Source: Thermococcus sp.
GTDB lineage: Archaea; Methanobacteriota_B; Thermococci; Thermococcales; Thermococcaceae
Assembly (NCBI GenBank): GCA_027075325.1
Contig: JALTBN010000027.1
Location: 272,397 to 336,396 of the forward strand
DNA length: 64,000 nt
Reading direction: 5' to 3'
The notes under the pieces are model-generated. The model did not search any database. It saw nothing but the letters and a program-made list of their open reading frames with translations, and was not told the origin of the DNA. How positions within the stretch are numbered: position 1 is the stretch's first letter; every line of letters begins with the position of its first letter. Positions 1 to 64,000 of the stretch are shown piece by piece. The position numbers and the translations under genes were made by a program.

Positions 1-31
1 ATTAACAGCAAGGAGGCAAGCGAATGGTATT

Positions 32-807
32 GTTTCAATTCTCCTGGAGTCTTATTGCAACACGATTATGGGGGTGGTTAGGGTGTTGGTGATGAACGTT
101 TCAATTCTCCTGGAGTCTTATTGCAACTCTACTGTTGTCTTTGAAGAAATGATGACTACTGAGGTTTCAATTCTCCTGGAGTCTTATTGCAACACCATGA
201 CTATTGAATCAAGCCCAAGGAGGTCAAGAAAGTTTCAATTCTCCTGGAGTCTTATTGCAACACTGCAAAGGACAAACCTTATTTATCCATCCACCCAAGT
301 TTCAATTCTCCTGGAGTCTTATTGCAACTTTCCTCGCAGAGCTCTTCATACTGCCAGCGGCTGGTTTTGTTTCAATTCTCCTGGAGTCTTATTGCAACCC
401 ATCCTATTTCATCTGCTATTATCTTAGCCACCTCTGTTTCAATTCTCCTGGAGTCTTATTGCAACTATTAGCATGCAGGACTTAATTAAGCAGTATGACT
501 TAGTTTCAATTCTCCTGGAGTCTTATTGCAACTGGTGCTGTACGTCCGCGCTATAGAGATTGACCTTGACCCGTTTCAATTCTCCTGGAGTCTTATTGCA
601 ACAAACTAAAGAGGGTGATGAGGATGATGGTAATTCCCGGTTTCAATTCTCCTGGAGTCTTATTGCAACCTGAACAATCTTCTTGCTCAATTCAGAGCAG
701 CGTTTTTGAGGTTTCAATTCTCCTGGAGTCTTATTGCAACTGTTCGAGTTGCCGCCGGGCGTGTTCTACAACCTCTTGTTTCAATTCTCCTGGAGTCTTA
801 TTGCAAC
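32..807 (-). CRISPR. CRISPR array, 12 repeats, leader-proximal end
   Basis: Twelve identical 30-bp repeats (plus strand begins GTTTCAATTC, ends TCTTATTGCAAC) start at 32, 98, 164, 232, 299, 369, 436, 503, 573, 640, 711 and 778. The eleven complete spacers are 36-41 bp and all different. Bases 1-31 look like the right end of another spacer, so the array probably continues past the window edge. The repeat resembles those of Pyrococcus and Thermococcus, whose crRNA 5' handle is ATTGAAAN. That handle lies on the minus strand here (ATTGAAAC), so pre-crRNA is read leftward from a leader to the right of 807. A TATA box on the minus strand near 860 agrees. Absence of any repeat variant is typical of the leader-proximal, recently extended end. 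No cas gene is in the window. Short open frames across the array are translations of the repeat and are not genes. Confidence 0.98.
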
Positions 808-1281
808 AGGGCAGAGTTTCCATTCTTCTGCCCTATAGACTGCTAAGAACACTCCATTCTTATAAGTTTTTCCTCAAAGGGTACTTTAAAGGGCCCCCAT
901 GAGGCCTCCAATTCCAGAATTGTGAACGGGCTTTGGAACCCACGGCGTGCTCACCTTGCCCCTTAAAAACCATGCATCAAAATGGGCACGAGACTTTCAG
1001 GGCGTTTTAAGAACTTTAAAAGCAGATTAACGGCCTTTCATTCAATCTATTCAAAAATACCCAAATTTGCACGAGGGGATGCATCAAAGAAGCTTTCATC
1101 CGTCGCCTTTCAAAATTTCGAAAAAATTTCGTTACATTTCTTTACTGTTAATATAACTTCCTATGGGATAATAACCAAAAGTTATTAAAGACTTCCAAAG
1201 TTCTTGGAGCATTTTGACCGTCAGTTCAAACCAATAAAAAAAGAGATTTTCTGGATCGGAGAATTTTCAGCGTGATAGAAC
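808..1281 (-). promoter_or_regulatory. CRISPR leader with pre-crRNA promoter
   Basis: This 474-bp AT-rich stretch has no credible gene and lies between the last repeat and the 3' end of maf. On the minus strand 873-859 reads GGAAAAACTTATAAG, a good BRE/TATA pair, which places a transcript start near 838, about 30 nt before the first repeat. Next to the array, 808-834 contains an inverted repeat (AGGGCAGA / TCTGCCCT) whose loop, GTTTCCATTCT, closely resembles the start of the CRISPR repeat. Further out are two direct copies of AAAATTTCG near 1115-1135. Leader identity is inferred from position, promoter and lack of genes. Confidence 0.8.
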
Positions 1282-1827
1282 CTAAAAACCCAGCTCCTGG
1301 AGCTTCCAGATTATCTCCATCGGAAAGCCAACGACGTTGTAATAATCCCCCCGTATCCACTCCACGAGGAGGCCACCCCAGCCCTGTATACCATAGGCCC
1401 CGGCCTTGTCCAGCGGTTCACCGGTTCTCACATAGGCCCGGATTATACTACCGTCAAGCTCCCTGAACTTGACCTCCGTGGTCACGGCACCCCTCTGCTC
1501 ACCCCCGCGATGGACGATGCAGTAGCCGGTCGTCACGTTATGGACTTTTCCGGACAGCAACTCAAGCATCCGCACTGCCTCTTCCTCGCTCCGCGGCTTG
1601 CCCAGTATGTTGCCGTCCAGATGCACAACTGTATCGGCGCCCACAACGGTGCCCCCGGTTCTGAGGTAGACCTCCCTAGCCTTGCGGCAGGCGAGCTCCA
1701 TCGCGTACCCCACGGGGTCTGGGAGGGAGCAGTCCTCATCGATGCTACTGGGGACTACCTCAAAATTATGGATGAACCGGGAGAGGATTTCGCGCCTTCG
1801 AGGGGAAGAAGAAGCGAGAACGAGCAT
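1282..1827 (-). CDS. maf: Maf-family nucleoside triphosphate pyrophosphatase
   Basis: A 181-aa protein of normal Maf length. Maf proteins hydrolyse dTTP, UTP or modified nucleoside triphosphates to monophosphates in the cytoplasm. The N-terminal signature SSSPRR (residues 6-11) and the later GADTVVHLDG segment with its catalytic Asp are present. ATG 1827 is chosen because GGTGG sits 5 nt upstream; an in-frame TTG at 1839 lies before that site. The gene follows the unknown gene at 1843-2211 on the same strand at 15 bp, probably as one transcript. It ends at the CRISPR leader. Confidence 0.92.
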   Translation of the reverse strand: MLVLASSSPRRREILSRFIHNFEVVPSSIDEDCSLPDPVGYAMELACRKAREVYLRTGGTVVGADTVVHLDGNILGKPRSEEEAVRMLELLSGKVHNVTTGYCIVHRGGEQRGAVTTEVKFRELDGSIIRAYVRTGEPLDKAGAYGIQGWGGLLVEWIRGDYYNVVGFPMEIIWKLQELGF

Positions 1828-1842
1828 GGAAACCACCAAAAA

Positions 1843-2211
1843 TCAGAGGAGACACTCTTCTATTTCATCGACGACGCACTCGATGTCCCTCTCAAACTCA
1901 AAGACAGAGCAGCGGTTTCCGCTTAGGGGCGGGCAGTCCGGGGTTACTTTCCTAAGGCGGAGGTGGAGAAGGGCTTCCTTTCCCCCGCTACTGAGTTTGT
2001 AGACGGCGTGGATTTCGTCGCACTCGTTCTTCTCCTCGCCGACCTTTTCGACTTCGAACCTAGCCTCCACGGCTTTCAGGATGCCGTTGAAGACCTCCAT
2101 TGCGATGTCGATTCCGCTGTTCCCTATGATCATGGGAACGCAGAGGTGCTGCATGTTGTGCTTATCAAACTTGTGGAACGTTTCGGGCATGACAACGATG
2201 CTGTACTCCAT
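1843..2211 (-). CDS. conserved hypothetical protein, 122 aa
   Basis: I do not recognise a named family. The protein is soluble and acidic, with no signal peptide or membrane segment. It has a central mixed alpha/beta stretch and a distinctive TPDCPPLSGNRCSVFE segment with two cysteines seven residues apart, then another Cys near the end. It sits between the PIN-ATPase gene (41 bp upstream) and maf (15 bp downstream) on the same strand, so the three may be co-transcribed. Codon use matches the neighbours, so it is probably a native Thermococcales gene. No function is proposed. Confidence 0.75.
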   Translation of the reverse strand: MEYSIVVMPETFHKFDKHNMQHLCVPMIIGNSGIDIAMEVFNGILKAVEARFEVEKVGEEKNECDEIHAVYKLSSGGKEALLHLRLRKVTPDCPPLSGNRCSVFEFERDIECVVDEIEECLL

Positions 2212-2252
2212 ACTATCACCGAAAAAAGTAGGGGGAGCCCGTTAAAAAGCTT

Positions 2253-4061
2253 TCACGTGCTCGCCCATATCTCTATCCCAGCATCGATGAGTCTCTTGAG
2301 CTCCCTCCCAATTGGGGTGTTCTTGCTCACCTTAACGAGACCCTTTCTGCTCGGCGTTGCCGTGAATATGTACTGCTCGCCGCCGTAAAACTTCAGGGGT
2401 TTTCTGGCGTGTTCCGCAGGCACGTAAAGGACTATCGTCTTCTTCTTTTCCTCAACCTCAATGGGAATCCGCTCCCTGGGTTTGGCAGCTTCCCTCTCGG
2501 CGAAGCTCTTGACGTCGATGCTTATGCCTATGCGCTTCTCAAGGTCGGTTATCCTTTTTCCCTTCTTGCCTATTATCGCGGGGATGTCGAACTCGTCCGC
2601 GTAGATAACAGCCTTGTGTGGGCTGACTATCTCAACCTCCGTGTTGACATCGGGCAGGAATTTCTTTATCTCCTGCTTGAGCCTCTTCTCGGCGAGTTTA
2701 AGAGCCGGAGCCTTTCCCTCCTTCTTCACGGGGACGACGCTTACCTCCTCGCCGTAGGTGTAAATCTCGTACTCAAGCTCGCCGGTTTCAAAGTCCCTGA
2801 CCTCTATCACCGGCCTCGCGAGGTCCTCCTCGCTCATCCCGCTCGGAACCTTTACGAGGTACTCCAGCGTCAGGACTTTGGCTACCTTTCCGGCCTTGAT
2901 GAATATGACGGTGTCAACTATCTGGGGTATCATTCCAAGTTCGACCCTGCCGATGAAGCGCTGAACCGCGTCGATCGGTTTGGTGGCGTGGACCACTCCA
3001 ACCATGCCAACGCCGGCAAGCCTGAGGTCGGAGTATATCTTGAAGTCGCTCGTCTTCCTCATCTCGTCGAAGATGGTGTAGTCAGGCCTCACCAGGAGGA
3101 GGATGTCTCCGGTCAGCTCCATCTTCCCGTTCAAAGCCGTGTACTGGGTTATCTCCTCCCCCACCTGGAGGTCGCGCGGCTTCTCCATCGTCTTGACGAT
3201 CCTTCCCATGCTCGCGTACCACTCCGCCAGGGCCTGGGCGAATGTTGTCTTGCCCTCACCTGGAGCGCCGGCGATCAGGACACCCTGAGCCTTATCTTTA
3301 AGCCTCTCAAGGAGCTTATCGCTCAGCTTGTAATCTTCAATGCTGAGCTTTGCAACTGGCCTCACCGCGGTTATCTCTATCCTGTCCGCGAAGGGGGGCT
3401 TGGCTATGACGATACGGTAGTTCCTGAGCTGGACAACGGTGGCACCAGGCTCGTCCATCTCTATGAAGCTCTCCGGGTCGCGCCTGGCGCGCTCAACGAT
3501 ATCGTCCGCTATCTCAGCCAGCTCCTCATCCGTCAGAACCTCGTCCCTGGCCACGACCAGCCTCCACTCTCCGGGCTTTCCTTTCTTTGCCAGCGGTCTG
3601 AGCCCTGCCTTGAGGTGGACACTCATCGTCGTCTCGTCAAAGAAGTCCTCAAGCCTGTGCCGGAGTTCCTTCTTTGCGGAGAGGAAGATTACTTCGATTC
3701 CCTTTGCGATGGCAACGTCCCTCTGCACCCTGTCCCCCGTGACCAGAGCTGCATCGAGCTCCTTTGCAGTCTCGCGAACCACGCTGTCAATCTCCCCAAG
3801 CTTGGCGCCCCTTATCTGCCAGAGCTCGGGACGGACCCCGTGGAAGTCAAGCTCGATTAACCCCTTATCCGCCATCTCCCTGAGCTTTTTGAGCTCTTCA
3901 AGGCCGGTGTGTCCTATCGCCTTTCCCTGGTTGGCCTGATGCTCTATCTCAGCGACCACCACCTCCGGAATAACAACCCTTGCCTTCTCGCGGAGAGTTG
4001 AGAGGAACTGTGTCAGACGGCCATCGACTATAACACTCGTGTCAACGACGAATACCTTCAT
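2253..4061 (-). CDS. PIN domain-ATPase-KH protein (PINc/VapC-type ATPase)
   Basis: A 602-aa multidomain protein. Residues 1-130 form a PIN ribonuclease fold beginning with the acidic VVDTSVIVDGR motif and carrying further acids typical of the Mg2+ site (VVVAEIEHQ, VTGDRVQRD). Residues about 240-420 are a RecA/PilT-like ATPase with Walker A GAPGEGKTT and a secretion-ATPase-like DEMRKTSD segment. Around residues 480-540 is a KH-like RNA-binding module (IIGKKGKRITDLEKRIG). This architecture is conserved in archaea and points to ATP-coupled RNA processing or decay; the substrate is unknown. Start ATG 4061 has GGTGG upstream. It is divergent from minD, with AT-rich promoter sequence between. Confidence 0.92.
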   Translation of the reverse strand: MKVFVVDTSVIVDGRLTQFLSTLREKARVVIPEVVVAEIEHQANQGKAIGHTGLEELKKLREMADKGLIELDFHGVRPELWQIRGAKLGEIDSVVRETAKELDAALVTGDRVQRDVAIAKGIEVIFLSAKKELRHRLEDFFDETTMSVHLKAGLRPLAKKGKPGEWRLVVARDEVLTDEELAEIADDIVERARRDPESFIEMDEPGATVVQLRNYRIVIAKPPFADRIEITAVRPVAKLSIEDYKLSDKLLERLKDKAQGVLIAGAPGEGKTTFAQALAEWYASMGRIVKTMEKPRDLQVGEEITQYTALNGKMELTGDILLLVRPDYTIFDEMRKTSDFKIYSDLRLAGVGMVGVVHATKPIDAVQRFIGRVELGMIPQIVDTVIFIKAGKVAKVLTLEYLVKVPSGMSEEDLARPVIEVRDFETGELEYEIYTYGEEVSVVPVKKEGKAPALKLAEKRLKQEIKKFLPDVNTEVEIVSPHKAVIYADEFDIPAIIGKKGKRITDLEKRIGISIDVKSFAEREAAKPRERIPIEVEEKKKTIVLYVPAEHARKPLKFYGGEQYIFTATPSRKGLVKVSKNTPIGRELKRLIDAGIEIWAST

Positions 4062-4160
4062 TATTTCCCACCGGGAGAGGCTGGGATGAACAGTTCATAA
4101 ATCTTTGGCAAAATCCTAAAAGTTCATAAAGGATTGCGTGGACTAACTACGGGTGGAACG

Positions 4161-4898
4161 ATGGGCCGGCTGATATCAATTGCCTCAGGAAAGGGTGGAA
4201 CCGGCAAAACCACGACGACCGCAAACCTTTCATTAGCCCTTGGCAGGATGGGGCACAGGGTGCTGGCCGTTGACGCCGACCTCACAATGGCCAATCTCAG
4301 CCTTGTAATGGGAATAGACGACGCGGGTACTACCATACACGATGTCCTGTCCGGCAACGCCGAGATAAACGATGCAATATACCAGACCAGCTACGAGAAC
4401 GTTGACCTGATCCCGGCGGCTATAGACTGGGAGCACGTTAAAAGAGCGGACCCCAGGGGATTACCGGGGGCGATAAAACCCCTGAAAGCCAGCTACGACT
4501 TCGTTCTGATAGACTGCCCCGCGGGGCTGCAGATGGACGCGATGAACGCAATGCTAAGCGGTGAGGAGGTCATACTCATAACCAACCCCGAGATTTCGTG
4601 CATAACCGACACTATGAAGGTGGGCATAGTCCTGAAAAAGGCCGGCCTGGCGGTTCTGGGCTTCGTGCTCAACCGCTATGGGAGGAGCGAGAACGATATA
4701 CCCCCAGAAGCCGCTGAGGAGGTCATGGAGCTCCCACTTCTCTCCGTTATCCCTGAGGACCCGAAGGTCAGAGAGGCGACCCTGGAGGGAGTTCCGGTTG
4801 TTGAGTACGACCCAGCCTCGGATGGAGCAAGGGCGTTCATGAAGCTCGCCGAAGAGGTGGACAGAATAGCGGGCCTCAAGGCACGGGTTATGTACTGA
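4161..4898 (+). CDS. minD: MinD/ParA-family P-loop ATPase
   Basis: A 245-aa SIMIBI-class ATPase. It has the deviant Walker A motif GKGGTGKTT (residues 10-18), the ADLTMANLSL segment that follows it in MinD proteins, and LIDCPAGLQ as Walker B/switch II. MinD proteins dimerise on ATP and bind membranes to position cell structures; archaeal genomes carry several paralogues, so a role in division rather than polar positioning is not shown. ATG 4161 is used because GGGTGG lies 4 nt upstream; upstream in-frame starts lack a site. The GPN GTPase gene follows 11 bp later, suggesting co-transcription. Confidence 0.9.
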   Translation: MGRLISIASGKGGTGKTTTTANLSLALGRMGHRVLAVDADLTMANLSLVMGIDDAGTTIHDVLSGNAEINDAIYQTSYENVDLIPAAIDWEHVKRADPRGLPGAIKPLKASYDFVLIDCPAGLQMDAMNAMLSGEEVILITNPEISCITDTMKVGIVLKKAGLAVLGFVLNRYGRSENDIPPEAAEEVMELPLLSVIPEDPKVREATLEGVPVVEYDPASDGARAFMKLAEEVDRIAGLKARVMY

Positions 4899-4909
4899 GT
4901 GATGGGGAG

Positions 4910-5656
4910 ATGATACTGACTTTCCTCGGCACGGCGGGAAGCGGAAAGACAACGATAACGGGTGCGTTCGGGAAATACCTTGAGGAAGAGCACTCGGTAG
5001 CATACGTCAACCTCGATACGGGGGTTAAAACGCTCCCATACAACCCGGATCTCGATGTTAGGGATACCGTCACCGTGGAGGAGATAATGGAAGAGGGTTT
5101 CGGTCCCAACGGGGCCATAGTAGAGAGTTACGATCGCTTACTCAAGCATGTGAACGATATTCTGAGGGAGGTACTAAAGCTCAATGGGGAACACGATTAC
5201 GTCCTCATCGACACTCCCGGTCAGATGGAGAGTTTTCTGTTCCACGAGTTTGGCACGAGGATAATGGACGGATTCCAGGATCCACTGGTTGTCTACCTAT
5301 TCAGCCTCGAAATCCTACGGGGAGCACCGGATTACTGCTTTGTCAGGACGTTCGCGATGATGATAGACCTGCGGCTGGGGGCAACCACAGTCCCGGTTCT
5401 CAGTAAGGCGGACCTGATCCCCAAAGGGGAACTGGAAAGGCACAGAAAACTCCTGGAAGACGTTGAGTATCTCACGGCCAGACTGAAGCTGGACCCCTCG
5501 ATGCAGGGGTACCTGGCCCACAGACTGTGCTCCTTCCTCCCGGAGGTGTCGCCGCCGGTGAGGGTGGTCTACGCATCGGCGAGAGATGGTAGGGGCTTCG
5601 AGGAGATGGAAACCCTTGCCTATGAGCATTACTGCACATGCGGAGACCTGACGTAG
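4910..5656 (+). CDS. GPN-loop GTPase
   Basis: A 248-aa GTPase with P-loop GTAGSGKT (residues 7-14) and the diagnostic Gly-Pro-Asn insertion at residues 65-67 (GFGPNGA). Other G motifs are DTPGQ and SKADLI. The family includes the archaeal homodimer from Pyrococcus abyssi and eukaryotic GPN1-3, which help assemble RNA polymerase; the archaeal partner is not established. The start lies 11 bp after minD behind a GATGGGGA site. The length is right for the family. Confidence 0.93.
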   Translation: MILTFLGTAGSGKTTITGAFGKYLEEEHSVAYVNLDTGVKTLPYNPDLDVRDTVTVEEIMEEGFGPNGAIVESYDRLLKHVNDILREVLKLNGEHDYVLIDTPGQMESFLFHEFGTRIMDGFQDPLVVYLFSLEILRGAPDYCFVRTFAMMIDLRLGATTVPVLSKADLIPKGELERHRKLLEDVEYLTARLKLDPSMQGYLAHRLCSFLPEVSPPVRVVYASARDGRGFEEMETLAYEHYCTCGDLT

Positions 5657-5764
5657 GGATCCCCTGAAAGAACGTTCAGATTTTCTGGCATTACCATTTA
5701 ACCCCTTCAAATCGGAAGGGAACAGTCTTTTTAGCGGATGTACCGAGGGCGAACGGGTGAGAAA

Positions 5765-7216
5765 ATGTGCCTCATAGCCGGTGGAGTGGGAAAGAACCTG
5801 CGTGACAAGTTCATGAAGATGATAGAGGCAGGAAAACACAGGGGGCCCGACGGTTTCGGCGTGTGGACTGACGGGGGAGTACTCAAAAGCAACGACTTCA
5901 GGGAAGTGGAGGAGATACCCGACGGAACGATAGGGGTTCTCCAGTGCCGCCTCGGGATGACCGGTTCCAAGAACTACGTACAGCCCTTCTTCAACGACCT
6001 CGTCCTCGTCCACAACGGTGAGATATACAACCACAGGCAGCTCAGGGAGTACCTTGAGGGGGAGGGAATCGATTTCGAGAGCGACGTTGACAGCGAGGTT
6101 ATCCTGCGTCTCATCGAGCACCTGCTTGGGAAAGGGTTTACAATGGCGGAGTCCATAAAGAAGGCTATGAGGATGTTAAACGGCGACTACGCCGTCGGGT
6201 TAGTAAAGGGCGGGGAGATATACCTCTTCCGCGATCCCCTCGGTATAAGACCCCTCTACTACTCACCGAATGGTTTTTTCGCAAGCGAGAGGAAAGTTCT
6301 GTGGGCCATCGGCGAGAAGGAGGCAACATCGGTTAAACCTGGTGAGATGGTAGTTATTTCAAGAGAAGGCATAAAGAAGAAGCGCCTCATGAAGCCGACG
6401 GAACCTCCCTGCAGGAGGGAACTGGATGAGAAGAGAGGGATAAAGGTGCTCATGCGCAGCCTGGACTGCTCCGCCCGGATGAGGGTGGGAAAACGGACGG
6501 GCGTCCTATTCTCCGGGGGCCTTGACAGTTCGCTAACTGCCCTCCTCGCCTCACGTTATTCAGACGTTGTCCTCTATACCGCAGGAGTAGAAGGTAGCCA
6601 GGATTTAGAATGGGCACGGAAGGTCAGCGAGGCGCTCGGACTGGAGCTTAAGGAGAGGGTATTCACGAGGGAAGACGTTGAGGAAGCCCTTCCGAGGGTA
6701 ATGTTCGCCATCGAGGAGCCGAACCCTATGAACCTGGCGATAGGCATCCCCATCTACTTCGCAACTGAAGCGGCCTCAAAGGAGAGGGTGAAAGTCCTTC
6801 TGAGCGGTCAGGGGGCGGATGAGCTCTTCGGCGGCTACGCCAAGTATCTAAAGGAGCCGGCCCTGATGACTCAAGATCTCCTGGAACTCGGTGATAGGAA
6901 CCTAGCCAGGGACGATAAGATAGCCATGCTGAATGGCGTTGAGGGGAGGTACCCCTTCCTGGCCCTCCCGGTTGTATGGGCCGCCCTGAGTATCCCGACC
7001 GAGCTCAAAATCAGGAACGGAATCCGGAAGTACATCCTGCGGAAAACGGCTGAGAAGCTCGGTCTGCCGAGGGAGGTTGCATGGAGGGAAAAGAAGGCGG
7101 CGCAGTACGGCAGCGGGGCCCAGAAAATCCTTGAGAAGATGGCAAGGGAGAGGGGGATGACGCTCAAAGCCTTAGCGGAGGATACCTTCAGGAGGATTTT
7201 TATGGGCCCTCAGTAG
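5765..7216 (+). CDS. asnB: glutamine-hydrolysing asparagine synthetase (AsnB type)
   Basis: A 483-aa two-domain enzyme. Starting at ATG 5765 puts Cys at residue 2, as required for an Ntn-type class II glutamine amidotransferase, and GGGTGA lies just upstream. N-terminal glutaminase features include KHRGPDGFG and VHNGEIYN. The synthetase domain has the PP-loop SGGLDSS near residue 250 and SGQGADELFGGY near residue 355. The expected reaction is Asp + Gln + ATP to Asn + Glu + AMP + PPi. It is shorter than bacterial AsnB (about 550 aa), like other archaeal forms. It is convergent with the next gene, with a 7-bp overlap of 3' ends. A second, unrelated asparagine synthetase candidate lies at 55722-56624. 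Confidence 0.9.
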   Translation: MCLIAGGVGKNLRDKFMKMIEAGKHRGPDGFGVWTDGGVLKSNDFREVEEIPDGTIGVLQCRLGMTGSKNYVQPFFNDLVLVHNGEIYNHRQLREYLEGEGIDFESDVDSEVILRLIEHLLGKGFTMAESIKKAMRMLNGDYAVGLVKGGEIYLFRDPLGIRPLYYSPNGFFASERKVLWAIGEKEATSVKPGEMVVISREGIKKKRLMKPTEPPCRRELDEKRGIKVLMRSLDCSARMRVGKRTGVLFSGGLDSSLTALLASRYSDVVLYTAGVEGSQDLEWARKVSEALGLELKERVFTREDVEEALPRVMFAIEEPNPMNLAIGIPIYFATEAASKERVKVLLSGQGADELFGGYAKYLKEPALMTQDLLELGDRNLARDDKIAMLNGVEGRYPFLALPVVWAALSIPTELKIRNGIRKYILRKTAEKLGLPREVAWREKKAAQYGSGAQKILEKMARERGMTLKALAEDTFRRIFMGPQ

Positions 7217-8406
7217 GAGGGCTCCTGGGATATCCCCTCCGCCTCATGGAGAAGCTTAATTACCGGTTCAAGCTCCTTGAAGCTCTGAAGCCCGAAATCA
7301 GCCACCTCTAGGGCTTTTGCAGGGTCTCCCCTTTCAAGGTAGTACTCAACTTCCCAGGCGGTGGAGATAAAGGCTGCGTCCTTGTTCCTGGCCCCGTACT
7401 CCTTCAGAATCGCCGAGCGCATTATCGCCTTGTTCTTGAGGTCGTTTTCGAAGTTAAGGACTTCATGGTAAGCTTTGAATGCCTCCTTCTGCTTGCCGAC
7501 GGCGAAGAGTGCCTGTGCGAGCTCAAGCATCTTCCTGGCGGTGTTTTCACTGTCACCCTGCTTCTGGTAGTCACCGATGACCTGATAGATGATCCGGATG
7601 TTGTTGACGCCTATGAGCTTGGCACGGCTCACGTTTCCGGAAAGGAGGTAAGCGTACTGCGCCCTGAGGAGGTATGTGGTGGTTCCATCCAGGTTTCCCT
7701 CAGAGTAGGCGATTTTACTTGCCTTCTCATAGTTCCGGGCGGCCGTATCCATCATGTCCGTGTAATGGCTGTCGTAGCCGAACAGTTCAAGGACGTACAT
7801 AGCAAGGCGGTAGAAAGCATCGGCGGCCCCGGCACTGTCCCCCTCCGCCACGAGTCCTTCAGTAATCTTCCCGTAGATCGTTATCAAAGCATCGGCGGCC
7901 CGGCGTGAGGCCTCCCCATCGCCGAGGAGTTTGTAGTATCTGAACGCGTCCTCGTATGCCCGGATGGCCATTTGATTGTCGCCGCTCTCGGCATAGCCCC
8001 TGCCAAGATCCTCGTACATCTCGGCGAAGTGCCTGGCGTATTTATTCAGGTTCTTCTCGTCACCAACAACCGCGAATATCGCCAGGGTCTTTGAACAGAA
8101 CTCGTTGAGGCGGGCTATATCAACGTCAAACCTGCTGAGCTCTTCCTCTATTAAGGAGATGTAAAGGGAGGCGCTCTTGAGCAGAGGAGCCCTGGCCTTG
8201 TCCGGTTTCCTCAACCTTTCAAGGAAGAAGTAGCCAAAGTAGCGGTAGAGCCTTGCCGCATCCTCCAGTTTCCTCTCATCCTCATATTTTTTAGCGGCCC
8301 GGAGGATGAGCTTAAGCCCCTCCTTCAGCTCCCCCTCGTTGAGCTTCTGAAACCCCATCTGCTCAAGGTCCTCCGGTGACGCCATTTCCGGGAGTATCGC
8401 CAACAT
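7210..8406 (-). CDS. TPR-like alpha-helical repeat protein
   Basis: A 398-aa, almost wholly helical protein with TPR-like pairs, for example around residues 25-60 (LNEGELKEGLKLILRAAKKY), 140-175 (GDNQMAIRAYEDAFRYYKLL) and 285-320. There is no signal peptide or catalytic motif, so a scaffold role is likely. ATG 8406 is preferred because GGGGTGAGG directly precedes it and a TATA-like ACTTAAATAT box lies about 55 bp upstream. It is divergent from nothing; sua5 lies upstream on the same strand at about 88 bp. The partner is unknown. Confidence 0.7.
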   Translation of the reverse strand: MLAILPEMASPEDLEQMGFQKLNEGELKEGLKLILRAAKKYEDERKLEDAARLYRYFGYFFLERLRKPDKARAPLLKSASLYISLIEEELSRFDVDIARLNEFCSKTLAIFAVVGDEKNLNKYARHFAEMYEDLGRGYAESGDNQMAIRAYEDAFRYYKLLGDGEASRRAADALITIYGKITEGLVAEGDSAGAADAFYRLAMYVLELFGYDSHYTDMMDTAARNYEKASKIAYSEGNLDGTTTYLLRAQYAYLLSGNVSRAKLIGVNNIRIIYQVIGDYQKQGDSENTARKMLELAQALFAVGKQKEAFKAYHEVLNFENDLKNKAIMRSAILKEYGARNKDAAFISTAWEVEYYLERGDPAKALEVADFGLQSFKELEPVIKLLHEAEGISQEPSY

Positions 8407-8493
8407 CCTCACCCCATGATTTGAGTAAAGTGGCATTATGAAATAGGCATCCCGATATTTAAGTTTATCCACGGCCACCTCAGAGAAAGCCGA

Positions 8494-9516
8494 TTACGCC
8501 CTGATGATTTTGAATCCCGCCGCCTTCCGCAATCTGTTCATGACGGCAAGCCCCAATCCTTTCTCCTCGACACCCTGGGCAATTATCACGTCAACTCCCG
8601 CACGGTCGAGTTCCCTGAGGGCGCGGAAGAGATTCCTGGCGGCTTCTTCACTGGTTTTGCCAAGGTGAAAGAAAGCGTCGGCCTCATGCTCATCCATTGC
8701 TATGACTCCAACTTTGAGACCCCTCCCCCGGAACTCCACAATGAGCTCGTCGATTTTTCTACCAACCGCTGCCCTGTTGCCTTCAACGACTACCACCTCT
8801 GCACGGGGAGCGTAGTGCCTGTACTTCATTCCAGGGGCCTTTGCAACGTCAACCACCTCCCCCCTCACCGCGGGGTGGATTTCGACCTCCCCAACGACCC
8901 GCTCTATATCCTCCAGGGGGAGCCCACCTGGGCGGAGGAGGAGCGGCTTTTCCCCGGTGAGGTCTATAACCGTCGACTCCACTCCCAAGGGGGTTGGGCC
9001 GCCGTCGATTATGCACTCTATCCTGCCGTAAAAGTCGTCGACCACATGCTCGGCATCGGTGGGACTGGGTTTTCCACTTATGTTGGCGGAGGGCGCCGCA
9101 ACTGGGATGCCACTCATCCGTATCAGCTCAAGCGCTATCGGGTGAGCGGGCATTCTAACGGCTACCGTATCGAGTCCACCGGTGGTTACCCTGGGCACGG
9201 TCTCCTTCGCCGGAAGGACCAGGGTCAACGGGCCAGGCCAGAACCTCTCAGCCAGCTTCCAGGCTGTATCAGGTATCTCCCTGGCGAGGTCTTCAAGCCA
9301 TTCCATCCCCGCTATGTGGGCTATGAGGGGGTTGTCCGGAGGCCTACCCTTGGCCTCAAATATTCTCCTGGCAGCAGTTTCATCTAAGGCGCTGGCACCC
9401 AGCCCGTAGACGGTCTCAGTGGGAAACGCTACAAGCTTTCCATTCCGTATCAGCCTGGCCGCAACCCTGAGACCCCTCTCATCCGGGCCTTCCCTCATGT
9501 TTATCACGATAGTCAT
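8494..9516 (-). CDS. sua5: L-threonylcarbamoyladenylate synthase (Sua5 type)
   Basis: A 340-aa protein with an N-terminal YrdC domain (KLVAFPTETVYGLGA near residue 30, KGRPPDNPL near 57, APSANISGKPSPT near 145) and a C-terminal Sua5 domain joined by a linker containing the conserved PGMKYRHYAP near residue 230. It makes threonylcarbamoyl-AMP from Thr, bicarbonate and ATP, the first step of t6A37 synthesis on ANN-decoding tRNAs. Having both domains places it with Sua5 rather than stand-alone YrdC. Its ATG overlaps the stop of the upstream gene (ATGA at 9513-9516), so the two are translationally coupled. Confidence 0.95.
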   Translation of the reverse strand: MTIVINMREGPDERGLRVAARLIRNGKLVAFPTETVYGLGASALDETAARRIFEAKGRPPDNPLIAHIAGMEWLEDLAREIPDTAWKLAERFWPGPLTLVLPAKETVPRVTTGGLDTVAVRMPAHPIALELIRMSGIPVAAPSANISGKPSPTDAEHVVDDFYGRIECIIDGGPTPLGVESTVIDLTGEKPLLLRPGGLPLEDIERVVGEVEIHPAVRGEVVDVAKAPGMKYRHYAPRAEVVVVEGNRAAVGRKIDELIVEFRGRGLKVGVIAMDEHEADAFFHLGKTSEEAARNLFRALRELDRAGVDVIIAQGVEEKGLGLAVMNRLRKAAGFKIIRA

Positions 9517-9953
9517 CCACCACTCACCTGGGGGCCCTGTTTGAGCTCAACTCTCGGCAACGGGATGTGATAGGGAAGCCTCATCTCCTTGGCAAGAACG
9601 AAGAGGAGCGGACTTATCTCGGAGGTTATGAAGTTAACCATCTCCGCGAAAACATCGGGCCTCACCTTCTTTTCGGCGTCCCATTCGTCAAGAATCCTGT
9701 CGGTATCCTCCTTACGGGCAGGGAGGTACATGATGGCCCCCTCAACGAGCCCCTCCGCTATTTCAGGCCTGTAATTTATCTCGTACTTGAAGAGTATCTC
9801 AACCCCGTTCATCTTGCCAGTTGGCGAACGTATCTCCCCGAGGCGCATGTCCCTGACCTTGGGGGTGAGGTTTACCTCCATCCTCATTCCGGGTATCGGG
9901 GCTCCCCTCTTCTCGAATTCAACCTTTGTGATGTTCATCCCTATGACCGGCAT
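9513..9953 (-). CDS. conserved hypothetical protein, 146 aa
   Basis: I cannot name the family. The sequence is beta-rich at the N terminus (MNITKVEFEKRG, then MRMEVNLTPKV) and ends with a helix and proline-rich tail (LLFVLAKEMRLPYHIPLP). That general layout recalls SecB-like chaperone folds, but this is only an impression and not evidence of function. It has no signal peptide or membrane segment. Start ATG 9953 has GGTGGT nearby. It forms a coupled pair with sua5 through an ATGA overlap and shares a promoter region with the divergent nucleotidyltransferase gene. Confidence 0.7.
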   Translation of the reverse strand: MPVIGMNITKVEFEKRGAPIPGMRMEVNLTPKVRDMRLGEIRSPTGKMNGVEILFKYEINYRPEIAEGLVEGAIMYLPARKEDTDRILDEWDAEKKVRPDVFAEMVNFITSEISPLLFVLAKEMRLPYHIPLPRVELKQGPQVSGG

Positions 9954-9983
9954 GTTACCACCAGAGCCCCTTTAGGAGGGGCA

Positions 9984-9994
9984 CCTTAAAAAGG
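9984..9994. promoter_or_regulatory. symmetric TATA element serving two divergent genes
   Basis: The near-palindrome CCTTAAAAAGG lies midway between the genes at 9953 (minus) and 10015 (plus) and is the only TATA-like sequence there. A 25-bp offset predicts a plus transcript starting at about 10014, making the plus gene leaderless in agreement with its lack of a ribosome site, and a minus transcript starting near 9964. Confidence 0.5.
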
Positions 9995-10014
9995 TAGGGC
10001 CCCAATTATCCCCG

Positions 10015-10719
10015 ATGCCAAGGGAGAAAGTGGTTCACGTCTGGGACGAGAGGGAAGTAGTTTATCCCCCAAAGAGGTGGCGCTACCTCTGGGAGAAGCG
10101 CGAGAAAGCGCTGAATATAATGGAGAGGTTAGCCCAGTTTGATCCGCTCCTCTACGGCAGCGTCGCGCGGGGGGACGTCAGGAGGGACAGCGATGTGGAC
10201 GTCTTCATTCCGGTGAGGGTTCCGAGCTACCTCATCGAGCTGGCCTTGGAAGACCTCGCGAGGAGGAGAAAAATCGTCATGGCAACGCCGTGGCACCTCA
10301 TCAAGGGCGTCATTGAGATTGATGAGGAGACAACCGTTACCTTTCCCCTCATCGAGCCAACGGACAGGGAGCTGGACTTCTACCGCTGGGGCGGGGCGAT
10401 AGACCTCTGGGGTGTCAAAACGAAGGAGCGCGTGCCCGGCGTGAACAAGAAGCTCATCCTCATCGTCCCGACGGAGAGGGGCCACATCGAGCGCGAAGTT
10501 GTCGGAAGGGAGAGCGAGGTGGCGAAAACCCTCGGGGTGAGCGTTGAGATCGTTATGGAGCGCGTCCACGTGCTCACAAGGAGAGATAGGATCGGGAGGA
10601 CGGGAATCTACATAAACGAGGAAGTCCCGGACTGGATGAGCTTCGAGGAGGCTCTGAAGGCCATAGCCGACCGCGACCCGAACGTGAGGAGGAAGGTCAG
10701 GGAGAGGGGAGGGGTTTAG
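10015..10719 (+). CDS. minimal nucleotidyltransferase-domain protein
   Basis: A 234-aa protein with the polymerase-beta-fold motif GSVARGDVRRDSDVDVFI (from about residue 47), giving the GS and DxD metal-binding elements of MNT/kanamycin-type nucleotidyltransferases. No HEPN partner lies next to it, and it is longer than typical MNT antitoxins. It may transfer a nucleotide to RNA or a small molecule; the substrate is unknown. There is no Shine-Dalgarno sequence before ATG 10015, and the TATA position predicts a leaderless mRNA. Confidence 0.8.
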   Translation: MPREKVVHVWDEREVVYPPKRWRYLWEKREKALNIMERLAQFDPLLYGSVARGDVRRDSDVDVFIPVRVPSYLIELALEDLARRRKIVMATPWHLIKGVIEIDEETTVTFPLIEPTDRELDFYRWGGAIDLWGVKTKERVPGVNKKLILIVPTERGHIEREVVGRESEVAKTLGVSVEIVMERVHVLTRRDRIGRTGIYINEEVPDWMSFEEALKAIADRDPNVRRKVRERGGV

Positions 10720-10822
10720 CGGTGGACTACATATAGTCCAATCCTTTATAAACCCTTGTACTGTGTGCAGAACAACACTCCAATGAGAGATTCTGAAAAG
10801 GGGCTGAAAAGGGGAAGAAAAA

Positions 10823-12190
10823 TCAGCCCTGACAGCACTTCTCCTTCATGCTCGCCGGCAGGATCTCCTTGAAGCCCGTGTACTTCCAGAGAGCCTTCGG
10901 GAGCTTTACAACGCCCTCTTCCGTCTGGTGGTTCTCGAGGATGGCAACGATGGCCCTCGATGTGGCTATGGCGGTCGAGTTGAGCGTGTGGAGGAACTTC
11001 GGCTTCTCGTGGGTCTTGTCGCGGTAGCGGATGTTTAGCCTTCTCGCCTGCCACTCGGTGCAGTTGCTGGCTGAAACAACCTCGCGGAACTTGCCCTGGC
11101 CCGCCATCCAGGCCTCGATGTCGTACTTCTTAGCTGCAACGTAGCCAAGGTCGCCGGTGCAGATGTTGACCACCCTGTACGGAATCTCCAAAGCCTGGAA
11201 TATCTCCTCGGCGTTCTGGAGAATTCTCTCGTGCCACTCCCAGCTCTCCTCCGGGCGGGAATAGACGAACTGTTCAACTTTGTGGAACTGGTGGACGCGG
11301 AAGATTCCCTTCGTGTCCTTTCCAGCGGTTCCGGCCTCCTTCCTGAAGCACGGTGAAACGCCAACGTAGAGGAGCGGTAAATCCTTCCCCTCGATTATCT
11401 CGTTGGCGTGGAATCCAGCTAATGGGTGCTCGGCGGTGGGAATGAGGTAGAGGTCTTCCCCTTCAACCTTGTAGATGACGTCCTCGAAGTCGTCGAAGCT
11501 CGTAACGCCCTCCTCGACGAAGCGGTGCACCATGTAGGGCGGGATAACCGGGGTAAAGCCCTTCTCTATGAGTTTGTCGAGGGCGAAGCGGATTAAAGCG
11601 AGATCAAGGATGACAAGCTCGTTCATGAGGTAGTAAAAGCGCGCGCCGCTGACCTTCGCGGCCCTCTCCAAATCGGCCCCCCTCAACAGCTCAAGCATGT
11701 CAACGTGGAGCCTCGGCCTCCAGCTCAGAACCTCGTAGTCCATCTTTCCGAGGCTCTGCTCCTTAAAGCTCTCCAGGAAGCCCTCCCAGACTTTAGCCTT
11801 GCCCCAGAACTTTATCGGGACGTTCTCAGTGTCGTCCTTTCCAACGGGAACGCTCTCGTGGGTGATGTTTGGAAGCCTCCAGAGGTAGTAGTCGATCTTC
11901 TTCCTGAGTTCCTCGACTTCCTTCTCAAGCCCCTCGATCTGCTTCACTATCTCGTTGCTCCTCGCGAGCAGGTCGTCTATCGGCTCCCCGGTCTTCTTGC
12001 GCTTGCCTATCTGAACCGCGAGCTGGTTGCGCTCCTTCCTTAGCTGGTTTATCTTCCCGAGGTTCTCGCGCCACTTCCTGTCGAGTTCGAGGATTTCATC
12101 TATCCAGGCGAGCTTCTCCCTTTCGCCGCGCTTGATCAGGTCCTTCCTGACAACGTCCGGGTTTTCGCGGATGAGCTTTATATCGAGCAT
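10823..12190 (-). CDS. serS: seryl-tRNA synthetase
   Basis: A 455-aa class II synthetase that charges tRNA-Ser. Residues 1-110 contain the long antiparallel coiled-coil arm (many Arg, Lys, Glu and Leu between 30 and 100) that recognises the extra arm of tRNA-Ser. Motif 2 is FRKEAGTAGKDT and motif 3 is NSTAIATSRAI. It is the common bacterial/archaeal form, not the rare methanogen type. ATG 12190 follows AGGTGA by 5 nt; a GTG at 12199 is inside that site. It lies 71 bp downstream of moeA on the same strand. Confidence 0.96.
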   Translation of the reverse strand: MLDIKLIRENPDVVRKDLIKRGEREKLAWIDEILELDRKWRENLGKINQLRKERNQLAVQIGKRKKTGEPIDDLLARSNEIVKQIEGLEKEVEELRKKIDYYLWRLPNITHESVPVGKDDTENVPIKFWGKAKVWEGFLESFKEQSLGKMDYEVLSWRPRLHVDMLELLRGADLERAAKVSGARFYYLMNELVILDLALIRFALDKLIEKGFTPVIPPYMVHRFVEEGVTSFDDFEDVIYKVEGEDLYLIPTAEHPLAGFHANEIIEGKDLPLLYVGVSPCFRKEAGTAGKDTKGIFRVHQFHKVEQFVYSRPEESWEWHERILQNAEEIFQALEIPYRVVNICTGDLGYVAAKKYDIEAWMAGQGKFREVVSASNCTEWQARRLNIRYRDKTHEKPKFLHTLNSTAIATSRAIVAILENHQTEEGVVKLPKALWKYTGFKEILPASMKEKCCQG

Positions 12191-12261
12191 AGCTTTCACC
12201 TGGGAGATGAACGGCGGGGACTTTAAAAAAGGTTTTGATGGGAAATTGAAAGAAGGGCAAA

Positions 12262-13464
12262 TCAGCCGAAGAAGGTAACCTCGACCTCTTCTTCAGCCTC
12301 AAGTATCTCCACGTTCTCGGGCACCTCGATGAAGCCGTCGGCATCGACGAAGCTCGTAACGGCCCCGCTACCCTTGAGTATGGGGACTGCTTTCTCTCCC
12401 TCTATTCTGACCGGAAGGAACTGCCTCCTGCCCTTGACGGAGAACACCTTGTGGGCGAGCCTCTTCCTGACCTTCCTGACCTCGCTCTGCCTGCCGAGTA
12501 GCTTTCTGAGGAGCGGTGCGACGAGGAGGGTGAAGTTTGTGAGGCAGCTGGTGGGATAACCCGGAAGGCCAATCACAGGTTTTCCGTCGATTTGGCCGAT
12601 TACCGTCGGCTTGCCGGGCTGTATTGCAATACCGTGTATGTAGACGCGGCCAAGCCTTTCTATAATAGAACTCGTAAGATCGCGAATTCCCCCGCTGGCG
12701 CCCCCGCTGAGAAGCACCACGTCGCATTCCGCAATCCCCCGGATTATGAGTTCGGCAATACGCTTCTCATCGTCCCTGGCGACTCCAAGGAAACAGGCCT
12801 CCCCACCGAGTTCCCTTATCGCATCGCTGACGGCCCTGCCGTTTATGTCATAAATCCGGCCGGGTTTCAGTTCCTCCCCCGGAAGGATTACCTCACTCCC
12901 CGTGCTTATAACCGCCACCCTGGGCTTTTTGTAGACCTTGACCTCAGCCATGCCAACAGCGGAGAGGAGTGCCGTCTCCTTGAACCCCAGCCGTGTACCC
13001 TTCTTCAGAACGAGTTTACCCTTTGGAACGTCCACACCGCGCTTCATCACGCCCATCGCAGGGTAGGCGGGCTTGTATATCACAACCTCATCGCCCTCAC
13101 GCTCAACGTCCTCGAACTGGATGACGGCGTCGGCCCCCTGAGGAAGCGGGGCACCCGTCGATATGTACGCGCAGGTTCCGGCATCGAGGGCAAAATCGGG
13201 GAAATCACCTGCGTGAACTTCTCCAACGACCCTAAGCCGTACCGGATCCGACTCGCTGGCCATGAACGTGTCCTCCGCCCTGACGGCGTATCCATCGACG
13301 GTGGCCCTGTCAAAGGGGGGAACATCGATAGGGGAGACCACATCCTCCGCCAGAACCCGCCCCAGGGCCTCTTCAAGGGGAACTTCCTCAGTTTGTGGTT
13401 TCATTTCAAATGAGTTCAGAATCTCAAGGGCCTCTTCAAGGGGAACGACCTTAAGGAACGCCAT
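12262..13464 (-). CDS. moeA: molybdopterin molybdenumtransferase MoeA-like
   Basis: A 400-aa protein with the MoeA domain order: N-terminal PPFDRATVDGYAVRAED near residue 50, ISTGSEV and GRIYDINGR near 205-230, the LSGGASGGIRD nucleotide-binding segment near 255, and LPGYPTSC near 300. It inserts metal into adenylylated molybdopterin; in Thermococcales the cofactor metal is mainly tungsten, which is family knowledge and not visible here. The ATG at 13464 has GGTGGTGGT upstream, and a minus-strand TTTATAT box lies near 13500. Confidence 0.93.
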   Translation of the reverse strand: MAFLKVVPLEEALEILNSFEMKPQTEEVPLEEALGRVLAEDVVSPIDVPPFDRATVDGYAVRAEDTFMASESDPVRLRVVGEVHAGDFPDFALDAGTCAYISTGAPLPQGADAVIQFEDVEREGDEVVIYKPAYPAMGVMKRGVDVPKGKLVLKKGTRLGFKETALLSAVGMAEVKVYKKPRVAVISTGSEVILPGEELKPGRIYDINGRAVSDAIRELGGEACFLGVARDDEKRIAELIIRGIAECDVVLLSGGASGGIRDLTSSIIERLGRVYIHGIAIQPGKPTVIGQIDGKPVIGLPGYPTSCLTNFTLLVAPLLRKLLGRQSEVRKVRKRLAHKVFSVKGRRQFLPVRIEGEKAVPILKGSGAVTSFVDADGFIEVPENVEILEAEEEVEVTFFG

Positions 13465-13538
13465 ACCACCACCGGAGTTTAATGAGAAACAGGATATAAA
13501 TGGGTTTTGTTAAACAGAGGAGTTAAAGAGAAGAAGCC

Positions 13539-13616
13539 TGGCGGACCGGCGGGGATTTGAACCCCGGACCTGCGGCTTAGGAGGCCGCCGCCCTGTCCTA
13601 GCTAGGCTACCGGTCC
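13539..13616 (-). tRNA. tRNA-Arg (CCT anticodon)
   Basis: A full cloverleaf on the minus strand. The acceptor stem is GGACCGG/CCGGTCC, the anticodon stem GCGGC/GCCGC encloses loop CTCCTAA (anticodon CCT, reading AGG), and the T-arm is CGGGG-TTCAAAT-CCCCG. The discriminator is G and CCA is encoded (13541-13539). No intron is seen. Confidence 0.97.
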
Positions 13617-13683
13617 ACTGCCCGCTATTCCCTCCCGGAGAAGAGTATTTAAAGTTTACGGTGAAGGATACGCGGTGGTGGGG

Positions 13684-14142
13684 ATGGACGAACTCGACAT
13701 GAGGATACTCCGACTTCTCCAGAAGAACGCTAGGATGTCGTACAGGGAGATGGCGAAGGAGCTAAAGGTGGCGGTTGGAACTGTCTACAACAGGGTAAAG
13801 AAGATGGAAGAGGAGGGGATAATACGGGGCTTCTGCGTGAACATTGACTACGAAAAGGTCGGCTTCGGTCTCACAGCGGTCGTTGGGATAAAGGCGAAGG
13901 GAAGGGAAATAGTGAGGATCGAGAGGAAACTCGCCGAGCACCCCCGTGTGACCCAGGTGTACGACGTGACGGGGGAGTACGACATAATAGCGGTCGCGAA
14001 GTTCAGGGACAGGGAGGATATGAACAGGTTCGTGAAGTGGGTTCTCTCACTAGACGGTGTGGAAAAAACCAACACAAGCGTTGTCATGGACAGTGTAAAG
14101 GAAGAGCCGGTGCTGGAGATAGAGACTAACGCAGAACGATGA
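13684..14142 (+). CDS. Lrp/AsnC-family transcriptional regulator
   Basis: A 152-aa feast/famine regulator. An N-terminal winged helix-turn-helix (LDMRILRLLQKNARMSYREMAK, residues 4-25, then TVYNRVKKMEEEGII) is followed by a RAM ligand-binding domain with YDVTGEYDIIAVAKF. The family responds to amino acids and often controls its own gene. ATG 13684 has GGTGGT 4 nt upstream; TATTTAAAG lies near 13646. Its 3' end overlaps the convergent gene at 14126-14464 by 17 bp. The regulated genes are unknown. Confidence 0.92.
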   Translation: MDELDMRILRLLQKNARMSYREMAKELKVAVGTVYNRVKKMEEEGIIRGFCVNIDYEKVGFGLTAVVGIKAKGREIVRIERKLAEHPRVTQVYDVTGEYDIIAVAKFRDREDMNRFVKWVLSLDGVEKTNTSVVMDSVKEEPVLEIETNAER

Positions 14143-14464
14143 TTGAGTCGGTCGCATCAATGAATCGCTTTGCAAAGTCCTCCATGGATTCCACAGGAAG
14201 AACAACCTCTCTACCGTTTACCTTTCCGAAGAAGAGGTACTTCCTGACGGATATCGCGTCGATAGCCCTGAACGAAGGGTTCTCCTCAATCACGTTTTTG
14301 AGGCGTAGGTTGAACTCATCCTCCTCCACCCTGAGGATTTTGCCCTCAATCCTCACGATTTTGCCGCATTCTGCTTCAGAGCACTCAAAATCAAAGGGAG
14401 TGCCGACTTCGGCCTCAACGGGGAGTGTGAGGCCGGCGGCGTTGTACACCATAAACTTCGTCAT
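14126..14464 (-). CDS. conserved hypothetical protein, 112 aa
   Basis: Not assigned to a known family. It is a small acidic soluble protein. A Cys pair is separated by a Glu-rich stretch (FECSEAECGKIVRIEG, residues about 26-41), followed by beta-strand-like segments. It starts 3 nt after the stop of the PRTase-type regulator gene (TGA-ACG-ATG) with GGAGAG inside the upstream gene's end, so it is co-transcribed and probably coupled to that regulator. Confidence 0.75.
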   Translation of the reverse strand: MTKFMVYNAAGLTLPVEAEVGTPFDFECSEAECGKIVRIEGKILRVEEDEFNLRLKNVIEENPSFRAIDAISVRKYLFFGKVNGREVVLPVESMEDFAKRFIDATDSIIVLR

Positions 14465-14467
14465 CGT

Positions 14468-15187
14468 TCATCTCTCCAGGGTTACGATGCTCTCAACGGG
14501 GATACCGTATTCCTCACGCAGACGCTCAACGATGTCCCCCACGCTGACTAAAAACACCATACCAACTGGCTTGGCCCCCGCGCGGCGGCAGAGCTCGACG
14601 AGTGCCCTCTGGGTTTCCCCGCTCCTCACAACGTCGTCCACAATGAGTACACTGTCTCCCTTGCCGAGGGCCCAGGTAGGGAGGTAAAGCGTCGTTATAC
14701 TCCCAGATGCGCTGGGGACGTAGTTGACCTCATGGAACTTCTCAACACCGACTTCCTTCTTCTTTTTGGCGTAGACAACATCAACACCCAGTTCCCTGCC
14801 GATGTGGACCGCGAGGGGAATCCCATCCGTAGCCGCGGTCAGCACCTTGTCAACGTTGACATCAGAGAGCTTCCCCGCAATGTCCTCCGAGAGCAGAACC
14901 ATGAGGGGGGTATCACTCAGAACCGACATACTGTCGAAGAAGCCAAGGCTGTCAAACTTAAGCCTCCTCCTCACCTCGTTCTGGATGTTGATGTACGGGC
15001 CCAGGAGTTCAATGAGCTCCCTGGTTCTCTCGGTGCTTGGAAGGACCTTCCCCCGAACGTACCTGTTCAGGACGGTTATTGGAAGGCCCGTCAGCTTGGA
15101 AAGCTCATCGTATGTGTACGTTTCCTTAAGGAGCCTGAGCATGTTGATGAGTCTAAGCTTCTCCCTAACTGACTTCAGCTGGCTCAT
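14468..15187 (-). CDS. gfcR: PRTase-type transcriptional regulator (GfcR-like)
   Basis: A 239-aa protein that fuses an N-terminal helix-turn-helix (DELSKLTGLPITVLNRYVRG, about residues 28-47) to a phosphoribosyltransferase fold with an intact PRPP loop (VLIVDDVVRSGETQ near residue 188). Such proteins are often annotated as orotate phosphoribosyltransferase, but haloarchaeal GfcR is a DNA-binding regulator and the HTH argues for that role; the effector may be PRPP or a nucleotide. ATG 15187 follows GGAGGTGATG. A palindrome lies between its TATA box and transcript start (15208-15219), which suggests autoregulation. The symbol is by family resemblance only. Confidence 0.82.
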   Translation of the reverse strand: MSQLKSVREKLRLINMLRLLKETYTYDELSKLTGLPITVLNRYVRGKVLPSTERTRELIELLGPYINIQNEVRRRLKFDSLGFFDSMSVLSDTPLMVLLSEDIAGKLSDVNVDKVLTAATDGIPLAVHIGRELGVDVVYAKKKKEVGVEKFHEVNYVPSASGSITTLYLPTWALGKGDSVLIVDDVVRSGETQRALVELCRRAGAKPVGMVFLVSVGDIVERLREEYGIPVESIVTLER

Positions 15188-15207
15188 GACATCACCTCCG
15201 GTGGCCA

Positions 15208-15235
15208 TTTGTTAACAAAAAAATGTATAAATATG
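15208..15235 (-). promoter_or_regulatory. promoter with palindromic operator candidate
   Basis: On the minus strand 15235-15225 reads CATATTTATAC, a TATA box that puts the start site near 15203. Between the two lies the perfect 12-bp palindrome TTTGTTAACAAA (15208-15219). A dyad at this position would block polymerase recruitment in archaea, as autorepressors commonly do. Confidence 0.55.
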
Positions 15236-15294
15236 TTTCGGTCAATCTGCCCTTTGCCTTGGAGGCAATAGAACAGGATGGAGGAACGAAAAAC

Positions 15295-15801
15295 TCAATC
15301 ATTCACCTTGGTTAGCTTGTCCCTGTATTCTCTGAGAACGTCCCCGTACTCTCTCAGGATGAACTCCTCCGTTATCTCCTCCCCGTCGGGATGGTTTACT
15401 CCCTGACAGAAGGGATCCTCCCTTATGTATATCTCCATGCTCTCACCATGCCTGGCAAATACGAAGGGGTAGAGTCTGCAGGCGAGGGGTCTGTTATGGT
15501 ATATCCTGCACCGCTTGGTCTCCGGATCGAGGAAAACGCACTCGTCGGTTACGGGGTTCTTCTTTATCGCATAGCCCAGGAACTTGTCCCCCCTGTAGAA
15601 AGCCTTCTCGTAGTCAACGAACTCCCAGGCACTGTATCCAAGGCTTTCAATGCGCTCTATGTCCTCATCCCTGAGCGGCACCTCAAGATCCCTGCAACAT
15701 CTGCCACATCCTTCAACGCACTTGAACCTGACCCTGGAGTGAATAGTAACCTCAAGCGTCCGCAGGTCTACCGTAGCCACCAGCCTCTTATTCGAGGCCA
15801 T
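15295..15801 (-). CDS. YkgJ-family cysteine-cluster protein
   Basis: A 168-aa protein with the cysteine cluster CVEGCGRCCRD near residue 30 and further cysteines in DECVFLDPETKRCRIY and LACRLYPF, the spacing seen in YkgJ/CxxCxxCC proteins predicted to bind zinc or an iron-sulfur cluster. Molecular function is unknown for the family. ATG 15801 has GGAGTGA 5 nt upstream; a GTG at 15810 would overlap the previous stop. It is the last gene of the srp54 transcription unit. Confidence 0.85.
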   Translation of the reverse strand: MASNKRLVATVDLRTLEVTIHSRVRFKCVEGCGRCCRDLEVPLRDEDIERIESLGYSAWEFVDYEKAFYRGDKFLGYAIKKNPVTDECVFLDPETKRCRIYHNRPLACRLYPFVFARHGESMEIYIREDPFCQGVNHPDGEEITEEFILREYGDVLREYRDKLTKVND

Positions 15802-15806
15802 GCGGC

Positions 15807-16052
15807 TCACTCCTTTGACCCATAGGTACTGGCTATCATCGTTTCCGTGAGTTCTATGTTCCCGGTCCTCCTGAGGACGTTGTCGTGGAAATCGTCCAGC
15901 TCGCGGATGTCGCTGACCTCAACGCGAAGGAGCAGGTCGTACTCGCCGTAAACCCTGTACACCTCCTTCACCTGAGGATGCCTACGCAGGGTGTCGTAAA
16001 CCTTCTCCTCCGTTCCGGGGCGGGCGACTATAAGGATTATCGCCTCAATCAT
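15807..16052 (-). CDS. stand-alone Lrp/AsnC ligand-binding (RAM) domain protein
   Basis: An 81-aa protein that is just the RAM domain of Lrp regulators ([16 protein letters not shown] in the middle, then the usual helix and final strand) without a DNA-binding domain. Such proteins sense amino acids by oligomerising or modify full-length Lrp partners. Its ATG overlaps the srp54 stop (ATGA, 16049-16052), so it is coupled to srp54; the reason for that association is not evident. Confidence 0.88.
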
Positions 16053-17398
16053 ATCCCCAACCCCCCGAATCCTCCAAACTTCTTGGCCATCTTGGCGAGC
16101 TTCCTTTTGTCGAGGTTCTTAAACATCTTTCTCATCTGGTTGTACTGGGTCAGCAGTTCCCGGACCTCTCTGGCCGAAGTCCCGGAACCCCTTGCGATGC
16201 GCTTTATCCTGGAGTAGTTTATGACGTCCGGGTTCTCCAGCTCCTCCTCCGTCATGGAGTCCATGATAACGCGGAAGCGCCTGAGCTTCTCCTCCCCCAC
16301 CTTCACGGCATCGTCAGGGAGGGAGTATCCAAGGCCCGGTATCATCTGGAGAACCTTCTGGAGGGGTCCCATCTTCTGCATGGCCTCAAGCTGGGCGTAC
16401 ATGTCCTTGAGGTTGAATTTGCCCCGGAGGAACTTCTCGACGTCTTCCTCCTTTAACTCCGTCTCCTGGCTGAGCTCCTCGAACTTCTCAAGGAGCCCCT
16501 CGATGTCTCCCAGCCCAAGCAGTCTGGAGACGAACCTCTTGGGGTCAAAGGGTTCGAGGTCGTCTATCCTCTCACCAACACCGATGAACTTTATCGGGGC
16601 TCCAGTGGCAGCCACGGCGGAGAGGGCGCCTCCACCTTTGGCGCTCCCATCGAGCTTGGTCACGATTATAGAGCCTATAGGAGTAGCTTCCTTGAACGCC
16701 TGAGCCTGGTGATAGGCCTGCTGGCCTATTGTCCCGTCTATCACGAGTATGACCTCATGGGGGTTCACCACAGCGCTGATCTGCTTCATCTCCTCTATAA
16801 GGCCGGTCTCATCCTTGTGCCGCCCCGCGGTGTCAACGATTATAACGTCAACACCCTTTCCCTTGAAATAATCCACCCCATCCTTAGCCAGTTTGACGGC
16901 GTCCTTCTCGTTGGGGTCGCCAAACACTTCCACGCCTATTGGCTCCACGAGCTGCTTGAGCTGGAAGTAAGCGCCGGGACGCCAGGTGTCGGTACAGACC
17001 AGGCCCACTTTATAGCCCCTCTTAGTCAGATGTCGGGCCAGTTTGGCTATCGTCGTGGTCTTACCCGAACCCTGAATACCAACGGTCAGAAGGATCGTAG
17101 GCCTCTCCTTTATCTCAAGGGGGACAGCTTCCCTCCCGAGGAAGTTCGTGAGCTCCTCATAGACGATCCTAACAACGTGTTCTTTAGCAGTAACACCCGA
17201 AGGAGGCTTTTCATTAAGTGCCCTTTCCTGTATCTTCTTCGTCAGCTGAAGGACGAGCCTCACGTTAACATCAGACTGAAGGAGGGCCCTCTGAATGTCC
17301 CTGACAACTTCCTTTATGAGGGCCTCATCAAGGGTCCCAGACCTCGCGAGTTTCTTAAGCGCACTGTTGAGCGCCTTCCCAAGTCTTTCCAGAGCCAT
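16049..17398 (-). CDS. srp54: signal recognition particle 54 kDa protein
   Basis: A 449-aa SRP GTPase. The N domain is residues 1-90, then the G domain with [10 protein letters not shown] near 110, DTAGRH near 190 and [10 protein letters not shown] near 245, and the Met-rich M domain from about 300 ([20 protein letters not shown]) that binds signal sequences and SRP RNA. ATG 17398 follows GGTGGGTGA. A minus-strand TTATAAG box lies near 17430. It heads a unit with the RAM-domain and YkgJ genes. Confidence 0.97.
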
Positions 17399-17666
17399 CT
17401 TCACCCACCAGCCATTCTACCCAGCCTTACCTTATAATCCTTAGCTTTCTCCTGAGAAGTTCTAATGTATCCATTTTAAAAAAACAGCTACCTAAAAGCC
17501 GATTTAACAGAACAAACATGTACATTAACTCCAAAAAGGGTTCATTAAGCCTATTTTGCAGATAAAAGGAACTTAAACGCTCAATCAAGTTAAAAATTTA
17601 TCAGAAAGCCTTTTTAACCGGAAAGACTACCGTATACATGAGAAAGTAAGATAAGGAGGTGAGATC

Positions 17667-17777
17667 ATGGAGTGGCTGATGGCATTTTACGGTTACAAGG
17701 CGATTGAGGAGATGAAGAGGCGCAACAGGAAGCCCATCCCCGAGGAGATGGAGTACGTTGAGATGCTCAGAGCATGA
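17667..17777 (+). CDS. small protein, 36 aa
   Basis: A 36-codon frame begins with ATG 17667 behind the near-perfect ribosome site AAGGAGGTGA (17652-17661). The product starts MEWLMAFYGYKAIEEMKRR and ends EYVEMLRA: an aromatic N terminus then a basic helix. A T-rich promoter stretch (CCTTTTTAACC) lies near 17610. The strong site and codon use support translation; no family is recognised. The following 69-aa gene has its own TATA box. Confidence 0.6.
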   Translation: MEWLMAFYGYKAIEEMKRRNRKPIPEEMEYVEMLRA

Positions 17778-17867
17778 TTATATCGACGATTGTCTATCTA
17801 TTTTTTAACAATTGTCTTTCCGAAATCTTTTTATACTTTAATGTGGTATATTATACTGGTGATATCC

Positions 17868-18077
17868 ATGACAACCGTGATAAAGAGGAACCCCGCTCTG
17901 TTCCTGAGAGAACTCCGGGAGTATTACAGCGATGTCTGGAGGATGCCGCAGAGCCAGTACCTCAGTAACCCCGACTTCCTGGTCGTTGACCAGAAAACCG
18001 GCAAAAAGGCGAAGGTGAGCTTTGTAGTCCTCGACGACGGGGAGACCGTCAGCGTTGTGTACGATGACATGAGCTGA
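17868..18077 (+). CDS. small conserved hypothetical protein, 69 aa
   Basis: Translation from ATG 17868 gives a 69-aa soluble protein with an N-terminal amphipathic helix (NPALFLRELREYYSDVW) and a C-terminal beta hairpin (AKVSFVVLDDGETVSVVYDD). GGTGAT is 4 nt upstream, and TTTTTATA at 17828-17835 predicts a start near 17857, giving a short leader. In-frame sequence upstream of 17868 lies before this promoter and is not coding. I do not recognise the family. Confidence 0.72.
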   Translation: MTTVIKRNPALFLRELREYYSDVWRMPQSQYLSNPDFLVVDQKTGKKAKVSFVVLDDGETVSVVYDDMS

Positions 18078-18096
18078 TTTCGTTGTTAGACGAAAT
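18077..18096. other. inverted repeat downstream of the 69-aa gene
   Basis: A 7-bp perfect stem ATTTCGT/ACGAAAT with a 6-nt loop begins at the stop codon of the preceding gene. It could end or stabilise that transcript; no T-run follows immediately, so the role is uncertain. Confidence 0.3.
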
Positions 18097-18189
18097 TCAT
18101 CCAGGGCTCCAATAACCCCATTTTAAAATCCAATTAAAATTAGCAAGAGTTAAATATAGTGAGCGATTTTTAAAGTATTGGTGAAAGCT

Positions 18190-19515
18190 GTGCCTGATCC
18201 AAACCGGGATATATACCGGGAGGTTCTAACAATAGGGCGGGATATTCCGGATCCATACATCCGCACAATTACCCTCGCCAGGATCGTTTATGAAATGAAA
18301 AAGGCTGGGCACCCCGCGTATAAGGCTGCCCTTAGATTCACACTCTCATCGATAGAGGGCATTGAAGATCCCATTCTAATGATAAAGGCCATGGTAGAAA
18401 TTTCAAAGTATCTCCATGCCGCAGGTATGGACGACATGGCAAAGAACGTTCTTCACCAGGCGTATGAGGGGTCAGAGGTTCTCCCAGAGCCCATCAGGGA
18501 CTCCCTCCTCTCGGAGATAACGTTCCAGGCCATTGCAACAGGGCAGGTGGATGACGCCGCTTTTTATGCCACCAGCATAGAGGATCCTGAAAAACGGGAC
18601 GAGGTTTTTCTGGCCATCATAAAGCGCTTTCTACGCGAGGGAAACCTGCGGAGAGCGAAGAACCTGCTAAATGCCATCTCAAATTCGGATGTGAAATCTA
18701 AGGCGGCCGTTGAAATCCTAAGGGAACATTTGAAAATGGAAGAGTTCGCAACGGCGCTCAGCCTTTTGCCCAGCATAGAGAATGCATACTGGCTTGAAAC
18801 GGCTATGGAGGAAACAGGACGAGCACTCAGAAAAGCTGGAGTTCATCCAGGCACTTACGAAAAGTTCATCAATGCCGCAAAAGAGCTTTCGGGAAGGATG
18901 GGTCGGAACCTCGTGACCTCATTTCTATCGGGCCTCGTTCAGGAGGATGAAGTAGGGTTCGTGGCAGAGGTAATAAATTCGCTCCCCCCGGAGGACAGGC
19001 TGGACGTGGCCAAACATATGATAAAGCTCGTTTCAAATAACCCCAAAAAGCTCAGGGATCTGATCACGTCCCTCAACATGGACGCCGGGGATTTTGATGA
19101 ACTCGCCAAATTCACAATGGACATCCTGCTCGAAGAAAAGCCGCGTAAAAGTTACATCCCGCTGGTAAAGCTGTTAGGAGAAAAAACCGAGAATGAGGCC
19201 GTGCTGGTAAAGACCGCTACTTATCTCGCAAAAGTAGGCGAAATGGAGGGAGCGAGCCTTCTTGCTAAGCCAATAGAGGACCCATACCTCCGGTCTCTGG
19301 CCTTCGGGGCGGTGGCACTGGAGAAACTCAAACGCGGGGACATTGATGGGGCCATCGACGCGGCCAGAGAAGTCCACGACAGAGAGTGGGGCTCCTGGCT
19401 AATGGGGGAGATCCTCATTCAGGTGCTCAGGAAGGCTTCAGGGGAGCAGGAAGAGGCGGAACTCCAGGAGAGCGCCAGAAAGCACAGGGAGCTAAGGGAT
19501 GGGCTGGAGCACTAA
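18190..19515 (+). CDS. alpha-solenoid repeat protein of unknown function
   Basis: A 441-aa helical protein built from about 35-residue repeats that often open with an acidic-proline cap (IPDPYIRTITLARIVYEM, IEDPILMIKAMVEISKYL, IEDPEKRDEVFLAIIKRF, IEDPYLRSLAFGAVALEK). This suggests a TPR- or HEAT-like superhelix for protein binding. No catalytic residues, signal or membrane segment. GTG 18190 is preferred because GGTGA lies 5 nt before it and TTAAATATAG near 18152 predicts a start just upstream; an ATG start is absent. Its end overlaps the promoter of the MTA phosphorylase gene. Confidence 0.75.
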   Translation: MPDPNRDIYREVLTIGRDIPDPYIRTITLARIVYEMKKAGHPAYKAALRFTLSSIEGIEDPILMIKAMVEISKYLHAAGMDDMAKNVLHQAYEGSEVLPEPIRDSLLSEITFQAIATGQVDDAAFYATSIEDPEKRDEVFLAIIKRFLREGNLRRAKNLLNAISNSDVKSKAAVEILREHLKMEEFATALSLLPSIENAYWLETAMEETGRALRKAGVHPGTYEKFINAAKELSGRMGRNLVTSFLSGLVQEDEVGFVAEVINSLPPEDRLDVAKHMIKLVSNNPKKLRDLITSLNMDAGDFDELAKFTMDILLEEKPRKSYIPLVKLLGEKTENEAVLVKTATYLAKVGEMEGASLLAKPIEDPYLRSLAFGAVALEKLKRGDIDGAIDAAREVHDREWGSWLMGEILIQVLRKASGEQEEAELQESARKHRELRDGLEH

Positions 19516-19556
19516 GTGTTTTATACCCCCACTCCCAAGAGAGAGCGGTGATCAAG

Positions 19557-20360
19557 ATGCCGAGGATAGCAATAATAGGCGGTTCCGGAGTGTACGACCC
19601 GACGCTCCTTGAGAACATCAGGGAAGAGTTCGTGACAACACCATACGGAAAGGTCAGGGTAAAGATTGGGGAATACCAAGGGGAGAGGATAGCCTTCATG
19701 GCAAGGCACGGTGAGGGGCACAGCGTTCCACCCCACAGGATAAACTACCGGGCCAATATCTGGGCGCTTCATGAGCTCGGTGTTGAGAGGATTCTATCCA
19801 CGTCCGCCGTCGGTTCCCTAAACCCAGGGATGAAGCCCGGAGACTTCGTGGTTCTCGACCAGTTAATGGACTTCACCAAAACACGTCACTACACGTTCTA
19901 CGACGGCGAGGACAGCCCCCACGACAGGAAGTTCGTCGCCCATGTGGACTTCACAGAGCCATACTGCCCCGAGCTGAGGAAGTCTCTGATAAACGCAGCC
20001 AAGGAGCTGGGCTTCAGATACCATCCGATGGGCACCTACGCATGCATGGAGGGGCCGAGATTCGAAACCAGGGCTGAAATAAGGGCCCTTAAGATACTCG
20101 GAGCGGACGTCGTGGGGATGACCCAGTGCCCCGAAGCAGCACTGGCCAGGGAGCTTGAGATGTGCTACTCCAGCGTTGCCATCGTCACCAACTACGCAGC
20201 CGGCATCAGTCAGAGCAAGCTAACCCACGCCGAAGTCGTCGAACTGATGGCCAAGAAGGGAGAGGAAATAAAGCTTCTCCTGATGAACGCCATAAAATAT
20301 ATACCCAAAGAGAGACGCTGTCCCTGCAAGGACGCACTGAAAGGCGCTACCGGGGAGTAA
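19557..20360 (+). CDS. mtnP: S-methyl-5'-thioadenosine phosphorylase
   Basis: A 267-aa purine nucleoside phosphorylase-type enzyme that splits methylthioadenosine (from polyamine and related synthesis) into adenine and methylthioribose-1-phosphate. Recognisable are IIGGSGVYD at the phosphate-binding N terminus, MARHGEGHSVPPHRINYRAN near residue 50, and EGPRFETRAEI near 165. The C terminus has closely spaced cysteines (CPCKD), which in hyperthermophile homologues form stabilising disulfides. ATG 19557 follows GGTGATCAAG; GTTTTATACC (19518-19527) is a plausible TATA box inside the preceding gene's end. Longer in-frame translation upstream is not coding. Confidence 0.93.
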   Translation: MPRIAIIGGSGVYDPTLLENIREEFVTTPYGKVRVKIGEYQGERIAFMARHGEGHSVPPHRINYRANIWALHELGVERILSTSAVGSLNPGMKPGDFVVLDQLMDFTKTRHYTFYDGEDSPHDRKFVAHVDFTEPYCPELRKSLINAAKELGFRYHPMGTYACMEGPRFETRAEIRALKILGADVVGMTQCPEAALARELEMCYSSVAIVTNYAAGISQSKLTHAEVVELMAKKGEEIKLLLMNAIKYIPKERRCPCKDALKGATGE

Positions 20361-20399
20361 TGCCCTTTTCTGTCTTCCCCTATTCTTAAATGTGCTTAC

Positions 20400-20433
20400 G
20401 TTTTGAACGTTAGGTTAAAGAAAGTGTTTAATA
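20400..20433 (+). promoter_or_regulatory. SurR-consensus operator and promoter of the CoADR-family gene
   Basis: Bases 20400-20416 read GTT-TTG-AAC-GTTAG-GTT, an exact match to the extended SurR motif GTTn3AACn5GTT known from Pyrococcus furiosus. A TATA box TTTAATA follows at 20427-20433, so the site lies just upstream of the BRE/TATA region, the arrangement generally linked to activation by SurR rather than repression. Only this gene lies downstream. Confidence 0.7.
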
Positions 20434-20463
20434 ACCCCCCGCTCAACACCTTACGGTGATACG

Positions 20464-21801
20464 ATGAAGTACGATGTTGTGATTATAGGTTCGAGTGCAG
20501 GGGGACTAACCGCCGCCATAGCGGCCAGGCGCTTCTACCCGGACAAGAGCGTCCTCGTCATAAAGAAGGAAGAGGTCAGCATGATACCCTGCGGGATTCC
20601 ATACATCTTTGGAACCCTCAGGGGCGTTGATGATGACATACTGCCAGTCGAGAAGTTTCTGGAACCCCTCGGCGTTGAGGTTCTGACCGATGAGGTCACC
20701 GAGATAAACCCCAAGTCCAAGATCATCAAAACCATCTCCGGGAAGGAGATTGTATGGGAAAAACTCGTCCTCGCCACCGGCTCAAAGCCCGCGAAGCCGG
20801 ATTTCCCCGGAACCGAGCTTGAGGGTGTCTATATCGTTCCCAAGGACTACCGCTACCTTAAAGAGTTCCGTGAGAGGATTAAGGAAGCAGAGAGAGTTGT
20901 CATAATCGGCGGCGGTTTCATCGCCTTAGAAGTGGGAGACGAGATAAGAAAATCCGGAAAAGACGTGACATTGGTTGTCAGAAGCAGGGTCCTCAGAAAC
21001 TCTTTCGATCAGGAGTTCAGCGAGATGATAGAGAAAAGACTCACGGAGAGCGGGATAAATATCGTTTACGGCAATGTAGAAGAACTCATCGGGAAGGGAA
21101 AGGTTGAGGGGGTCAAACTGGCAGATGGAAAAGAACTGCCCGCGGATACCATCATCATATCCACCGGCTACCGCCCCAACGTCGAGCTCGCGGTCAAGGC
21201 GGGTCTGAGGGTTACCCGCTACGGCATCTGGACCGACGAATACATGCGAACCTCGCATCCGGATGTCTTTGCTGTCGGCGACTGCGTTGAACACAGGGAC
21301 TTCTTCACGGGAAAGCCTTACCCCCTCATGCTCGCCTCAACTGCCACTTTTGAGGCCAGGATAGCAGGAGCGAACCTCTTCAAACTTCAGATAGTCAGAG
21401 AGAACAGGAGAACGATAGGAGCTTACTCAACCCATGTTGCCGGCCTAACCCTCGCGGCGGCGGGACTTACGGAGGAGGCCGCCAAAAAGGAGGGGTTTGA
21501 AGTGATAGTAGGCTACGGGAAGGGCCCCGACAGGCATCCAGCGAAGTTCCCGGACACCTCCACGGTTACCGTGAAGCTCATATTCTCCCGCGATAGGGGC
21601 GCTATTCTGGGTGCCCAGATAGCGGGCGGAAAGAGCGCCGGTGAGATGATAAACATCCTCGCACTGGCCATACAGAAACGCCTTACCGCAAGCGAGCTGT
21701 ACACCCTCCAGATAGCGACTCACCCGCTCCTGACAGCTTCCCCTGTCGGTTACCAGATACTCCAGGCTGCCGAGGATGCGCTGGCGAAGCTGAGGGCTTG
21801 A
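20464..21801 (+). CDS. CoA-disulfide reductase / NADH oxidase family flavoprotein
   Basis: A 445-aa FAD/NAD(P)H oxidoreductase. The FAD-binding N terminus is VVIIGSSAGGLTAA (residues 5-18), a single redox Cys lies at residue 43 (MIPCGIPY) as in CoADR, Npx and NSR enzymes, the NAD(P)H motif is VVIIGGGFIALE near 150, and the FAD-end motif VFAVGDC is near 275. The C-terminal dimerisation domain is intact. Substrates in this family are CoA disulfide, sulfur/polysulfide, peroxide or O2, so the reaction cannot be fixed from sequence. The SurR-type operator upstream points to sulfur-linked electron flow. ATG 20464 follows GGTGAT. Confidence 0.88.
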   Translation: MKYDVVIIGSSAGGLTAAIAARRFYPDKSVLVIKKEEVSMIPCGIPYIFGTLRGVDDDILPVEKFLEPLGVEVLTDEVTEINPKSKIIKTISGKEIVWEKLVLATGSKPAKPDFPGTELEGVYIVPKDYRYLKEFRERIKEAERVVIIGGGFIALEVGDEIRKSGKDVTLVVRSRVLRNSFDQEFSEMIEKRLTESGINIVYGNVEELIGKGKVEGVKLADGKELPADTIIISTGYRPNVELAVKAGLRVTRYGIWTDEYMRTSHPDVFAVGDCVEHRDFFTGKPYPLMLASTATFEARIAGANLFKLQIVRENRRTIGAYSTHVAGLTLAAAGLTEEAAKKEGFEVIVGYGKGPDRHPAKFPDTSTVTVKLIFSRDRGAILGAQIAGGKSAGEMINILALAIQKRLTASELYTLQIATHPLLTASPVGYQILQAAEDALAKLRA

Positions 21802-21829
21802 AAGCTTCGTTTTTAATTCCTTTTTAGCA

Positions 21830-21879
21830 GGAGTTCAACCATAATCGGCGCCCAAAGGGCACCAAAAAGGAGGAACTCC
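21830..21879. repeat. nested-hairpin element, copy A
   Basis: Outer stem GGAGTTC (21830-21836) pairs with GAACTCC (21873-21879). Inner stem GGCGCCC (21847-21853) pairs with GGGCACC (21857-21863) across loop AAA with one mismatch. Spacers between the stems are 10 and 9 nt. Confidence 0.65.
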
Positions 21880-22022
21880 ATTAGGAAGGGCAATAATGGA
21901 GGAATTCAACCTAAATTGCGCCAGTTAAATAAAATGGGAATCAGCTCCACTTTAGCATTCTAAAAACAGTCAACAACTTTCCGCCATCCGTCAGGACGCT
22001 TGAACGAGGGTGAAAGCGGCGC

Positions 22023-22045
22023 GAAACTTTGCATTGCAAAGTTTC
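22023..22045. repeat. GCAAAG-type stem-loop
   Basis: GAAACTTTGC / GCAAAGTTTC forms a perfect 10-bp stem with loop ATT and is followed by ATCAAAGTTTG. The flank reads, on the minus strand, AAGAATCAC shortly before the stem, matching the flank of the copy at 22291. Confidence 0.7.
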
Positions 22046-22145
22046 ATCAAAGTTTGTGATTCTTAATTGAGGTTCTGCTTCCAGAGGATTTCAGACGGAA
22101 TTCGTGGCATTAACGAGTGGATTGTCTGGAAGGGATCTTCTTGAG

Positions 22146-22192
22146 GGGTTCACTCCCATCGCGCTCCGTTGGAGCGCTAAAAAGCCGAACCC
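22146..22192. repeat. nested-hairpin element, copy B
   Basis: Outer stem GGGTTC (22146-22151) pairs with GAACCC (22187-22192). Inner stem GCGCTCC (22161-22167) pairs perfectly with GGAGCGC (22171-22177) across loop GTT. Both spacers are 9 nt. Confidence 0.7.
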
Positions 22193-22290
22193 ACTTAAAA
22201 CACGCTCCTGATGAGGAACTCACTCCCAAATGGCGACTCTAACGAGAAATCCCACCATAACGCACCTCTAAACAAGAATCACGAACCTTG

Positions 22291-22318
22291 ATCAAACTTC
22301 GCCTGCGCGAAGTTTGAT
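22291..22318. repeat. GCAAAG-type stem-loop next to tRNA-Arg
   Basis: ATCAAACTTCGC / GCGAAGTTTGAT is a perfect 12-bp stem with loop CTGC. The stem differs from the other copies by paired changes, so pairing is kept. It lies 5 bp beyond the tRNA 3' end and could act as its termination or processing boundary. Confidence 0.7.
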
Positions 22319-22322
22319 GGTA

Positions 22323-22400
22323 TGGCGCCCCGGCGGGGATTTGAACCCCGGACCTCAAGGTCCGCAGCCTTGCGCCCTATCCAGACTAGGCCACCGGGGC
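22323..22400 (-). tRNA. tRNA-Arg (GCG anticodon)
   Basis: The acceptor stem is GCCCCGG/CCGGGGC, the anticodon stem CAAGG/CCTTG encloses CTGCGGA (anticodon GCG, reading CGC), and the T-arm is standard. The discriminator is G and CCA is encoded at 22325-22323. TATA box TTTATAAAGCG on the minus strand lies about 30 bp upstream. Confidence 0.97.
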
Positions 22401-22426
22401 ATTCGCCAGCTAACCATTCTCAGGAA

Positions 22427-22474
22427 CGCTTTATAAATTTAACCGTCTCTCCTCACCGAAAGATTTATAAAGCG
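22427..22474. promoter_or_regulatory. back-to-back identical tRNA promoters
   Basis: ATTTATAAAGCG occurs at 22463-22474 on the plus strand, serving tRNA-Gly, and as its exact reverse complement at 22427-22438, serving tRNA-Arg. Predicted start sites are 8-12 bp before each tRNA. Confidence 0.65.
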
Positions 22475-22503
22475 GCCGAAGGTGAGTATGTAACGGGTCG
22501 AAC

Positions 22504-22581
22504 GCGGTGGTAGTCTAGCCTGGTCTAGGACAGCGGCCTGCCACGCCGCTGGCCCGGGTTCAAATCCCGGCCACCGCACCA
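22504..22581 (+). tRNA. tRNA-Gly (GCC anticodon)
   Basis: The acceptor stem is GCGGTGG/CCACCGC, the anticodon stem GCGGC/GCCGC encloses CTGCCAC (anticodon GCC), and the T-arm is CCGGG-TTCAAAT-CCCGG. The discriminator is A and CCA is encoded (22579-22581). It is divergent from tRNA-Arg. Confidence 0.97.
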
Positions 22582-22703
22582 CAATTTCTGGAGATCCTAA
22601 AGGTTGCCCAGAAGTATTAAATAAACTTAAACCGAAGAGGTATTTCTTGGAGATCAAAAAGTCATGTTAAAAGTGCACGAGCTAAAAATTTAAAGGATAG
22701 ACT

Positions 22704-23003
22704 TCAGCCCTTATGGAACCCCAGGTAGAATCCAGCCACAAAAGCTCCTGTGCCGGGGAGTATTCCCAGAACCTTCTGACCGAGCCCAATCACCTGCTGG
22801 GTAACGCTACCGCTGAGGTTGAAGAGCTTGTCGGTGTTTATTGATATAACCCCCTTCTGCTGAAGCCAGAACAGGCTGAGAATGTACGCTCCAATAATGG
22901 CGGTGACTATCTTGATGAACTTCTTGAGTGCATAGCCGGTTATGAACCCAGTAACGGCACCAACTCCGAGGTCGCCAGTCATTCCACCCAGATCAAAGTT
23001 CAT
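22704..23003 (-). CDS. FUN14-family membrane protein
   Basis: A 99-aa membrane protein. It has glycine-rich helices (VGAVTGFITGYALKKFIK, then IIGAYILSLFWLQQKGVI) and a C-terminal helix with GTGAFVAGFYLGFHKG, the layout of the FUN14 family, whose bacterial and archaeal function is unknown. ATG 23003 follows GGAGGTGGC. It is divergent from the padR gene, which could regulate it. Confidence 0.82.
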   Translation of the reverse strand: MNFDLGGMTGDLGVGAVTGFITGYALKKFIKIVTAIIGAYILSLFWLQQKGVISINTDKLFNLSGSVTQQVIGLGQKVLGILPGTGAFVAGFYLGFHKG

Positions 23004-23109
23004 ATCGCCACCTCCAATCTCTTTATATCTCTCCAAATTAAAAGGATTTCCCAAAACCTTAAATTATATGAAACTGAAATATTTTATAGCACCATAAGAG
23101 GGTGATAAC

Positions 23110-23439
23110 ATGTCCACTCCCATGGAGAGGCTTAGGAGCAAGATAACAAAGGAAGTCCTCTGGCTTTACATCCTGAGGCTCTTAAAGGAAAGACCCATGT
23201 ACGCGTACGAACTGAAACAGAAGATAAGGGGGAGTTTCGGCTTTGAACCCGCAACTGTAAGCTCCTACGTTGTTCTCTACAAGCTGGAAAAGGACGGCTA
23301 CGTTACCGCGGAATGGCAGGAAAGTGAGAACGGAAAACCCTCGAGAAAGTACTACAAACTGACGGCCGAAGGGGAGGCTCTCTTGGAAGAGGGGGTTAAA
23401 TTCCTCGAAGAGACTATAACAAAACTGAAGGGAGAATGA
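23110..23439 (+). CDS. PadR-family transcriptional regulator
   Basis: A 109-aa winged-helix protein. LWLYILRLLKERPMYAYELKQKIR (opening helices), YVVLYKLEKDGYV (recognition helix and wing) and RKYYKLTAEGEALL are typical of short PadR proteins. ATG 23110 follows GGGTGAT, and ATATTTTATAG (about 23079-23089) is a good TATA box. Its position next to the divergent FUN14 gene suggests that gene or itself as a target; the ligand is unknown. Confidence 0.9.
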   Translation: MSTPMERLRSKITKEVLWLYILRLLKERPMYAYELKQKIRGSFGFEPATVSSYVVLYKLEKDGYVTAEWQESENGKPSRKYYKLTAEGEALLEEGVKFLEETITKLKGE

Positions 23440-23466
23440 AATGCTAAATTTAAAAAGAAAGGTTCA

Positions 23467-23625
23467 TCAGCGTCCCATTCCACCGCGCGGTTCCCTCGCC
23501 TTCGGGCGAAGGCCCTTGTAGCCGCACTTTCTGCATTTCTTTGCGCCCCACGGGTTTGTGGCACCGCAGCGCATGCAAACAAGTTTTCTGAAGATCCTTG
23601 CCTCAGCTTCCGGAAATCTCGCCAT
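23467..23625 (-). CDS. rpl40e: 50S ribosomal protein L40e
   Basis: A 52-aa protein too short for many gene finders. Four cysteines at residues 17, 20, 31 and 34 (CMRC and CRKC) form the zinc ribbon of L40e, and the basic tail ends GGMGR. ATG 23625 has GGTGATTCACG upstream. It lies 59 bp downstream of tRNA-Leu on the same strand and is convergent with padR. Confidence 0.93.
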
Positions 23626-23684
23626 CGTGAATCACCTCATGAGCTTAAACCGTCCCAACCTACACGGACATGTTTTTAAAGCTT

Positions 23685-23772
23685 TGGTGCGGGGGACGGG
23701 ATTCGAACCCGCGTAGCCCTGCGGCAGCGGATCTTAAGTCCGCCCCCTTTGGCCAGGCTCGGGCACCCCCGC
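23685..23772 (-). tRNA. tRNA-Leu (TAA anticodon)
   Basis: A class II tRNA of 88 nt. The acceptor stem is GCGGGGG/CCCCCGC, the anticodon stem GCGGA/TCCGC encloses CTTAAGA (anticodon TAA), and there is a long variable arm. The discriminator is A and CCA is encoded. It follows rpsB by 38 bp on the same strand. Confidence 0.97.
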
Positions 23773-23810
23773 GCAAATGATGTGTGGAGGGCGATTAAAA
23801 AAACTTGCCC

Positions 23811-24416
23811 TCAACCCCGGATTATCCTCATTTCAAAGTCCTCAACCGGGACCTTGAAGTCCTCCCTGCTCTCGATCTCCTTCCTGTTGTAGAGAACTTC
23901 CCTGGCAAGAATCCAGTAGATGAGAGCTAAAGCTTTCCTTCCCTTGTTGTTGGTTGGTATAGCAAGGTCGACGTAGCTGAGGAAGTTCTCAGTGTCGACG
24001 AGGGCGACTATGGGTATACCAATCTCAACGGCCTCCTTTAGGGCCTGGTGGTCTGCCCTCGGGTCAGTGACTATGAGAACGTCCGGCTCGATGAAGTTCT
24101 TGACCTGCGGGTTGGTCATAGTTCCCGGGAGGAAACGGCCGGGTATAGTTCTGGCGCCGGTGACGTCGCCGAACTTCTTAACCGGCTTCTGACCGTAGAG
24201 CCTGACGCTGACGGCGAGAATGTTCTCCGGGTCGAACCTGGCGAGGAACTTGCCGGCAACCCTCAAGCGCTCGTCGGTCTTCCTCACGTCAAGGACGTAG
24301 AGGCCGTCCTGCCTGACGCGGTATATAAACTTCTTCATGTCCTGGGTTTTCTGCTGGGTGCCGATGTGGACACCGGCGGCAAGGTACTGATCGAGTGGAA
24401 CCAGATACTCCTCCAT
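23811..24416 (-). CDS. rpsB: 30S ribosomal protein S2
   Basis: A 201-aa archaeal S2. Family segments include [17 protein letters not shown] near residue 12, [11 protein letters not shown] near 90 and [20 protein letters not shown] near 110. ATG 24416 follows GGAGGTTGA; an upstream TTG in frame is rejected. It is the last protein gene of the rpoN-rpoK-enolase-like-rpsB end of the superoperon. Confidence 0.97.
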
Positions 24417-24431
24417 TTTTCTCAACCTCCT

Positions 24432-25463
24432 TTATCCTTCAAACGTCACCAACCGACCCCTTTCACCGAGGTCTTCCGCTATGCGGTTAAGCTCGTTGAG
24501 CTTCACCACAGAGTCCCTTCCGAGCACCATAGCCGGGCACTTCAAGCCAACGGCCAGGTGAGGGAGGGCCTCATCGGCAGATTCATATCTGGCCTCTGCC
24601 AGGATTGGAACTATGCGCTCAGACTTAACATCGTTAACGAGATTGTAGAGATCCGTGAGCGTCCCAAAGTTTATAGGCTTTATGGAGAGGGCGTTATAGT
24701 ACCTTCTGTCAAGGATACCCTTCTCCCTGAAAAGGTGTTCGCCGTCCACAAACACCCCGTGGGTACCCGCTATGAGCTCAAGGAAGAGCTCTTCATCTCC
24801 TATTGGTTTTACGTATGAGACGTTGTTGTCCTCAATTATAGTAAGGAGTGAATCAATGTCGAGACCGACTTTCTGCACTAGGCCAAGGGATACCTCAAGG
24901 CCCAGTTCGGCCCCAACTTCCTCGGTTATCTTTGAGAGGCCTTCAATACTCACGCTTCCGTTTTCAAGCCGGTCCAGTATTTTGACCGCGGCGTCAACCG
25001 CATCGGTAATCTCCATTATGTCCCTCGCGAGCACGTAGTACTCAAAGTCCGGCGTCGAGAGGAGGCCGAGCATTGGAACGGGCAGTTCAGTGGTGAATGT
25101 GCCACCAATATAGCTGTAAAGGGGCATACTCTTGGAGCTCGCGGCAGCTTTTGCAACGGCTATGGAGACGGCGAGGGCAGTGTTGGCCCCTATGTGGCTG
25201 AGGTCTTCGGTCCCATCTATCTCCCAGAGGTAGCTGTCGATGAGCTCCTGCTCGCTCGCGTCGAAGCCTATGAGCTCCGGTCCTATGATCTCATCGACCT
25301 CGCTGACTGCCCGGTGAGCCTCCGCTATGTACATGTACGGGTTATCATCGACCGGGGCGGCAAATCGGCCAAAGCCCGAATCGGTTGCTACATCCACCTC
25401 AACGGAATACCTGCCTCCCCGAAGGAGGGCAACCCTGCCCACTATGTTCTCTATCACCGTCAT
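24432..25463 (-). CDS. enolase-like protein, probably not a standard enolase
   Basis: A 343-aa protein clearly related to enolase: the IGANTALAVSIAVAKAAA helix, PLYSYIGGTFTTELPVPM, and IKPINFGTLTDLYNLVN correspond to enolase landmarks. It is about 85 residues shorter than enolase and lacks the usual GASTG loop (here AAPVDDNPYM) and the SHRSGETED substrate loop (here EARYESADEALP). A Lys before PINFGT matches one catalytic Lys position. In archaea this slot between rpoK and rpsB usually holds an enolase gene, so this is a diverged paralogue that may have lost or changed activity. A true enolase should exist elsewhere. Confidence 0.85.
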   Translation of the reverse strand: MTVIENIVGRVALLRGGRYSVEVDVATDSGFGRFAAPVDDNPYMYIAEAHRAVSEVDEIIGPELIGFDASEQELIDSYLWEIDGTEDLSHIGANTALAVSIAVAKAAASSKSMPLYSYIGGTFTTELPVPMLGLLSTPDFEYYVLARDIMEITDAVDAAVKILDRLENGSVSIEGLSKITEEVGAELGLEVSLGLVQKVGLDIDSLLTIIEDNNVSYVKPIGDEELFLELIAGTHGVFVDGEHLFREKGILDRRYYNALSIKPINFGTLTDLYNLVNDVKSERIVPILAEARYESADEALPHLAVGLKCPAMVLGRDSVVKLNELNRIAEDLGERGRLVTFEG

Positions 25464-25469
25464 CCCTCA

Positions 25470-25643
25470 TCAGCTCGGTCTTACCACGGTTATTGGGATA
25501 ATGCCCTTCTCAAACTCGATCATGGCGGCCTGGAGAGGAGTGGCACCCTCCGGTACGTCAACGAGGAGGGGTGCACCCATCGCTATCTGAAGGGCCCGCG
25601 CTCCTATTATCCTGGCCTTTTCAAAGCGGGTATACCTGAACAT
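25470..25643 (-). CDS. rpoK: DNA-directed RNA polymerase subunit K (Rpo6/RPB6)
   Basis: A 57-aa subunit homologous to eukaryotic RPB6 and bacterial omega. TRFEKARIIGARALQIAMGAP is its hallmark, followed by ATPLQAAMIEFEKGIIPITVVR. ATG 25643 follows GGGTGATGGTG. Longer in-frame sequence upstream runs back into tRNA-Pro and is not coding. It is followed 6 bp later by the enolase-like gene. Confidence 0.96.
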   Translation of the reverse strand: MFRYTRFEKARIIGARALQIAMGAPLLVDVPEGATPLQAAMIEFEKGIIPITVVRPS

Positions 25644-25686
25644 CACCATCACCCTTGCCCTTATCAACACCAACCAGTGCAAATTT

Positions 25687-25764
25687 TGGTGGGGCCGCCG
25701 GGATTTGAACCCGGGTCTCCGGCACCCCAAGCCGGGAGGATAGACCAAGCTACCCCACGGCCCC
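25687..25764 (-). tRNA. tRNA-Pro (GGG anticodon)
   Basis: The acceptor stem is GGGGCCG/CGGCCCC, the anticodon stem CCGGC/GCCGG encloses TTGGGGT (anticodon GGG), and the T-arm is CCGGG-TTCAAAT-CCCGG. The discriminator is A and CCA is encoded. It lies between rpoN and rpoK on the operon strand, so it may be processed from that transcript. Confidence 0.97.
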
Positions 25765-25782
25765 CCAAGAAGTGCGGTTTTT

Positions 25783-25980
25783 TCAGTAGACTCTGTACGT
25801 CATTACCTGATCTATGAGCTCCACATGGCTCAGGAGGGTCCTTCTGCAGCAGTACCTCTCAATCCCAAGGTCGTCGAGCACTTTCTCAGGATCTTCGCCC
25901 TTCTCAACCCTCTCCTTGAACTCGTAGTACTTGTCTCCTATGACCCTTCCGCACGTGAAGCACCGAACGGGAACTATCAC
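25783..25980 (-). CDS. rpoN: DNA-directed RNA polymerase subunit N (Rpo10/RPB10)
   Basis: A 65-aa zinc-binding subunit. It has the CFTCG motif near the N terminus and the atypical CC pair in RYCCRR that together bind zinc. The chosen start is GTG 25980, which gives [11 protein letters not shown] as in other Thermococcales RpoN and follows GGTGAT by about 5 nt; the ATG at 25986 lies at that site and would add two residues. Confidence 0.95.
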
Positions 25981-26018
25981 CCGCATCACCTTCTCAAACG
26001 AATATTAAAGGGAAGCCC

Positions 26019-26426
26019 TCAGCGGTAGGACTTCTGCCTCTTTGCCCTCGGACCCTTGGTTGAGCGGTTGGGCTTGTGCGGCTCGGTTCTCCTGCTGTCC
26101 CCGACGAGCATTGTCCTATCGTACTTCATAAACTTTTCCTTCAGGTTCATGTCGTTGGTCCATTCAACGAGTGCCCTGGCTATGGCAACGCGCGCGGCCT
26201 CGGCCTGCCCCATGAAGCCACCGCCTTCTACCTTGACGTCGATGTCGACCTTGCCCACGATCTCCTCACCGGCAAGGACCAGCGGCTCCATAATGGCAAA
26301 GCGGGCTATCTCCGGCTCAACTATCTCAACGGGCTTGTGGTTGATCCTAACGCGTCCCCTTCCTTCCCTGATGGTAGCCCTCGCAACGGCCGTCTTCCTC
26401 TTACCAGCAGTCTGAATGACCTTCAT
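26019..26426 (-). CDS. rpsI: 30S ribosomal protein S9
   Basis: A 135-aa archaeal S9. [22 protein letters not shown] opens the protein, [19 protein letters not shown] is central, and the C terminus is the conserved [12 protein letters not shown] tail whose last residues reach the ribosomal P site. It lies 11 bp downstream of rplM. Confidence 0.97.
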
Positions 26427-26437
26427 TTTCTCTCACC

Positions 26438-26866
26438 TCAGATCTTTCCACCGAGGAACTTTGCAACCTCGCCAACGGTAACGTACTTGGGAGTTCCAAC
26501 CCTAGAGCCGTGGGCCTCAACAACGGTCTCAAACTCCCTGCCCTGGAACTCCCTTGGAACACCGGCGTAGACCTTGAGCCTCCTAAAGGCCCTTCTCCCA
26601 CGATCGGTCTTCCAGGGGAGCATGCCCCTGATGGTTCTCCTGACTATCTCATCGCTCCTCTTCGGGTAGAACGGTCCCTTCCGTGGGTTGCTCCTTGTCC
26701 TGAGCTCTGTCCTCTGCTTATACTTGGCAAATATGTCCTCGCGGTTTCCTGTGATGATGGCCTTGTCGGCGTTGACTATGACAACCTCCTCGCCCTCAAG
26801 GAGCATCTTGGCGACCTTCGATGCAAGCCTTCCGAGTATGAGTCCTTCAGCGTTAATTATCCTCAT
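26438..26866 (-). CDS. rplM: 50S ribosomal protein L13
   Basis: A 142-aa archaeal L13. It opens [23 protein letters not shown] and contains [18 protein letters not shown] near residue 75, both family landmarks. The ATG is 6 bp from the rpl18e stop, so it is in the same operon with rpsI downstream. Confidence 0.97.
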
Positions 26867-26872
26867 GGCCCA

Positions 26873-27238
26873 TCACTCCATTATGACTACTCCACTACCC
26901 TTTGGGTTTCTCTCAATGAGATCCTCAATCGTGAGAACCTCACCACCGGCCTCAACTATCTTTTTCCTGGCAGTCTCACTGACTTTCCAAGCCGCTACTG
27001 TGACCTTATGCTCCAGCTTTCCGGCCCCAAGGACACTCCCTGGAACGACAACCGTATCTCCGTCCCTCGTGTAGCGGTTGATCTTGCTGACGTTCACCTC
27101 AGCTCTCTGCCTCCTGGGTCTCTCGAGGCGCCAGGCGATGTCCTTCCATACGTTGACTCCTTCCTCGTTCGACTTCTTCCGGAGGTAGCGGATGAGCCTC
27201 CTCAAGTTTATGTCAGTTGGTCCTGTTCTCTTAACCAT
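26873..27238 (-). CDS. rpl18e: 50S ribosomal protein L18e
   Basis: A 121-aa archaeal/eukaryotic-type protein related in fold to bacterial L15. Landmarks are [22 protein letters not shown] and the C-terminal [23 protein letters not shown] 27238 gives the usual MVKRTGPTD start behind GGGAGGT; ATG 27244 is a possible alternative. It is the first protein gene after the tRNA-Leu embedded in the operon. Confidence 0.96.
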
Positions 27239-27304
27239 GAGCATACCTCCCATTCTCTCTCACGTGTGGGAAACCGACAGGTTGGACGGGGTGAGCGTAA
27301 ATAG

Positions 27305-27389
27305 TGCGGGGGCGGGGATTTGAACCCCGGAACCCCTGCGGGAGTGGATCTTGAGTCCACCGCCTTTGACCAGGCTCGGCAACCCCCGC
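27305..27389 (-). tRNA. tRNA-Leu (CAA anticodon), CCA not encoded
   Basis: Class II, 85 nt. The acceptor stem is GCGGGGG/CCCCCGC, the anticodon stem GTGGA/TCCAC encloses CTCAAGA (anticodon CAA), and it has a long variable arm. The discriminator A is followed by CTA instead of CCA, so unlike the other six tRNA genes here its 3' end must be completed by CCA-adding enzyme. Its 5' end is one base from the rpoD stop codon. Confidence 0.96.
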
Positions 27390-27390
27390 G

Positions 27391-28179
27391 TCAGTCGGCT
27401 AATTTATGAAGTTCGCTTATAAATCTATCGCTCTTTCTCATCAATATCTTGAGCGCAGTGGTCACAATTTCCCCAACGGGGAGTTCTCCATTGCTTTCCA
27501 CAGTAAAAACGAACGCAGCGGGGATTACCTCTTCAGAGATACCGTTGCCCATGTAGGCGTCAAATTTCCGCGGGAGATAAAAGGCCTTAATTGTGGTGAC
27601 CACGAGCTCCCCATCCTTTTCCTCCACGGGCAGACCGCGCCTCTCTGCCAGGGCTTTAATCTCCTCCCAGTCAGGAATGTCTTTGCTGACGTGAAGGCGT
27701 GTAAGGTACTTGTAGTAAACGAACCCCGGCTGCCACTTGGCGTGGTCCTTTCCGCGGCCGAGCTTCGCGTATGCGTTGAGGGTGAGCTTCTGTCCCTCAG
27801 CGAGTTTAACTATCGGGATATCCGGGTTGGCCGGTTTTACACCCTCATCATCACTCTTAAGGTCCCCAGAGTAGACAACGGCAGGACCCTCCACTTCAAG
27901 TGAGAGGGTCACAGTGTAGTCGTCAAGCTCAAGGGAATCAAGGGAAAACCTCTCGTAGGGGGTGGTAAGGGGGATCATTGCCAGCCTGTGGGCTATTATC
28001 TCATCGAAGAGAGCCGAATCGTTTTCAAAGAATTCCACTTCATCAACGGCAAAGGTCGGGACGTCCGCAAGGATTGTCCTTCTCAGTGCGTTTGCAAAGG
28101 CAACGTCCACCCCGCGGAGGACAAACCTGATGGAGTCGGCCCGCTTGTCAAGAACTTCAAATTCAATTTTTTCGGCCAT
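27391..28179 (-). CDS. rpoD: DNA-directed RNA polymerase subunit D (Rpo3/RPB3)
   Basis: A 262-aa assembly-platform subunit, equivalent to bacterial alpha. Landmarks are [23 protein letters not shown] near residue 30 and [13 protein letters not shown] near 63, and the C-terminal dimerisation segment [21 protein letters not shown]. The ferredoxin-like cluster cysteines found in some archaeal RpoD proteins are absent. ATG 28179 follows GGTGGTGCCG. The stop codon is directly followed by tRNA-Leu. Confidence 0.96.
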
Positions 28180-28209
28180 CGGCACCACCAAAAAGAGATT
28201 ATAAGGGGG

Positions 28210-28629
28210 TCAGACTCTCCTGCCCCTTCTGCCGCCCTTTGGCCTGGTGCCGTCGTGGGGGATTGGAGTGGCGTCTTCAACGCGGCCTATTCTGAGTCCG
28301 GCCCTGGCGAGGGCACGGATGGCTGCCTGGGCACCCGGACCCGGGCTTTTGCTCTTGCTCCCTCCAGGGGCGCGGACTTTGATGTGGACGCCGACGAAAC
28401 CCTTCTCCATGGCCTCTTCAGCGGCCCTCCTGGCGGCTATCATAGCCGCGTACGGGGAAGGCTCGTCCCTGTCGGCCTTGACGACCATACCGCCGCTCCA
28501 CCTAGAGACGGTCTCGGACCCGGTTATGTCGGTGATGTGGATTATGGTGTTGTTGTAACTGGAGTAGATGTGGGCGACCCCCCACTTCTCCTTCTTCTTA
28601 AGGTTAACCTGCTGAACTTCCTCACTCAT
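28210..28629 (-). CDS. rpsK: 30S ribosomal protein S11
   Basis: A 139-aa archaeal S11. [20 protein letters not shown] and the C-terminal [21 protein letters not shown] tail are diagnostic. Its ATG overlaps the rpsD stop (ATGA, 28626-28629), showing coupled translation. It is followed by rpoD. Confidence 0.97.
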
Positions 28630-29168
28630 GCGGCCTCACCCTTCTGAGCCTGTTCAATAACAACCCTCTCAGGGTGGCTCTCCTTGGCAAACGGGGAGTT
28701 CCGGTTGTAAACAATGGTGCCCTCCTCCTCCTTGAGAACGAGGTAACCAGGTGAGCGAATGACCTGACCGTTTACCTCAATGTGGCCGTGGACTATGAGC
28801 TGTCTAGCCTGCCTCATGGTCCGGGCAAGGCCCTTCCTGAAGACAAGGGTCTGAAGCCTCCTGTCAAGGACATCCTCAAGAGTGAGTGAGAGAACGTCAT
28901 CAAGTGCGGCATCTGCAGGGAGGAGGCCGAGCCTGTTGAGCCTCTGGAGAAGCTGCTGTTTCTCAACCTCAGCCTGTTTACCGCGTGCTGCCAGAAGGCG
29001 CCTGGCCCTACGCCTGAACTCCTTGAGCTGGGTCTCATGGCGCCAGAGCTCCTTCTTGTTCTTGAGGGCGTACTTCTTCATTATGACCCTTTCACGGTCA
29101 AGCCTCTCCTTAATCCACGGGTGAGAGGGAGTCTCATACCTCTTCCTCTGCCTCTTCGGGTCTCCCAT
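28626..29168 (-). CDS. rpsD: 30S ribosomal protein S4
   Basis: A 180-aa archaeal S4. An Arg-rich N terminus ([14 protein letters not shown]) is followed by an S4 RNA-binding domain near residues 105-160 ([20 protein letters not shown], then [18 protein letters not shown]). It is coupled by a 4-bp overlap to rpsK and lies 10 bp after rpsM. Confidence 0.97.
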
Positions 29169-29178
29169 TTACACCACC

Positions 29179-29628
29179 TCACTTCTTCTTCCTGCTCACG
29201 CCGAGCGTGCTTCCATGCCTGAAGTTGGACCTGGTTCTTTGTCCCCTAACGGGCAGACCGCGCTCCAGTCTGATGCCCCTGTATGACCTGATTCTCCTGA
29301 GCCTGTTGAAGTCCTCACGCCAGGCCATGGCGAGCTTGGCCGTGATGAGGTGAAGGTCCTTACCAGTCTCGTAGTCCTTAGGCCTGTTGACCGCCCATGC
29401 GGGGATTCCGTGGGCAGCGGGGTTCTCTATTATCTCCTCAAGCTTCTTAACCTGCTCATCCGTCAGATGGCCTGCCTTCATGTTCTCATCAAAGCCGCCA
29501 ACACGGCAGATTATTGCGGCCATGTTGGCACCGATGCCCCTGATTCCTGTGAGGGCCCATCTGAGCGGTCTGTTTCCATCCAGGTCAACTCCCGCAACAC
29601 GGACTATGTGTCTAAAGTTTTCGGTCAT
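29179..29628 (-). CDS. rpsM: 30S ribosomal protein S13
   Basis: A 149-aa archaeal S13. [22 protein letters not shown] opens, the helix-hairpin-helix-like [12 protein letters not shown] follows, and the C terminus has [20 protein letters not shown], the motif that contacts P-site tRNA. ATG 29628 is chosen for family length; GGAGGTGT lies about 9 nt upstream, a slightly long spacing. tRNA-Ser lies 38 bp upstream on the same strand. Confidence 0.96.
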
Positions 29629-29666
29629 TATCAATACACCTCCAATCAATCCTTCATAGAGGATTT

Positions 29667-29753
29667 TGGCGCCGGGACGGGGATTTGAACCCCGGTGTCC
29701 AAGCGGACACGGGCTCTCAAGGCCCGCGCCATCCCAGGCTAGGCGATCCCGGC
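29667..29753 (-). tRNA. tRNA-Ser (TGA anticodon)
   Basis: Class II, 87 nt. The acceptor stem is GCCGGGA/TCCCGGC, the anticodon stem CGGGC/GCCCG encloses CTTGAGA (anticodon TGA), and it has a long variable arm. The discriminator is G and CCA is encoded. Its first 15 nt are also the last five codons of the methyltransferase gene upstream. Confidence 0.97.
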
Positions 29754-30326
29754 ATACACGCGGTATCCACTTCCCCTTGCAAGTTCACGCACTCCGGTAA
29801 AGGTCTCCTCCATCAGGGCCTTAATATATTTTGCGCCCTGATTAGTGCGAATGACCAGTTGAAGCAATCCCCCGTCGTTCAGATGCTTTGGTGCGTTTAT
29901 AACTATTTCCCTCAGGACTTCCTTTCCCGCGTGAACAGGGGGGTTTGTGATTATCGAGTCAAACTTCTCACCATCTACCGGACCGTAAAGCGGTCCCCAC
30001 CTGACTTCAGCGTTCCTAACACGGTTAATTTTTAAGTTTTTCTTCGCAATCCCCACCGCTCTCCTGTTCACATCGGTCATTACGACGTAGTCCACGAAGC
30101 GGGAAGCCACTATACCTATTGCTCCATAGCCGCATCCCAGATCCAGGACGCGCCAGTCCCTATCGAGAACCATGCTCTCTATGAGAAGTTCTGTCCCCCT
30201 GTCGAGCTTCCCGAAGGAGAAGACCCCGCTTGCCGTGATGAACTTGAAGCACTGCCCCCTGAGGCAGACCTCTATCGTTTTGGTCTTCAGCGGGGTATTC
30301 GGCTCTTCGGAGTAGTAGTGGCTCAT
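29739..30326 (-). CDS. RsmC-like class I SAM-dependent methyltransferase
   Basis: A 195-aa methyltransferase with motif [14 protein letters not shown] near residue 61 and the motif IV catalytic [11 protein letters not shown] near 125, typical of small rRNA guanine-N2 methyltransferases such as RsmC and of archaeal relatives. An RNA substrate is likely; which residue is not shown. A strong TATA box (CTTTATAAA, about 30354-30346 on the minus strand) precedes it. Unusually, its last codons and TAG stop lie inside the following tRNA-Ser gene. Confidence 0.9.
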
Positions 30327-30368
30327 GGTCGGGGATAAGGAGAGGGGTTTATAAAGATGAGGTGGAAG

Positions 30369-30527
30369 TCACACAAATCCAATGTCAGCCAGATCGCTTT
30401 TCCGTCCGAGAGACCCCGATTCCCACAATGTGCCATCTGCAATGAACCCGAAATAGGTAACCGTCGGGAACTCCCTCTCCGTAATCATCGTACTTTTCTG
30501 CCCAGAGAAGAGATCACTCTCAGTCAC
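30369..30527 (-). pseudogene. possible gene fragment, 52 codons
   Basis: A short frame from GTG 30527 to TGA 30369 encodes a product ending SLGRKSDLADIGFV with protein-like composition (EREFPTVTYFGFIADGTLW) but no convincing ribosome site. It is visibly GC-richer than the membrane-protein genes just upstream. It overlaps the end of the 55-aa gene by 8 bp. It may be the 3' remnant of a chromosomal gene cut by insertion of the AT-rich cluster, or a third small cluster gene; I do not recognise the family. Confidence 0.35.
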
Positions 30528-30687
30528 TATTCTTAGAAGTTACACTATAGATACAGTTCACTACAGACACACCAAGCAATGATAAGCTGACGTAAAATAA
30601 AATCCTGTTGGACTCCAAAATAGCTCGTGAGAAGTATAAAAACGATGACAGGTGATACTGCCTGAATGAGGACACTCTTTTATCCAT
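30520..30687 (-). CDS. small membrane protein, 55 aa, archaeocin cluster
   Basis: ATG 30687 follows GGTGAGAATT, 5 bp after the upstream gene's stop. The product has a basic N terminus (MDKRVSSFRQYHL) and a hydrophobic helix (ILFYVSLSLLGVSVVNCIYSV). Together with the 84-aa membrane protein it follows the secreted Cys-rich precursor in one transcript, the usual place for immunity or export functions. That role is inferred from context only. Confidence 0.55.
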   Translation of the reverse strand: MDKRVSSFRQYHLSSFLYFSRAILESNRILFYVSLSLLGVSVVNCIYSVTSKNSD

Positions 30688-30692
30688 AATTC

Positions 30693-30947
30693 TCACCACT
30701 GCGAAATTCCCATGGCGATGAACCAACCGAGCGCAGCTCCAAGTATGGATATCACCCCCACTTCGAGACTCCTTTTAACAGATCTACCCCCAACCTTTTG
30801 AAGCAATGCCGTAAAGAGCATAATGTAACCAATTGTCAGTAGTAGCCCTAGTAAGGATGTGTTCTTAATATATGCAACCATACTCCAAGCAAATAGTCCA
30901 TAAAGGAAACTACTCCAAAAAATAAGAGAAAAAATGTGCAAATTCAT
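30693..30947 (-). CDS. small three-helix membrane protein, archaeocin cluster
   Basis: An 84-aa protein with three hydrophobic segments (about residues 5-26, 31-50 and 62-81) and a basic linker (GGRSVKRSLE) between the second and third. ATG 30947 lies 11 bp after the Cys-rich precursor gene with GGTGAT between them, so they are co-transcribed. No family is recognised. By analogy with bacteriocin operons it could be an immunity protein or part of an exporter; this is inference. Confidence 0.65.
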   Translation of the reverse strand: MNLHIFSLIFWSSFLYGLFAWSMVAYIKNTSLLGLLLTIGYIMLFTALLQKVGGRSVKRSLEVGVISILGAALGWFIAMGISQW

Positions 30948-30958
30948 TTAGCATCACC

Positions 30959-31882
30959 TCAACAAGCTCCGATTTTTTCACATACAATATATGAGGCAGT
31001 TCCACAGCTCACTCCCGAGCTAAGAATTTCACCGAGTGTTGAACATATTACTGCGCAAATAGCTGCTCCCCAGCCTTCACTAAGCCCAGTGCAAGTTGCC
31101 ACACACAGTAAATAGTGGTAGGCAACAGCACATAGTGTTCCAACTGCTATACTGCATAACCAGCAACCCCAACCATCCAAACTAATTGTTAGTCCTATTG
31201 CTTTCTGTTGGTTGTATTCTGGAAGTTTGAGTCTCACCAGGTGCGATAAGTGCCTTAACTCAAATGCACTCCTGCCCCAAATCCAAGCGGTCTCATCATG
31301 CCTCCTAAGATTCATAAGAACTCTGTTAAGAGTCCAGTAATACTGCGAGAGAGTCAAATTGTCAGCAGTAATAATCGTGTCACCAACGGGAACAACCCTG
31401 TCCTCATCATTCGGAGCAATGTTCATCCCAGTTAGATAAGCCCTGTACTCGCCAGTCTTAGGGTCAGTAAATATCCTCGTGACGAGAGTAAAGTTGTACT
31501 GGCTCTTCTCGGCGCGATAAACGAGCGCGTACATTGTGTAATTGAACGTGCTGTTGTAGAAGTTCAGTCTAAAGAACAGCAACTGCTCGCGCTTTTCACT
31601 CATGTTGTAAAGCGTGACTATTGAAATGTTGACCTTGGGAGTAACATTGGACTTGTGAAGCGGGCAACCTTTAGTTAGATTTGTGAAGTTCACGACTTTG
31701 TTCACCCATGTAACGTTCATCTGGAGCCTACCCCTGTCGTCATACCAGGCAATAACGGCCCTGCGGAAGGTAATGCTGGTGTTGTTCGTGCTCATCGCCA
31801 TGGCTTGAGGAGCCGTAATCAACTGCAGACTCAACACCATGGCAACGAGGAAAACCCCGAAAGCAGTCTTCCTCCAATTCAT
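30959..31882 (-). CDS. secreted precursor with halocin C8-like 10-Cys C-terminal domain (putative archaeocin)
   Basis: A 307-aa protein. Residues 1-29 are a Sec-type signal peptide (basic MNWRKT, hydrophobic core, APQAMA end). Residues 30-230 form an extracellular domain rich in N-glycosylation sequons (about a dozen Asn-X-Ser/Thr). Residues 231-307 are a hydrophobic Gly/Ala/Cys-rich domain with ten cysteines at 240, 243, 251, 260, 264, 276, 280, 293, 301 and 307; the last residue is Cys. From memory, mature halocin C8 also has ten cysteines in about 76 residues, starts with a CxxC pair, ends with Cys, and is cut from a precursor whose N-terminal part gives immunity. ATG 31882 follows AGGTGG. 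Two membrane-protein genes follow. Bacteriocin activity is an inference. Confidence 0.75.
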   Translation of the reverse strand: MNWRKTAFGVFLVAMVLSLQLITAPQAMAMSTNNTSITFRRAVIAWYDDRGRLQMNVTWVNKVVNFTNLTKGCPLHKSNVTPKVNISIVTLYNMSEKREQLLFFRLNFYNSTFNYTMYALVYRAEKSQYNFTLVTRIFTDPKTGEYRAYLTGMNIAPNDEDRVVPVGDTIITADNLTLSQYYWTLNRVLMNLRRHDETAWIWGRSAFELRHLSHLVRLKLPEYNQQKAIGLTISLDGWGCWLCSIAVGTLCAVAYHYLLCVATCTGLSEGWGAAICAVICSTLGEILSSGVSCGTASYIVCEKIGAC

Positions 31883-31894
31883 GGCTACCACCTG

Positions 31895-31936
31895 GACCAG
31901 TTGGTCACTCTTTGTAACACATGAAACTATATAAAT
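31895..31936 (-). promoter_or_regulatory. strong promoter and dyad at the archaeocin cluster
   Basis: On the minus strand 31936-31926 reads ATTTATATAGT behind purine-rich AAAAAGAAAG, a strong BRE/TATA that predicts a start near 31905. The inverted repeat GACCA-N2-TGGTC at 31895-31906 covers that start, which would suit a repressor. Confidence 0.55.
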
Positions 31937-32089
31937 CTTTCTTTTTACTTAAAGTAACAAGTTCCGTTTTTTTTTTCGTAGGATTTTCAATTTACAACCG
32001 TATCAACACGATGAGAACGGGCCAAAAGAAGCGAGAGTAAAAGGATGAACAAAAGAACACAAACGATCGTTTTATGCAATAAAAGTTCG

Positions 32090-32166
32090 GGGTGTGGGGG
32101 TGTTAGCCCCCCAGCAACCTTTGCTATGCAAAGCTTGGCCAAGAAACTTTTCTGACGAAAAGTTTC
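32090..32166 (-). repeat. G-rich flank plus two GCAAAG-type stem-loops
   Basis: The plus strand shows TGGGGG-tgttag-CCCCCCA, then AACCTTTGC / GCAAAGCTT (32116-32136, loop TAT), then GAAACTTTTC / GAAAAGTTTC (32143-32166, loop TGAC). The reverse complement of 32090-32133 aligns closely with 50858-50894, so these are two copies of one longer element in opposite orientation. Confidence 0.65.
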
Positions 32167-32268
32167 ATCAAAAAGCTTAAACCGTTCAGATGGGGAGTTG
32201 ATGTAGTACACGCTAAAAGCTGATGGTTTTGGAAATGGGTTTGTGCTAAAATCTTAACAGTTTTACAT

Positions 32269-32319
32269 GGTTTCACCCTCTAAACGGCGTCCACAGGACG
32301 CCAAAGTAATACCGAAACC
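32269..32319. repeat. nested-hairpin element, copy C
   Basis: Outer stem GGTTTC (32269-32274) pairs with GAAACC (32314-32319). Inner stem GGCGTCC (32286-32292) pairs perfectly with GGACGCC (32296-32302) across loop ACA. Both spacers are 11 nt. Confidence 0.7.
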
Positions 32320-32420
32320 CCTAAACAGGCTTATCCAATAAACAAACCCCCCAGTTAGGCCCACAATTAAAGTGTGCGCGAAGCCCTTCCACGGTTCTCA
32401 GCGATAAAAAAAATTTTGAT

Positions 32421-32443
32421 GAAACTTTGCTTGGCAAAGTTTC
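32421..32443. repeat. GCAAAG-type stem-loop at the cbf5 stop codon
   Basis: GAAACTTTGC / GCAAAGTTTC, a perfect 10-bp stem with loop TTG on the plus strand; its last base is the last base of the cbf5 TAG on the opposite strand. On the cbf5 transcript the stem is followed by ATCAAAATTTTTTTT, so it may also work as a terminator. Confidence 0.65.
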
Positions 32444-33447
32444 TACCAGAGCTTTGGATACCACTCCCTCGGCATGAAGACCTTGTCAACATCTACGGCT
32501 ATGCCCTTGCTCTTCCTCAGCATGTCCGAACTGCTCATCTTGGCCTTTCCGAGGGCCACCAGCTCCCCCTTAAGGCTCATAACTGCAACGAGGTCACCCG
32601 GCTTTATTCCCTTGTTGAGCTTAACTATGCCGGGAACGGCTAAATCAGCACCGTAGGTAACCGCTGAAACGGCGGAGTCCCTTATCCATACCTTGGGCAA
32701 ATGCTCCACCGCTTTCTCCATCGGCTGTATCGCCTTCCTGAAGTACTCCTCGATGTCGTCCTCCTTCCAGAAGTGGTAGTAGTCCACCAGATCATGGAGC
32801 GTGACCAGGGTTTCATCCTCCTTGAACGGCCCGCTTCTGGTTCTCCTCAGCTCGGCCATATGCGCTCCAACCCCGAGGGCCAGGCCCAGGTGGTGGATGA
32901 GCGAACGAATGTAGGTTCCCGCCTCGACACCAACGCGGAAGAGAACATCCCTGCCGTCTATCTCAAGAACCTCGATATAGTAGACCTTCCTCGTCCTCAG
33001 CCTTCTCTTGACCGCACTCCTGAGCGGAGGTCTCTGGATTATCTCCCCCTCGAACTCCCTCATTACAGCCCTAATTTTGTTCTCCGGAACGTCTCCGTGG
33101 AGGTGCATCAGGGCAACGTACTCCTTACCGGCCGGGAGAAGGGCCTGAACTACACGGGTGGCCCGTTCAAGTGCAACCGGGAGGATTCCGCTGACCTTCG
33201 GGTCGAGGGTTCCGCCGTGGCCGGCCTTGTTGAGGTTGAAGAGTCTCTTTACCCACGCAACGACCTCGTGGCTCGTTGGGCCGGGGGGCTTGTCGAGGTT
33301 TATTATACCGAACTGCATGTGCATCTCCATTGGCCTCTTCTCGGGTGGAAAGCCCCACTTTGGATTCGTCTCTGCCTTATCGTCCTTAACCAGAACCTCT
33401 CGCTTTATGTCCGCAGGTAAAATCCTCCTGACTTCGTCCCTCACCAT
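32443..33447 (-). CDS. cbf5: H/ACA RNP pseudouridine synthase Cbf5
   Basis: A 334-aa TruB-family catalytic subunit of archaeal H/ACA guide RNPs, also able to modify U55 of tRNA. The catalytic Asp is in GHGGTLDPKVSG near residue 80; the C-terminal PUA domain (about residues 255-334, PGIVKLNKGIKPGDLVAVM) binds guide RNA. It is nearly identical in layout to Pyrococcus Cbf5. ATG 33447 is chosen: AGGTGATG precedes it, directly after the hicA stop, and it gives the family start MVRDEVRRILPADIKRE. Longer in-frame sequence overlaps hicA and is not coding. Confidence 0.97.
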   Translation of the reverse strand: MVRDEVRRILPADIKREVLVKDDKAETNPKWGFPPEKRPMEMHMQFGIINLDKPPGPTSHEVVAWVKRLFNLNKAGHGGTLDPKVSGILPVALERATRVVQALLPAGKEYVALMHLHGDVPENKIRAVMREFEGEIIQRPPLRSAVKRRLRTRKVYYIEVLEIDGRDVLFRVGVEAGTYIRSLIHHLGLALGVGAHMAELRRTRSGPFKEDETLVTLHDLVDYYHFWKEDDIEEYFRKAIQPMEKAVEHLPKVWIRDSAVSAVTYGADLAVPGIVKLNKGIKPGDLVAVMSLKGELVALGKAKMSSSDMLRKSKGIAVDVDKVFMPREWYPKLW

Positions 33448-33457
33448 GAGCATCACC

Positions 33458-33697
33458 TTACGGGTCTTCCAGCGCTTTGATAAACTCATCTTTTCCAATC
33501 TCAGCAAGTTTTAGAATGCCCATTAACGTTCCGGGCTTGAGTTCTCGATGGAGTGGAACCACAGTACCGATTTTCCTACCTCCAACGTGTTTAACAAGAA
33601 CCACATGGCTACTCCTTTGACGGGATACCTCAAAGCCGAACTCTGAGACAAGCACTTTAACCACATCTTCACCCAAGAGCCTTGGCAATCTGGACAT
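33458..33697 (-). CDS. hicA: HicA-family mRNA interferase toxin
   Basis: A 79-aa protein of normal HicA length. LPRLLGEDVVKVLVSEFGFE and the following RQRSSHVVLVKH with the catalytic-type His, then VVPLHRELKPGTLMGILK, match the dsRBD-like HicA fold that cleaves mRNA. Its ATG lies 29 bp inside the end of hicB in another frame. The cbf5 start is only 10 bp after its stop, so toxin and the essential cbf5 may share a transcript. Confidence 0.9.
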   Translation of the reverse strand: MSRLPRLLGEDVVKVLVSEFGFEVSRQRSSHVVLVKHVGGRKIGTVVPLHRELKPGTLMGILKLAEIGKDEFIKALEDP

Positions 33698-33890
33698 TGA
33701 AATCGCCCACGAAGGTTATTCTATCAAGTTCTTCCTTCAATTCCGGAAACTCCTCAAGGTAGAGCTCCACTGCCCCCCTCAAGTTCTCAATGGCCTCCTC
33801 TATGGTCTCCCCCTGTGTTGTCACCCCGGTGAAGACCTCCTTTATTACATAAATGCCCTCTTCTTCCCAGATGACCGCGTGGAGGTTCAT
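33669..33890 (-). CDS. hicB: HicB-family antitoxin
   Basis: A 73-aa protein with the HicB partial RNase H-like fold: HAVIWEEEGIYVIKEVFTGVTTQGETIEEAIENLRGAVELYLEE. It lacks an added DNA-binding domain, so any autoregulation may need another factor or the complex. It precedes hicA (antitoxin first, as in hicBA operons). ATG 33890 follows GGGTGAGAGC. Tandem 15-bp repeats abut its promoter. Confidence 0.88.
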   Translation of the reverse strand: MNLHAVIWEEEGIYVIKEVFTGVTTQGETIEEAIENLRGAVELYLEEFPELKEELDRITFVGDFNVQIAKALG

Positions 33891-33920
33891 GCTCTCACCC
33901 TGCTAAACTTCCGGACACTC

Positions 33921-33959
33921 CCTTATAAACTCACCTAATACTGGCTCACCTAATACTGG
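33921..33959 (-). promoter_or_regulatory. hicBA promoter with tandem 15-bp repeats
   Basis: On the minus strand two exact copies of CCAGTATTAGGTGAG (33959-33945 and 33944-33930) run straight into the TATA box GTTTATAAG (33930-33922). Direct repeats covering the BRE suggest an operator for the HicAB complex or another regulator. Confidence 0.6.
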
Positions 33960-34067
33960 AGGAACACATGAGAAAGCCAGTTCAAATGCGCGGACATTTA
34001 ACAGACACAAACGAAGTGTGAAAAAATACCAAGAAACTATTAGAAGGGGATATGAGGCCAGAAGGCC

Positions 34068-34319
34068 TCACTCAAGGCTGATTCCAGCGCTCTCAAGGGC
34101 GGCCTTAACGGCCTCGTCGTCGGCGCCGCGCTCGATGTTGAGCTTCTCCGGAAGGGGCTCGAGGTGCTTGACGTTCATCCTCCTGCGCTTGACCTTGTTC
34201 AGTCCAGCGCCGGTAACGAGGACGAAGTTCCTGTCGATGACGTCAACGACGACGACCTTCTGACCGGCCCTCCTTCCGGCTATAACAACGGCAAGCTTTC
34301 CAACCTCAATAGCTGGCAT
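34068..34319 (-). CDS. rpl14e: 50S ribosomal protein L14e
   Basis: An 83-aa archaeal L14e with a KOW-like SH3 fold: [22 protein letters not shown] at the N terminus and [17 protein letters not shown] in the middle. ATG 34319 follows GGAGGTGGGATGA. In the conserved archaeal order it is normally followed by cbf5; here hicBA intervenes. Confidence 0.95.
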
Positions 34320-34332
34320 TCATCCCACCTCC

Positions 34333-34896
34333 TCAGTTTTTGTTACCCCGCGTCACCGTCGGGGAAAGGTGGTCGATGGCGGCCTTCACAATGGCGAAGA
34401 CCCCATCGGGACCCCATTTCGCAGTGTTGATGATTAAATCATAAATCGACCTGTCCTCGATGTCAATGCCGTAGAGGTTTAAATATCTTTTCCTGTTCTG
34501 CTTTTCCCTCTCGGCAGTTTGGACGTAGGCCTCCTCAACGGAGATGCCTTCCCTTCTGGCAACTCTCCCTGCCCGCTCCATCATGGGAGCGTCGAGCCAT
34601 ATCTTCAGGTCAGCGTCCTTAACCATCCAGCCCGCAAGGCGCCCCTCAATAACGACGTTGCACTCTTTGGCTGCCTCGACCTGCCTCTTATCAACCTCCC
34701 TGTCAATCTCCGGGTGAAGCTCAACGTACTTCTGGAACTCCTGAAGGGTCATTCCCATTTCCTTCGCCATCTGGCGGAAGATTAAGCCCGCGTAGATGTG
34801 CTTGAAGCCGTAGTGCCGTGCGAGGTTCCGGCACAAGGTCGTAGTTCCGGACCCACCAGGCCCACTGACTGTTATTACGAGGCAGCCCTTTGGCAT
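34333..34896 (-). CDS. cmk: cytidylate kinase
   Basis: A 187-aa archaeal CMP/dCMP kinase. P-loop GPGGSGTTTL (residues 12-21), a substrate-binding IYAGLIFRQMAKEMGM segment and VVIEGRLAGWM near residue 82 are typical; it is shorter than bacterial Cmk. ATG 34896 follows GAGGTG. It lies between rpl34e and rpl14e as in other euryarchaea. Confidence 0.95.
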   Translation of the reverse strand: MPKGCLVITVSGPGGSGTTTLCRNLARHYGFKHIYAGLIFRQMAKEMGMTLQEFQKYVELHPEIDREVDKRQVEAAKECNVVIEGRLAGWMVKDADLKIWLDAPMMERAGRVARREGISVEEAYVQTAEREKQNRKRYLNLYGIDIEDRSIYDLIINTAKWGPDGVFAIVKAAIDHLSPTVTRGNKN

Positions 34897-34912
34897 GTTA
34901 GCACCTCTTTCA

Positions 34913-35185
34913 TCAGAGGGAGATACCGGCCCTGACCTGGGCCTTCATGACCTTTCTCATGCAGTCCGGGCAGAGGTTCGGGTAAGGCCTCTCCGGCCTC
35001 TTCTGGGTCTTTGAGAGCTTTCCAATCTCGCTCGGCCTCCCGCGCGGGACGCCGTTGAGCGGTCTTCCGCACATGGCACAGTGAGCCACTTTTGGCTTCC
35101 TTCTCTCAAAGTGTATGACCGTCCTTCCACCCGGAGTGCGGACGTACTTCCTCTTCCATGACCTTGACCTGTACATGGCCTTCAT
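34913..35185 (-). CDS. rpl34e: 50S ribosomal protein L34e
   Basis: A 90-aa protein with two zinc-binding pairs, CAMC near residue 36 and CPDC near 73, and a basic N terminus ([19 protein letters not shown]). ATG 35185 follows GAGGTGAGAGAC; ATG 35176 is an alternative three codons in. It is in operon with the DUF106 and cmk genes. Confidence 0.95.
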
Positions 35186-35227
35186 GTCTCTCACCTCGCC
35201 TTTCCTTTCAGGGGAGCGTTTTTAAAT

Positions 35228-35749
35228 TTAACCCATATCCAGGAATTTTCTGAGCACCATTCCAATGACGTAACTTGAAAGGATGTACCAGCCAAAGTAC
35301 CCAAGTTCATCGGGCCTAAGGGCCGAGTGGTACCATCCATGGAACCAATCGAAGAGGAAGAAGTTAAACGGGGACTTGACGATGGCAACCTCAACGTACC
35401 ATCTCCTGAGCCACTGGAAGAATATCCAAAATATTGGAAGTGTAAGAAGCATTGGAACCATCTGCTGCTTCATCATGTCGCTCTGCATTCTCATGAGCTC
35501 CATCTGCTTCTGCTGCACCTTCTTTAGTTTCTTCTCATCCCCTGATTTCTGGGCTTCCCTCATTTCCTTCTGTATCTCCTTTGCCATCTTCTGGACCTTT
35601 CTTGTCTTCTCAATGTCGGTCATGAAGTAGTAGAGCAGCGTATACGAACCACCGATAAGAAAGCCCGCTATGGTTATCGCAAGCAGGGGGTGCTGGGCTA
35701 TGTAGCCCCCAAAGATGTTGTCAAGGAAGCTGTATATCTCTTCAATCAT
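35228..35749 (-). CDS. DUF106 / Oxa1-superfamily membrane insertase-like protein
   Basis: A 173-aa membrane protein. A TM helix near residues 19-42 is followed by a long charged coiled coil (about 45-90, rich in Lys, Glu, Gln and Met), then two or three more TM segments ([14 protein letters not shown], and near the C terminus [16 protein letters not shown]). This is the DUF106 layout, considered an archaeal relative of YidC/Oxa1/EMC3 insertases. Its place after secY and adkA fits a role in membrane protein insertion. Its start overlaps the adkA end by 8 bp. Confidence 0.9.
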
Positions 35750-36332
35750 ACTCTCTCACCGCCAGGTTTAGTACTCCAACAAGCTCATTAACAGCTTCTT
35801 CCAATCCCTTGTCCTCATGGTTTTCGATTACCTTTATAAGGGCATCGGAGTGCATTGCATAGCTTATCGCGGCGGCTCTGTTAAGGTCCTGATGCCTCTC
35901 TATCTGCTCCTCTGTCTCAACGTCCCTATCCCTTTTGAGGTCACGGAGGCGCCTTCCAAGTATCTCACTGGGTGTTGCCTCTATTATGACGACAAAGTTG
36001 GGCCGTATTGTCTCAATTACCTCTCTGGGAAAGCCCAAAAGGTAACCCATGGGGGTCCGTATTGTGGCGTGGGTATCGAGGAGAACGGGCTCTTTCCGAG
36101 CTATCTCCACTATCTTCTTGGCAGCCCTCATCTGAAGGTCTTTCTGGATCATGGGGTCAAGCTTTCTCATCTCATCCCTGTGGCGAACTAACCCGCTTTT
36201 AACCGCTTCCTCAAACATCAGGTCCCCGAAGTTCACCAGGCGAAATTTGATGCTCGCCTTCTGAAGGGCCAATTTCGTGATGGTACTCTTCCCAACGCCC
36301 GGAATGCCAGTTATCATTACCACAAACGGCAT
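35742..36332 (-). CDS. adkA: archaeal adenylate kinase
   Basis: A 196-aa archaeal-type adenylate kinase with P-loop GIPGVGKST (residues 10-18), [12 protein letters not shown] in the AMP site and [17 protein letters not shown] in the middle. ATG 36332 follows GGGTGATG; longer in-frame sequence upstream is rejected. It lies 80 bp after secY, the standard archaeal secY-adk order. Confidence 0.95.
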
Positions 36333-36412
36333 GAGCATCACCCGCTTAATACCCAAGTAGAATAAGGCCGCCGGTTTAAAAGATTTAAGTAAAGAAGCAA
36401 AGAACAAAAGGG

Positions 36413-37837
36413 TCACTTGGCGAAGAACTTCCTCAAGGCCGGGAACATCTCGGTAGCCTGCTCTCTGGCTATCTCCTCGTAGAACCTGTAGAGGATACCA
36501 ACCGTAAGGAGGATTCCCGTTCCTGTACCCAGGGCACCGAGGAAGTTCGCCAGTACTGCAACCAGTGCCAGCGTGAAGGAGCCCCAGAACGTAACGTATG
36601 GGATGTACCTGTTGAGTACCCTCTCAAGTATCCTGGGGTCCCTCCTGAATCCAGGTATCTGAAGTCCAGAGCTCTGAAGCTGTCTGGCGATGCTCCTAGC
36701 GTCGAGCCCAGTGAGCTCAACCCACAGGAAACCGAAGATTATCGACCATATGATCGTCTGGATTCCGTACACCGTGGCCTGGAGCGGATTGTGGATGAGC
36801 TGGTAGACATCGTACGGAGGATAGGTGTACTTGGCAAGGCCCGATACAGGGGTGTTGCCCTGGAAAGTTCCAAGCCATGTGATGCCCCTGCTCGATAGCA
36901 GCCGAGCCCAGAGCTGAACGTTGGCGTAGAGGGCCACCGTGAGGATGATGGGTATGTTGCTGACGTACATGAACCTTATCGGATACCTGCCGCGGACTGT
37001 AACCCTTCCATAGCTGAGGGGTATCTCAACGCGCATGCTCTCAAGGTAGACGACGATGAGGAACACTATTATGGTCGCAGTTAGTTTCACCATGTCCGGG
37101 AGACCGGGTCCCCTGTAGATTGAACCCCAGAGGTCACCGTGTGCCAGATGCTGAATGAAAGCCGGTATGGCACCGCTCAGTTCGTTGGGGTTCGACGGAA
37201 GGGGTAAGGGGTTCAGCGACTTGACCATGACCTGCTGTGATACTCCAGCGGCGATGAAGAGACTGATACCGCTCCCTATGCCCCACTTGCTGACGAGCTC
37301 GTCCAGGAGTATCAGTATACTGGAACCAAGGCCAAGCTGGATTATCACCAGTATTGCCAAGCCAACACCTATCGCAGCGTAGTTATTCTGCTGGAAGATC
37401 TGGAACGCCCCAAGTCCGGTGTCCACCTTACCAAATGCACCTGCCAGGACATAGATGGCGGCCTCAAAGAAGGCCATGAACACGGAGAACAACCTCTGCA
37501 GGGCCTGGTAGAACCTTCTGTCTTCCGGGTTGGAAAGGTCAAGCTTGAGTATCTCGGAACCAACGAGAAGCTGAAGGATGATTCCAGCGGTGACGATTGG
37601 ACCGATACCAAGGGTGAGCAGAGAACCGCTCCTACCGGCAAGAACGAACCTCAGGGACGCGAAATAATCCTGGATATTTTTAGGCACACCATACAGCGGG
37701 ATTTCAGCGAGGACAAAATACAGGAGAAGGACGATACCAGTCCACATGAACTTCTCCTTCAGGGGGACCCTCCTTTTGGGCCGCTCCACCTCTGGAAGCC
37801 ATCTTTCCATAGCGTAAGTTACTTCCCGGACGCCCAT
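36413..37837 (-). CDS. secY: preprotein translocase subunit SecY
   Basis: A 474-aa polytopic protein with ten predicted TM segments, the protein-conducting channel. Landmarks are the plug region ([14 protein letters not shown]-like, near residue 45, here [15 protein letters not shown]), [18 protein letters not shown] near 75, [22 protein letters not shown] near 178 and [24 protein letters not shown] near 275. A GGTGTTGA site precedes ATG 37837. It follows rplO as in most operons of this type. Confidence 0.97.
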
Positions 37838-37873
37838 TTTTCAACACCCTGGGTGGTTTTGATAAAGAAATAA

Positions 37874-38320
37874 TCAGGCGAGGAGAACCTCGCCGCCCGC
37901 GGCCTTGATCTTCTCCTCGGCCTTCGGGGTAACGTAGTAGGCCTTGACAACGAGAGACCTGGTGAGCTTCCCGGTTCCAAGGACCTTATCAACACCGAGT
38001 GCGGTCGCGTCGAAGACGAGCTTCCCATCCTCCTCGTAGATTATACCAGCATCCTTGAAGAGCTCAAAGTTCTCATCGATGTCGTTGAGGTTTATGGTCT
38101 GTGGGGTGTACTGAACTGCTTTCGGCCTGTGGAAGCCGCGCTTGCCAAGTCTGTCCGGGGCGTACTTTATTACCCATGTGAATTTCTGGTCCTTCCTCTT
38201 TCCGGTTCCGGCCATTCCCTTACCGCCCTTGCTTCCGCCGCCGCGGTGCTTCTTCTTGCAGCCCCATCCGTGAGTGTGACTTCCGCGGAGCTTCCTAACC
38301 TTCTTCTTCCTCCTTATCAT
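37874..38320 (-). CDS. rplO: 50S ribosomal protein L15
   Basis: A 148-aa archaeal L15. The Gly/Lys/His-rich N terminus ([21 protein letters not shown]) and the C-terminal [22 protein letters not shown] are diagnostic. It lies 11 bp after rpmD and 36 bp before secY. Confidence 0.97.
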
Positions 38321-38331
38321 CTCTCGCCACC

Positions 38332-38799
38332 TCAGAGCATTCTCTCAATGAGTTCGTTTATCTTCTCGCCACGGTAGCCGAGCGCTCCGCCTTCCTTAAA
38401 TGAGCGTTTCTTTGTCCCCTTGAGGCCGCCCCTCGGCGGATGAAGCCTGAAGACGGGCTTGATGTTTGGAAGGTCGCTGAGCTTCATCTCGCCGCTGACG
38501 ACCTTCTCAGCGAACTCGTCGATGGTCATTCCGAGCTTCTCCTTGACGTACTCGTCGGTTATCGGCCTGTTGCCGATGAGCCTGCCGCGCTTCCTGATGA
38601 GGGCAGCAAGGGTCTCCTTGTCGATCTCGCCCCAGGTTATGTAGTCCTTGACCTTCTGGACCATGCCCTTGTAGCTCGGGTTGTCGTCGACGAGGACGAG
38701 GTGGTTTATCCTGTGGAGGCGGAGCATAGCTAAGGTGTCCCTCACTTCACCCTTCGCCCTTATCCCGCTCCTAAGCCTAATGAGCGCTAACTTTGCCAT
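38332..38799 (-). CDS. rpmD: 50S ribosomal protein L30
   Basis: A 155-aa archaeal L30, longer than bacterial L30 by a C-terminal extension. [20 protein letters not shown] and [20 protein letters not shown] form the core; [22 protein letters not shown] lies near the end. It is 11 bp from rpsE. Confidence 0.97.
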
Positions 38800-38810
38800 C
38801 TTCTCTCACC

Positions 38811-39518
38811 TCACTCAACCTGGAAGTTCGCTGACATCTCCCTTCCGACGATTATGCCGTAGCGCTCGATGTCCTCGGGCTTGACTGCGACGCTGTTGGT
38901 GTTGTAGAGTGCGTTGAACACAGCTTTGGCGAAGTTGACGGTAGTCCTGGTCTCACCAAGGGTCTGGGACCAGACGTCCTGGACGCCGGCGAGGCTGAGT
39001 ATCTTCTTGCCGACGTCACCGATGACCAGTCCAAGGCCACGCGGTCCGGGCATGAGCTTGACCTTAACGCTGCCCTCCTTGCCCTCAACGGCGAACGGAA
39101 TTGAGTGCGGCCTCCTGCACCTGCACTCCCACGAACCGCAGCCGCGCTTGATCTCTATGATGTTCATCTTGGCGTAGTTTATGGCCTTCCTGATGGCTAT
39201 TCCAACTTCCCTTCCGTGGCCGATCCCAAGGCCGACGTAGCCGTCCCTGTTGCCGACTGCCGCGAGAACCCTGAAGCGGATCCTCCTGCCGCTGTCGGTC
39301 ATCCTGACGGTGAGGGCTATGTCGAGTACCTCCTGGTTCTCCCTTAGGTTGACCTCCGGAAGGAGTACGTCAACTATCTCGGGCTCCTTAATCTGGTAGC
39401 CCTTCCTGAATATCTCGTGAATGTCAGTTATCTGGCCCTCCTTGACGAGCTTGCCGAGCTTGGTCCTCGGCTCCCACTCCTCAAGAACGCGCTGGGCCAT
39501 CTCTCTAGGGTCGCTCAT
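38811..39518 (-). CDS. rpsE: 30S ribosomal protein S5
   Basis: A 235-aa archaeal S5. The dsRBD-like core contains [20 protein letters not shown] and [38 protein letters not shown] follows, and Cys pairs occur in [13 protein letters not shown]. It overlaps the rplR stop by 4 bp (39515-39518). Confidence 0.97.
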
Positions 39519-40120
39519 TCTCTCGCCCCCTCAAACTTCTCGATTATCCTGGCCTTAACATCCTCAAAGTGCTCGGGGAGCTTCTCGGGCTCAAGGCCCC
39601 TCACGAGGTAACCGCCGAACTGCTTCCTGTAGAGGCTCTCATCCTCCTCCTTGAGTGCCCTGGCGTAGTTGGCAACGTGCTCGCCGTTTATCCTGTAGTC
39701 CTCAGGGTAGATCTCCTCGCTGTGCGGGACGTTGAGGCCCGCATCGACAGCACCCTTGAGGACTGCAAAGATTGAGCTTCCCCTGGTCGGCGGGTGGAGG
39801 CCTATGTCGAGGATGGCCTCCTCGATGCCTGCTTTCTTGGCCTTGTAGCCGATGAGGAGGCCGAGCAGATACGCTGAAGGGGTGTTGCCGCCGTGGCCCT
39901 TCCAGCCGAAGTCCCTCATGAGCTCCCTGGTGTGGGCGGAAACGAGGGTCTTATCGCCCTTGGGGTCGTAGACGACTATCTGGGCGACGTGGTGGTTGAG
40001 GGTCTTCCTCACAACAAGCCTGGGCTTGCCAGACTTGAGGAGGGCGAGCCTCTTGTGATAGTTAGTCCTTCCCTCTCTCCTTCTCCTGAACGGAACCCTA
40101 TACCTCGGTCCGTGTGCCAT
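39515..40120 (-). CDS. rplR: 50S ribosomal protein L18 (uL18)
   Basis: A 201-aa archaeal L18 (L5 of eukaryotes), which binds 5S r[23 protein letters not shown] opens, and [21 protein letters not shown] and [20 protein letters not shown] follow. ATG 40120 follows GAGGTGAGAGAG. It is coupled to rpsE by an ATGA overlap. Confidence 0.97.
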
Positions 40121-40130
40121 CTCTCTCACC

Positions 40131-40577
40131 TCACTCCTTCAAGATACCGTGCTCCTGCATAAACATGTAGAGCTGCCTCTTGTTCTTGAACTGGCCGCCC
40201 TTGGCCCTGATGTAGAGCCTCCGGTAGGTGTGCTCGTCGAGCTTGCCCTCGGCCTTGAGCTTCCTCAGTTCTTTCCTGAGGGCACGGATGGTCATCATCC
40301 AGCGCTCTTTCCTGCCCATTCTGGCGGTCTTCTTACCCTTCCTGCTTCCTGGGCCCCTGTGGCGACCCTTCTTCCTGGCCTCCTGGTAGGCCCTTGCCCT
40401 GGCCCTGCTCTGACCCTTAACGGGCTTCTTCTTTATAACGCCATCGTGAATGAGCCTTTTGACATCCTCACGGGTTATAGCGGAGGCAACTTCATCAATC
40501 TTCTCAGGGTCAATCCAAACCCTGTTCTCACCACACTTCAACAGGTCAGCGGCAATCCTTCTCTGCATCTTGAGCAT
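40131..40577 (-). CDS. rpl19e: 50S ribosomal protein L19e
   Basis: A 148-aa archaeal/eukaryotic protein. [20 protein letters not shown] opens and [19 protein letters not shown] follows; a basic Arg/Lys-rich linker and a long C-terminal helix ([20 protein letters not shown]) complete it. ATG 40577 follows GAGGTGAGGCTC. Confidence 0.96.
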
Positions 40578-40587
40578 GAGCCTCACC

Positions 40588-40968
40588 TCACGGGTTGAGT
40601 ACCTTCACGCCGAGCTCCCTTGCCCTGGCGAGTATGGCTTCTCTCTTCCTGGCGCCGACGGTTCTCGCTATCCTTGCCGCCTGCCTGGTCGGATCGATAG
40701 CCTCAAGCTCCCTGACGTTGTGGACGAGGACTTCCTCGTACCCGCTCGGGTGGAGACCGCGAACGGCCCTGGGTGAACTCCAGCCGATGCTCGGTGAGCG
40801 AGGCTTGCCCTTCTTCTTGAGCCTCATCTTGCTGTCGATTCCCTTGGGTCTGCGCCACTTTGGGTTGTTCTTGAACTTCGGATAGCGCCACCACTCCTGC
40901 CTGAGGAAGCGGGGCTTTTTCCTCTTGATCCTGGCCCTTATCTTAAGGAGTCTCGCCTTCTCGTTCAT
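40588..40968 (-). CDS. rpl32e: 50S ribosomal protein L32e
   Basis: A 126-aa basic protein. [21 protein letters not shown] and [17 protein letters not shown], then [19 protein letters not shown], are typical. It lies 10 bp after rplF and 10 bp before rpl19e. Confidence 0.96.
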
Positions 40969-40978
40969 TTCTCACACC

Positions 40979-41533
40979 TCAGAACTTTATCGGCTTACCA
41001 GCCTTCTCAACGATGTAAATTCCATCCTGGAAGACACGCCTGTCCCACTTGGTTATCCTAGTGGCCTGCTCTATGTTGGCGGCAGTCTGGCCGACGGCCT
41101 CTCTGTCGATGCCCTCCACTATGATTTCTTGACCCATGACCTTAACGGTAACACCCGGAAGTATCCTGGCCCTCCTCGGGTTCTTCTCACCGAGGAAGTT
41201 CTCTATGACGACTTCGTTCCCCTGAACCTTGACTGTCATTGGGAAGTGGCTGTACAGCACCTTGAGCTTGTAGGTGAAACCCTCAGTGACCCCCTTTATC
41301 ATGTTGGCTATGTGGGCCTTGAAGGTTCTCGCGATGGCTATGTCCTTCTTCCTAGGGAACTCCTTGAAGACGGCAACCTTACCATCCTCGAGTAGGATCT
41401 TAACGCCAGGATATTTGAGCTCCCTCTGGAGCTCCCCCTTCGGACCCTTGACCTTAACGGTGTTCCCTTCAACGGTAACCTCGACTCCCTCAGGGATCTC
41501 AACTTCCTCACTTATCCACGCATCAACAGGCAT
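40979..41533 (-). CDS. rplF: 50S ribosomal protein L6
   Basis: A 184-aa L6 with two repeated alpha/beta domains. [21 protein letters not shown] forms the first strand pair, and [21 protein letters not shown] and [21 protein letters not shown] the second domain. It is 14 bp from rpsH. Confidence 0.97.
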
Positions 41534-41547
41534 CTCGCTTCACCCCG

Positions 41548-41940
41548 CTAATACACGTAGGCTATAAGTCTGCCGCCGATTCCCTTCTCAATGGCTTCCT
41601 TGTGCGTCATAACTCCCTGGGATGTTGAGACTATGAGTATACCGAACTCGAAAGCCGGGAGGAACCTCTTCTCCCACTTCTCGTACTCCCTGGCCTTAAC
41701 AGGGAAGCGCGGCTTTATGGCGCCTGCCTTGTTGATCTTACCTATGAGCTGGACCCTGTATATCCCGGCCCTCCCGTCGTCAATGAACTCGAACTCTCCG
41801 ATGTAGCCGTTCTCCTGCATAACCCTGAGAATCTCACCCATGAGCTTGGAAGCCGGCTTGAGGTAAACCTCTTCCTTTCCAACCCTCTCGCTGTTGGTTA
41901 TGTGTGAAAGGGCATTTGCCAGCGGGTCAAGCAACGTCAT
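41548..41940 (-). CDS. rpsH: 30S ribosomal protein S8
   Basis: A 130-aa archaeal S8. [21 protein letters not shown] opens, and the C-terminal [20 protein letters not shown] holds the conserved rRNA-binding loop. It lies between rps14 and rplF. Confidence 0.97.
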
Positions 41941-41951
41941 CTCTCCTCACC

Positions 41952-42122
41952 TCACTCGTACTTCTTAAAGCCCAGCTTTGGAGCTATCTCGCGGAAGCAG
42001 TGCCTGCAGAGCATAAGCCCGTGGATCCTGATAACAGGGCCGTACTGACCGCAGCGCATGCACCTTCTCGCGCCCTTCCCGAACTTCCTGGGCTTCCTCT
42101 TGTTGTAATCAGCCTTCGCCAT
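41952..42122 (-). CDS. rpsN: 30S ribosomal protein S14, zinc-binding type
   Basis: A 56-aa protein. Cysteines at residues 21, 24, 39 and 42 (CMRC and CRHC) form its zinc site; the basic N terminus is [14 protein letters not shown]. The start ATG 42122 is 1 bp from the rplE stop, and its stop is 11 bp before rpsH. The small size makes it easy to miss. Confidence 0.95.
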
Positions 42123-42123
42123 C

Positions 42124-42675
42124 TCACAATCCCTCCACCTTGGCCTTCAATTCCTCCATAGCGAAGACGATACCCTCCTCCTTCGTCAGCTTGTGCCTGG
42201 TCGGGAGCTTTTTCCGCTGCCTCTTCCTCTTGGCAACGCGATAACCGGGCCTTTCGAGGGTTACACAAACGTCCATACCAAAGATACCGATCTCAGGGTC
42301 GTACTCAACACCGGGGATGTTGATGTGCTCCTGGATTCCAAAGCAGAAGTTGCCGTGCTCGTCGAAGTTGCTTGCCTTGAGCTTTCTGTCAACTGCCTCA
42401 AGAAGCCTATCGAGCATCTGCCTGGCCTTCTCACCGCGGAGGGTGACCTTTACTGCTATTGGCTCACCGCGCCTGATTCCAAAGTCCCTGTTGGTCTGTT
42501 TGGCCCTCCTCCTTATCGGCTTCTGGCCGGCGAGCCCCTCAAGCATCGTCTCGGCCTTGGTGAGCCTCTCGCCGCTCTCACCGACACCTATGTTGATGGT
42601 GAGCTTGGCTATACGGGGCTTTCTCATCGGGTGAGCTTCCCAGTCCGTTATTATTGCCTCTCTGTTTGTCTCCAT
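42124..42675 (-). CDS. rplE: 50S ribosomal protein L5
   Basis: A 183-aa archaeal L5 that binds 5S r[43 protein letters not shown] and [20 protein letters not shown] are family landmarks. It lies between rps4e and rpsN. Confidence 0.97.
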
Positions 42676-42686
42676 CTCACCTCACC

Positions 42687-43418
42687 TCACGGAAGGGAAA
42701 TCTGGGGCTTATCCTTACCCACGACAAAGGCGTACTCCTTCAGGGTGTCGAACTTCTCGCCGTTCTCGTCCTCGATCGTGACGACGTCCGGCCAGCCCAT
42801 CGGGAACTGCCTGACCTCAACGACTTTACCCTTTCTAGCTACGTTCTTACCCTGGGTAACGAAGACGTAAGCCCCTATGTTGAACGGAAGAACTTCGACA
42901 ACCTCCCTCTCCGGAACCTTCATGAGAATTGTGTAGGAGGTCATGAATCCGTCTTTCTCTGCCATTGTAACGAGGTGGTTGCTGCCATCATGGAGATTGA
43001 GCTGAACCTTGGCGCCCTTGACCATCCTCTTGTTGTTTATGCGCAGGGGCTTGATCTTGGCCTCTTCCTCGCTTATCGGTTGGAGTATCAGCTTGCCTAT
43101 CCTGTTCGGAATGACCCTGTAGTGCTCGCCGGTCTCAGGGATTGAGATAACGTCCATGATACCGACCGGGAACTTGTAGTCCTTCCGGACCCTCCCATCA
43201 ACGAGAACCTTACCCTCGTTGAGGATCTTCCTAGCTTCTCTGGCGGTTTTCGCGTAACCGAGGTAGTCTCTAACTATGTATATGAGCGGGATCGATGTTC
43301 CCATGCTGTGCGGGCCCGCCCTGGGCCTGACCGCCCACTTGTAGGTCTTCCGGTGGATATACCATGAAGTTGGGGCGGCAAGCCTCTTAAGGTGCCTTTT
43401 GGCTCCCTTCCTCGCCAT
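42687..43418 (-). CDS. rps4e: 30S ribosomal protein S4e
   Basis: A 243-aa protein. An N-terminal basic segment ([16 protein letters not shown]) is followed by an S4-type RNA-binding module near residues 38-90 ([20 protein letters not shown]) and a KOW domain ([17 protein letters not shown]). ATG 43418 overlaps the rplX stop by one base (TGATG). Confidence 0.96.
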
Positions 43419-43783
43419 CAACCAGCCCTCCTCTCAATTATCTTCTTTCTCTCTGGATCATCAAGATTCAGCTCGGTTATAACAACGTTGGACGGGTGAA
43501 TCGGGTAGAATACCTCCGTCCCATCGGTCTTTTTCTGGGTAACGCCCTCCACGTGAATCCTGTACCTTGAGAGGTCAACTTCCATGACCTTTCCTTCTTT
43601 GCCCCTGAAGTCGCCCCTCACGATCTTTACCTTGTCCCCCTCCCTGATGGGAAGGTTCCTCACTCCGTACTTCTCCCTCAACTCCCCACTGAGAGGAGCG
43701 CTCATGAGCTTCTGCCTGAGGTGAAGGGGAGCGTTGTGGAGGAACTTCCTCTGCTTCTTGGGCTGTTTGGAGTTAAGTCTCAT
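43418..43783 (-). CDS. rplX: 50S ribosomal protein L24
   Basis: A 121-aa archaeal L24. The KOW motif is [20 protein letters not shown] near residue 47, preceded by [12 protein letters not shown]. It is coupled to rps4e by a TGATG junction. Confidence 0.97.
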
Positions 43784-43799
43784 CTTCCCAACCTCCTTC

Positions 43800-44225
43800 T
43801 CACAAAACTATGCCCGCTATGCTGCCGAGCCTGACCCAGCGCTCGGCGGCTTCTCTAGCTATCGCACCCCTGATCTCAGTACCCCTGGGGACACCTTCTG
43901 GGGTGACTATCGCGGCAGCGTTGTCCTCGAACTTGACGCGCATACCATCAAGGCGCCTGTACTCCTTTCTCTGCCTGACGACGACTGCCCTAACGACCTG
44001 GTGCCTGATGTCCGGCCTTCCCTTCTTGACGGCCGCGATGACCATATCACCAACGCCAGCAGAGGCGAGTCTCCTCCTAGTGCCCTTGTAGCCGACGACG
44101 CCTATGATCTGGATAACCTTGGCGCCGCTGTTGTCGGCGACCTTGAGGTAAGCACCTATGGGGAGAGCGCGGGTCGGCCTGACAGGACTAATTCCTCTCG
44201 TAGCGCCTGCACCCTTTTTGGCCAT
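43800..44225 (-). CDS. rplN: 50S ribosomal protein L14
   Basis: A 141-aa archaeal L14. [20 protein letters not shown] is the core signature, followed by [20 protein letters not shown] and the C-terminal [19 protein letters not shown]. It is 3 bp from the rpsQ stop. Confidence 0.97.
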
Positions 44226-44228
44226 TCA

Positions 44229-44573
44229 TCACACCTCCTCTGCCCTCTCTGCCCTCTGAGTTATGGCAACGACAACAAAGCTCTTAGTCTTGCTTATTGG
44301 CCTTGTCTCTGCTATAAGGACCCTGTCGCCAACCTTTGCATCAATGCACTCGGGGTTGTGGGCGTGAACCCTGTTCCTTCTGAGCTCGTACCTCTCGTAC
44401 TTCTTGAGGTACTTGTAGTGCTGTCTCTCAACGACGACTGTCTTCTTGCCCTTGTCGCTGACGACAACTCCCTCAAAGTACCTGCCGTGTATCTTAAGGT
44501 GCCCATGCCACGGGCAGTTTGGATCATTACATTTTTCAGCGGGAGGCTGAACGTTCAATCCAATCTCTCTCAT
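44229..44573 (-). CDS. rpsQ: 30S ribosomal protein S17
   Basis: A 114-aa archaeal S17, with an N-terminal extension carrying a Cys pair ([18 protein letters not shown]) before the OB fold ([19 protein letters not shown] and [19 protein letters not shown]). ATG 44573 overlaps the rnp1 stop (ATGA), with AGGTGGCGG upstream inside rnp1. Confidence 0.95.
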
Positions 44574-44950
44574 TTCCGCCACCTCTTCTTCAGTCTCATC
44601 TCAGGTCTCCCAACCAGTTTGGTTCCATCCACCACGATCCGTTCGCCGGCGGCCGTCTCAAACTCAAACTCGGCGACGTCCTTCGGCACGGTCCAGACCC
44701 TATCACCCAAGATGGTGAGAGTGTTACGCGTCTCATCAAGGACGTAGCCCTCGATGCCAACCAGCTCTGGATGAGATGCCCTTATAACCTTTGCTTTCAG
44801 CCCTATGAGCTCGTGCCACACTATGTTTTTTCTCGTTACTCGACCTCGATGAGCTCCTCTGAAAATCCAAGCTCTCCAAGCAACTTTTTGATTCTGTCCC
44901 TGTGATCTCCCTGAAGCTCTATCCTTCCCTTTTTTACCGTTCCACCGCAT
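44570..44950 (-). CDS. rnp1: ribonuclease P protein component 1 (Rpp29/Pop4)
   Basis: A 126-aa homologue of Rpp29, a subunit of archaeal RNase P that helps specificity-domain folding. [41 protein letters not shown] and [10 protein letters not shown] closely match Pyrococcus Rpp29, and so does the N-terminal part [18 protein letters not shown]. This supports ATG 44950 even though it places the first 115 bp of the gene out of frame inside the end of the SUI1 gene. No clear ribosome site is present, so coupling to SUI1 translation is likely. Confidence 0.9.
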
Positions 44951-45132
44951 GCCAGCTTCGCCTTCAGATTTTTTGCGATATTATCGAGGTCAAATTCCTT
45001 TTCGTCTATGCCATCTATTATGGTCTTGAGCTTACCGTAGCGGGCCCTCTCCACGTAGACACGTATCCTCTGCTGCTCCTTCAGGACTTCCTTAAACAGC
45101 ATCTCATCCAGAGGGTTAACAATCCTGGGCAC
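44836..45132 (-). CDS. translation initiation factor SUI1/aIF1
   Basis: A 98-aa SUI1-domain protein, homologue of eIF1, which checks start-codon selection on the 30S subunit. [26 protein letters not shown]-type helix (here [20 protein letters not shown]) and [20 protein letters not shown] are typical. It follows rpmC in the conserved order, and its last 115 bp also encode the N terminus of Rpp29. Confidence 0.95.
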
Positions 45133-45138
45133 TAAACA

Positions 45139-45339
45139 TCACCTTTTTCTCGAAAGTTTCTCCTTCCTTATGGTCAGCAGGCGCGCGATGTCACGCCTGA
45201 GGTCACGGATGACCATGGGGTTCTCGGTGGATGTCCCCATGGTGAGCATTCCCCTCTCCTTGGCGAGTTCGAGACGGAGTTGTCTGAGCTTCTCATCAAT
45301 CTCGTCAATGCTCATGTCCCTAATCTCACTGGGCTTCAT
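45139..45339 (-). CDS. rpmC: 50S ribosomal protein L29
   Basis: A 66-aa two-helix protein: [20 protein letters not shown] and a C-terminal [20 protein letters not shown]. Its start overlaps the end of rpsC by 14 bp. The SUI1 gene starts 6 bp after its stop. Confidence 0.95.
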
Positions 45340-45958
45340 TGGAGCTCACCTCCTCAACGACAGGCTTCTCAAGAACCTCTATCTCATCCGGAAGCCTTGC
45401 GTCGGGTGGCATGATTGAGACCTTAACGCCGATGACTCCAAGCTTAAGCTGGGCCTGGGCATAGCCCCTGCTGACAAGGGTCTCGGCAGGGTTTCCAACC
45501 TTAGCGAGGTAGCCCTGGTAGAAGCGGACGCTTTTGGCCCTCTCACCCGTAAGCTTCCCGCTGAGGCGAATCTCGACACCCCTTGCACCGTTCCGCATGA
45601 TGGCCCTTATGGCTGAGTAAGCAGCCCGTCTGAAGTGAACGCCCCTCTCAAGGGCCTGAGCCAGGCGAACCGCCTGAACCTTGGCGTTGAGGTATGGGTT
45701 CTTGATCTCCTCAACCTCGATCTGCGGGTTCTCCAGTCCAAAGTCCTTCTCAAGAATCCGGGTGAGCTCCCTTATCTTCCTGCCACCCCTGCCAATGACG
45801 TATCCCGGGCTGGCCGCGAATATGACGACCTTGGCTCCCAGGGGGGTCTTCTTGATGTCAATTCCACCGTAGCCGGCGCGCCTAAGCTCCTTCTCAAGGT
45901 ACTCGTCGATGAGCATCTCCTTAACGTTCTCCTTGATGAAGTATCTCTCAATTGCCAA
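45326..45958 (-). CDS. rpsC: 30S ribosomal protein S3
   Basis: A 210-aa archaeal S3. The type II KH domain has [20 protein letters not shown] near residue 53, and the C-terminal domain has [20 protein letters not shown]. The start is TTG 45958: GGAGGTGA lies 4 nt upstream and no ATG is available before MLIDEYLEK, which would delete conserved residues. A TTG start for a major ribosomal protein is unusual. Confidence 0.95.
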
Positions 45959-45962
45959 AGTC

Positions 45963-46433
45963 TCACCTCCTAATCTCCTCGACGACTATCTCCACGTGTG
46001 TGGTCTCCTCATTGAAGGGTGTTGCCCTTCCGAAGGCCTTGGGTGTGTATCCCCTGAGGACAGGGCCTCTGTGAGCCGCTGTGTGGATTATCTTAAGCCT
46101 GTCCACGTCAAGGCCCTTCTGCTCGGCGTTGTTCTTGGCGTTGAGGAGTATCTTCTTAACGTTCCTGGCGACCTTGACAGGGTACCTTCCCGGACCGAAG
46201 CCCCTGCCCGGTTTATGGCCCTGGCTGTCGTGGTGCCTCCTGAGAGGAACCGGCCTCTTCTTGGTTATGACGTCGTCGAGGTAGCGGAGAGCGTCGTTCA
46301 CCATCATACCCCTTATCTCCCTGAGGAGCTCGACAGTATGCTTGGGAGACATTCTGAGATCCCTTCCGCTGGCGCGAGCCATCCTCTCGGGGTCAAAATT
46401 TTGGAATGAGTAGGAAAACCTGCCCCTGCTCAT
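45963..46433 (-). CDS. rplV: 50S ribosomal protein L22
   Basis: A 156-aa archaeal L22. [21 protein letters not shown] opens, and [20 protein letters not shown] forms the archaeal loop. [21 protein letters not shown] is in the hairpin reaching the exit tunnel. It lies 4 bp before rpsC. Confidence 0.97.
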
Positions 46434-46443
46434 CTATACCACC

Positions 46444-46845
46444 TCACTTCACCGCAACGAACATCGATGACCTGGTGGCACCGACACCCGGCGAGCCGTG
46501 CTGGACGATCTTCCTCGTGAGGGCAAACTCCCCAAGGTAGTGACCTATCATCTCTTCCTGTATCTCGATCGGAACGAACTCTTTTCCGTTGTGAACGTGA
46601 ATGGTCATGCCGACCATCTCTGGGAGGATCACCATATCCCTGCTGTGAGTCCTTATCGGTTTGCTGTACTTGCCCTTCTTTGCGAGCCTTATTCTCCTAA
46701 GAAGCTTCTTCTGCTCAGGGGAAAGGCCGCGTTTGAGACTCCTCCTCTGCCTGCTCGGAAGGAGCTTGGCAAAATCTTCAAGTGACATGTTGAGGAGTTC
46801 CTCAAAGGAATAACCCCTGTACTTAAACTCCTTCTTTCTCGCCAT
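46444..46845 (-). CDS. rpsS: 30S ribosomal protein S19
   Basis: A 133-aa archaeal S19. The N-terminal [20 protein letters not shown] extension precedes the core: [21 protein letters not shown] and [24 protein letters not shown] 46845 gives the family start [11 protein letters not shown]. It is 5 bp from the rplB stop. Confidence 0.97.
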
Positions 46846-46850
46846 CTTCA

Positions 46851-47570
46851 TCACTTCCTCCTACCAACTCTTCTCGCGGCTATGTGACCGACCTTCCTTC
46901 CGGGCGGGGCGCGCCTCGAAACGGTGCTCGGCCTGCCGATGTGGTGCTCCTTACCACCGTGCGGGTGGTTGACGGCGTTCATCTTGACACCCCTCGGCTT
47001 CGGCCAGAACCTGTTCCTGGCCTTGGCTATGTAGTAGGCCTTACCGGCCTTGACAATCGGCTTCTCCAGCCTGCCGCCGCCGGCAACAACACCGATGGTG
47101 GCCCTGCACGCCGGATGGAACTGCTTGAGCTCACCGCTCGGGAGCTGAACTATGACCTTGTCCCTCTCCCTGCTAACAACGAGCGCGTAGGAACCGCCGG
47201 CCCTAACGTACTTGCCGCCGTCCCCGGGTCTGCCCTCAATATCATAGACGTAGCTTCCCTCCGGTATCATAGCAAGGGGGAGGGAATTGCCGATCTTTAC
47301 CGGGGCCTTTGGTCCGATGGCGATCTCCTCACCGACGAGGAGGCCCTCAGGTGCTATGATGAGCTTCTCCATGCCGTTGCTGAACTTGACCCTGGCGACC
47401 GGGGCGGTCCTCCCGGGGTCATGCATTATCTCAACGACCTTGCCGACGAGGGTCTCATCCTTCGTAAGATTGAGAGGAACGTACCTGACTGCACCCCTAT
47501 AGCGGTGGGACGGGGCGCGGAAGGTCGTGGTTCCTTTACCCCTTCTCTGCTGGATCAAACTCTTTCCCAT
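46851..47570 (-). CDS. rplB: 50S ribosomal protein L2
   Basis: A 239-aa L2 needed for subunit joining and peptidyl transfer. [19 protein letters not shown] and [20 protein letters not shown] are visible, as is the invariant His region [19 protein letters not shown]. It lies between rplW and rpsS. Confidence 0.97.
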
Positions 47571-47581
47571 CTCACCTCACC

Positions 47582-47842
47582 TCAGAACAATCCTATCCTG
47601 GCAGCGATCTCACTGGCGTTGTATTCGGGCTTGAGCTTCACGTACGCCCTTTTTTCACCCTTCATGGTGATAAGGGTGTTGACCTTCTCGACCTTAACAT
47701 CGAACATCGCTTCCACGGCCCTCTTGATGTCCCCCTTGGTAGCCCTCTTATCGACCACGAAGGTGAGTTTGTTCTCCCTCTCAATGAGGGAGACCGCCTT
47801 CTCCGTAACGACCGGCTTGACGATAACCTTGTACGGATCCAT
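47582..47842 (-). CDS. rplW: 50S ribosomal protein L23
   Basis: An 86-aa L23 at the exit tunnel, which contacts SRP54. [40 protein letters not shown] and the [18 protein letters not shown] end are typical. It lies between rplD and rplB. Confidence 0.97.
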
Positions 47843-47848
47843 CTCCCA

Positions 47849-48616
47849 TCACCCGTAAATCTCCCTAAGCCTCTCTATTGCACCCTTCGTCCATATGGTA
47901 AGCCTTCCTGGGTGGGTACCCGGAGCGAGTAGCTCGGCGCTGAGGTTCTCAACGGTAACGACGTCGACACCCGGGTGGTTCCTGGCTCCCTGGACTATGC
48001 CCTCGTTCTTGGCAACGACCACGAGCGGGCCCTTGGCCTTCTTGTAGCGCCTTCCGCGCATCTTGCCCTTTCCGGCGCGAATCTTGGTGTTCCTCTTTGC
48101 CCTCTCGATGTCGTCCCAGACGCCGAGCTTCTTGAATATCTCCCTGGTCTGGGCGGTCTTGAAGACCTTCTCAAGGTCGTCGGTGACTATGATAGGAACC
48201 TGCGGGACGTTGTCAACGACGTGGCCCCTCGCCTTGACGAGGTCGTAGTTGGCTGTGGCGGCTATGGCGCTCATTATGGCAAGCCTGCGCTCCTTCTTGT
48301 TGATGTCCTCCCAGATGACCTTCTCGACCTTCGGCGGGTGGGTTCTCCTTCCGCCAACGGCGAACGGGACGAAAGCAGCAAACCTCGGTGAGGTCTTTAT
48401 CCTCTCAACCCTGGCCATGCCGTGGCCCTTTCCGATGTTCTCGGTGACCCTTCTCTTACCCGCGTAGGGGCTCCTTCCCTGCGGCTGTATCCTGTGGGTC
48501 CATGACGCGATGACAGCCCTCCTGATGAGGTCGGGCCTGTAAGGGGTGCTGAAGACCTTTGGAAGCTCTATCTCCTCCACCGGCTCGCCTTCGAGATTGA
48601 AAACCTTAACCTTCAT
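47849..48616 (-). CDS. rplD: 50S ribosomal protein L4 (L4e type)
   Basis: A 255-aa archaeal L4. The loop [28 protein letters not shown] and [19 protein letters not shown] line the exit tunnel. [20 protein letters not shown] follows. It lies between rplC and rplW with gaps of 6-10 bp. Confidence 0.97.
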
Positions 48617-48626
48617 CTATCTCACC

Positions 48627-49670
48627 TCACTGCTTGGACTCCCTACTGACGTAGGTTATCTGCGGCCTCTCAACGGGCGGCCTCTTCTTCGGTGCCCTTA
48701 TTGCAGGCCTGACCCTGACGATCCTCTTGAAGGAACCGGGTACGGTGCCCTGTATCATGAGGAAGTCGCTCCTTATGATTCCGTAGTGCGGGAAGCCACC
48801 CTTCGGGGTGATCTCTATCTCGTTCTTCTCGTCGAGCTTGAGCTTGCCGTTCTCACCGATGGCGATGAGCCTCTTGTTGAACTCGGTCCTGTGGTGGAAG
48901 CCCATCTGGCCGGCCAGCGGAATGGTCCACATGACCCTGGTCGGGTGCCACGGACCGAGGTTACCGATGTGCCTGGCCTTTCCGGCACGCTGGGCCTTGT
49001 GGAACTGTATCTTGACGCCCCATCTCTTGACCGGGCCCTGGGTTCCCTTACCCTTGGTGACCGCTATGATGTCGAGGAGCTCGCCCTCGTGGAGAACCTC
49101 GCTCGCGCGGAGCTCCTTGCCGATCTTCCCCTTGGCGTAGGCGAACTTGGCCCTAACGTCGTCGCCGCCTATGGCGTACTCCATAATCTCGGGCTTCTTC
49201 TTGAGCTTGATGAGCCACGGCTGGGTGTGGACGAGAAGCCTGACGTCTACTATCTCGCCGTCGTTGACGAGGTCCTCAAGCTGGCCGAGCTTGGCCTTGA
49301 AGGCATCCTCGTTGTAGTCCTTCGGCAGGGTCTTTATGCGCCTCTTGACGTGGTCGTTGAGGTCGTGGAACCAGACCTCGGTCGCTGTTTCGAGGCCGAG
49401 GTAGCCCTGCCTGTAGGCCCTGATGCCATAAACGAAGAGTGGCGGGACCTCGACAACGGTGACCGGCATGAAGACCTCCTTACCCTTCGTGAGCCCTGGC
49501 CTGTCGTCTATCATGAGGACGTGGGTCATACCGGCCTTGTAGCCGGCGAAGCCCAGCATCCTGACTTCACTGTCCTGAGGCCATGTTTTGATCCTAGGAA
49601 CCACACTCCTAGCCCTTTTTCTAGGCGAGTAAGCCAGTGAACCTCTCCTTGGCCTGTGTATTTTTCCCAT
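48627..49670 (-). CDS. rplC: 50S ribosomal protein L3
   Basis: A 347-aa archaeal L3. [20 protein letters not shown] opens, [18 protein letters not shown] follows, and [20 protein letters not shown] and the central [12 protein letters not shown] lie near the peptidyl transferase region. Its ATG is 1 bp from the stop of the SPOUT gene, which heads the cluster. Confidence 0.97.
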
Positions 49671-49671
49671 C

Positions 49672-50442
49672 TCAATCCCTCCTTATGAGATTAAACACCG
49701 CGAGAGTCGCCAGCACGGCCTCTTCAGTGCGGACCGTGGCCGTCCGCTGATTCGGGACCGTGTTGAGTATTAGATCAAAGGGATAATCTTCCTCTCCGAG
49801 GAGCTCCCTCACGCCATTCCTCGGTGAGCCAAATACCAATCCGACCTCCCCCTCCAGCGGGGGAAGCTTCACGTCTCGGATGTCGCGGCCCCTGCGCGAG
49901 GTCGCGATGACCAAATCCAGCCTGGCCTTTTTAAGTGTTTTCGCCAGCGACTTCCTCGTCAGATGAACCCTGTACCCCCAGTATTCCTCTGGCTTCGATG
50001 GTATTACTCTGAGCGGCCTTACCGAGACGATTCTGAACGTCGCGCGCCCTTCAACGTCTCCTTCGACCATCGCGAGGTCGTCGAGGCCGATGTCCGCGTA
50101 AACCCTGCGTCCCTTCCTGAAGGCAAAGCCCTCGCGGATTTCGCCAACCTTCGGCTTTCCCTTGAGCTTGTGGTGCGGCGTCCTGAGCGGCGGGATGACG
50201 CCGACGTACTTGAGCTCGGGCATCAGCGGAAACAGCCTTTTGCGGAGGTACTGGGGCGTTTCCGCGTATTCGAGGACCGTTTTGATGAATTTTCCGTCCT
50301 TGCCGCCGGCCCGGTAAATCCAGATGTGCTCGACGCCGAATATTGAGCAGGCCCTGGCTATCTGTCCGACCTTGTAGGTTCTGATCTTTGGATCATCGCT
50401 CTCTTCAAGGAGTGAATCGGGTATGAAGACGTGCCAGGCCAT
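49672..50442 (-). CDS. SPOUT-family RNA methyltransferase-like protein
   Basis: A 256-aa protein. An N-terminal region with an RNA-binding insertion (about residues 85-150, containing [20 protein letters not shown]) and a C-terminal SPOUT trefoil-knot segment ([36 protein letters not shown]) resemble the archaeal/eukaryotic SPOUT1 group, predicted rRNA or tRNA pyrimidine methyltransferases. It is commonly the first gene of this ribosomal cluster. A TATA box (CTTTTAAATAG, about 50508-50498 on the minus strand) puts the start near 50475. Confidence 0.88.
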
Positions 50443-50569
50443 TTTTCCGTCATCCTTCGATATGGTAGCTCCAACGCTGGACTGGGGTCTGTGGAGACTA
50501 TTTAAAAGGCTTTCGAAGGCTGCAACCCTTTTTTGGTCTGGAAGGTATGCAACTTTTTTGCAATCAGCC

Positions 50570-50591
50570 CTTTGCTTCGCAAAGCGCTGGC
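50570..50591 (+). repeat. GCAAAG stem-loop with 20-nt shared tail
   Basis: CTTTGC / GCAAAG with loop TTC, followed by CGCTGGC. Bases 50572-50591 match 51170-51189 at 19 of 20 positions. Confidence 0.6.
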
Positions 50592-50690
50592 GGAAAATTG
50601 GGGACTGTCTTGATGTTTTGTCAAGATTTGTACATGTTTTTCACTTACCTGAGTTCAGGAGGCTTTCTTTCACAAAAATCCATTCAAAGT

Positions 50691-50737
50691 GGGTTTAACT
50701 TGAATAGCACCCGAAGGGCGCAAGGAAGATAAAACCC
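50691..50737. repeat. nested-hairpin element, copy D
   Basis: Outer stem GGGTTT (50691-50696) pairs with AAACCC (50732-50737). Inner stem GCACCC (50707-50712) pairs with GGGCGC (50716-50721) across loop GAA with one mismatch. Both spacers are 10 nt. Confidence 0.65.
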
Positions 50738-50843
50738 TGCAGATATCGGCTACTCTACCCAAGAAAGCCAACTAAAACTCTCCCCATTACAAAGCACGTA
50801 CGAACTGGCTCCAATGTGATCAATGGAGTCAGAACCATTTGGT

Positions 50844-50918
50844 CAACCTTTGCGCAAGCAAAGGTTGCTGAGGGGATAACGCCCCCACACCCCCAGAAAC
50901 TTTGCTTTGCAAAGTTTC
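50844..50918 (+). repeat. double stem-loop with G/C-rich linker
   Basis: CAACCTTTGC / GCAAAGGTTG (50844-50867, loop GCAA) and GAAACTTTGC / GCAAAGTTTC (50896-50918, loop TTT) flank a GGGG-ATAACG-CCCCC linker. The first stem and linker match 32090-32133 in reverse complement. Confidence 0.7.
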
Positions 50919-50992
50919 ATCAAAGTTCGCATGTCGTTTTTGGGATTCTCAGTTTTAGAGGGGTTTGCTCTTTCACTTGATGGTTTTGCAGT

Positions 50993-51041
50993 GTTTCACT
51001 GTGAGTACAACGCCCAAAGGGCGTTAATAGGAAATTGAAAC
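50993..51041. repeat. nested-hairpin element, copy E
   Basis: Outer stem GTTTC (50993-50997) pairs with GAAAC (51037-51041). Inner stem AACGCCC (51009-51015) pairs perfectly with GGGCGTT (51019-51025) across loop AAA. Both spacers are 11 nt. Confidence 0.6.
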
Positions 51042-51145
51042 CTGTTTTAAATTGATTTTTCAAGTGCAAACCCTCTTTGAGATTGCAGCTTTAGAGGACA
51101 TGCAAACTCGTTCTGGCGGTTTTCGGTGAGAGTTTACTCTTTGAT

Positions 51146-51189
51146 CAAACTTTGCTCTGCAAAGTTTGCTTGCTCCGCAAAGCGCTGGC
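51146..51189 (+). repeat. GCAAAG-type stem-loop with 20-nt tail
   Basis: CAAACTTTGC / GCAAAGTTTG (51146-51168, loop TCT) is followed by TTGCTCCGCAAAGCGCTGGC (51170-51189), itself with a small GCTCC-GC fold and nearly identical to 50572-50591. Confidence 0.65.
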
Positions 51190-51288
51190 AGAAAGTGATA
51201 AAGCGTTTCTTAAGCCCTCTCTAACAAGGGTTTCCTTCATTGAGATTTGGTTTTTGATGCAGAACATCTTCAGGGGATCACTTTTAAA

Positions 51289-51342
51289 CAGGGTTTACTT
51301 CAAAAAGACGCCCTTCGGGCGTCGAAGGAAGAGTAAACCCTG
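51289..51342. repeat. nested-hairpin element, copy F (best preserved)
   Basis: An 11-bp perfect outer stem CAGGGTTTACT (51289-51299) pairs with AGTAAACCCTG (51332-51342). A 7-bp perfect inner stem GACGCCC (51307-51313) pairs with GGGCGTC (51317-51323) across loop TTC. Spacers are 7 and 8 nt. Confidence 0.75.
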
Positions 51343-51359
51343 ACACAACGAGGTGCATT

Positions 51360-51500
51360 ATGCATATGCTCGGCTACGTCAACGACTCCAACTTTTCAGC
51401 TCTGCTTGAGAACCTCGTGAAGTCAGGCTACGTTGAGAAGAAAAACGGGAGGTATAAGATTTCGGACCCCGTTCTTGAGAGGGTCTTCAGGGAGCTTTAA
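51360..51500 (+). pseudogene. 3' remnant of an archaeal-type ATPase gene
   Basis: A 46-codon frame from ATG 51360 ends at TAA 51500. The product (LENLVKSGYVEKKNGRYKIS then DPVLERVFREL) resembles the C-terminal winged-helix end of archaeal AAA-type ATPases (Pfam ATPase_2/DUF234 group), which normally exceed 400 aa. No upstream part of such a gene is present; a nested hairpin lies 18 bp before. GAGGTG precedes the ATG, so a short product could still be made. Identification is by motif impression. Confidence 0.45.
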
Positions 51501-51516
51501 AGCATTCGGAGTTTAT

Positions 51517-51720
51517 CTACCTCTTTCGCCCTCCCAAGCTCGCTCCGTTCCATAAACAGAGAAGTAGGTGCCTCTTAAAGAGATCTGAATTCAAAAGGGA
51601 ATGCAATTTCCCACCAGCCACATACTTGGTGGTATTGTATAAAGTAAACAGAGAAACAGCAAAGGAACCAACGAGAACAGCCCTGTAATGTATAAAAGGG
51701 AGAAAGCCCAAAGTGTGCAT
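51517..51720 (-). CDS. doubtful small hydrophobic protein, 67 aa
   Basis: A frame begins at ATG 51720, overlapping the rpl10e stop as TGATG, and encodes a moderately hydrophobic product (LVGSFAVSLFTLYNTTKYV in the middle). There is no separate ribosome site beyond possible coupling, and no recognised family; it fills an otherwise empty 200 bp. It may be chance. Confidence 0.2.
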   Translation of the reverse strand: MHTLGFLPFIHYRAVLVGSFAVSLFTLYNTTKYVAGGKLHSLLNSDLFKRHLLLCLWNGASLGGRKR

Positions 51721-52268
51721 CAGAGTTTCATAGTGGAGAGGACTTTGGTGGTAACGTCGTTTCCGTCCTTATCATAGATGCGGTAGTAGGAGCCGTAGGG
51801 GAGCTTCATCCTGGCCCTGTAGACCGCACCAAGGGCAAACTTGATGTGAGACTCGTTCACCCAAACGGTGAGTATCTTCTGGTCCTTTCTGACGCGGGCA
51901 GCGAGTCCTATAGGCTTTCCAAAGGGCCTCCGCATACCGTTTCCGTAACGGTCGGCCTTCCTTCCGGTGGCCATCGGGTTCTCCCTGAGAACCTGGAACG
52001 GGTAGACCCTTATCTTGAAGTGGAAGTTGCTCCTTCCGACGTTCTTCTGAAGGTACCTGTTCACATGGATACGGATTGACTCCAGAGCGTTCTGTCTTAT
52101 CTGCATGGGCTGTTCAGCGTGGAGGCTGATCTCGTACTGAAAGTCAGCCGAGAGGTTGCCCATGTCGAATATCGTTATCCTCGGACCAGGAGCACCGCGG
52201 ATGTACTCTCTTCTCGTGTAAGCGGGCTTTTTAACATCCCTATCAATCTTAGCAGGTCTCAGTCCCAT
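51720..52268 (-). CDS. rpl10e: 50S ribosomal protein L10e (uL16)
   Basis: A 182-aa archaeal L10e. [20 protein letters not shown] and [18 protein letters not shown] open, and [20 protein letters not shown] matches the loop near the tRNA sites. ATG 52268 follows GGAGGTGAGAGT; longer in-frame sequence upstream is rejected. It is monocistronic apart from the doubtful frame after it. Confidence 0.96.
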
Positions 52269-52354
52269 ACTCTCACCTCCAAATGAGCGTAAGCCAAAGC
52301 CTATCCTTAGCTCCACCTCGCTTTTATAAAAGTTTTGGAGCATTCAGGGAAAGT

Positions 52355-53521
52355 TCATCCACCACTTCCTTTAAGCTTAACTGCCTCGAAGAGGAGAGCC
52401 GCTGAAATTGGAAGAAAACTCAGAAGGGCGAGGTTGAGGGTGACTATCCAGTGAAGCTCCCCGAGGGAGTAGGCAAAGCCGAAGAGCATTCCCCCGATGA
52501 AAGTGGAGAGGTTCTGGGCCCCGTTCACTCCACCGATCGCAAGGGAAGAGCGGTGGTAGGAAGCGAGAACCTTCCTCGAAATCGGCCTGAAGCTCTGGAA
52601 GGCGAAGAGAGCTAGGAATATCCCCAGGAACACCGTCGGGGCCGTCTTAACCGCCGCGAGAAGCGGGGAAACCGCGGCCATGATAGAAGTCAGAACCACC
52701 ATCCTTCCCTCACTCCTAACGTCGGCGAGCCACGAGATGCCGTAGCTCAGCATGGCGGCAAGAAAACCAGCCCAGCCTATGAGCGTCGCGGTCGTTGCCT
52801 TGTCCATTCCCAGAGCCTCGGAGACGTAGACGTAGGTTATCTCCCCCGAGGTGAAGGCTACTATGACCGCCATCAGGGAGGCAATTATGAGAACGCGTTT
52901 TGGATCAAGGCCCGGCTTCTCGCCGTCCGGGGCCCTCTTCCTCTTTGGGACTATCCACCCGTCGAGGAGGACGTAGCTGGCCACCATTATCAGGCCAGTC
53001 AGGATGAAGAAGGCGGAGGAAATCCACATCTGCCCTGACAGACCCCAGCCGACGGTGTAGGCGTAGACGTAGTTGCCGAGGAGCGAGGCTATGCTCCCGA
53101 AGAAGAAGTACACCGAGGTCACCCTGGCCCTTATCTCGTTGGGCGTCGTCACGGCTATGACGAACTGAGCCATCGGCCAGCCCAGGCCGTTGAGAAAGCC
53201 GTTTAGCAGTTTAATTCCAGCCACCTGCACCCAGGTTGAGGTTAGCGGATAGAGCTGCACCGCGAGGGCGTTTCCCATCATCGCGAGGGCCCCTATGTAA
53301 ACCAGCTTCTTGCCCCTCTCAAGCAGAAGGCCGCCCAGAACCGAGGAAAAGGCCCTCGCGAGGACGAAAGACATCGAGACGATTGAAACGGACAGCATGC
53401 TCGCCTTGAGAATGTCGCGCGTGTAGAATGCTATCGCAGGGGTGGCCAGCCGGAAGGCTATCGTACCGGTGAAGGCAGATATGATCAGCAGGGTGATTCC
53501 AATGAGCCTAGTGCGTTCCAT
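52355..53521 (-). CDS. MFS-type transporter
   Basis: A 388-aa protein with about 12 hydrophobic segments and a central charged loop (PKRKRAPDGEKPGLDPKRV, near residue 195) dividing two six-helix halves. FLNGLGWPMAQFVIAVTTP and GINGAQN-like (here GGVNGAQNLSTFIGGMLFG) helices are typical of the major facilitator superfamily. The substrate cannot be told. ATG 53521 lies behind a TTTTTAAAAG box near 53555; it is divergent from the aminotransferase gene. Confidence 0.88.
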   Translation of the reverse strand: MERTRLIGITLLIISAFTGTIAFRLATPAIAFYTRDILKASMLSVSIVSMSFVLARAFSSVLGGLLLERGKKLVYIGALAMMGNALAVQLYPLTSTWVQVAGIKLLNGFLNGLGWPMAQFVIAVTTPNEIRARVTSVYFFFGSIASLLGNYVYAYTVGWGLSGQMWISSAFFILTGLIMVASYVLLDGWIVPKRKRAPDGEKPGLDPKRVLIIASLMAVIVAFTSGEITYVYVSEALGMDKATTATLIGWAGFLAAMLSYGISWLADVRSEGRMVVLTSIMAAVSPLLAAVKTAPTVFLGIFLALFAFQSFRPISRKVLASYHRSSLAIGGVNGAQNLSTFIGGMLFGFAYSLGELHWIVTLNLALLSFLPISAALLFEAVKLKGSGG

Positions 53522-53687
53522 CAGACCACCTTCTGAACGTTAGGGCGGGACTTTTAAAAAGTATTGGTCGAACTGAAAACTTTCCATTTATCAGGCATCC
53601 AGAAGAAAAAAAGCTTCAAAAACCAAACCCCCATCTGAAGAGAACCCTTTTATAGATTCCAGCTCAACTCCCGCCGAGGTGATTATG

Positions 53688-54848
53688 ATGGAGCTGAGAT
53701 TCGACATGCAGTATGAGGACGCTTACAGGGAGGTTTACGAGCTCGTCAAGCCGAAGTACAGGCTATTTACAGCCGGCCCGGTCGCCTGCTTTCCCGAGGT
53801 TCTCGCAATAATGTCCGTCCAGATGTTCAGCCACCGCTCGGCCGAGGCTAAAGAGGTTCACGTTGACACTCTCAACAGGCTCAAGGCCTTCTTAGAGACT
53901 GAGAACGGTGAGGTAATCCTCTTCCCGAGTTCTGGAACCGGCTTCATGGAGGCCGCGGTTAGAAACACCGTCCCGCGCGGCGGAAAGGTTCTCGTGACTA
54001 CCATTGGGGCATTCGGAGACAGGTTCGCCGAGGTCGTAGAAACCAACGGAAGGGAACCAATCATCCTAAGAAAAGAACCAGGCTACGCCGTAAAACCGGA
54101 GGAGCTCGACGATGCCCTCAGGAAGAACCCCGATGTCCACGCGGTGACGATAACCTACAACGAGACCTCAACTGGTGTCCTTAACCCGCTCCCAGAGCTG
54201 GCCAAGGTCGTCCACGAGCACGACAAGCTCCTCTTCGTCGATGCAGTCTCGGCCATGGGCGGTGCCGACATAAAGTTCGACGAGTGGGGGATCGACCTCG
54301 TCTTCGCGAGCAGCCAGAAGGCCTTCGGCGTTCCGCCGGGACTGGCTGTGGCAGCCGTCAGCGAGAGGGTCTTTGAGATAGCCGAGAAGATGCCCGAGCG
54401 CGGCTGGTACTTTGACCTTCCGCTCTACAAGAAGTTCAACGAGAAGAAGAAGGGAACACCCTCAACCCCACCGCTCCCGCAGATATTCGGCCTCAACGTC
54501 GTCCTCCGCATTGTGGAAAAGATGGGCGGCAAAGAGGCCTGGCTCAGAATGTACAGGAAGAGGAGCGAGACCATACGCGAGGGCGTCAGGGACATGGGGC
54601 TCAGTGTCCTGGCCGAGCCCGGCTACGAGAGCCCGACCATCACTGCCGTCGTCGTCCCCGAGGGAATGAAGGGGGTCGACGTCTACAACGCGATGCGCGA
54701 GCGCGGCTTCGAGCTGGCAAAGGGCTACGGAAGCGTCGCCGAGAAGACCTTCAGGATTGGGAACATGGGATACATGACCTTCGAGGACATCGAGGACATG
54801 CTCGCCAACCTCCGCGAAGTCATTGCGGATCTCAAGAAGAGGGCCTGA
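53688..54848 (+). CDS. class V aminotransferase (serine/alanine-glyoxylate type)
   Basis: A 386-aa PLP enzyme. LFTAGPVACFPEVLAIMSVQ and FSHRSAEAKEVHVDT are near the N terminus, LFPSSGTGFMEAAVRN in the cofactor phosphate site, VDAVSAMGGADI with the pyridine-N-binding Asp, and FASSQKAFGVPPG with the Schiff-base Lys. The subgroup includes serine-glyoxylate, alanine-glyoxylate and serine-pyruvate enzymes; the substrate pair is not determined. ATG 53688 has GAGGTGAT 4 nt upstream; ATG 53685 is possible. CTTTTATAG near 53650 is the likely TATA box. Confidence 0.92.
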   Translation: MELRFDMQYEDAYREVYELVKPKYRLFTAGPVACFPEVLAIMSVQMFSHRSAEAKEVHVDTLNRLKAFLETENGEVILFPSSGTGFMEAAVRNTVPRGGKVLVTTIGAFGDRFAEVVETNGREPIILRKEPGYAVKPEELDDALRKNPDVHAVTITYNETSTGVLNPLPELAKVVHEHDKLLFVDAVSAMGGADIKFDEWGIDLVFASSQKAFGVPPGLAVAAVSERVFEIAEKMPERGWYFDLPLYKKFNEKKKGTPSTPPLPQIFGLNVVLRIVEKMGGKEAWLRMYRKRSETIREGVRDMGLSVLAEPGYESPTITAVVVPEGMKGVDVYNAMRERGFELAKGYGSVAEKTFRIGNMGYMTFEDIEDMLANLREVIADLKKRA

Positions 54849-54942
54849 GACTTGAATCAATTTTAAACTTCTTTTCTTCATCCCTTTTAGTGTGTGGCCA
54901 TGCCATAAGATCATTGTAAAATTAAAGGAATTGAAAGGAGCA

Positions 54943-55524
54943 TCACAGAGCGAGCTCGAGGGATCCGTCTTTTACCCTGTAGATTCTGTCGATCGATCTT
55001 CTTCCTGTTCTGAAATCCCTCTTAAGGGAGACAACAATGTCAAAGCGCCTGAAAACTCCCTCTGTGATGCCAAGCCAGTGCATTGCCTCCGACTTGATAT
55101 CATCAGTCATGGCCAGAGAGGTCACTATGAAGGCGTAGTCGTCTATGAGGGCATCAAAAAGGTCGGAAGCGCTTATTGTGTGGATCGTGTCAACGACAAC
55201 GTAGTTGGGATTTATCTTTTCGATCCGGGAGATAACCTCCTCAGTGCGGTTCTTCAGAGGCCTCTCATCAAACTGAGTGTCTACGACGGCGATGTTGGGC
55301 CTGAAGGGTTTAAATTCACCGTAGGCCGTGACAACTGCAATCTTCCAGCCATCGGGAATGAAATGAGTCAAAGCCTCCACAAGCTTCGTCTTTCCGGAGC
55401 GGCTCGAACCGGCAATGAGAACGTCCTCTTTGCTCAGAATAGCCTCCTTAAGAACCTCAAGCTGCTCTTCGGTTGCGGAGCCGTAGCGGACAAGGTCCCC
55501 CGGCGTGAATATGTAAACTCCCAT
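54943..55524 (-). CDS. small type II/IV secretion-type ATPase
   Basis: A 193-aa P-loop protein. Walker A GSSRSGKTK lies near residue 40, an Asp-containing strand (IAVVDTQFDERP) near 80, and YVVVDTIHTISASDLFDALI resembles the Walker B/His-box part of GspE/VirB11 ATPases. It lacks the N-terminal domain of full secretion ATPases and is half their size. ATG 55524 follows GGTGGTAAT. No pilin or secretion genes are near, so the role is unknown. Confidence 0.78.
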   Translation of the reverse strand: MGVYIFTPGDLVRYGSATEEQLEVLKEAILSKEDVLIAGSSRSGKTKLVEALTHFIPDGWKIAVVTAYGEFKPFRPNIAVVDTQFDERPLKNRTEEVISRIEKINPNYVVVDTIHTISASDLFDALIDDYAFIVTSLAMTDDIKSEAMHWLGITEGVFRRFDIVVSLKRDFRTGRRSIDRIYRVKDGSLELAL

Positions 55525-55721
55525 ATTACCACCGTATAGGGTTCTCAGCAAACGTTATAACACTATCGATACCCGCGATGAAAAAGCGTCAATTAAATTA
55601 TCAAAATCCATCATTTATCCAAAATTTTATCTATTTAAGTGTCATATTTCGTCCCAAGTCCAAATTTTTTTGCACAAAGGCCATAAAGGTGGAAATCAGT
55701 GACAATAATCAGGTGGTTAAT

Positions 55722-56624
55722 ATGAACGCTCTCCAAATTGTGACCAGAAAAATTGAACCGATAGTCGAAGTCCAGACGAAGGTCATTGACCATATGACAA
55801 GATACATGGTGGGTAAGGGCTTCAAGTGGATGCTCCCAGTGATGCTCAGCTCGATAACAGATCCCCTGTGGCCGGACCCCGCGGCGGAGGATGCCCTGAA
55901 GCCGCCGGAGGTCGAGGTCTACGGCTCCAGACTGCGGCTGACCCACAGCATGATACTCCACAAGCAGATAGCCGTTGGAATGGGCATCGACAGACTGTTC
56001 ATCCTCTCCCCCAACATCAGGCTTGAAAGAGGTAGTGCCGACGACGGCAGGCACGCCTACGAGTTCACCCAGCTCGACTTCGAGATCGCCGGTGCAAGCA
56101 TGGACGACGTTATGGGGCTCATCGAGGGCCTCATCAGCGGCCTCTTCAAAGAGGCTAGGGACTGGGGGCTTGAAAGGGAGGTTCCGAAAGTAAGACCGCC
56201 CTTCAAGCGCTTCACACTGGAGGAGATAAAAGAGGAGTTCGGGAGCGAGGACGAGGCCAGCAGGCTCATGAAGGAGCCGTTCTGGGTAACAGACATCGAG
56301 AGGGAGTTCTACGACAGGGAAGACCCCGAGAGACCCGGCCACTTCAGGAACTACGACCTCTACCTGCCAGAGGGCTACGGCGAGGTTTCCAGCGGCGGCG
56401 AGAGGGAGTGGGAGTACGAGGTGATAGTTAGGAAGATGAAGAAGGCAGGGATAGGCCTCGACGCCTTCAGACCCTACCTCGAGGTCGCCAGGGCGGGTCT
56501 CCTGAGACCGAGCGCGGGGGCAGGAATAGGAGTCGAGCGCTTAGTCCGCTACATGGTAGGTGCAAAGCACATAGCCGAGGTTCAGCCCTTCCCGAGGGTT
56601 CCCGGGATTCCGGCGGTTATATGA
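55722..56624 (+). CDS. archaeal asparagine synthetase related to AsnRS/AspRS (AS-AR type)
   Basis: A 300-aa protein made only of a class II aminoacyl-tRNA synthetase catalytic core. MTRYMVGKGFKWMLPVMLSS, motif 2 (SPNIRLERGSADDGRHAYEF, TQLDFEIAGA) and motif 3 (SAGAGIGVERLVRYMVG) are present, but no anticodon-binding domain. Pyrococcus abyssi has such an AspRS-derived enzyme that makes asparagine from aspartate, ammonia and ATP without tRNA. ATG 55722 has GGTGGT upstream and gives the right length; upstream in-frame sequence is AT-rich non-coding DNA. An AsnB-type enzyme is also in this window. Confidence 0.9.
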   Translation: MNALQIVTRKIEPIVEVQTKVIDHMTRYMVGKGFKWMLPVMLSSITDPLWPDPAAEDALKPPEVEVYGSRLRLTHSMILHKQIAVGMGIDRLFILSPNIRLERGSADDGRHAYEFTQLDFEIAGASMDDVMGLIEGLISGLFKEARDWGLEREVPKVRPPFKRFTLEEIKEEFGSEDEASRLMKEPFWVTDIEREFYDREDPERPGHFRNYDLYLPEGYGEVSSGGEREWEYEVIVRKMKKAGIGLDAFRPYLEVARAGLLRPSAGAGIGVERLVRYMVGAKHIAEVQPFPRVPGIPAVI

Positions 56625-56707
56625 TCATGACCTCCTTTTTTTACCCAACTTCCTCCTTAGAAACCCTTATATCCATCTTTATTCAGATTTAAACTAAGGT
56701 GAGAACA

Positions 56708-57308
56708 GTGGACACAGGCGTTCTCAAGATAATCGAGAGCGTTAAGCCCGGCGAGATAGCCCTTCTCGAATACCTGCCCTCGTACATCCCGGAGTTCACA
56801 CTCCTAAAACTCATCGAGTACTCAAAGGAGAGGGAAATACCCCTCATAATAGACGACAACTTCGACACCCTGCCAGTCATAGCGGCTCACATAGAAAACC
56901 TCGGGATCAAAGTGGACTTCAGCGGGGTCTACGTCATAAAGACCGGCGGCAGAATAGAGGTAGGCAACGTCCTAGCGAAGGTCCCCTTCCACCCCGACCC
57001 CCGAGTTTACATAAATTGACAGGCTCTTCGTTTTCCAGGACACCCCCTCAGGAGTCGGAACCATCCTGCGCGCCATGAAGCCCTTCATCACCAACAGGAA
57101 GAGAACCGCGTTCTACGTACTGGAGTCCGGAATAATGGAGAGCCTAAAAACGAGGCCCCTCCCCGTGCTCGAAGATCTAGCAACTTCCGTGTTCGAACTG
57201 AAGCAGAAAGGACGCATGCTGACCGTAGACATCAGGAAGGACCCCTCAATATTCAGAACGAATGTGAACATCATAGAGCTCGATCTTGGGGAAGTTTTCT
57301 CCGGGTAA
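56708..57308 (+). pseudogene. DUF257-like gene broken by a frameshift
   Basis: Two adjacent frames encode halves of one protein resembling the Thermococcales DUF257 family. The first (GTG 56708, GGTGA upstream) gives VLKIIESVKPGEIALLEYLP and IDDNFDTLPV..., ending at TGA 57017-57019. The second continues in another frame (DRLFVFQDTPSGVGTILRAM, then RTAFYVLESGIMESLKTRPL) to 57308. The part normally lying between these segments looks shortened by roughly 25 residues, so a deletion together with a frame change is likely. TTATATCC near 56668 may be its promoter. An assembly or sequencing error is less likely given the missing residues. Confidence 0.65.
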
Positions 57309-57335
57309 AGGTAGATGGAGATAGAGAAGTGAAAC

Positions 57336-59040
<1,705 letters not shown>

Positions 59041-59060
<20 letters not shown>

Positions 59061-59880
59061 GCCTGAGTGCTATTCGAAGGGCCTTCTCCTTTTCCACCCC
59101 GAACTTGGCCACAATAGCTCCAACGAGTTCCGCCAGGGCATCGACATTTCTTAAATTAAGCCTCTCAGGAGGGTACTCAGAGAAGAGGGAGGAGTCAACA
59201 TCCATACCCAGGCGCGAGGATAGCTCGGCGGCAAACTCCCCCACGGACAGGGGAGGTATACTGATGACCACGGGAAAATCGAGGGAGCGGTATTTATCCG
59301 CGTTTTTTGTCTCGACGATTACCACGGAGCCAGCGTCTAAAAGCTCCGCAACCTTCTCCACCGAGGGCTCCCTGAGGAGAACCGCCTCAGGGGGGAGATA
59401 CTGAGAGACATCCACCCCGGCCAGGTTCTCGACAAGAGCACTAACACCCAGTGAAAGTATCTCCTCAAATGAAGGCTCCTCATCCTCCACGTAGTCAGGT
59501 GGGGACCCAGCATTCTCCCCAGCTATGCGATTGTAGAGGGACTCGCTGACCATTGTTATCTGGTATACGGTCCTGGCATCACCCAGATGTAAAACGCCGT
59601 TGGAGAGGAGCTTGAGGCCCAGCCTTGAGAGGGCCGAGCTAAGGGATGACTCCGTTCTGGTCGTTATGGCCTTCCTGTCCCCGACCTCTTCGGGGCCGCT
59701 GCTCACAACAAGGTAGTCCGCAGGGAAGAGGCCACGGGCGTTAAAGAAGCGCTCAAGGGTCTTTTTGGCGAGCTCCTCACTCACCGCGTATACCCTGACG
59801 AACTCCACGTTGCCAACGGGGTCCACACCTATCAGAACGACCGCATCTTCCCTTTCCATGGGAATCAGTATGTCCTCCAT
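59041..59880 (-). CDS. conserved hypothetical protein, 279 aa
   Basis: No named family is recognised. The acidic soluble protein has an N-terminal beta-rich part (DAVVLIGVDPVGNVEFVRVY), a central Glu/Asp-rich linker (PPDYVEDEEPSFEEILSL, about residues 130-147) and a C-terminal part with alternating strands and helices (VVIVETKNADKYRSLDFPVV). ATG 59880 or 59886 could start it; a GGTG lies directly before the former. It is 42 bp downstream of the phosphodiesterase gene on the same strand. Confidence 0.65.
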
Positions 59881-59922
59881 CACCATCGCCCTAACCCTGT
59901 GAAGGGGGGAAAATCAAACCCC

Positions 59923-60435
59923 TCAAAGGCTCATGGCACCGAGGAGCTCCCCCGTGTCTATGTTGATTATCTGAACCTCCCTCCTTCTCGTGTCGAGGAG
60001 GGCCACGCTCTTAACGCCGGTAACGTAGCCACAGACCTCCCCCGGGTTTATGAGGATGGTTCTTCCCACTTCCCGTATTTCATAGTGGTGGGTGTGCCCA
60101 ACGACGACAACGTCATAGAGCTTGCTCCTGGCGAGGGCCCGCACGAGGATCTCGTTCGTCCCGTGGGTCACGGCTATCTTCATCCCGTCCGCCTCAAGCT
60201 CTATCAGCTCGTCGTATATTCCAAGCGCTTCGTAGAGGCCCTTCCTCTCGCCGTCGTTGTTGCCGAAAACACCCTTGAGCGGGGCCTTCAGCTTCTCCAG
60301 CTCTCCCGCCACGAAGGGAGCCACAAAGTCGCCGGCGTGGATAACGAGCTCAACGTTCCTGGAGTTGAAGAACTCCACAGCTTTCCTTATGGCAGGGAGG
60401 TTATCGTGAGTGTCACTCATTATGCCGATCAGCAT
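59923..60435 (-). CDS. MJ0936/YfcE-family metallophosphodiesterase
   Basis: A 170-aa calcineurin-like enzyme. The metal and catalytic motifs are in order: GIMSDTHDN (Asp, His) near residue 5, HAGDFV near 36, VFGNNDGE near 59, VTHGT near 90 and VVGHTHHYE near 112, then ILINPGEVCGY. The family hydrolyses phosphodiesters; the natural substrate is unclear. ATG 60435 follows AGGTGGT. Confidence 0.93.
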   Translation of the reverse strand: MLIGIMSDTHDNLPAIRKAVEFFNSRNVELVIHAGDFVAPFVAGELEKLKAPLKGVFGNNDGERKGLYEALGIYDELIELEADGMKIAVTHGTNEILVRALARSKLYDVVVVGHTHHYEIREVGRTILINPGEVCGYVTGVKSVALLDTRRREVQIINIDTGELLGAMSL

Positions 60436-60623
60436 TGCTACCACCTAAAACTGGTTCCCCAAACGGTTTATAGGATTATCGTGCCCATTAACGGCACTAT
60501 AGACATTTGAATCCATGAATACACTGGAGTGGAAAAACACCTCCCACTGAACTGACCATGGGAGAACTCATTGAGACGGTCAAGGTTTATTAGGTCCTCC
60601 CCCAACAGTCCCAAGGTGGTATC

Positions 60624-61115
60624 ATGCTGAGCGGGAGGGCACTCATACCAATCAAAATCCTGAAACCCCTGGGGGACTGGAATAAGGGGGACATTACCCT
60701 GGTAGAGGATTGGAAGGCTAAAGTGCTCTGGGAGAGCGGAATAGGGGAGATAGTTGATGAGACAGACAAGGTTATAGGCGAGATAGACAGAGCCATCTCC
60801 GGCGAGAAGGAGAGCGAGCCCCTGACTGCCCTCCCCGCCGGCCTCTATGACAGGGCCGAGTTCTACATCTATTACCTCGAAAACTACGTGAGGAAAAACC
60901 CCGGCGAGAGTATAGACGTACTTGGAATAAAGATGACGAAGCTCGCAAACCTCAAGAAAAAGTACCGCTACCTGAAGGAACTACGCTTCAAGAAAATCCT
61001 CGAAACGGTGAGGCTCAGGCCCAACAGCCTGGAAGTTCTTGGAAGGCTCTCCCCGGAGGAGAGGAGGATATACATCGAGCTGTCTAAAATCCGGAACGAA
61101 TGGCTCGGAGAGTGA
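60624..61115 (+). CDS. gins23: GINS complex subunit Gins23
   Basis: A 163-aa replication factor. A small N-terminal beta domain (RALIPIKILKPLGDWNKGDI, TLVEDWKAKVLWESGIGEIV) is followed by a helical domain (PAGLYDRAEFYIYYLENYVR onward), the order expected for the Sld5/Psf-type Gins23 fold rather than Gins51. With Gins51 it joins MCM and a RecJ-like protein in the archaeal CMG-like helicase. The gene lies 5 bp before mcm, as in Pyrococcus. ATG 60624 follows GGTGGT. Confidence 0.88.
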   Translation: MLSGRALIPIKILKPLGDWNKGDITLVEDWKAKVLWESGIGEIVDETDKVIGEIDRAISGEKESEPLTALPAGLYDRAEFYIYYLENYVRKNPGESIDVLGIKMTKLANLKKKYRYLKELRFKKILETVRLRPNSLEVLGRLSPEERRIYIELSKIRNEWLGE

Positions 61116-61120
61116 GAGAG

Positions 61121-63172
61121 ATGGAAAGGGAAGAAATGATATCGCGTTTCTCCACGTTCTTCCGCGAGTACAAGGACGACGAAGGAAATTCCGTCTACCT
61201 GAACAAGCTCAGGGATCTGCTAACTGTAGTCCCAAAGCGCTCACTTTCAATAAACTGGAATCACCTCAACTCCTTCGATCCGGAGCTTGCGGAGGAACTC
61301 CTTGAGAACCCGGAAGAGGTAATAGCCAGCGCAGAGGACGCGATCCAGATAGTCCTGCGCGAAGACCTCATGTACAACGGCGAGCTTAAAATCCACGCCA
61401 GGTTCTTCAACCTTCAGCACACCCTCCTCGTCAAGGAGCTGGGGAGCGAGCACATAAACAGATTGATTCAGGTTGAGGGAATCATCACGCGCGTCAGCGA
61501 GGTAAAGCCCTTCGTCGAGAAGGCCGTCTTCGTCTGCAAGGACTGTGGAAACGAAATGGTTCGCCTTCAGAGGCCCTATGACAACCTGGTGAAACCAGCA
61601 AAGTGCGACGCCTGCGGAAGCAGGAACATCGAACTAGACGTTGAGAAGAGCCGCTTCATCAACTTCCAGAGCTTCCGCCTCCAGGACAGGCCGGAGAGCC
61701 TTAAAGGCGGCCAGATGCCCCGCTTCGTCGATGCAATACTTCTGGATGACCTCGTTGACACAGCTTTACCAGGAGACCGTGTCCTCATCACCGGGATACT
61801 CCGCGTTATTCTGGATCAGAAGGACAAGAGGCCCATATTCCGGAAAGTCCTGGAAGTAAACCACATCGAACAGCTCAGCAAGGAAATAGAGGAGCTTGAG
61901 ATTTCCCCGGAGGACGAGCAGAAGATCCGCGAGCTGGCCAAACGGAAGGACATCGTCAACGCCATAGTGGACTCGATTGCCCCAGCCATCTGGGGTCACA
62001 AAACGGTGAAGAAGGGCATAGCTTTAGCACTGTTCGGCGGAGTGCAGAGGACTTTACCCGATGGGACTAAGTTGAGGGGAGAGAGCCACGTTCTGCTCGT
62101 GGGAGATCCGGGAGTAGCGAAGAGTCAACTTCTCCGCTACGTGGCCAATTTAGCTCCAAGAGCGATTTATACGAGCGGTAAGAGCAGTTCTGCAGCCGGT
62201 CTCACTGCCGCCGCCGTGAGGGACGAGTTCACAGGCTCTTGGGTCCTAGAAGCTGGTGTTCTCGTCTTAGCGGACGGCGGATTCGCGTTAATTGATGAAT
62301 TTGACAAGATGAGCGACAGGGACAGGAGCGCCATACACGAAGCGCTGGAGCAGCAAAGCATCAGCATCTCCAAGGCAGGCATCACGGCAACCCTAAACTC
62401 AAGGACAACCGTCATAGCGGCCGCAAATCCGAAGTTCGGCAGGTTTAATAGGATGAAGTCCCTTCCGGAACAGCTTGACCTACCGCCAACACTCCTCAGC
62501 CGTTTTGACCTCATATTCCTCCTCCTGGACGAACCAGACGAGAAGGTGGACGCCAGCATAGCGGAGCACATCCTGAAGGTCCGCAGGGGAGAGGCGGAAG
62601 TTGTAACGCCGAAGATACCCTACGACCTCCTCAAGAAGTACATAGCCTACGCGAGGAAGAACGTCCACCCGGTTCTGAGCAGGGAGGCCATGGAGGAGAT
62701 AAAGAACTACTACGTGAGGATGAGGAGGGGATTCAAAAGGAAAGGAGAGAACGATGAGGGCATGCAGCCCATACCTATCACCGCCAGGCAGCTGGAGGCC
62801 CTCATCAGGCTGAGCGAAGCACACGCCCGCATGCGCCTGAGTGAGACGGTCACGCGTGAGGACGCGAGGGCAGCGATAGAGATTATAGAGAGCATGTTGA
62901 GGACGATCGCCGTGGACGAGGAGGGGGCACTCGATGCGGCAATCCTTGAAGTTGGCAAGAGCACGAAGAAGCTCAACAAGATAGAGAAGCTGATAGACAT
63001 AATCAAGACTCTTGAGAGCGAGGGAGAATTCGGGGCCCCTGAGGAGAACGTTATGGAAGCGGCAAAACAGGCGGGAATTGGGACAGAGAACGATATAAAG
63101 CGCCTCCTCAACGACCTGAAACGCGACGCGAGGATATACGAACCAAGGGGCGGCTTCTACAAAGTTCTCTGA
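61121..63172 (+). CDS. mcm: replicative helicase MCM
   Basis: A 683-aa MCM. The N-terminal domain has a zinc site of two Cys pairs (CKDCGNEM near residue 143, CDACGSRN near 168). The AAA+ domain has Walker [10 protein letters not shown] near 328, Walker [10 protein letters not shown] near 388, sensor 1 AAANPKFGR and arginine finger LLSRFDLIF near 458. A C-terminal winged helix ends at residue 683. No intein interrupts it. ATG 61121 gives the usual [10 protein letters not shown] start; GGAGAGTGAG, containing the gins23 stop, is the ribosome site. Confidence 0.97.
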
Positions 63173-63242
63173 CGCCCCGGTTTTATCCCACTCAAAGGCA
63201 AGGATTATAAACCGGCACGGGCACATGGAATGGGGTGAGAGT

Positions 63243-63671
63243 ATGAGCGAGAAGACGGACTTTTACGATTTCGAGAGCCTGCTTGACAAGGCTTACGATG
63301 AACTTCCCGAGAACATAAAGGAGCACTCCTCACGTTTCGAGGTTCCACCGGCCCAGGTCACGATAGCCGGCAACAGAACGATAATAGAGAACTTCGTGGA
63401 CATAGCGGAGGCGATGAACCGCGACCCGAACCATCTGCTTAAGTTCATTCTCCGTGAGGTTGCAACGGCTGGAACGCTCGAAGGACGGAGGGCAATCCTG
63501 CAGGGACGCTTCACACCGTACCTCATAAGCAACAGACTCAAGAAGTACCTCAAGGAGTTCGTCATCTGTCCGGTCTGCGGAAGTCCGGACACGAAGATAA
63601 TCAAGAAGGGCCGCTTCCACTTCCTCAAGTGTGAGGCCTGCGGTGCGGAAACACCAATAGCACACCTTTAA
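63243..63671 (+). CDS. translation initiation factor aIF2 beta subunit
   Basis: A 142-aa subunit. An N-terminal helix ([19 protein letters not shown]) binds the gamma subunit, a central alpha/beta part has [20 protein letters not shown], and a C-terminal zinc ribbon has CPVCGSPDT and CEACGAET. aIF2 carries Met-tRNAi to the ribosome. ATG 63243 follows GGGGTGAGAGT, and TTATAAACC near 63210 is a promoter box. Confidence 0.95.
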
Positions 63672-63716
63672 AGCCTTTCTTCTTCCTTTTACAGGTTCTT
63701 ACTTGTTTTTTATGAA

Positions 63717-63768
63717 GGAGTTGAATACCCCAAGCGCGTTTCCCAATGGGAAACGACCATTTGAACTC
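63717..63768. repeat. weak relative of the nested-hairpin family
   Basis: An 8-bp perfect inner stem CGTTTCCC (63737-63744) pairs with GGGAAACG (63748-63755) across loop AAT, inside a weaker outer pairing GAGTT (63718-63722) with AACTC (63764-63768). The spacers are unequal (14 and 8 nt), so membership is uncertain. It lies upstream of the carboxyltransferase promoter. Confidence 0.4.
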
Positions 63769-63848
63769 TGTTAGATAGACCTAACGCCTTTGAAAACCCT
63801 TTTAAACTTTACAAACTACAACCTCCAGCAAATTACGGAGGAGTTCTT

Positions 63849-64000
63849 ATGAGCATGGAAGACAAACTTGAGGAACTCTATGAGAGAAGGAAGAGGATTA
63901 TGGGAATGGGCGGCGAAAAGGCCGTCGAAAAGCAGCACGCCAAGGGCAAACTCACCGCCAGAGAAAGGATAGAGAAGCTCCTCGATCCAGGAAGCTTCGT
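63849..64000 (+). CDS. acyl-CoA carboxyltransferase subunit (MmdA/PccB type), 5' end only
   Basis: The first 50 codons of a biotin-dependent carboxyltransferase. EDKLEELYERRKRIMGMGGE and KQHAKGKLTARERIEKLLDP are the standard N terminus of propionyl-CoA carboxylase beta and methylmalonyl-CoA decarboxylase alpha subunits. In Thermococcales the gene normally encodes the Na+-pumping decarboxylase subunit. GGAGGAG precedes ATG 63849, and CTTTTAAAC near 63798 is a TATA box. The gene runs off the window. Confidence 0.9.
   Translation, partial: MSMEDKLEELYERRKRIMGMGGEKAVEKQHAKGKLTARERIEKLLDPGSF

What the first reader, a model, noticed from the sequence alone, without database searches (positions are those of the whole stretch)
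30520..31936. Putative archaeocin operon with a halocin C8-like ten-cysteine domain in a hyperthermophile
Seen: a secreted 307-aa precursor with a Sec signal, a sequon-rich extracellular domain and a 77-residue hydrophobic C-terminal domain with ten cysteines ending in Cys; then two overlapping or tightly spaced small membrane-protein genes; a strong promoter with a dyad at its start site; AT-rich DNA unlike the surrounding ribosomal genes. Known: halocin C8 (haloarchaea) is released from a larger precursor and, as I recall it, has ten cysteines with a similar CxxC start and terminal Cys; the precursor's N-terminal part confers immunity. Inferred: this is a heat-stable peptide antibiotic system, with the two membrane proteins giving immunity or export.
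Basis: partly seen in the sequence, partly recalled or inferred. Interest (0 to 1): 0.88.

Follow-up and report, generated by a model that had tools for sequence, protein, structure and literature searches.

The report
Swappable peptide toxins in hyperthermophilic archaea
A heat-loving archaeon carries a secreted protein whose cysteine-rich tail resembles a known archaeal antibiotic, and across its relatives the same protein carries at least nine unrelated tails, each followed by its own membrane gene, which looks like an interchangeable set of weapons and matching shields.

Summary
The precursor gene is real (31882-30959, minus strand, 307 aa: signal peptide, sequon-rich domain, hydrophobic ten-cysteine tail ending in Cys). 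Its tail is a remote halocin-C8-like domain: it covers the whole NCBIfam TIGR04449 model but scores 23.6 bits, just under the cut-off of 24. Sibling tails on the same carrier reach 36-48 bits.

The larger finding: the N-terminal 235 residues are a shared carrier, found in 29 of 94 Thermococcaceae genomes and fused to at least nine mutually unalignable cysteine-rich tails (6-20 Cys, even in 43 of 44). Carriers 92% identical bear unrelated tails; tails 98% identical sit on carriers 52% identical. Each tail class or subclass is followed by its own membrane-protein family; no family is shared between classes. Several genomes keep such partner genes without a precursor, some at the same truB-methyltransferase hotspot.

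I read this as a polymorphic archaeocin system: secreted carrier, exchangeable disulfide-rich peptide, dedicated membrane immunity. Killing, cleavage and immunity are inferred, not shown.

The parts
30959..31882 (-). Precursor gene, 307 aa: secreted carrier plus C-terminal cysteine-rich peptide
   Evidence: ORF and translation; relatives in 29 of 94 Thermococcaceae genomes
31796..31882 (-). Predicted signal peptide, about residues 1-29 (no twin arginine)
   Evidence: Read from the sequence; no signal-peptide program was run
31223..31795 (-). Carrier domain, about residues 30-220: sequon-rich, predicted mostly beta strands and then two helices
   Evidence: Alignment of 40 relatives; sequon counts; AlphaFold2 model, mean pLDDT 61.8
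31175..31222 (-). Conserved junction PEYNQQKAIGLTISLD (residues 221-236), where homology between precursors of different class ends; candidate processing region
30962..31174 (-). Halocin-C8-like tail, residues 237-307, ten Cys, predicted four helices
   Evidence: TIGR04449 full-length match just under cut-off; sibling-model hit E 4.6e-6; model pLDDT 77
30693..30947 (-). 84-aa membrane protein, candidate immunity protein
   Evidence: 15 nt downstream; relatives in four other genomes beside partner genes of other tail classes
31928..31935 (-). TATA-like box TTTATATA
   Evidence: Conserved upstream of many relatives
31894..31907 (-). Dyad TGACCAACTGGTCC at the expected transcription start; candidate operator
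   Evidence: Conserved upstream of precursors of several tail classes
31888..31892 (-). Ribosome-binding site GGTGG
   Evidence: Read from the sequence; conserved
30520..30726 (-).
   Evidence: No convincing relative in 94 genomes; contains a terminator-like hairpin

Best explanation
This is one allele of a polymorphic archaeocin system of Thermococcaceae. The first gene makes a secreted, probably glycosylated carrier (about 235 residues) with a hydrophobic, disulfide-rich peptide at its C-terminus. The peptide is released or exposed at the conserved junction and acts on the membranes of related archaea that lack the matching protein. The gene just downstream makes a small membrane protein that protects the producer. 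New weapons arrive by recombination that swaps the tail together with its immunity gene onto the resident carrier, and old immunity genes are kept as orphans. Shown by sequence: the modular structure, cassette exchange, linkage of tail to membrane gene, orphan partner genes, selection on the proteins. Inferred: secretion, glycosylation, cleavage, disulfides, killing, immunity and the membrane target.
For: Tail matches TIGR04449 over its full length just under the cut-off, siblings above it. One carrier bears at least nine unalignable Cys-rich tails, Cys count even in 43 of 44. Carriers 91.7% identical with unrelated tails, tails 98.1% identical on carriers 51.7% identical; DNA identity breaks at the junction and in same-class pairs continues through the partner gene; synonymous divergence differs strongly between carrier and tail of one gene, dN/dS of tails 0-0.26. 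The downstream membrane-protein family follows the tail class, with no family linked to two classes and 93 of 119 same-class pairs matching against a shuffled maximum of 34. Partner genes occur without precursors, also in a genome with no carrier at all. Sequons sit in the carrier, not in the tails.
Against: No activity, cleavage or disulfide data. The window's own tail misses the TIGR04449 cut-off by 0.4 bits even when excised. Eight of the nine tail families have no known relative, and the partner families match no Pfam family. The 84-aa partner is known next to a precursor only in this genome; its relatives are orphans, so its pairing with this tail rests on analogy with the other classes. 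No protease or dedicated exporter was found at the locus. The precursor lies in an assembly with 5.7% estimated contamination, although its contig is long.
Confidence: 0.78

Rival explanations
1. Variable surface recognition system: the tail stays on the carrier and pairs with its cognate membrane protein for self/non-self or mating recognition, without toxicity, as was also proposed for VARTIG modules of the same archaea.
For: Modular variability and tight tail-to-membrane-gene linkage fit; VARTIG shows that Thermococcales have variable surface modules whose function is open (PMC8416519).
Against: Partner genes kept without a precursor and similarity of one tail class to a known peptide antibiotic fit immunity better; hydrophobic tails with many Cys and little charge look like membrane-active peptides.
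Confidence: 0.12
2. Halocin C8 mode: a single gene does both jobs, with the N-terminal carrier acting as the immunity protein and the downstream membrane gene serving export or something else.
For: Halocin C8 precursor is reported to give both peptide and immunity (cited in PMC8628083 and PMC12893001), and the window tail is C8-like.
Against: Nearly identical carriers serve unrelated tails, so specificity is unlikely to lie in the carrier; the gene that changes with the tail is the membrane gene, and it also occurs without a carrier.
Confidence: 0.05
3. Non-antagonistic Cys-rich secreted protein: the tail binds lipid or metal, or anchors an uncleaved surface protein.
For: Tail is hydrophobic and predicted helical; the only PDB sequence hint is a saposin-like lipid-binding domain at E 0.74.
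Against: A housekeeping binder or anchor would not be replaced by at least nine unrelated Cys-rich families together with the next gene.
Confidence: 0.05

Closest known systems
Halocin C8 / NCBIfam TIGR04449 halocin_C8_dom
   Same: C-terminal ten-Cys hydrophobic domain with CxxC first and Cys last, at the end of a larger secreted precursor; full-length model match
   Different: Window tail is 0.4 bits under the cut-off; carrier is unlike the halocin C8 precursor model NF040679 (5.9 bits against 200) and shared by unrelated tails; a separate membrane gene, not the precursor, tracks the tail; no twin-arginine signal seen
Polymorphic toxin systems (for example CDI or Rhs type)
   Same: Conserved N-terminal trafficking part, exchangeable C-terminal effector, specific partner gene downstream, truncated cassettes and orphan partner genes
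   Different: Effectors are small Cys-rich peptides, not enzymes; the carrier is about 235 residues without repeats; partners are membrane proteins throughout
VARTIG modules of Thermococcales (PMC8416519)
   Same: Same archaea; variable C-terminal region by recombination; followed by membrane-protein genes that track the variable part
   Different: VARTIG is a large immunoglobulin-domain protein; this is a 307-aa precursor with no Ig-family hit and Cys-rich tails, one class of them antibiotic-like
Bacteriocins with a dedicated membrane immunity protein (class II type, from general knowledge)
   Same: Small hydrophobic peptide with a small membrane immunity protein encoded just downstream; orphan immunity genes
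   Different: Leader is a folded, sequon-rich 235-residue domain reused for unrelated peptides, not a short double-glycine leader; no dedicated transporter seen

Membership tests
Halocin C8-like domain (TIGR04449) | Match to the family model at or above the curated 24 bits | tested here: inconclusive
   19.4 bits in whole protein, 23.6 bits on excised tail, full model length, E 7.6e-5; sibling tails 36.8 to 48.3 bits
Halocin C8-like domain (TIGR04449) | Ten Cys with CxxC start and terminal Cys | tested here: met
   Translation; Cys frame aligned with sibling tails, seven invariant Cys columns; the halocin C8 pattern itself is from memory
Halocin C8 (the characterised peptide and its precursor) | Precursor matches the halocin C8 precursor-like model NF040679 | tested here: not met
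   5.9 bits against a cut-off of 200
Halocin C8 (the characterised peptide and its precursor) | Immunity given by the precursor's own N-terminal part | tested here: inconclusive
   Argued against: the same carrier serves unrelated tails while a downstream gene tracks the tail; needs an experiment
Halocin C8 (the characterised peptide and its precursor) | Released peptide that kills related archaea | not testable with these tools
   No activity data
Polymorphic toxin system | Conserved N-terminal trafficking part with exchangeable C-terminal effector | tested here: met
Polymorphic toxin system | Specific immunity gene immediately downstream | tested here: inconclusive
   The linkage is shown: family follows tail class, none shared between classes. 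That the gene gives immunity is not shown
Polymorphic toxin system | Orphan immunity genes and truncated effector cassettes | tested here: met
   Partner-only islands and 5'-truncated tail cassettes
Polymorphic toxin system | Recognised toxin domain such as a nuclease, deaminase or protease in the effector | tested here: not met
   No such Pfam or NCBIfam match in any tail class
VARTIG | Large Ig-domain protein with hypervariable C-terminal Ig domain | tested here: not met
   307 aa, no Ig-family hit

The most novel reading that the evidence does not exclude
Hyperthermophilic Thermococcaceae run an arms race with a reloadable archaeocin: one secreted glycosylated carrier that recombination loads with at least nine unrelated disulfide-rich peptide toxins, each travelling with its own membrane immunity gene, with immunity-only islands at a chromosomal hotspot. 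Toxin carriage and immunity would be separate, unlike halocin C8, making a peptide-based polymorphic toxin system.
Probability: 0.7. Interest if true: 0.82.

Novelty: new variant of a known kind. Interest (0 to 1): 0.72.

Why it matters
In the held library I found no characterised peptide antibiotic from Thermococcales and no archaeocin with exchangeable tails. If the reading is right, it gives a catalogue of candidate disulfide-rich, heat-stable antimicrobial peptides with matched protection genes, a testable model of strain-level competition at hydrothermal vents, and a bridge between archaeocins and polymorphic toxins. Genetics exists for laboratory Thermococcus strains (general knowledge), so the immunity claim can be tested directly.

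Tried and rejected
Second small ORF (30726-30520) as a gene: rejected, no convincing relatives. Virus-borne carrier: no relative in viral contigs. Carrier outside Thermococcaceae: none in 115 genomes of the phylum. Structural relatives of the carrier: none in PDB by profile or fold. Structural relatives of the tail: no significant fold match in PDB or viral models; the only sequence hint is the saposin-like domain of surfactant protein B at E 0.74, too weak to use. Known families for the partner membrane proteins: none. Bacterial-type promoter scan: uninformative for archaea. Dyad specificity: searched in five genomes with up to two mismatches, it hit the precursor promoter in G017 and G070 and one of the two in G000 (the second precursor), plus three scattered sites; the reversed control pattern gave three hits, so the dyad is not shown to be specific. 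Signal, N-glycosylation and cleavage were read from sequence only. Makarova et al. 2019 (mBio 00715-19), the key earlier survey of halocin C8-like proteins, is not held, so I could not check whether it lists Thermococcales members.

Full report
What is there. On the minus strand of the window a 307-aa precursor (31882-30959) lies between truB/cbf5 (33507-32443) and a conserved methyltransferase gene (30326-29739), in a cluster of ribosomal protein genes. It has an N-terminal hydrophobic signal, 12 N-glycosylation sequons in the first part and none in the tail, and a hydrophobic tail with ten cysteines that begins CxxC and ends in Cys. An 84-aa membrane-protein gene (30947-30693) starts 15 nt after its last codon. 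The region is AT-rich. A TATA-like box and a dyad TGACCA-N2-TGGTC(A) recur upstream of most relatives.

The halocin C8 claim. NCBIfam TIGR04449 aligns over its full length with residues 240-307: 19.4 bits in the whole protein, 23.6 bits (E 7.6e-5) on the excised tail, cut-off 24. Tails of sibling precursors match at 36.8 bits as an excised protein and up to 48.3 bits in the genome search. A model of those siblings alone finds the window tail at E 4.6e-6 and no other tail class below 0.05. The C8-like tails share seven invariant Cys columns. AlphaFold2 gives a four-helix tail at mean pLDDT 77. So the tail is a remote halocin-C8-like domain. The precursor as a whole is not the halocin C8 equivalog (NF040679 5.9 bits against 200).

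The larger pattern. The carrier occurs in 29 of 94 Thermococcaceae genomes, often in several copies, and in no other family among 115 genomes of the phylum. Forty-seven precursor ORFs with an identifiable junction were compared, some of them truncated. They share about 235 residues ending in a motif close to PEYNQxKAxGxxxxMD. After it come tails that fall into at least nine mutually unalignable families once weakly related ones are merged. The tails have 6, 8, 10, 12, 16 or 20 cysteines, even in 43 of 44. The carrier of the window is 91.7% identical to one with an unrelated 12-Cys tail and 88% identical to two others of unrelated classes. Conversely two tails 98.1% identical sit on carriers 51.7% identical. 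Sliding DNA identity drops at the junction between classes; between same-class loci it extends through the downstream membrane gene, and in some pairs ends soon after it. Within one gene, synonymous divergence of carrier and tail differs about eight-fold and sixteen-fold in two pairs, while dN/dS is 0.06-0.16 for carriers and 0-0.26 for tails where it can be computed. This is cassette exchange of selected, functional protein modules.

The partner gene. For 44 precursors the first membrane-protein ORF downstream belongs to a family that depends on the tail: 12 of 12 for the 16-Cys class, 5 of 5 for the second 12-Cys class, 4 of 4 for the 20-Cys class (one with a shortened tail), 4 of 4 for the second 10-Cys class, and separate families even for subclasses of the C8-like tails. 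The 8-Cys class has two partner genes in a row; the automatic count there picked different ORFs of the same pair. No family is linked to two classes. Ninety-three of 119 same-class pairs share the family, against a shuffled mean of 11.8 and maximum of 34. Sequences are related by descent, so the shuffle is not a strict probability. Carrier and tail similarity are only loosely coupled (nearest carrier has the same tail class in 16 of 36), while the partner follows the tail.

Orphan partners. Relatives of the window's 84-aa gene are found clearly in four other genomes. In three of them they stand beside both partners of the 8-Cys class; in the fourth they follow a partner of the 16-Cys class and precede relatives of two C8-subclass partners (the last two by eye). 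At the truB-methyltransferase site some genomes have truB close to the methyltransferase, some a precursor plus partner, and some partner genes only, including G066, in which no carrier was found. Truncated precursors and 5'-truncated tail cassettes are also present. Remnants and partner-only islands are what toxin-immunity systems leave behind.

How it most likely works. The carrier is secreted and glycosylated; the tail folds with disulfides, is freed or presented at the junction, and inserts in target membranes; the membrane partner protects the producer. Secretion, glycosylation, cleavage, disulfides, killing and immunity are inferences. Release of a C-terminal active part is reported for halocin C8 and HalH4 (PMC12893001). 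The halocin C8 scheme, in which the precursor's N-terminal part gives immunity, fits poorly because one carrier serves unrelated tails.

What is known. VARTIG modules of the same archaea (PMC8416519) are a different, Ig-based variable system. From memory, Makarova et al. 2019 enlarged the halocin C8 family across archaea; that paper was not held, so the C8-like tails may be listed there. I found no held paper describing the shared carrier with exchangeable tails and matched membrane genes. I rate it a new variant of a known kind: it works like a polymorphic toxin system with an archaeocin-like effector, and it is not formally a member of either family.

Noticed in passing
L094 952-1734, L095 940-1731, L096 2283-1501, L098 2265-1501: A second carrier type (255-264 aa, motif like VQELRGPxAY) with a C8-like tail; in L094-L096 it lies next to a methylthioadenosine phosphorylase-like gene. 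Small membrane-protein ORFs follow in L094-L096.
   Followed up: partly
L002 1492-2577 (G000:C60:62360-63259): A second precursor in the same genome, 62% identical in the carrier, with an unrelated 16-Cys tail and its own 272-aa partner.
   Followed up: yes
33458-33697 and 33669-33890 (-): Two small overlapping ORFs that look like a HicA/HicB toxin-antitoxin pair just upstream of truB; judged by eye.
   Followed up: no
30369-30527 (-): 52-aa ORF sharing a 17-residue stretch (12 identical) with a membrane ORF at another locus of this system (L053); perhaps a decayed orphan partner gene.
   Followed up: partly
32131-32178 and 32414-32428: Inverted repeats in AT-rich, apparently gene-free DNA between the precursor promoter and truB.
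   Followed up: no
29667-29753 (-): tRNA-Ser(TGA) overlapping the 3' end of the methyltransferase ORF by 15 nt.
   Followed up: no
31894-31907 (-) and same place in relatives: A dyad TGACCA-N2-TGGTCA at the expected transcription start of precursors of several tail classes suggests one shared regulator; specificity not shown.
   Followed up: partly
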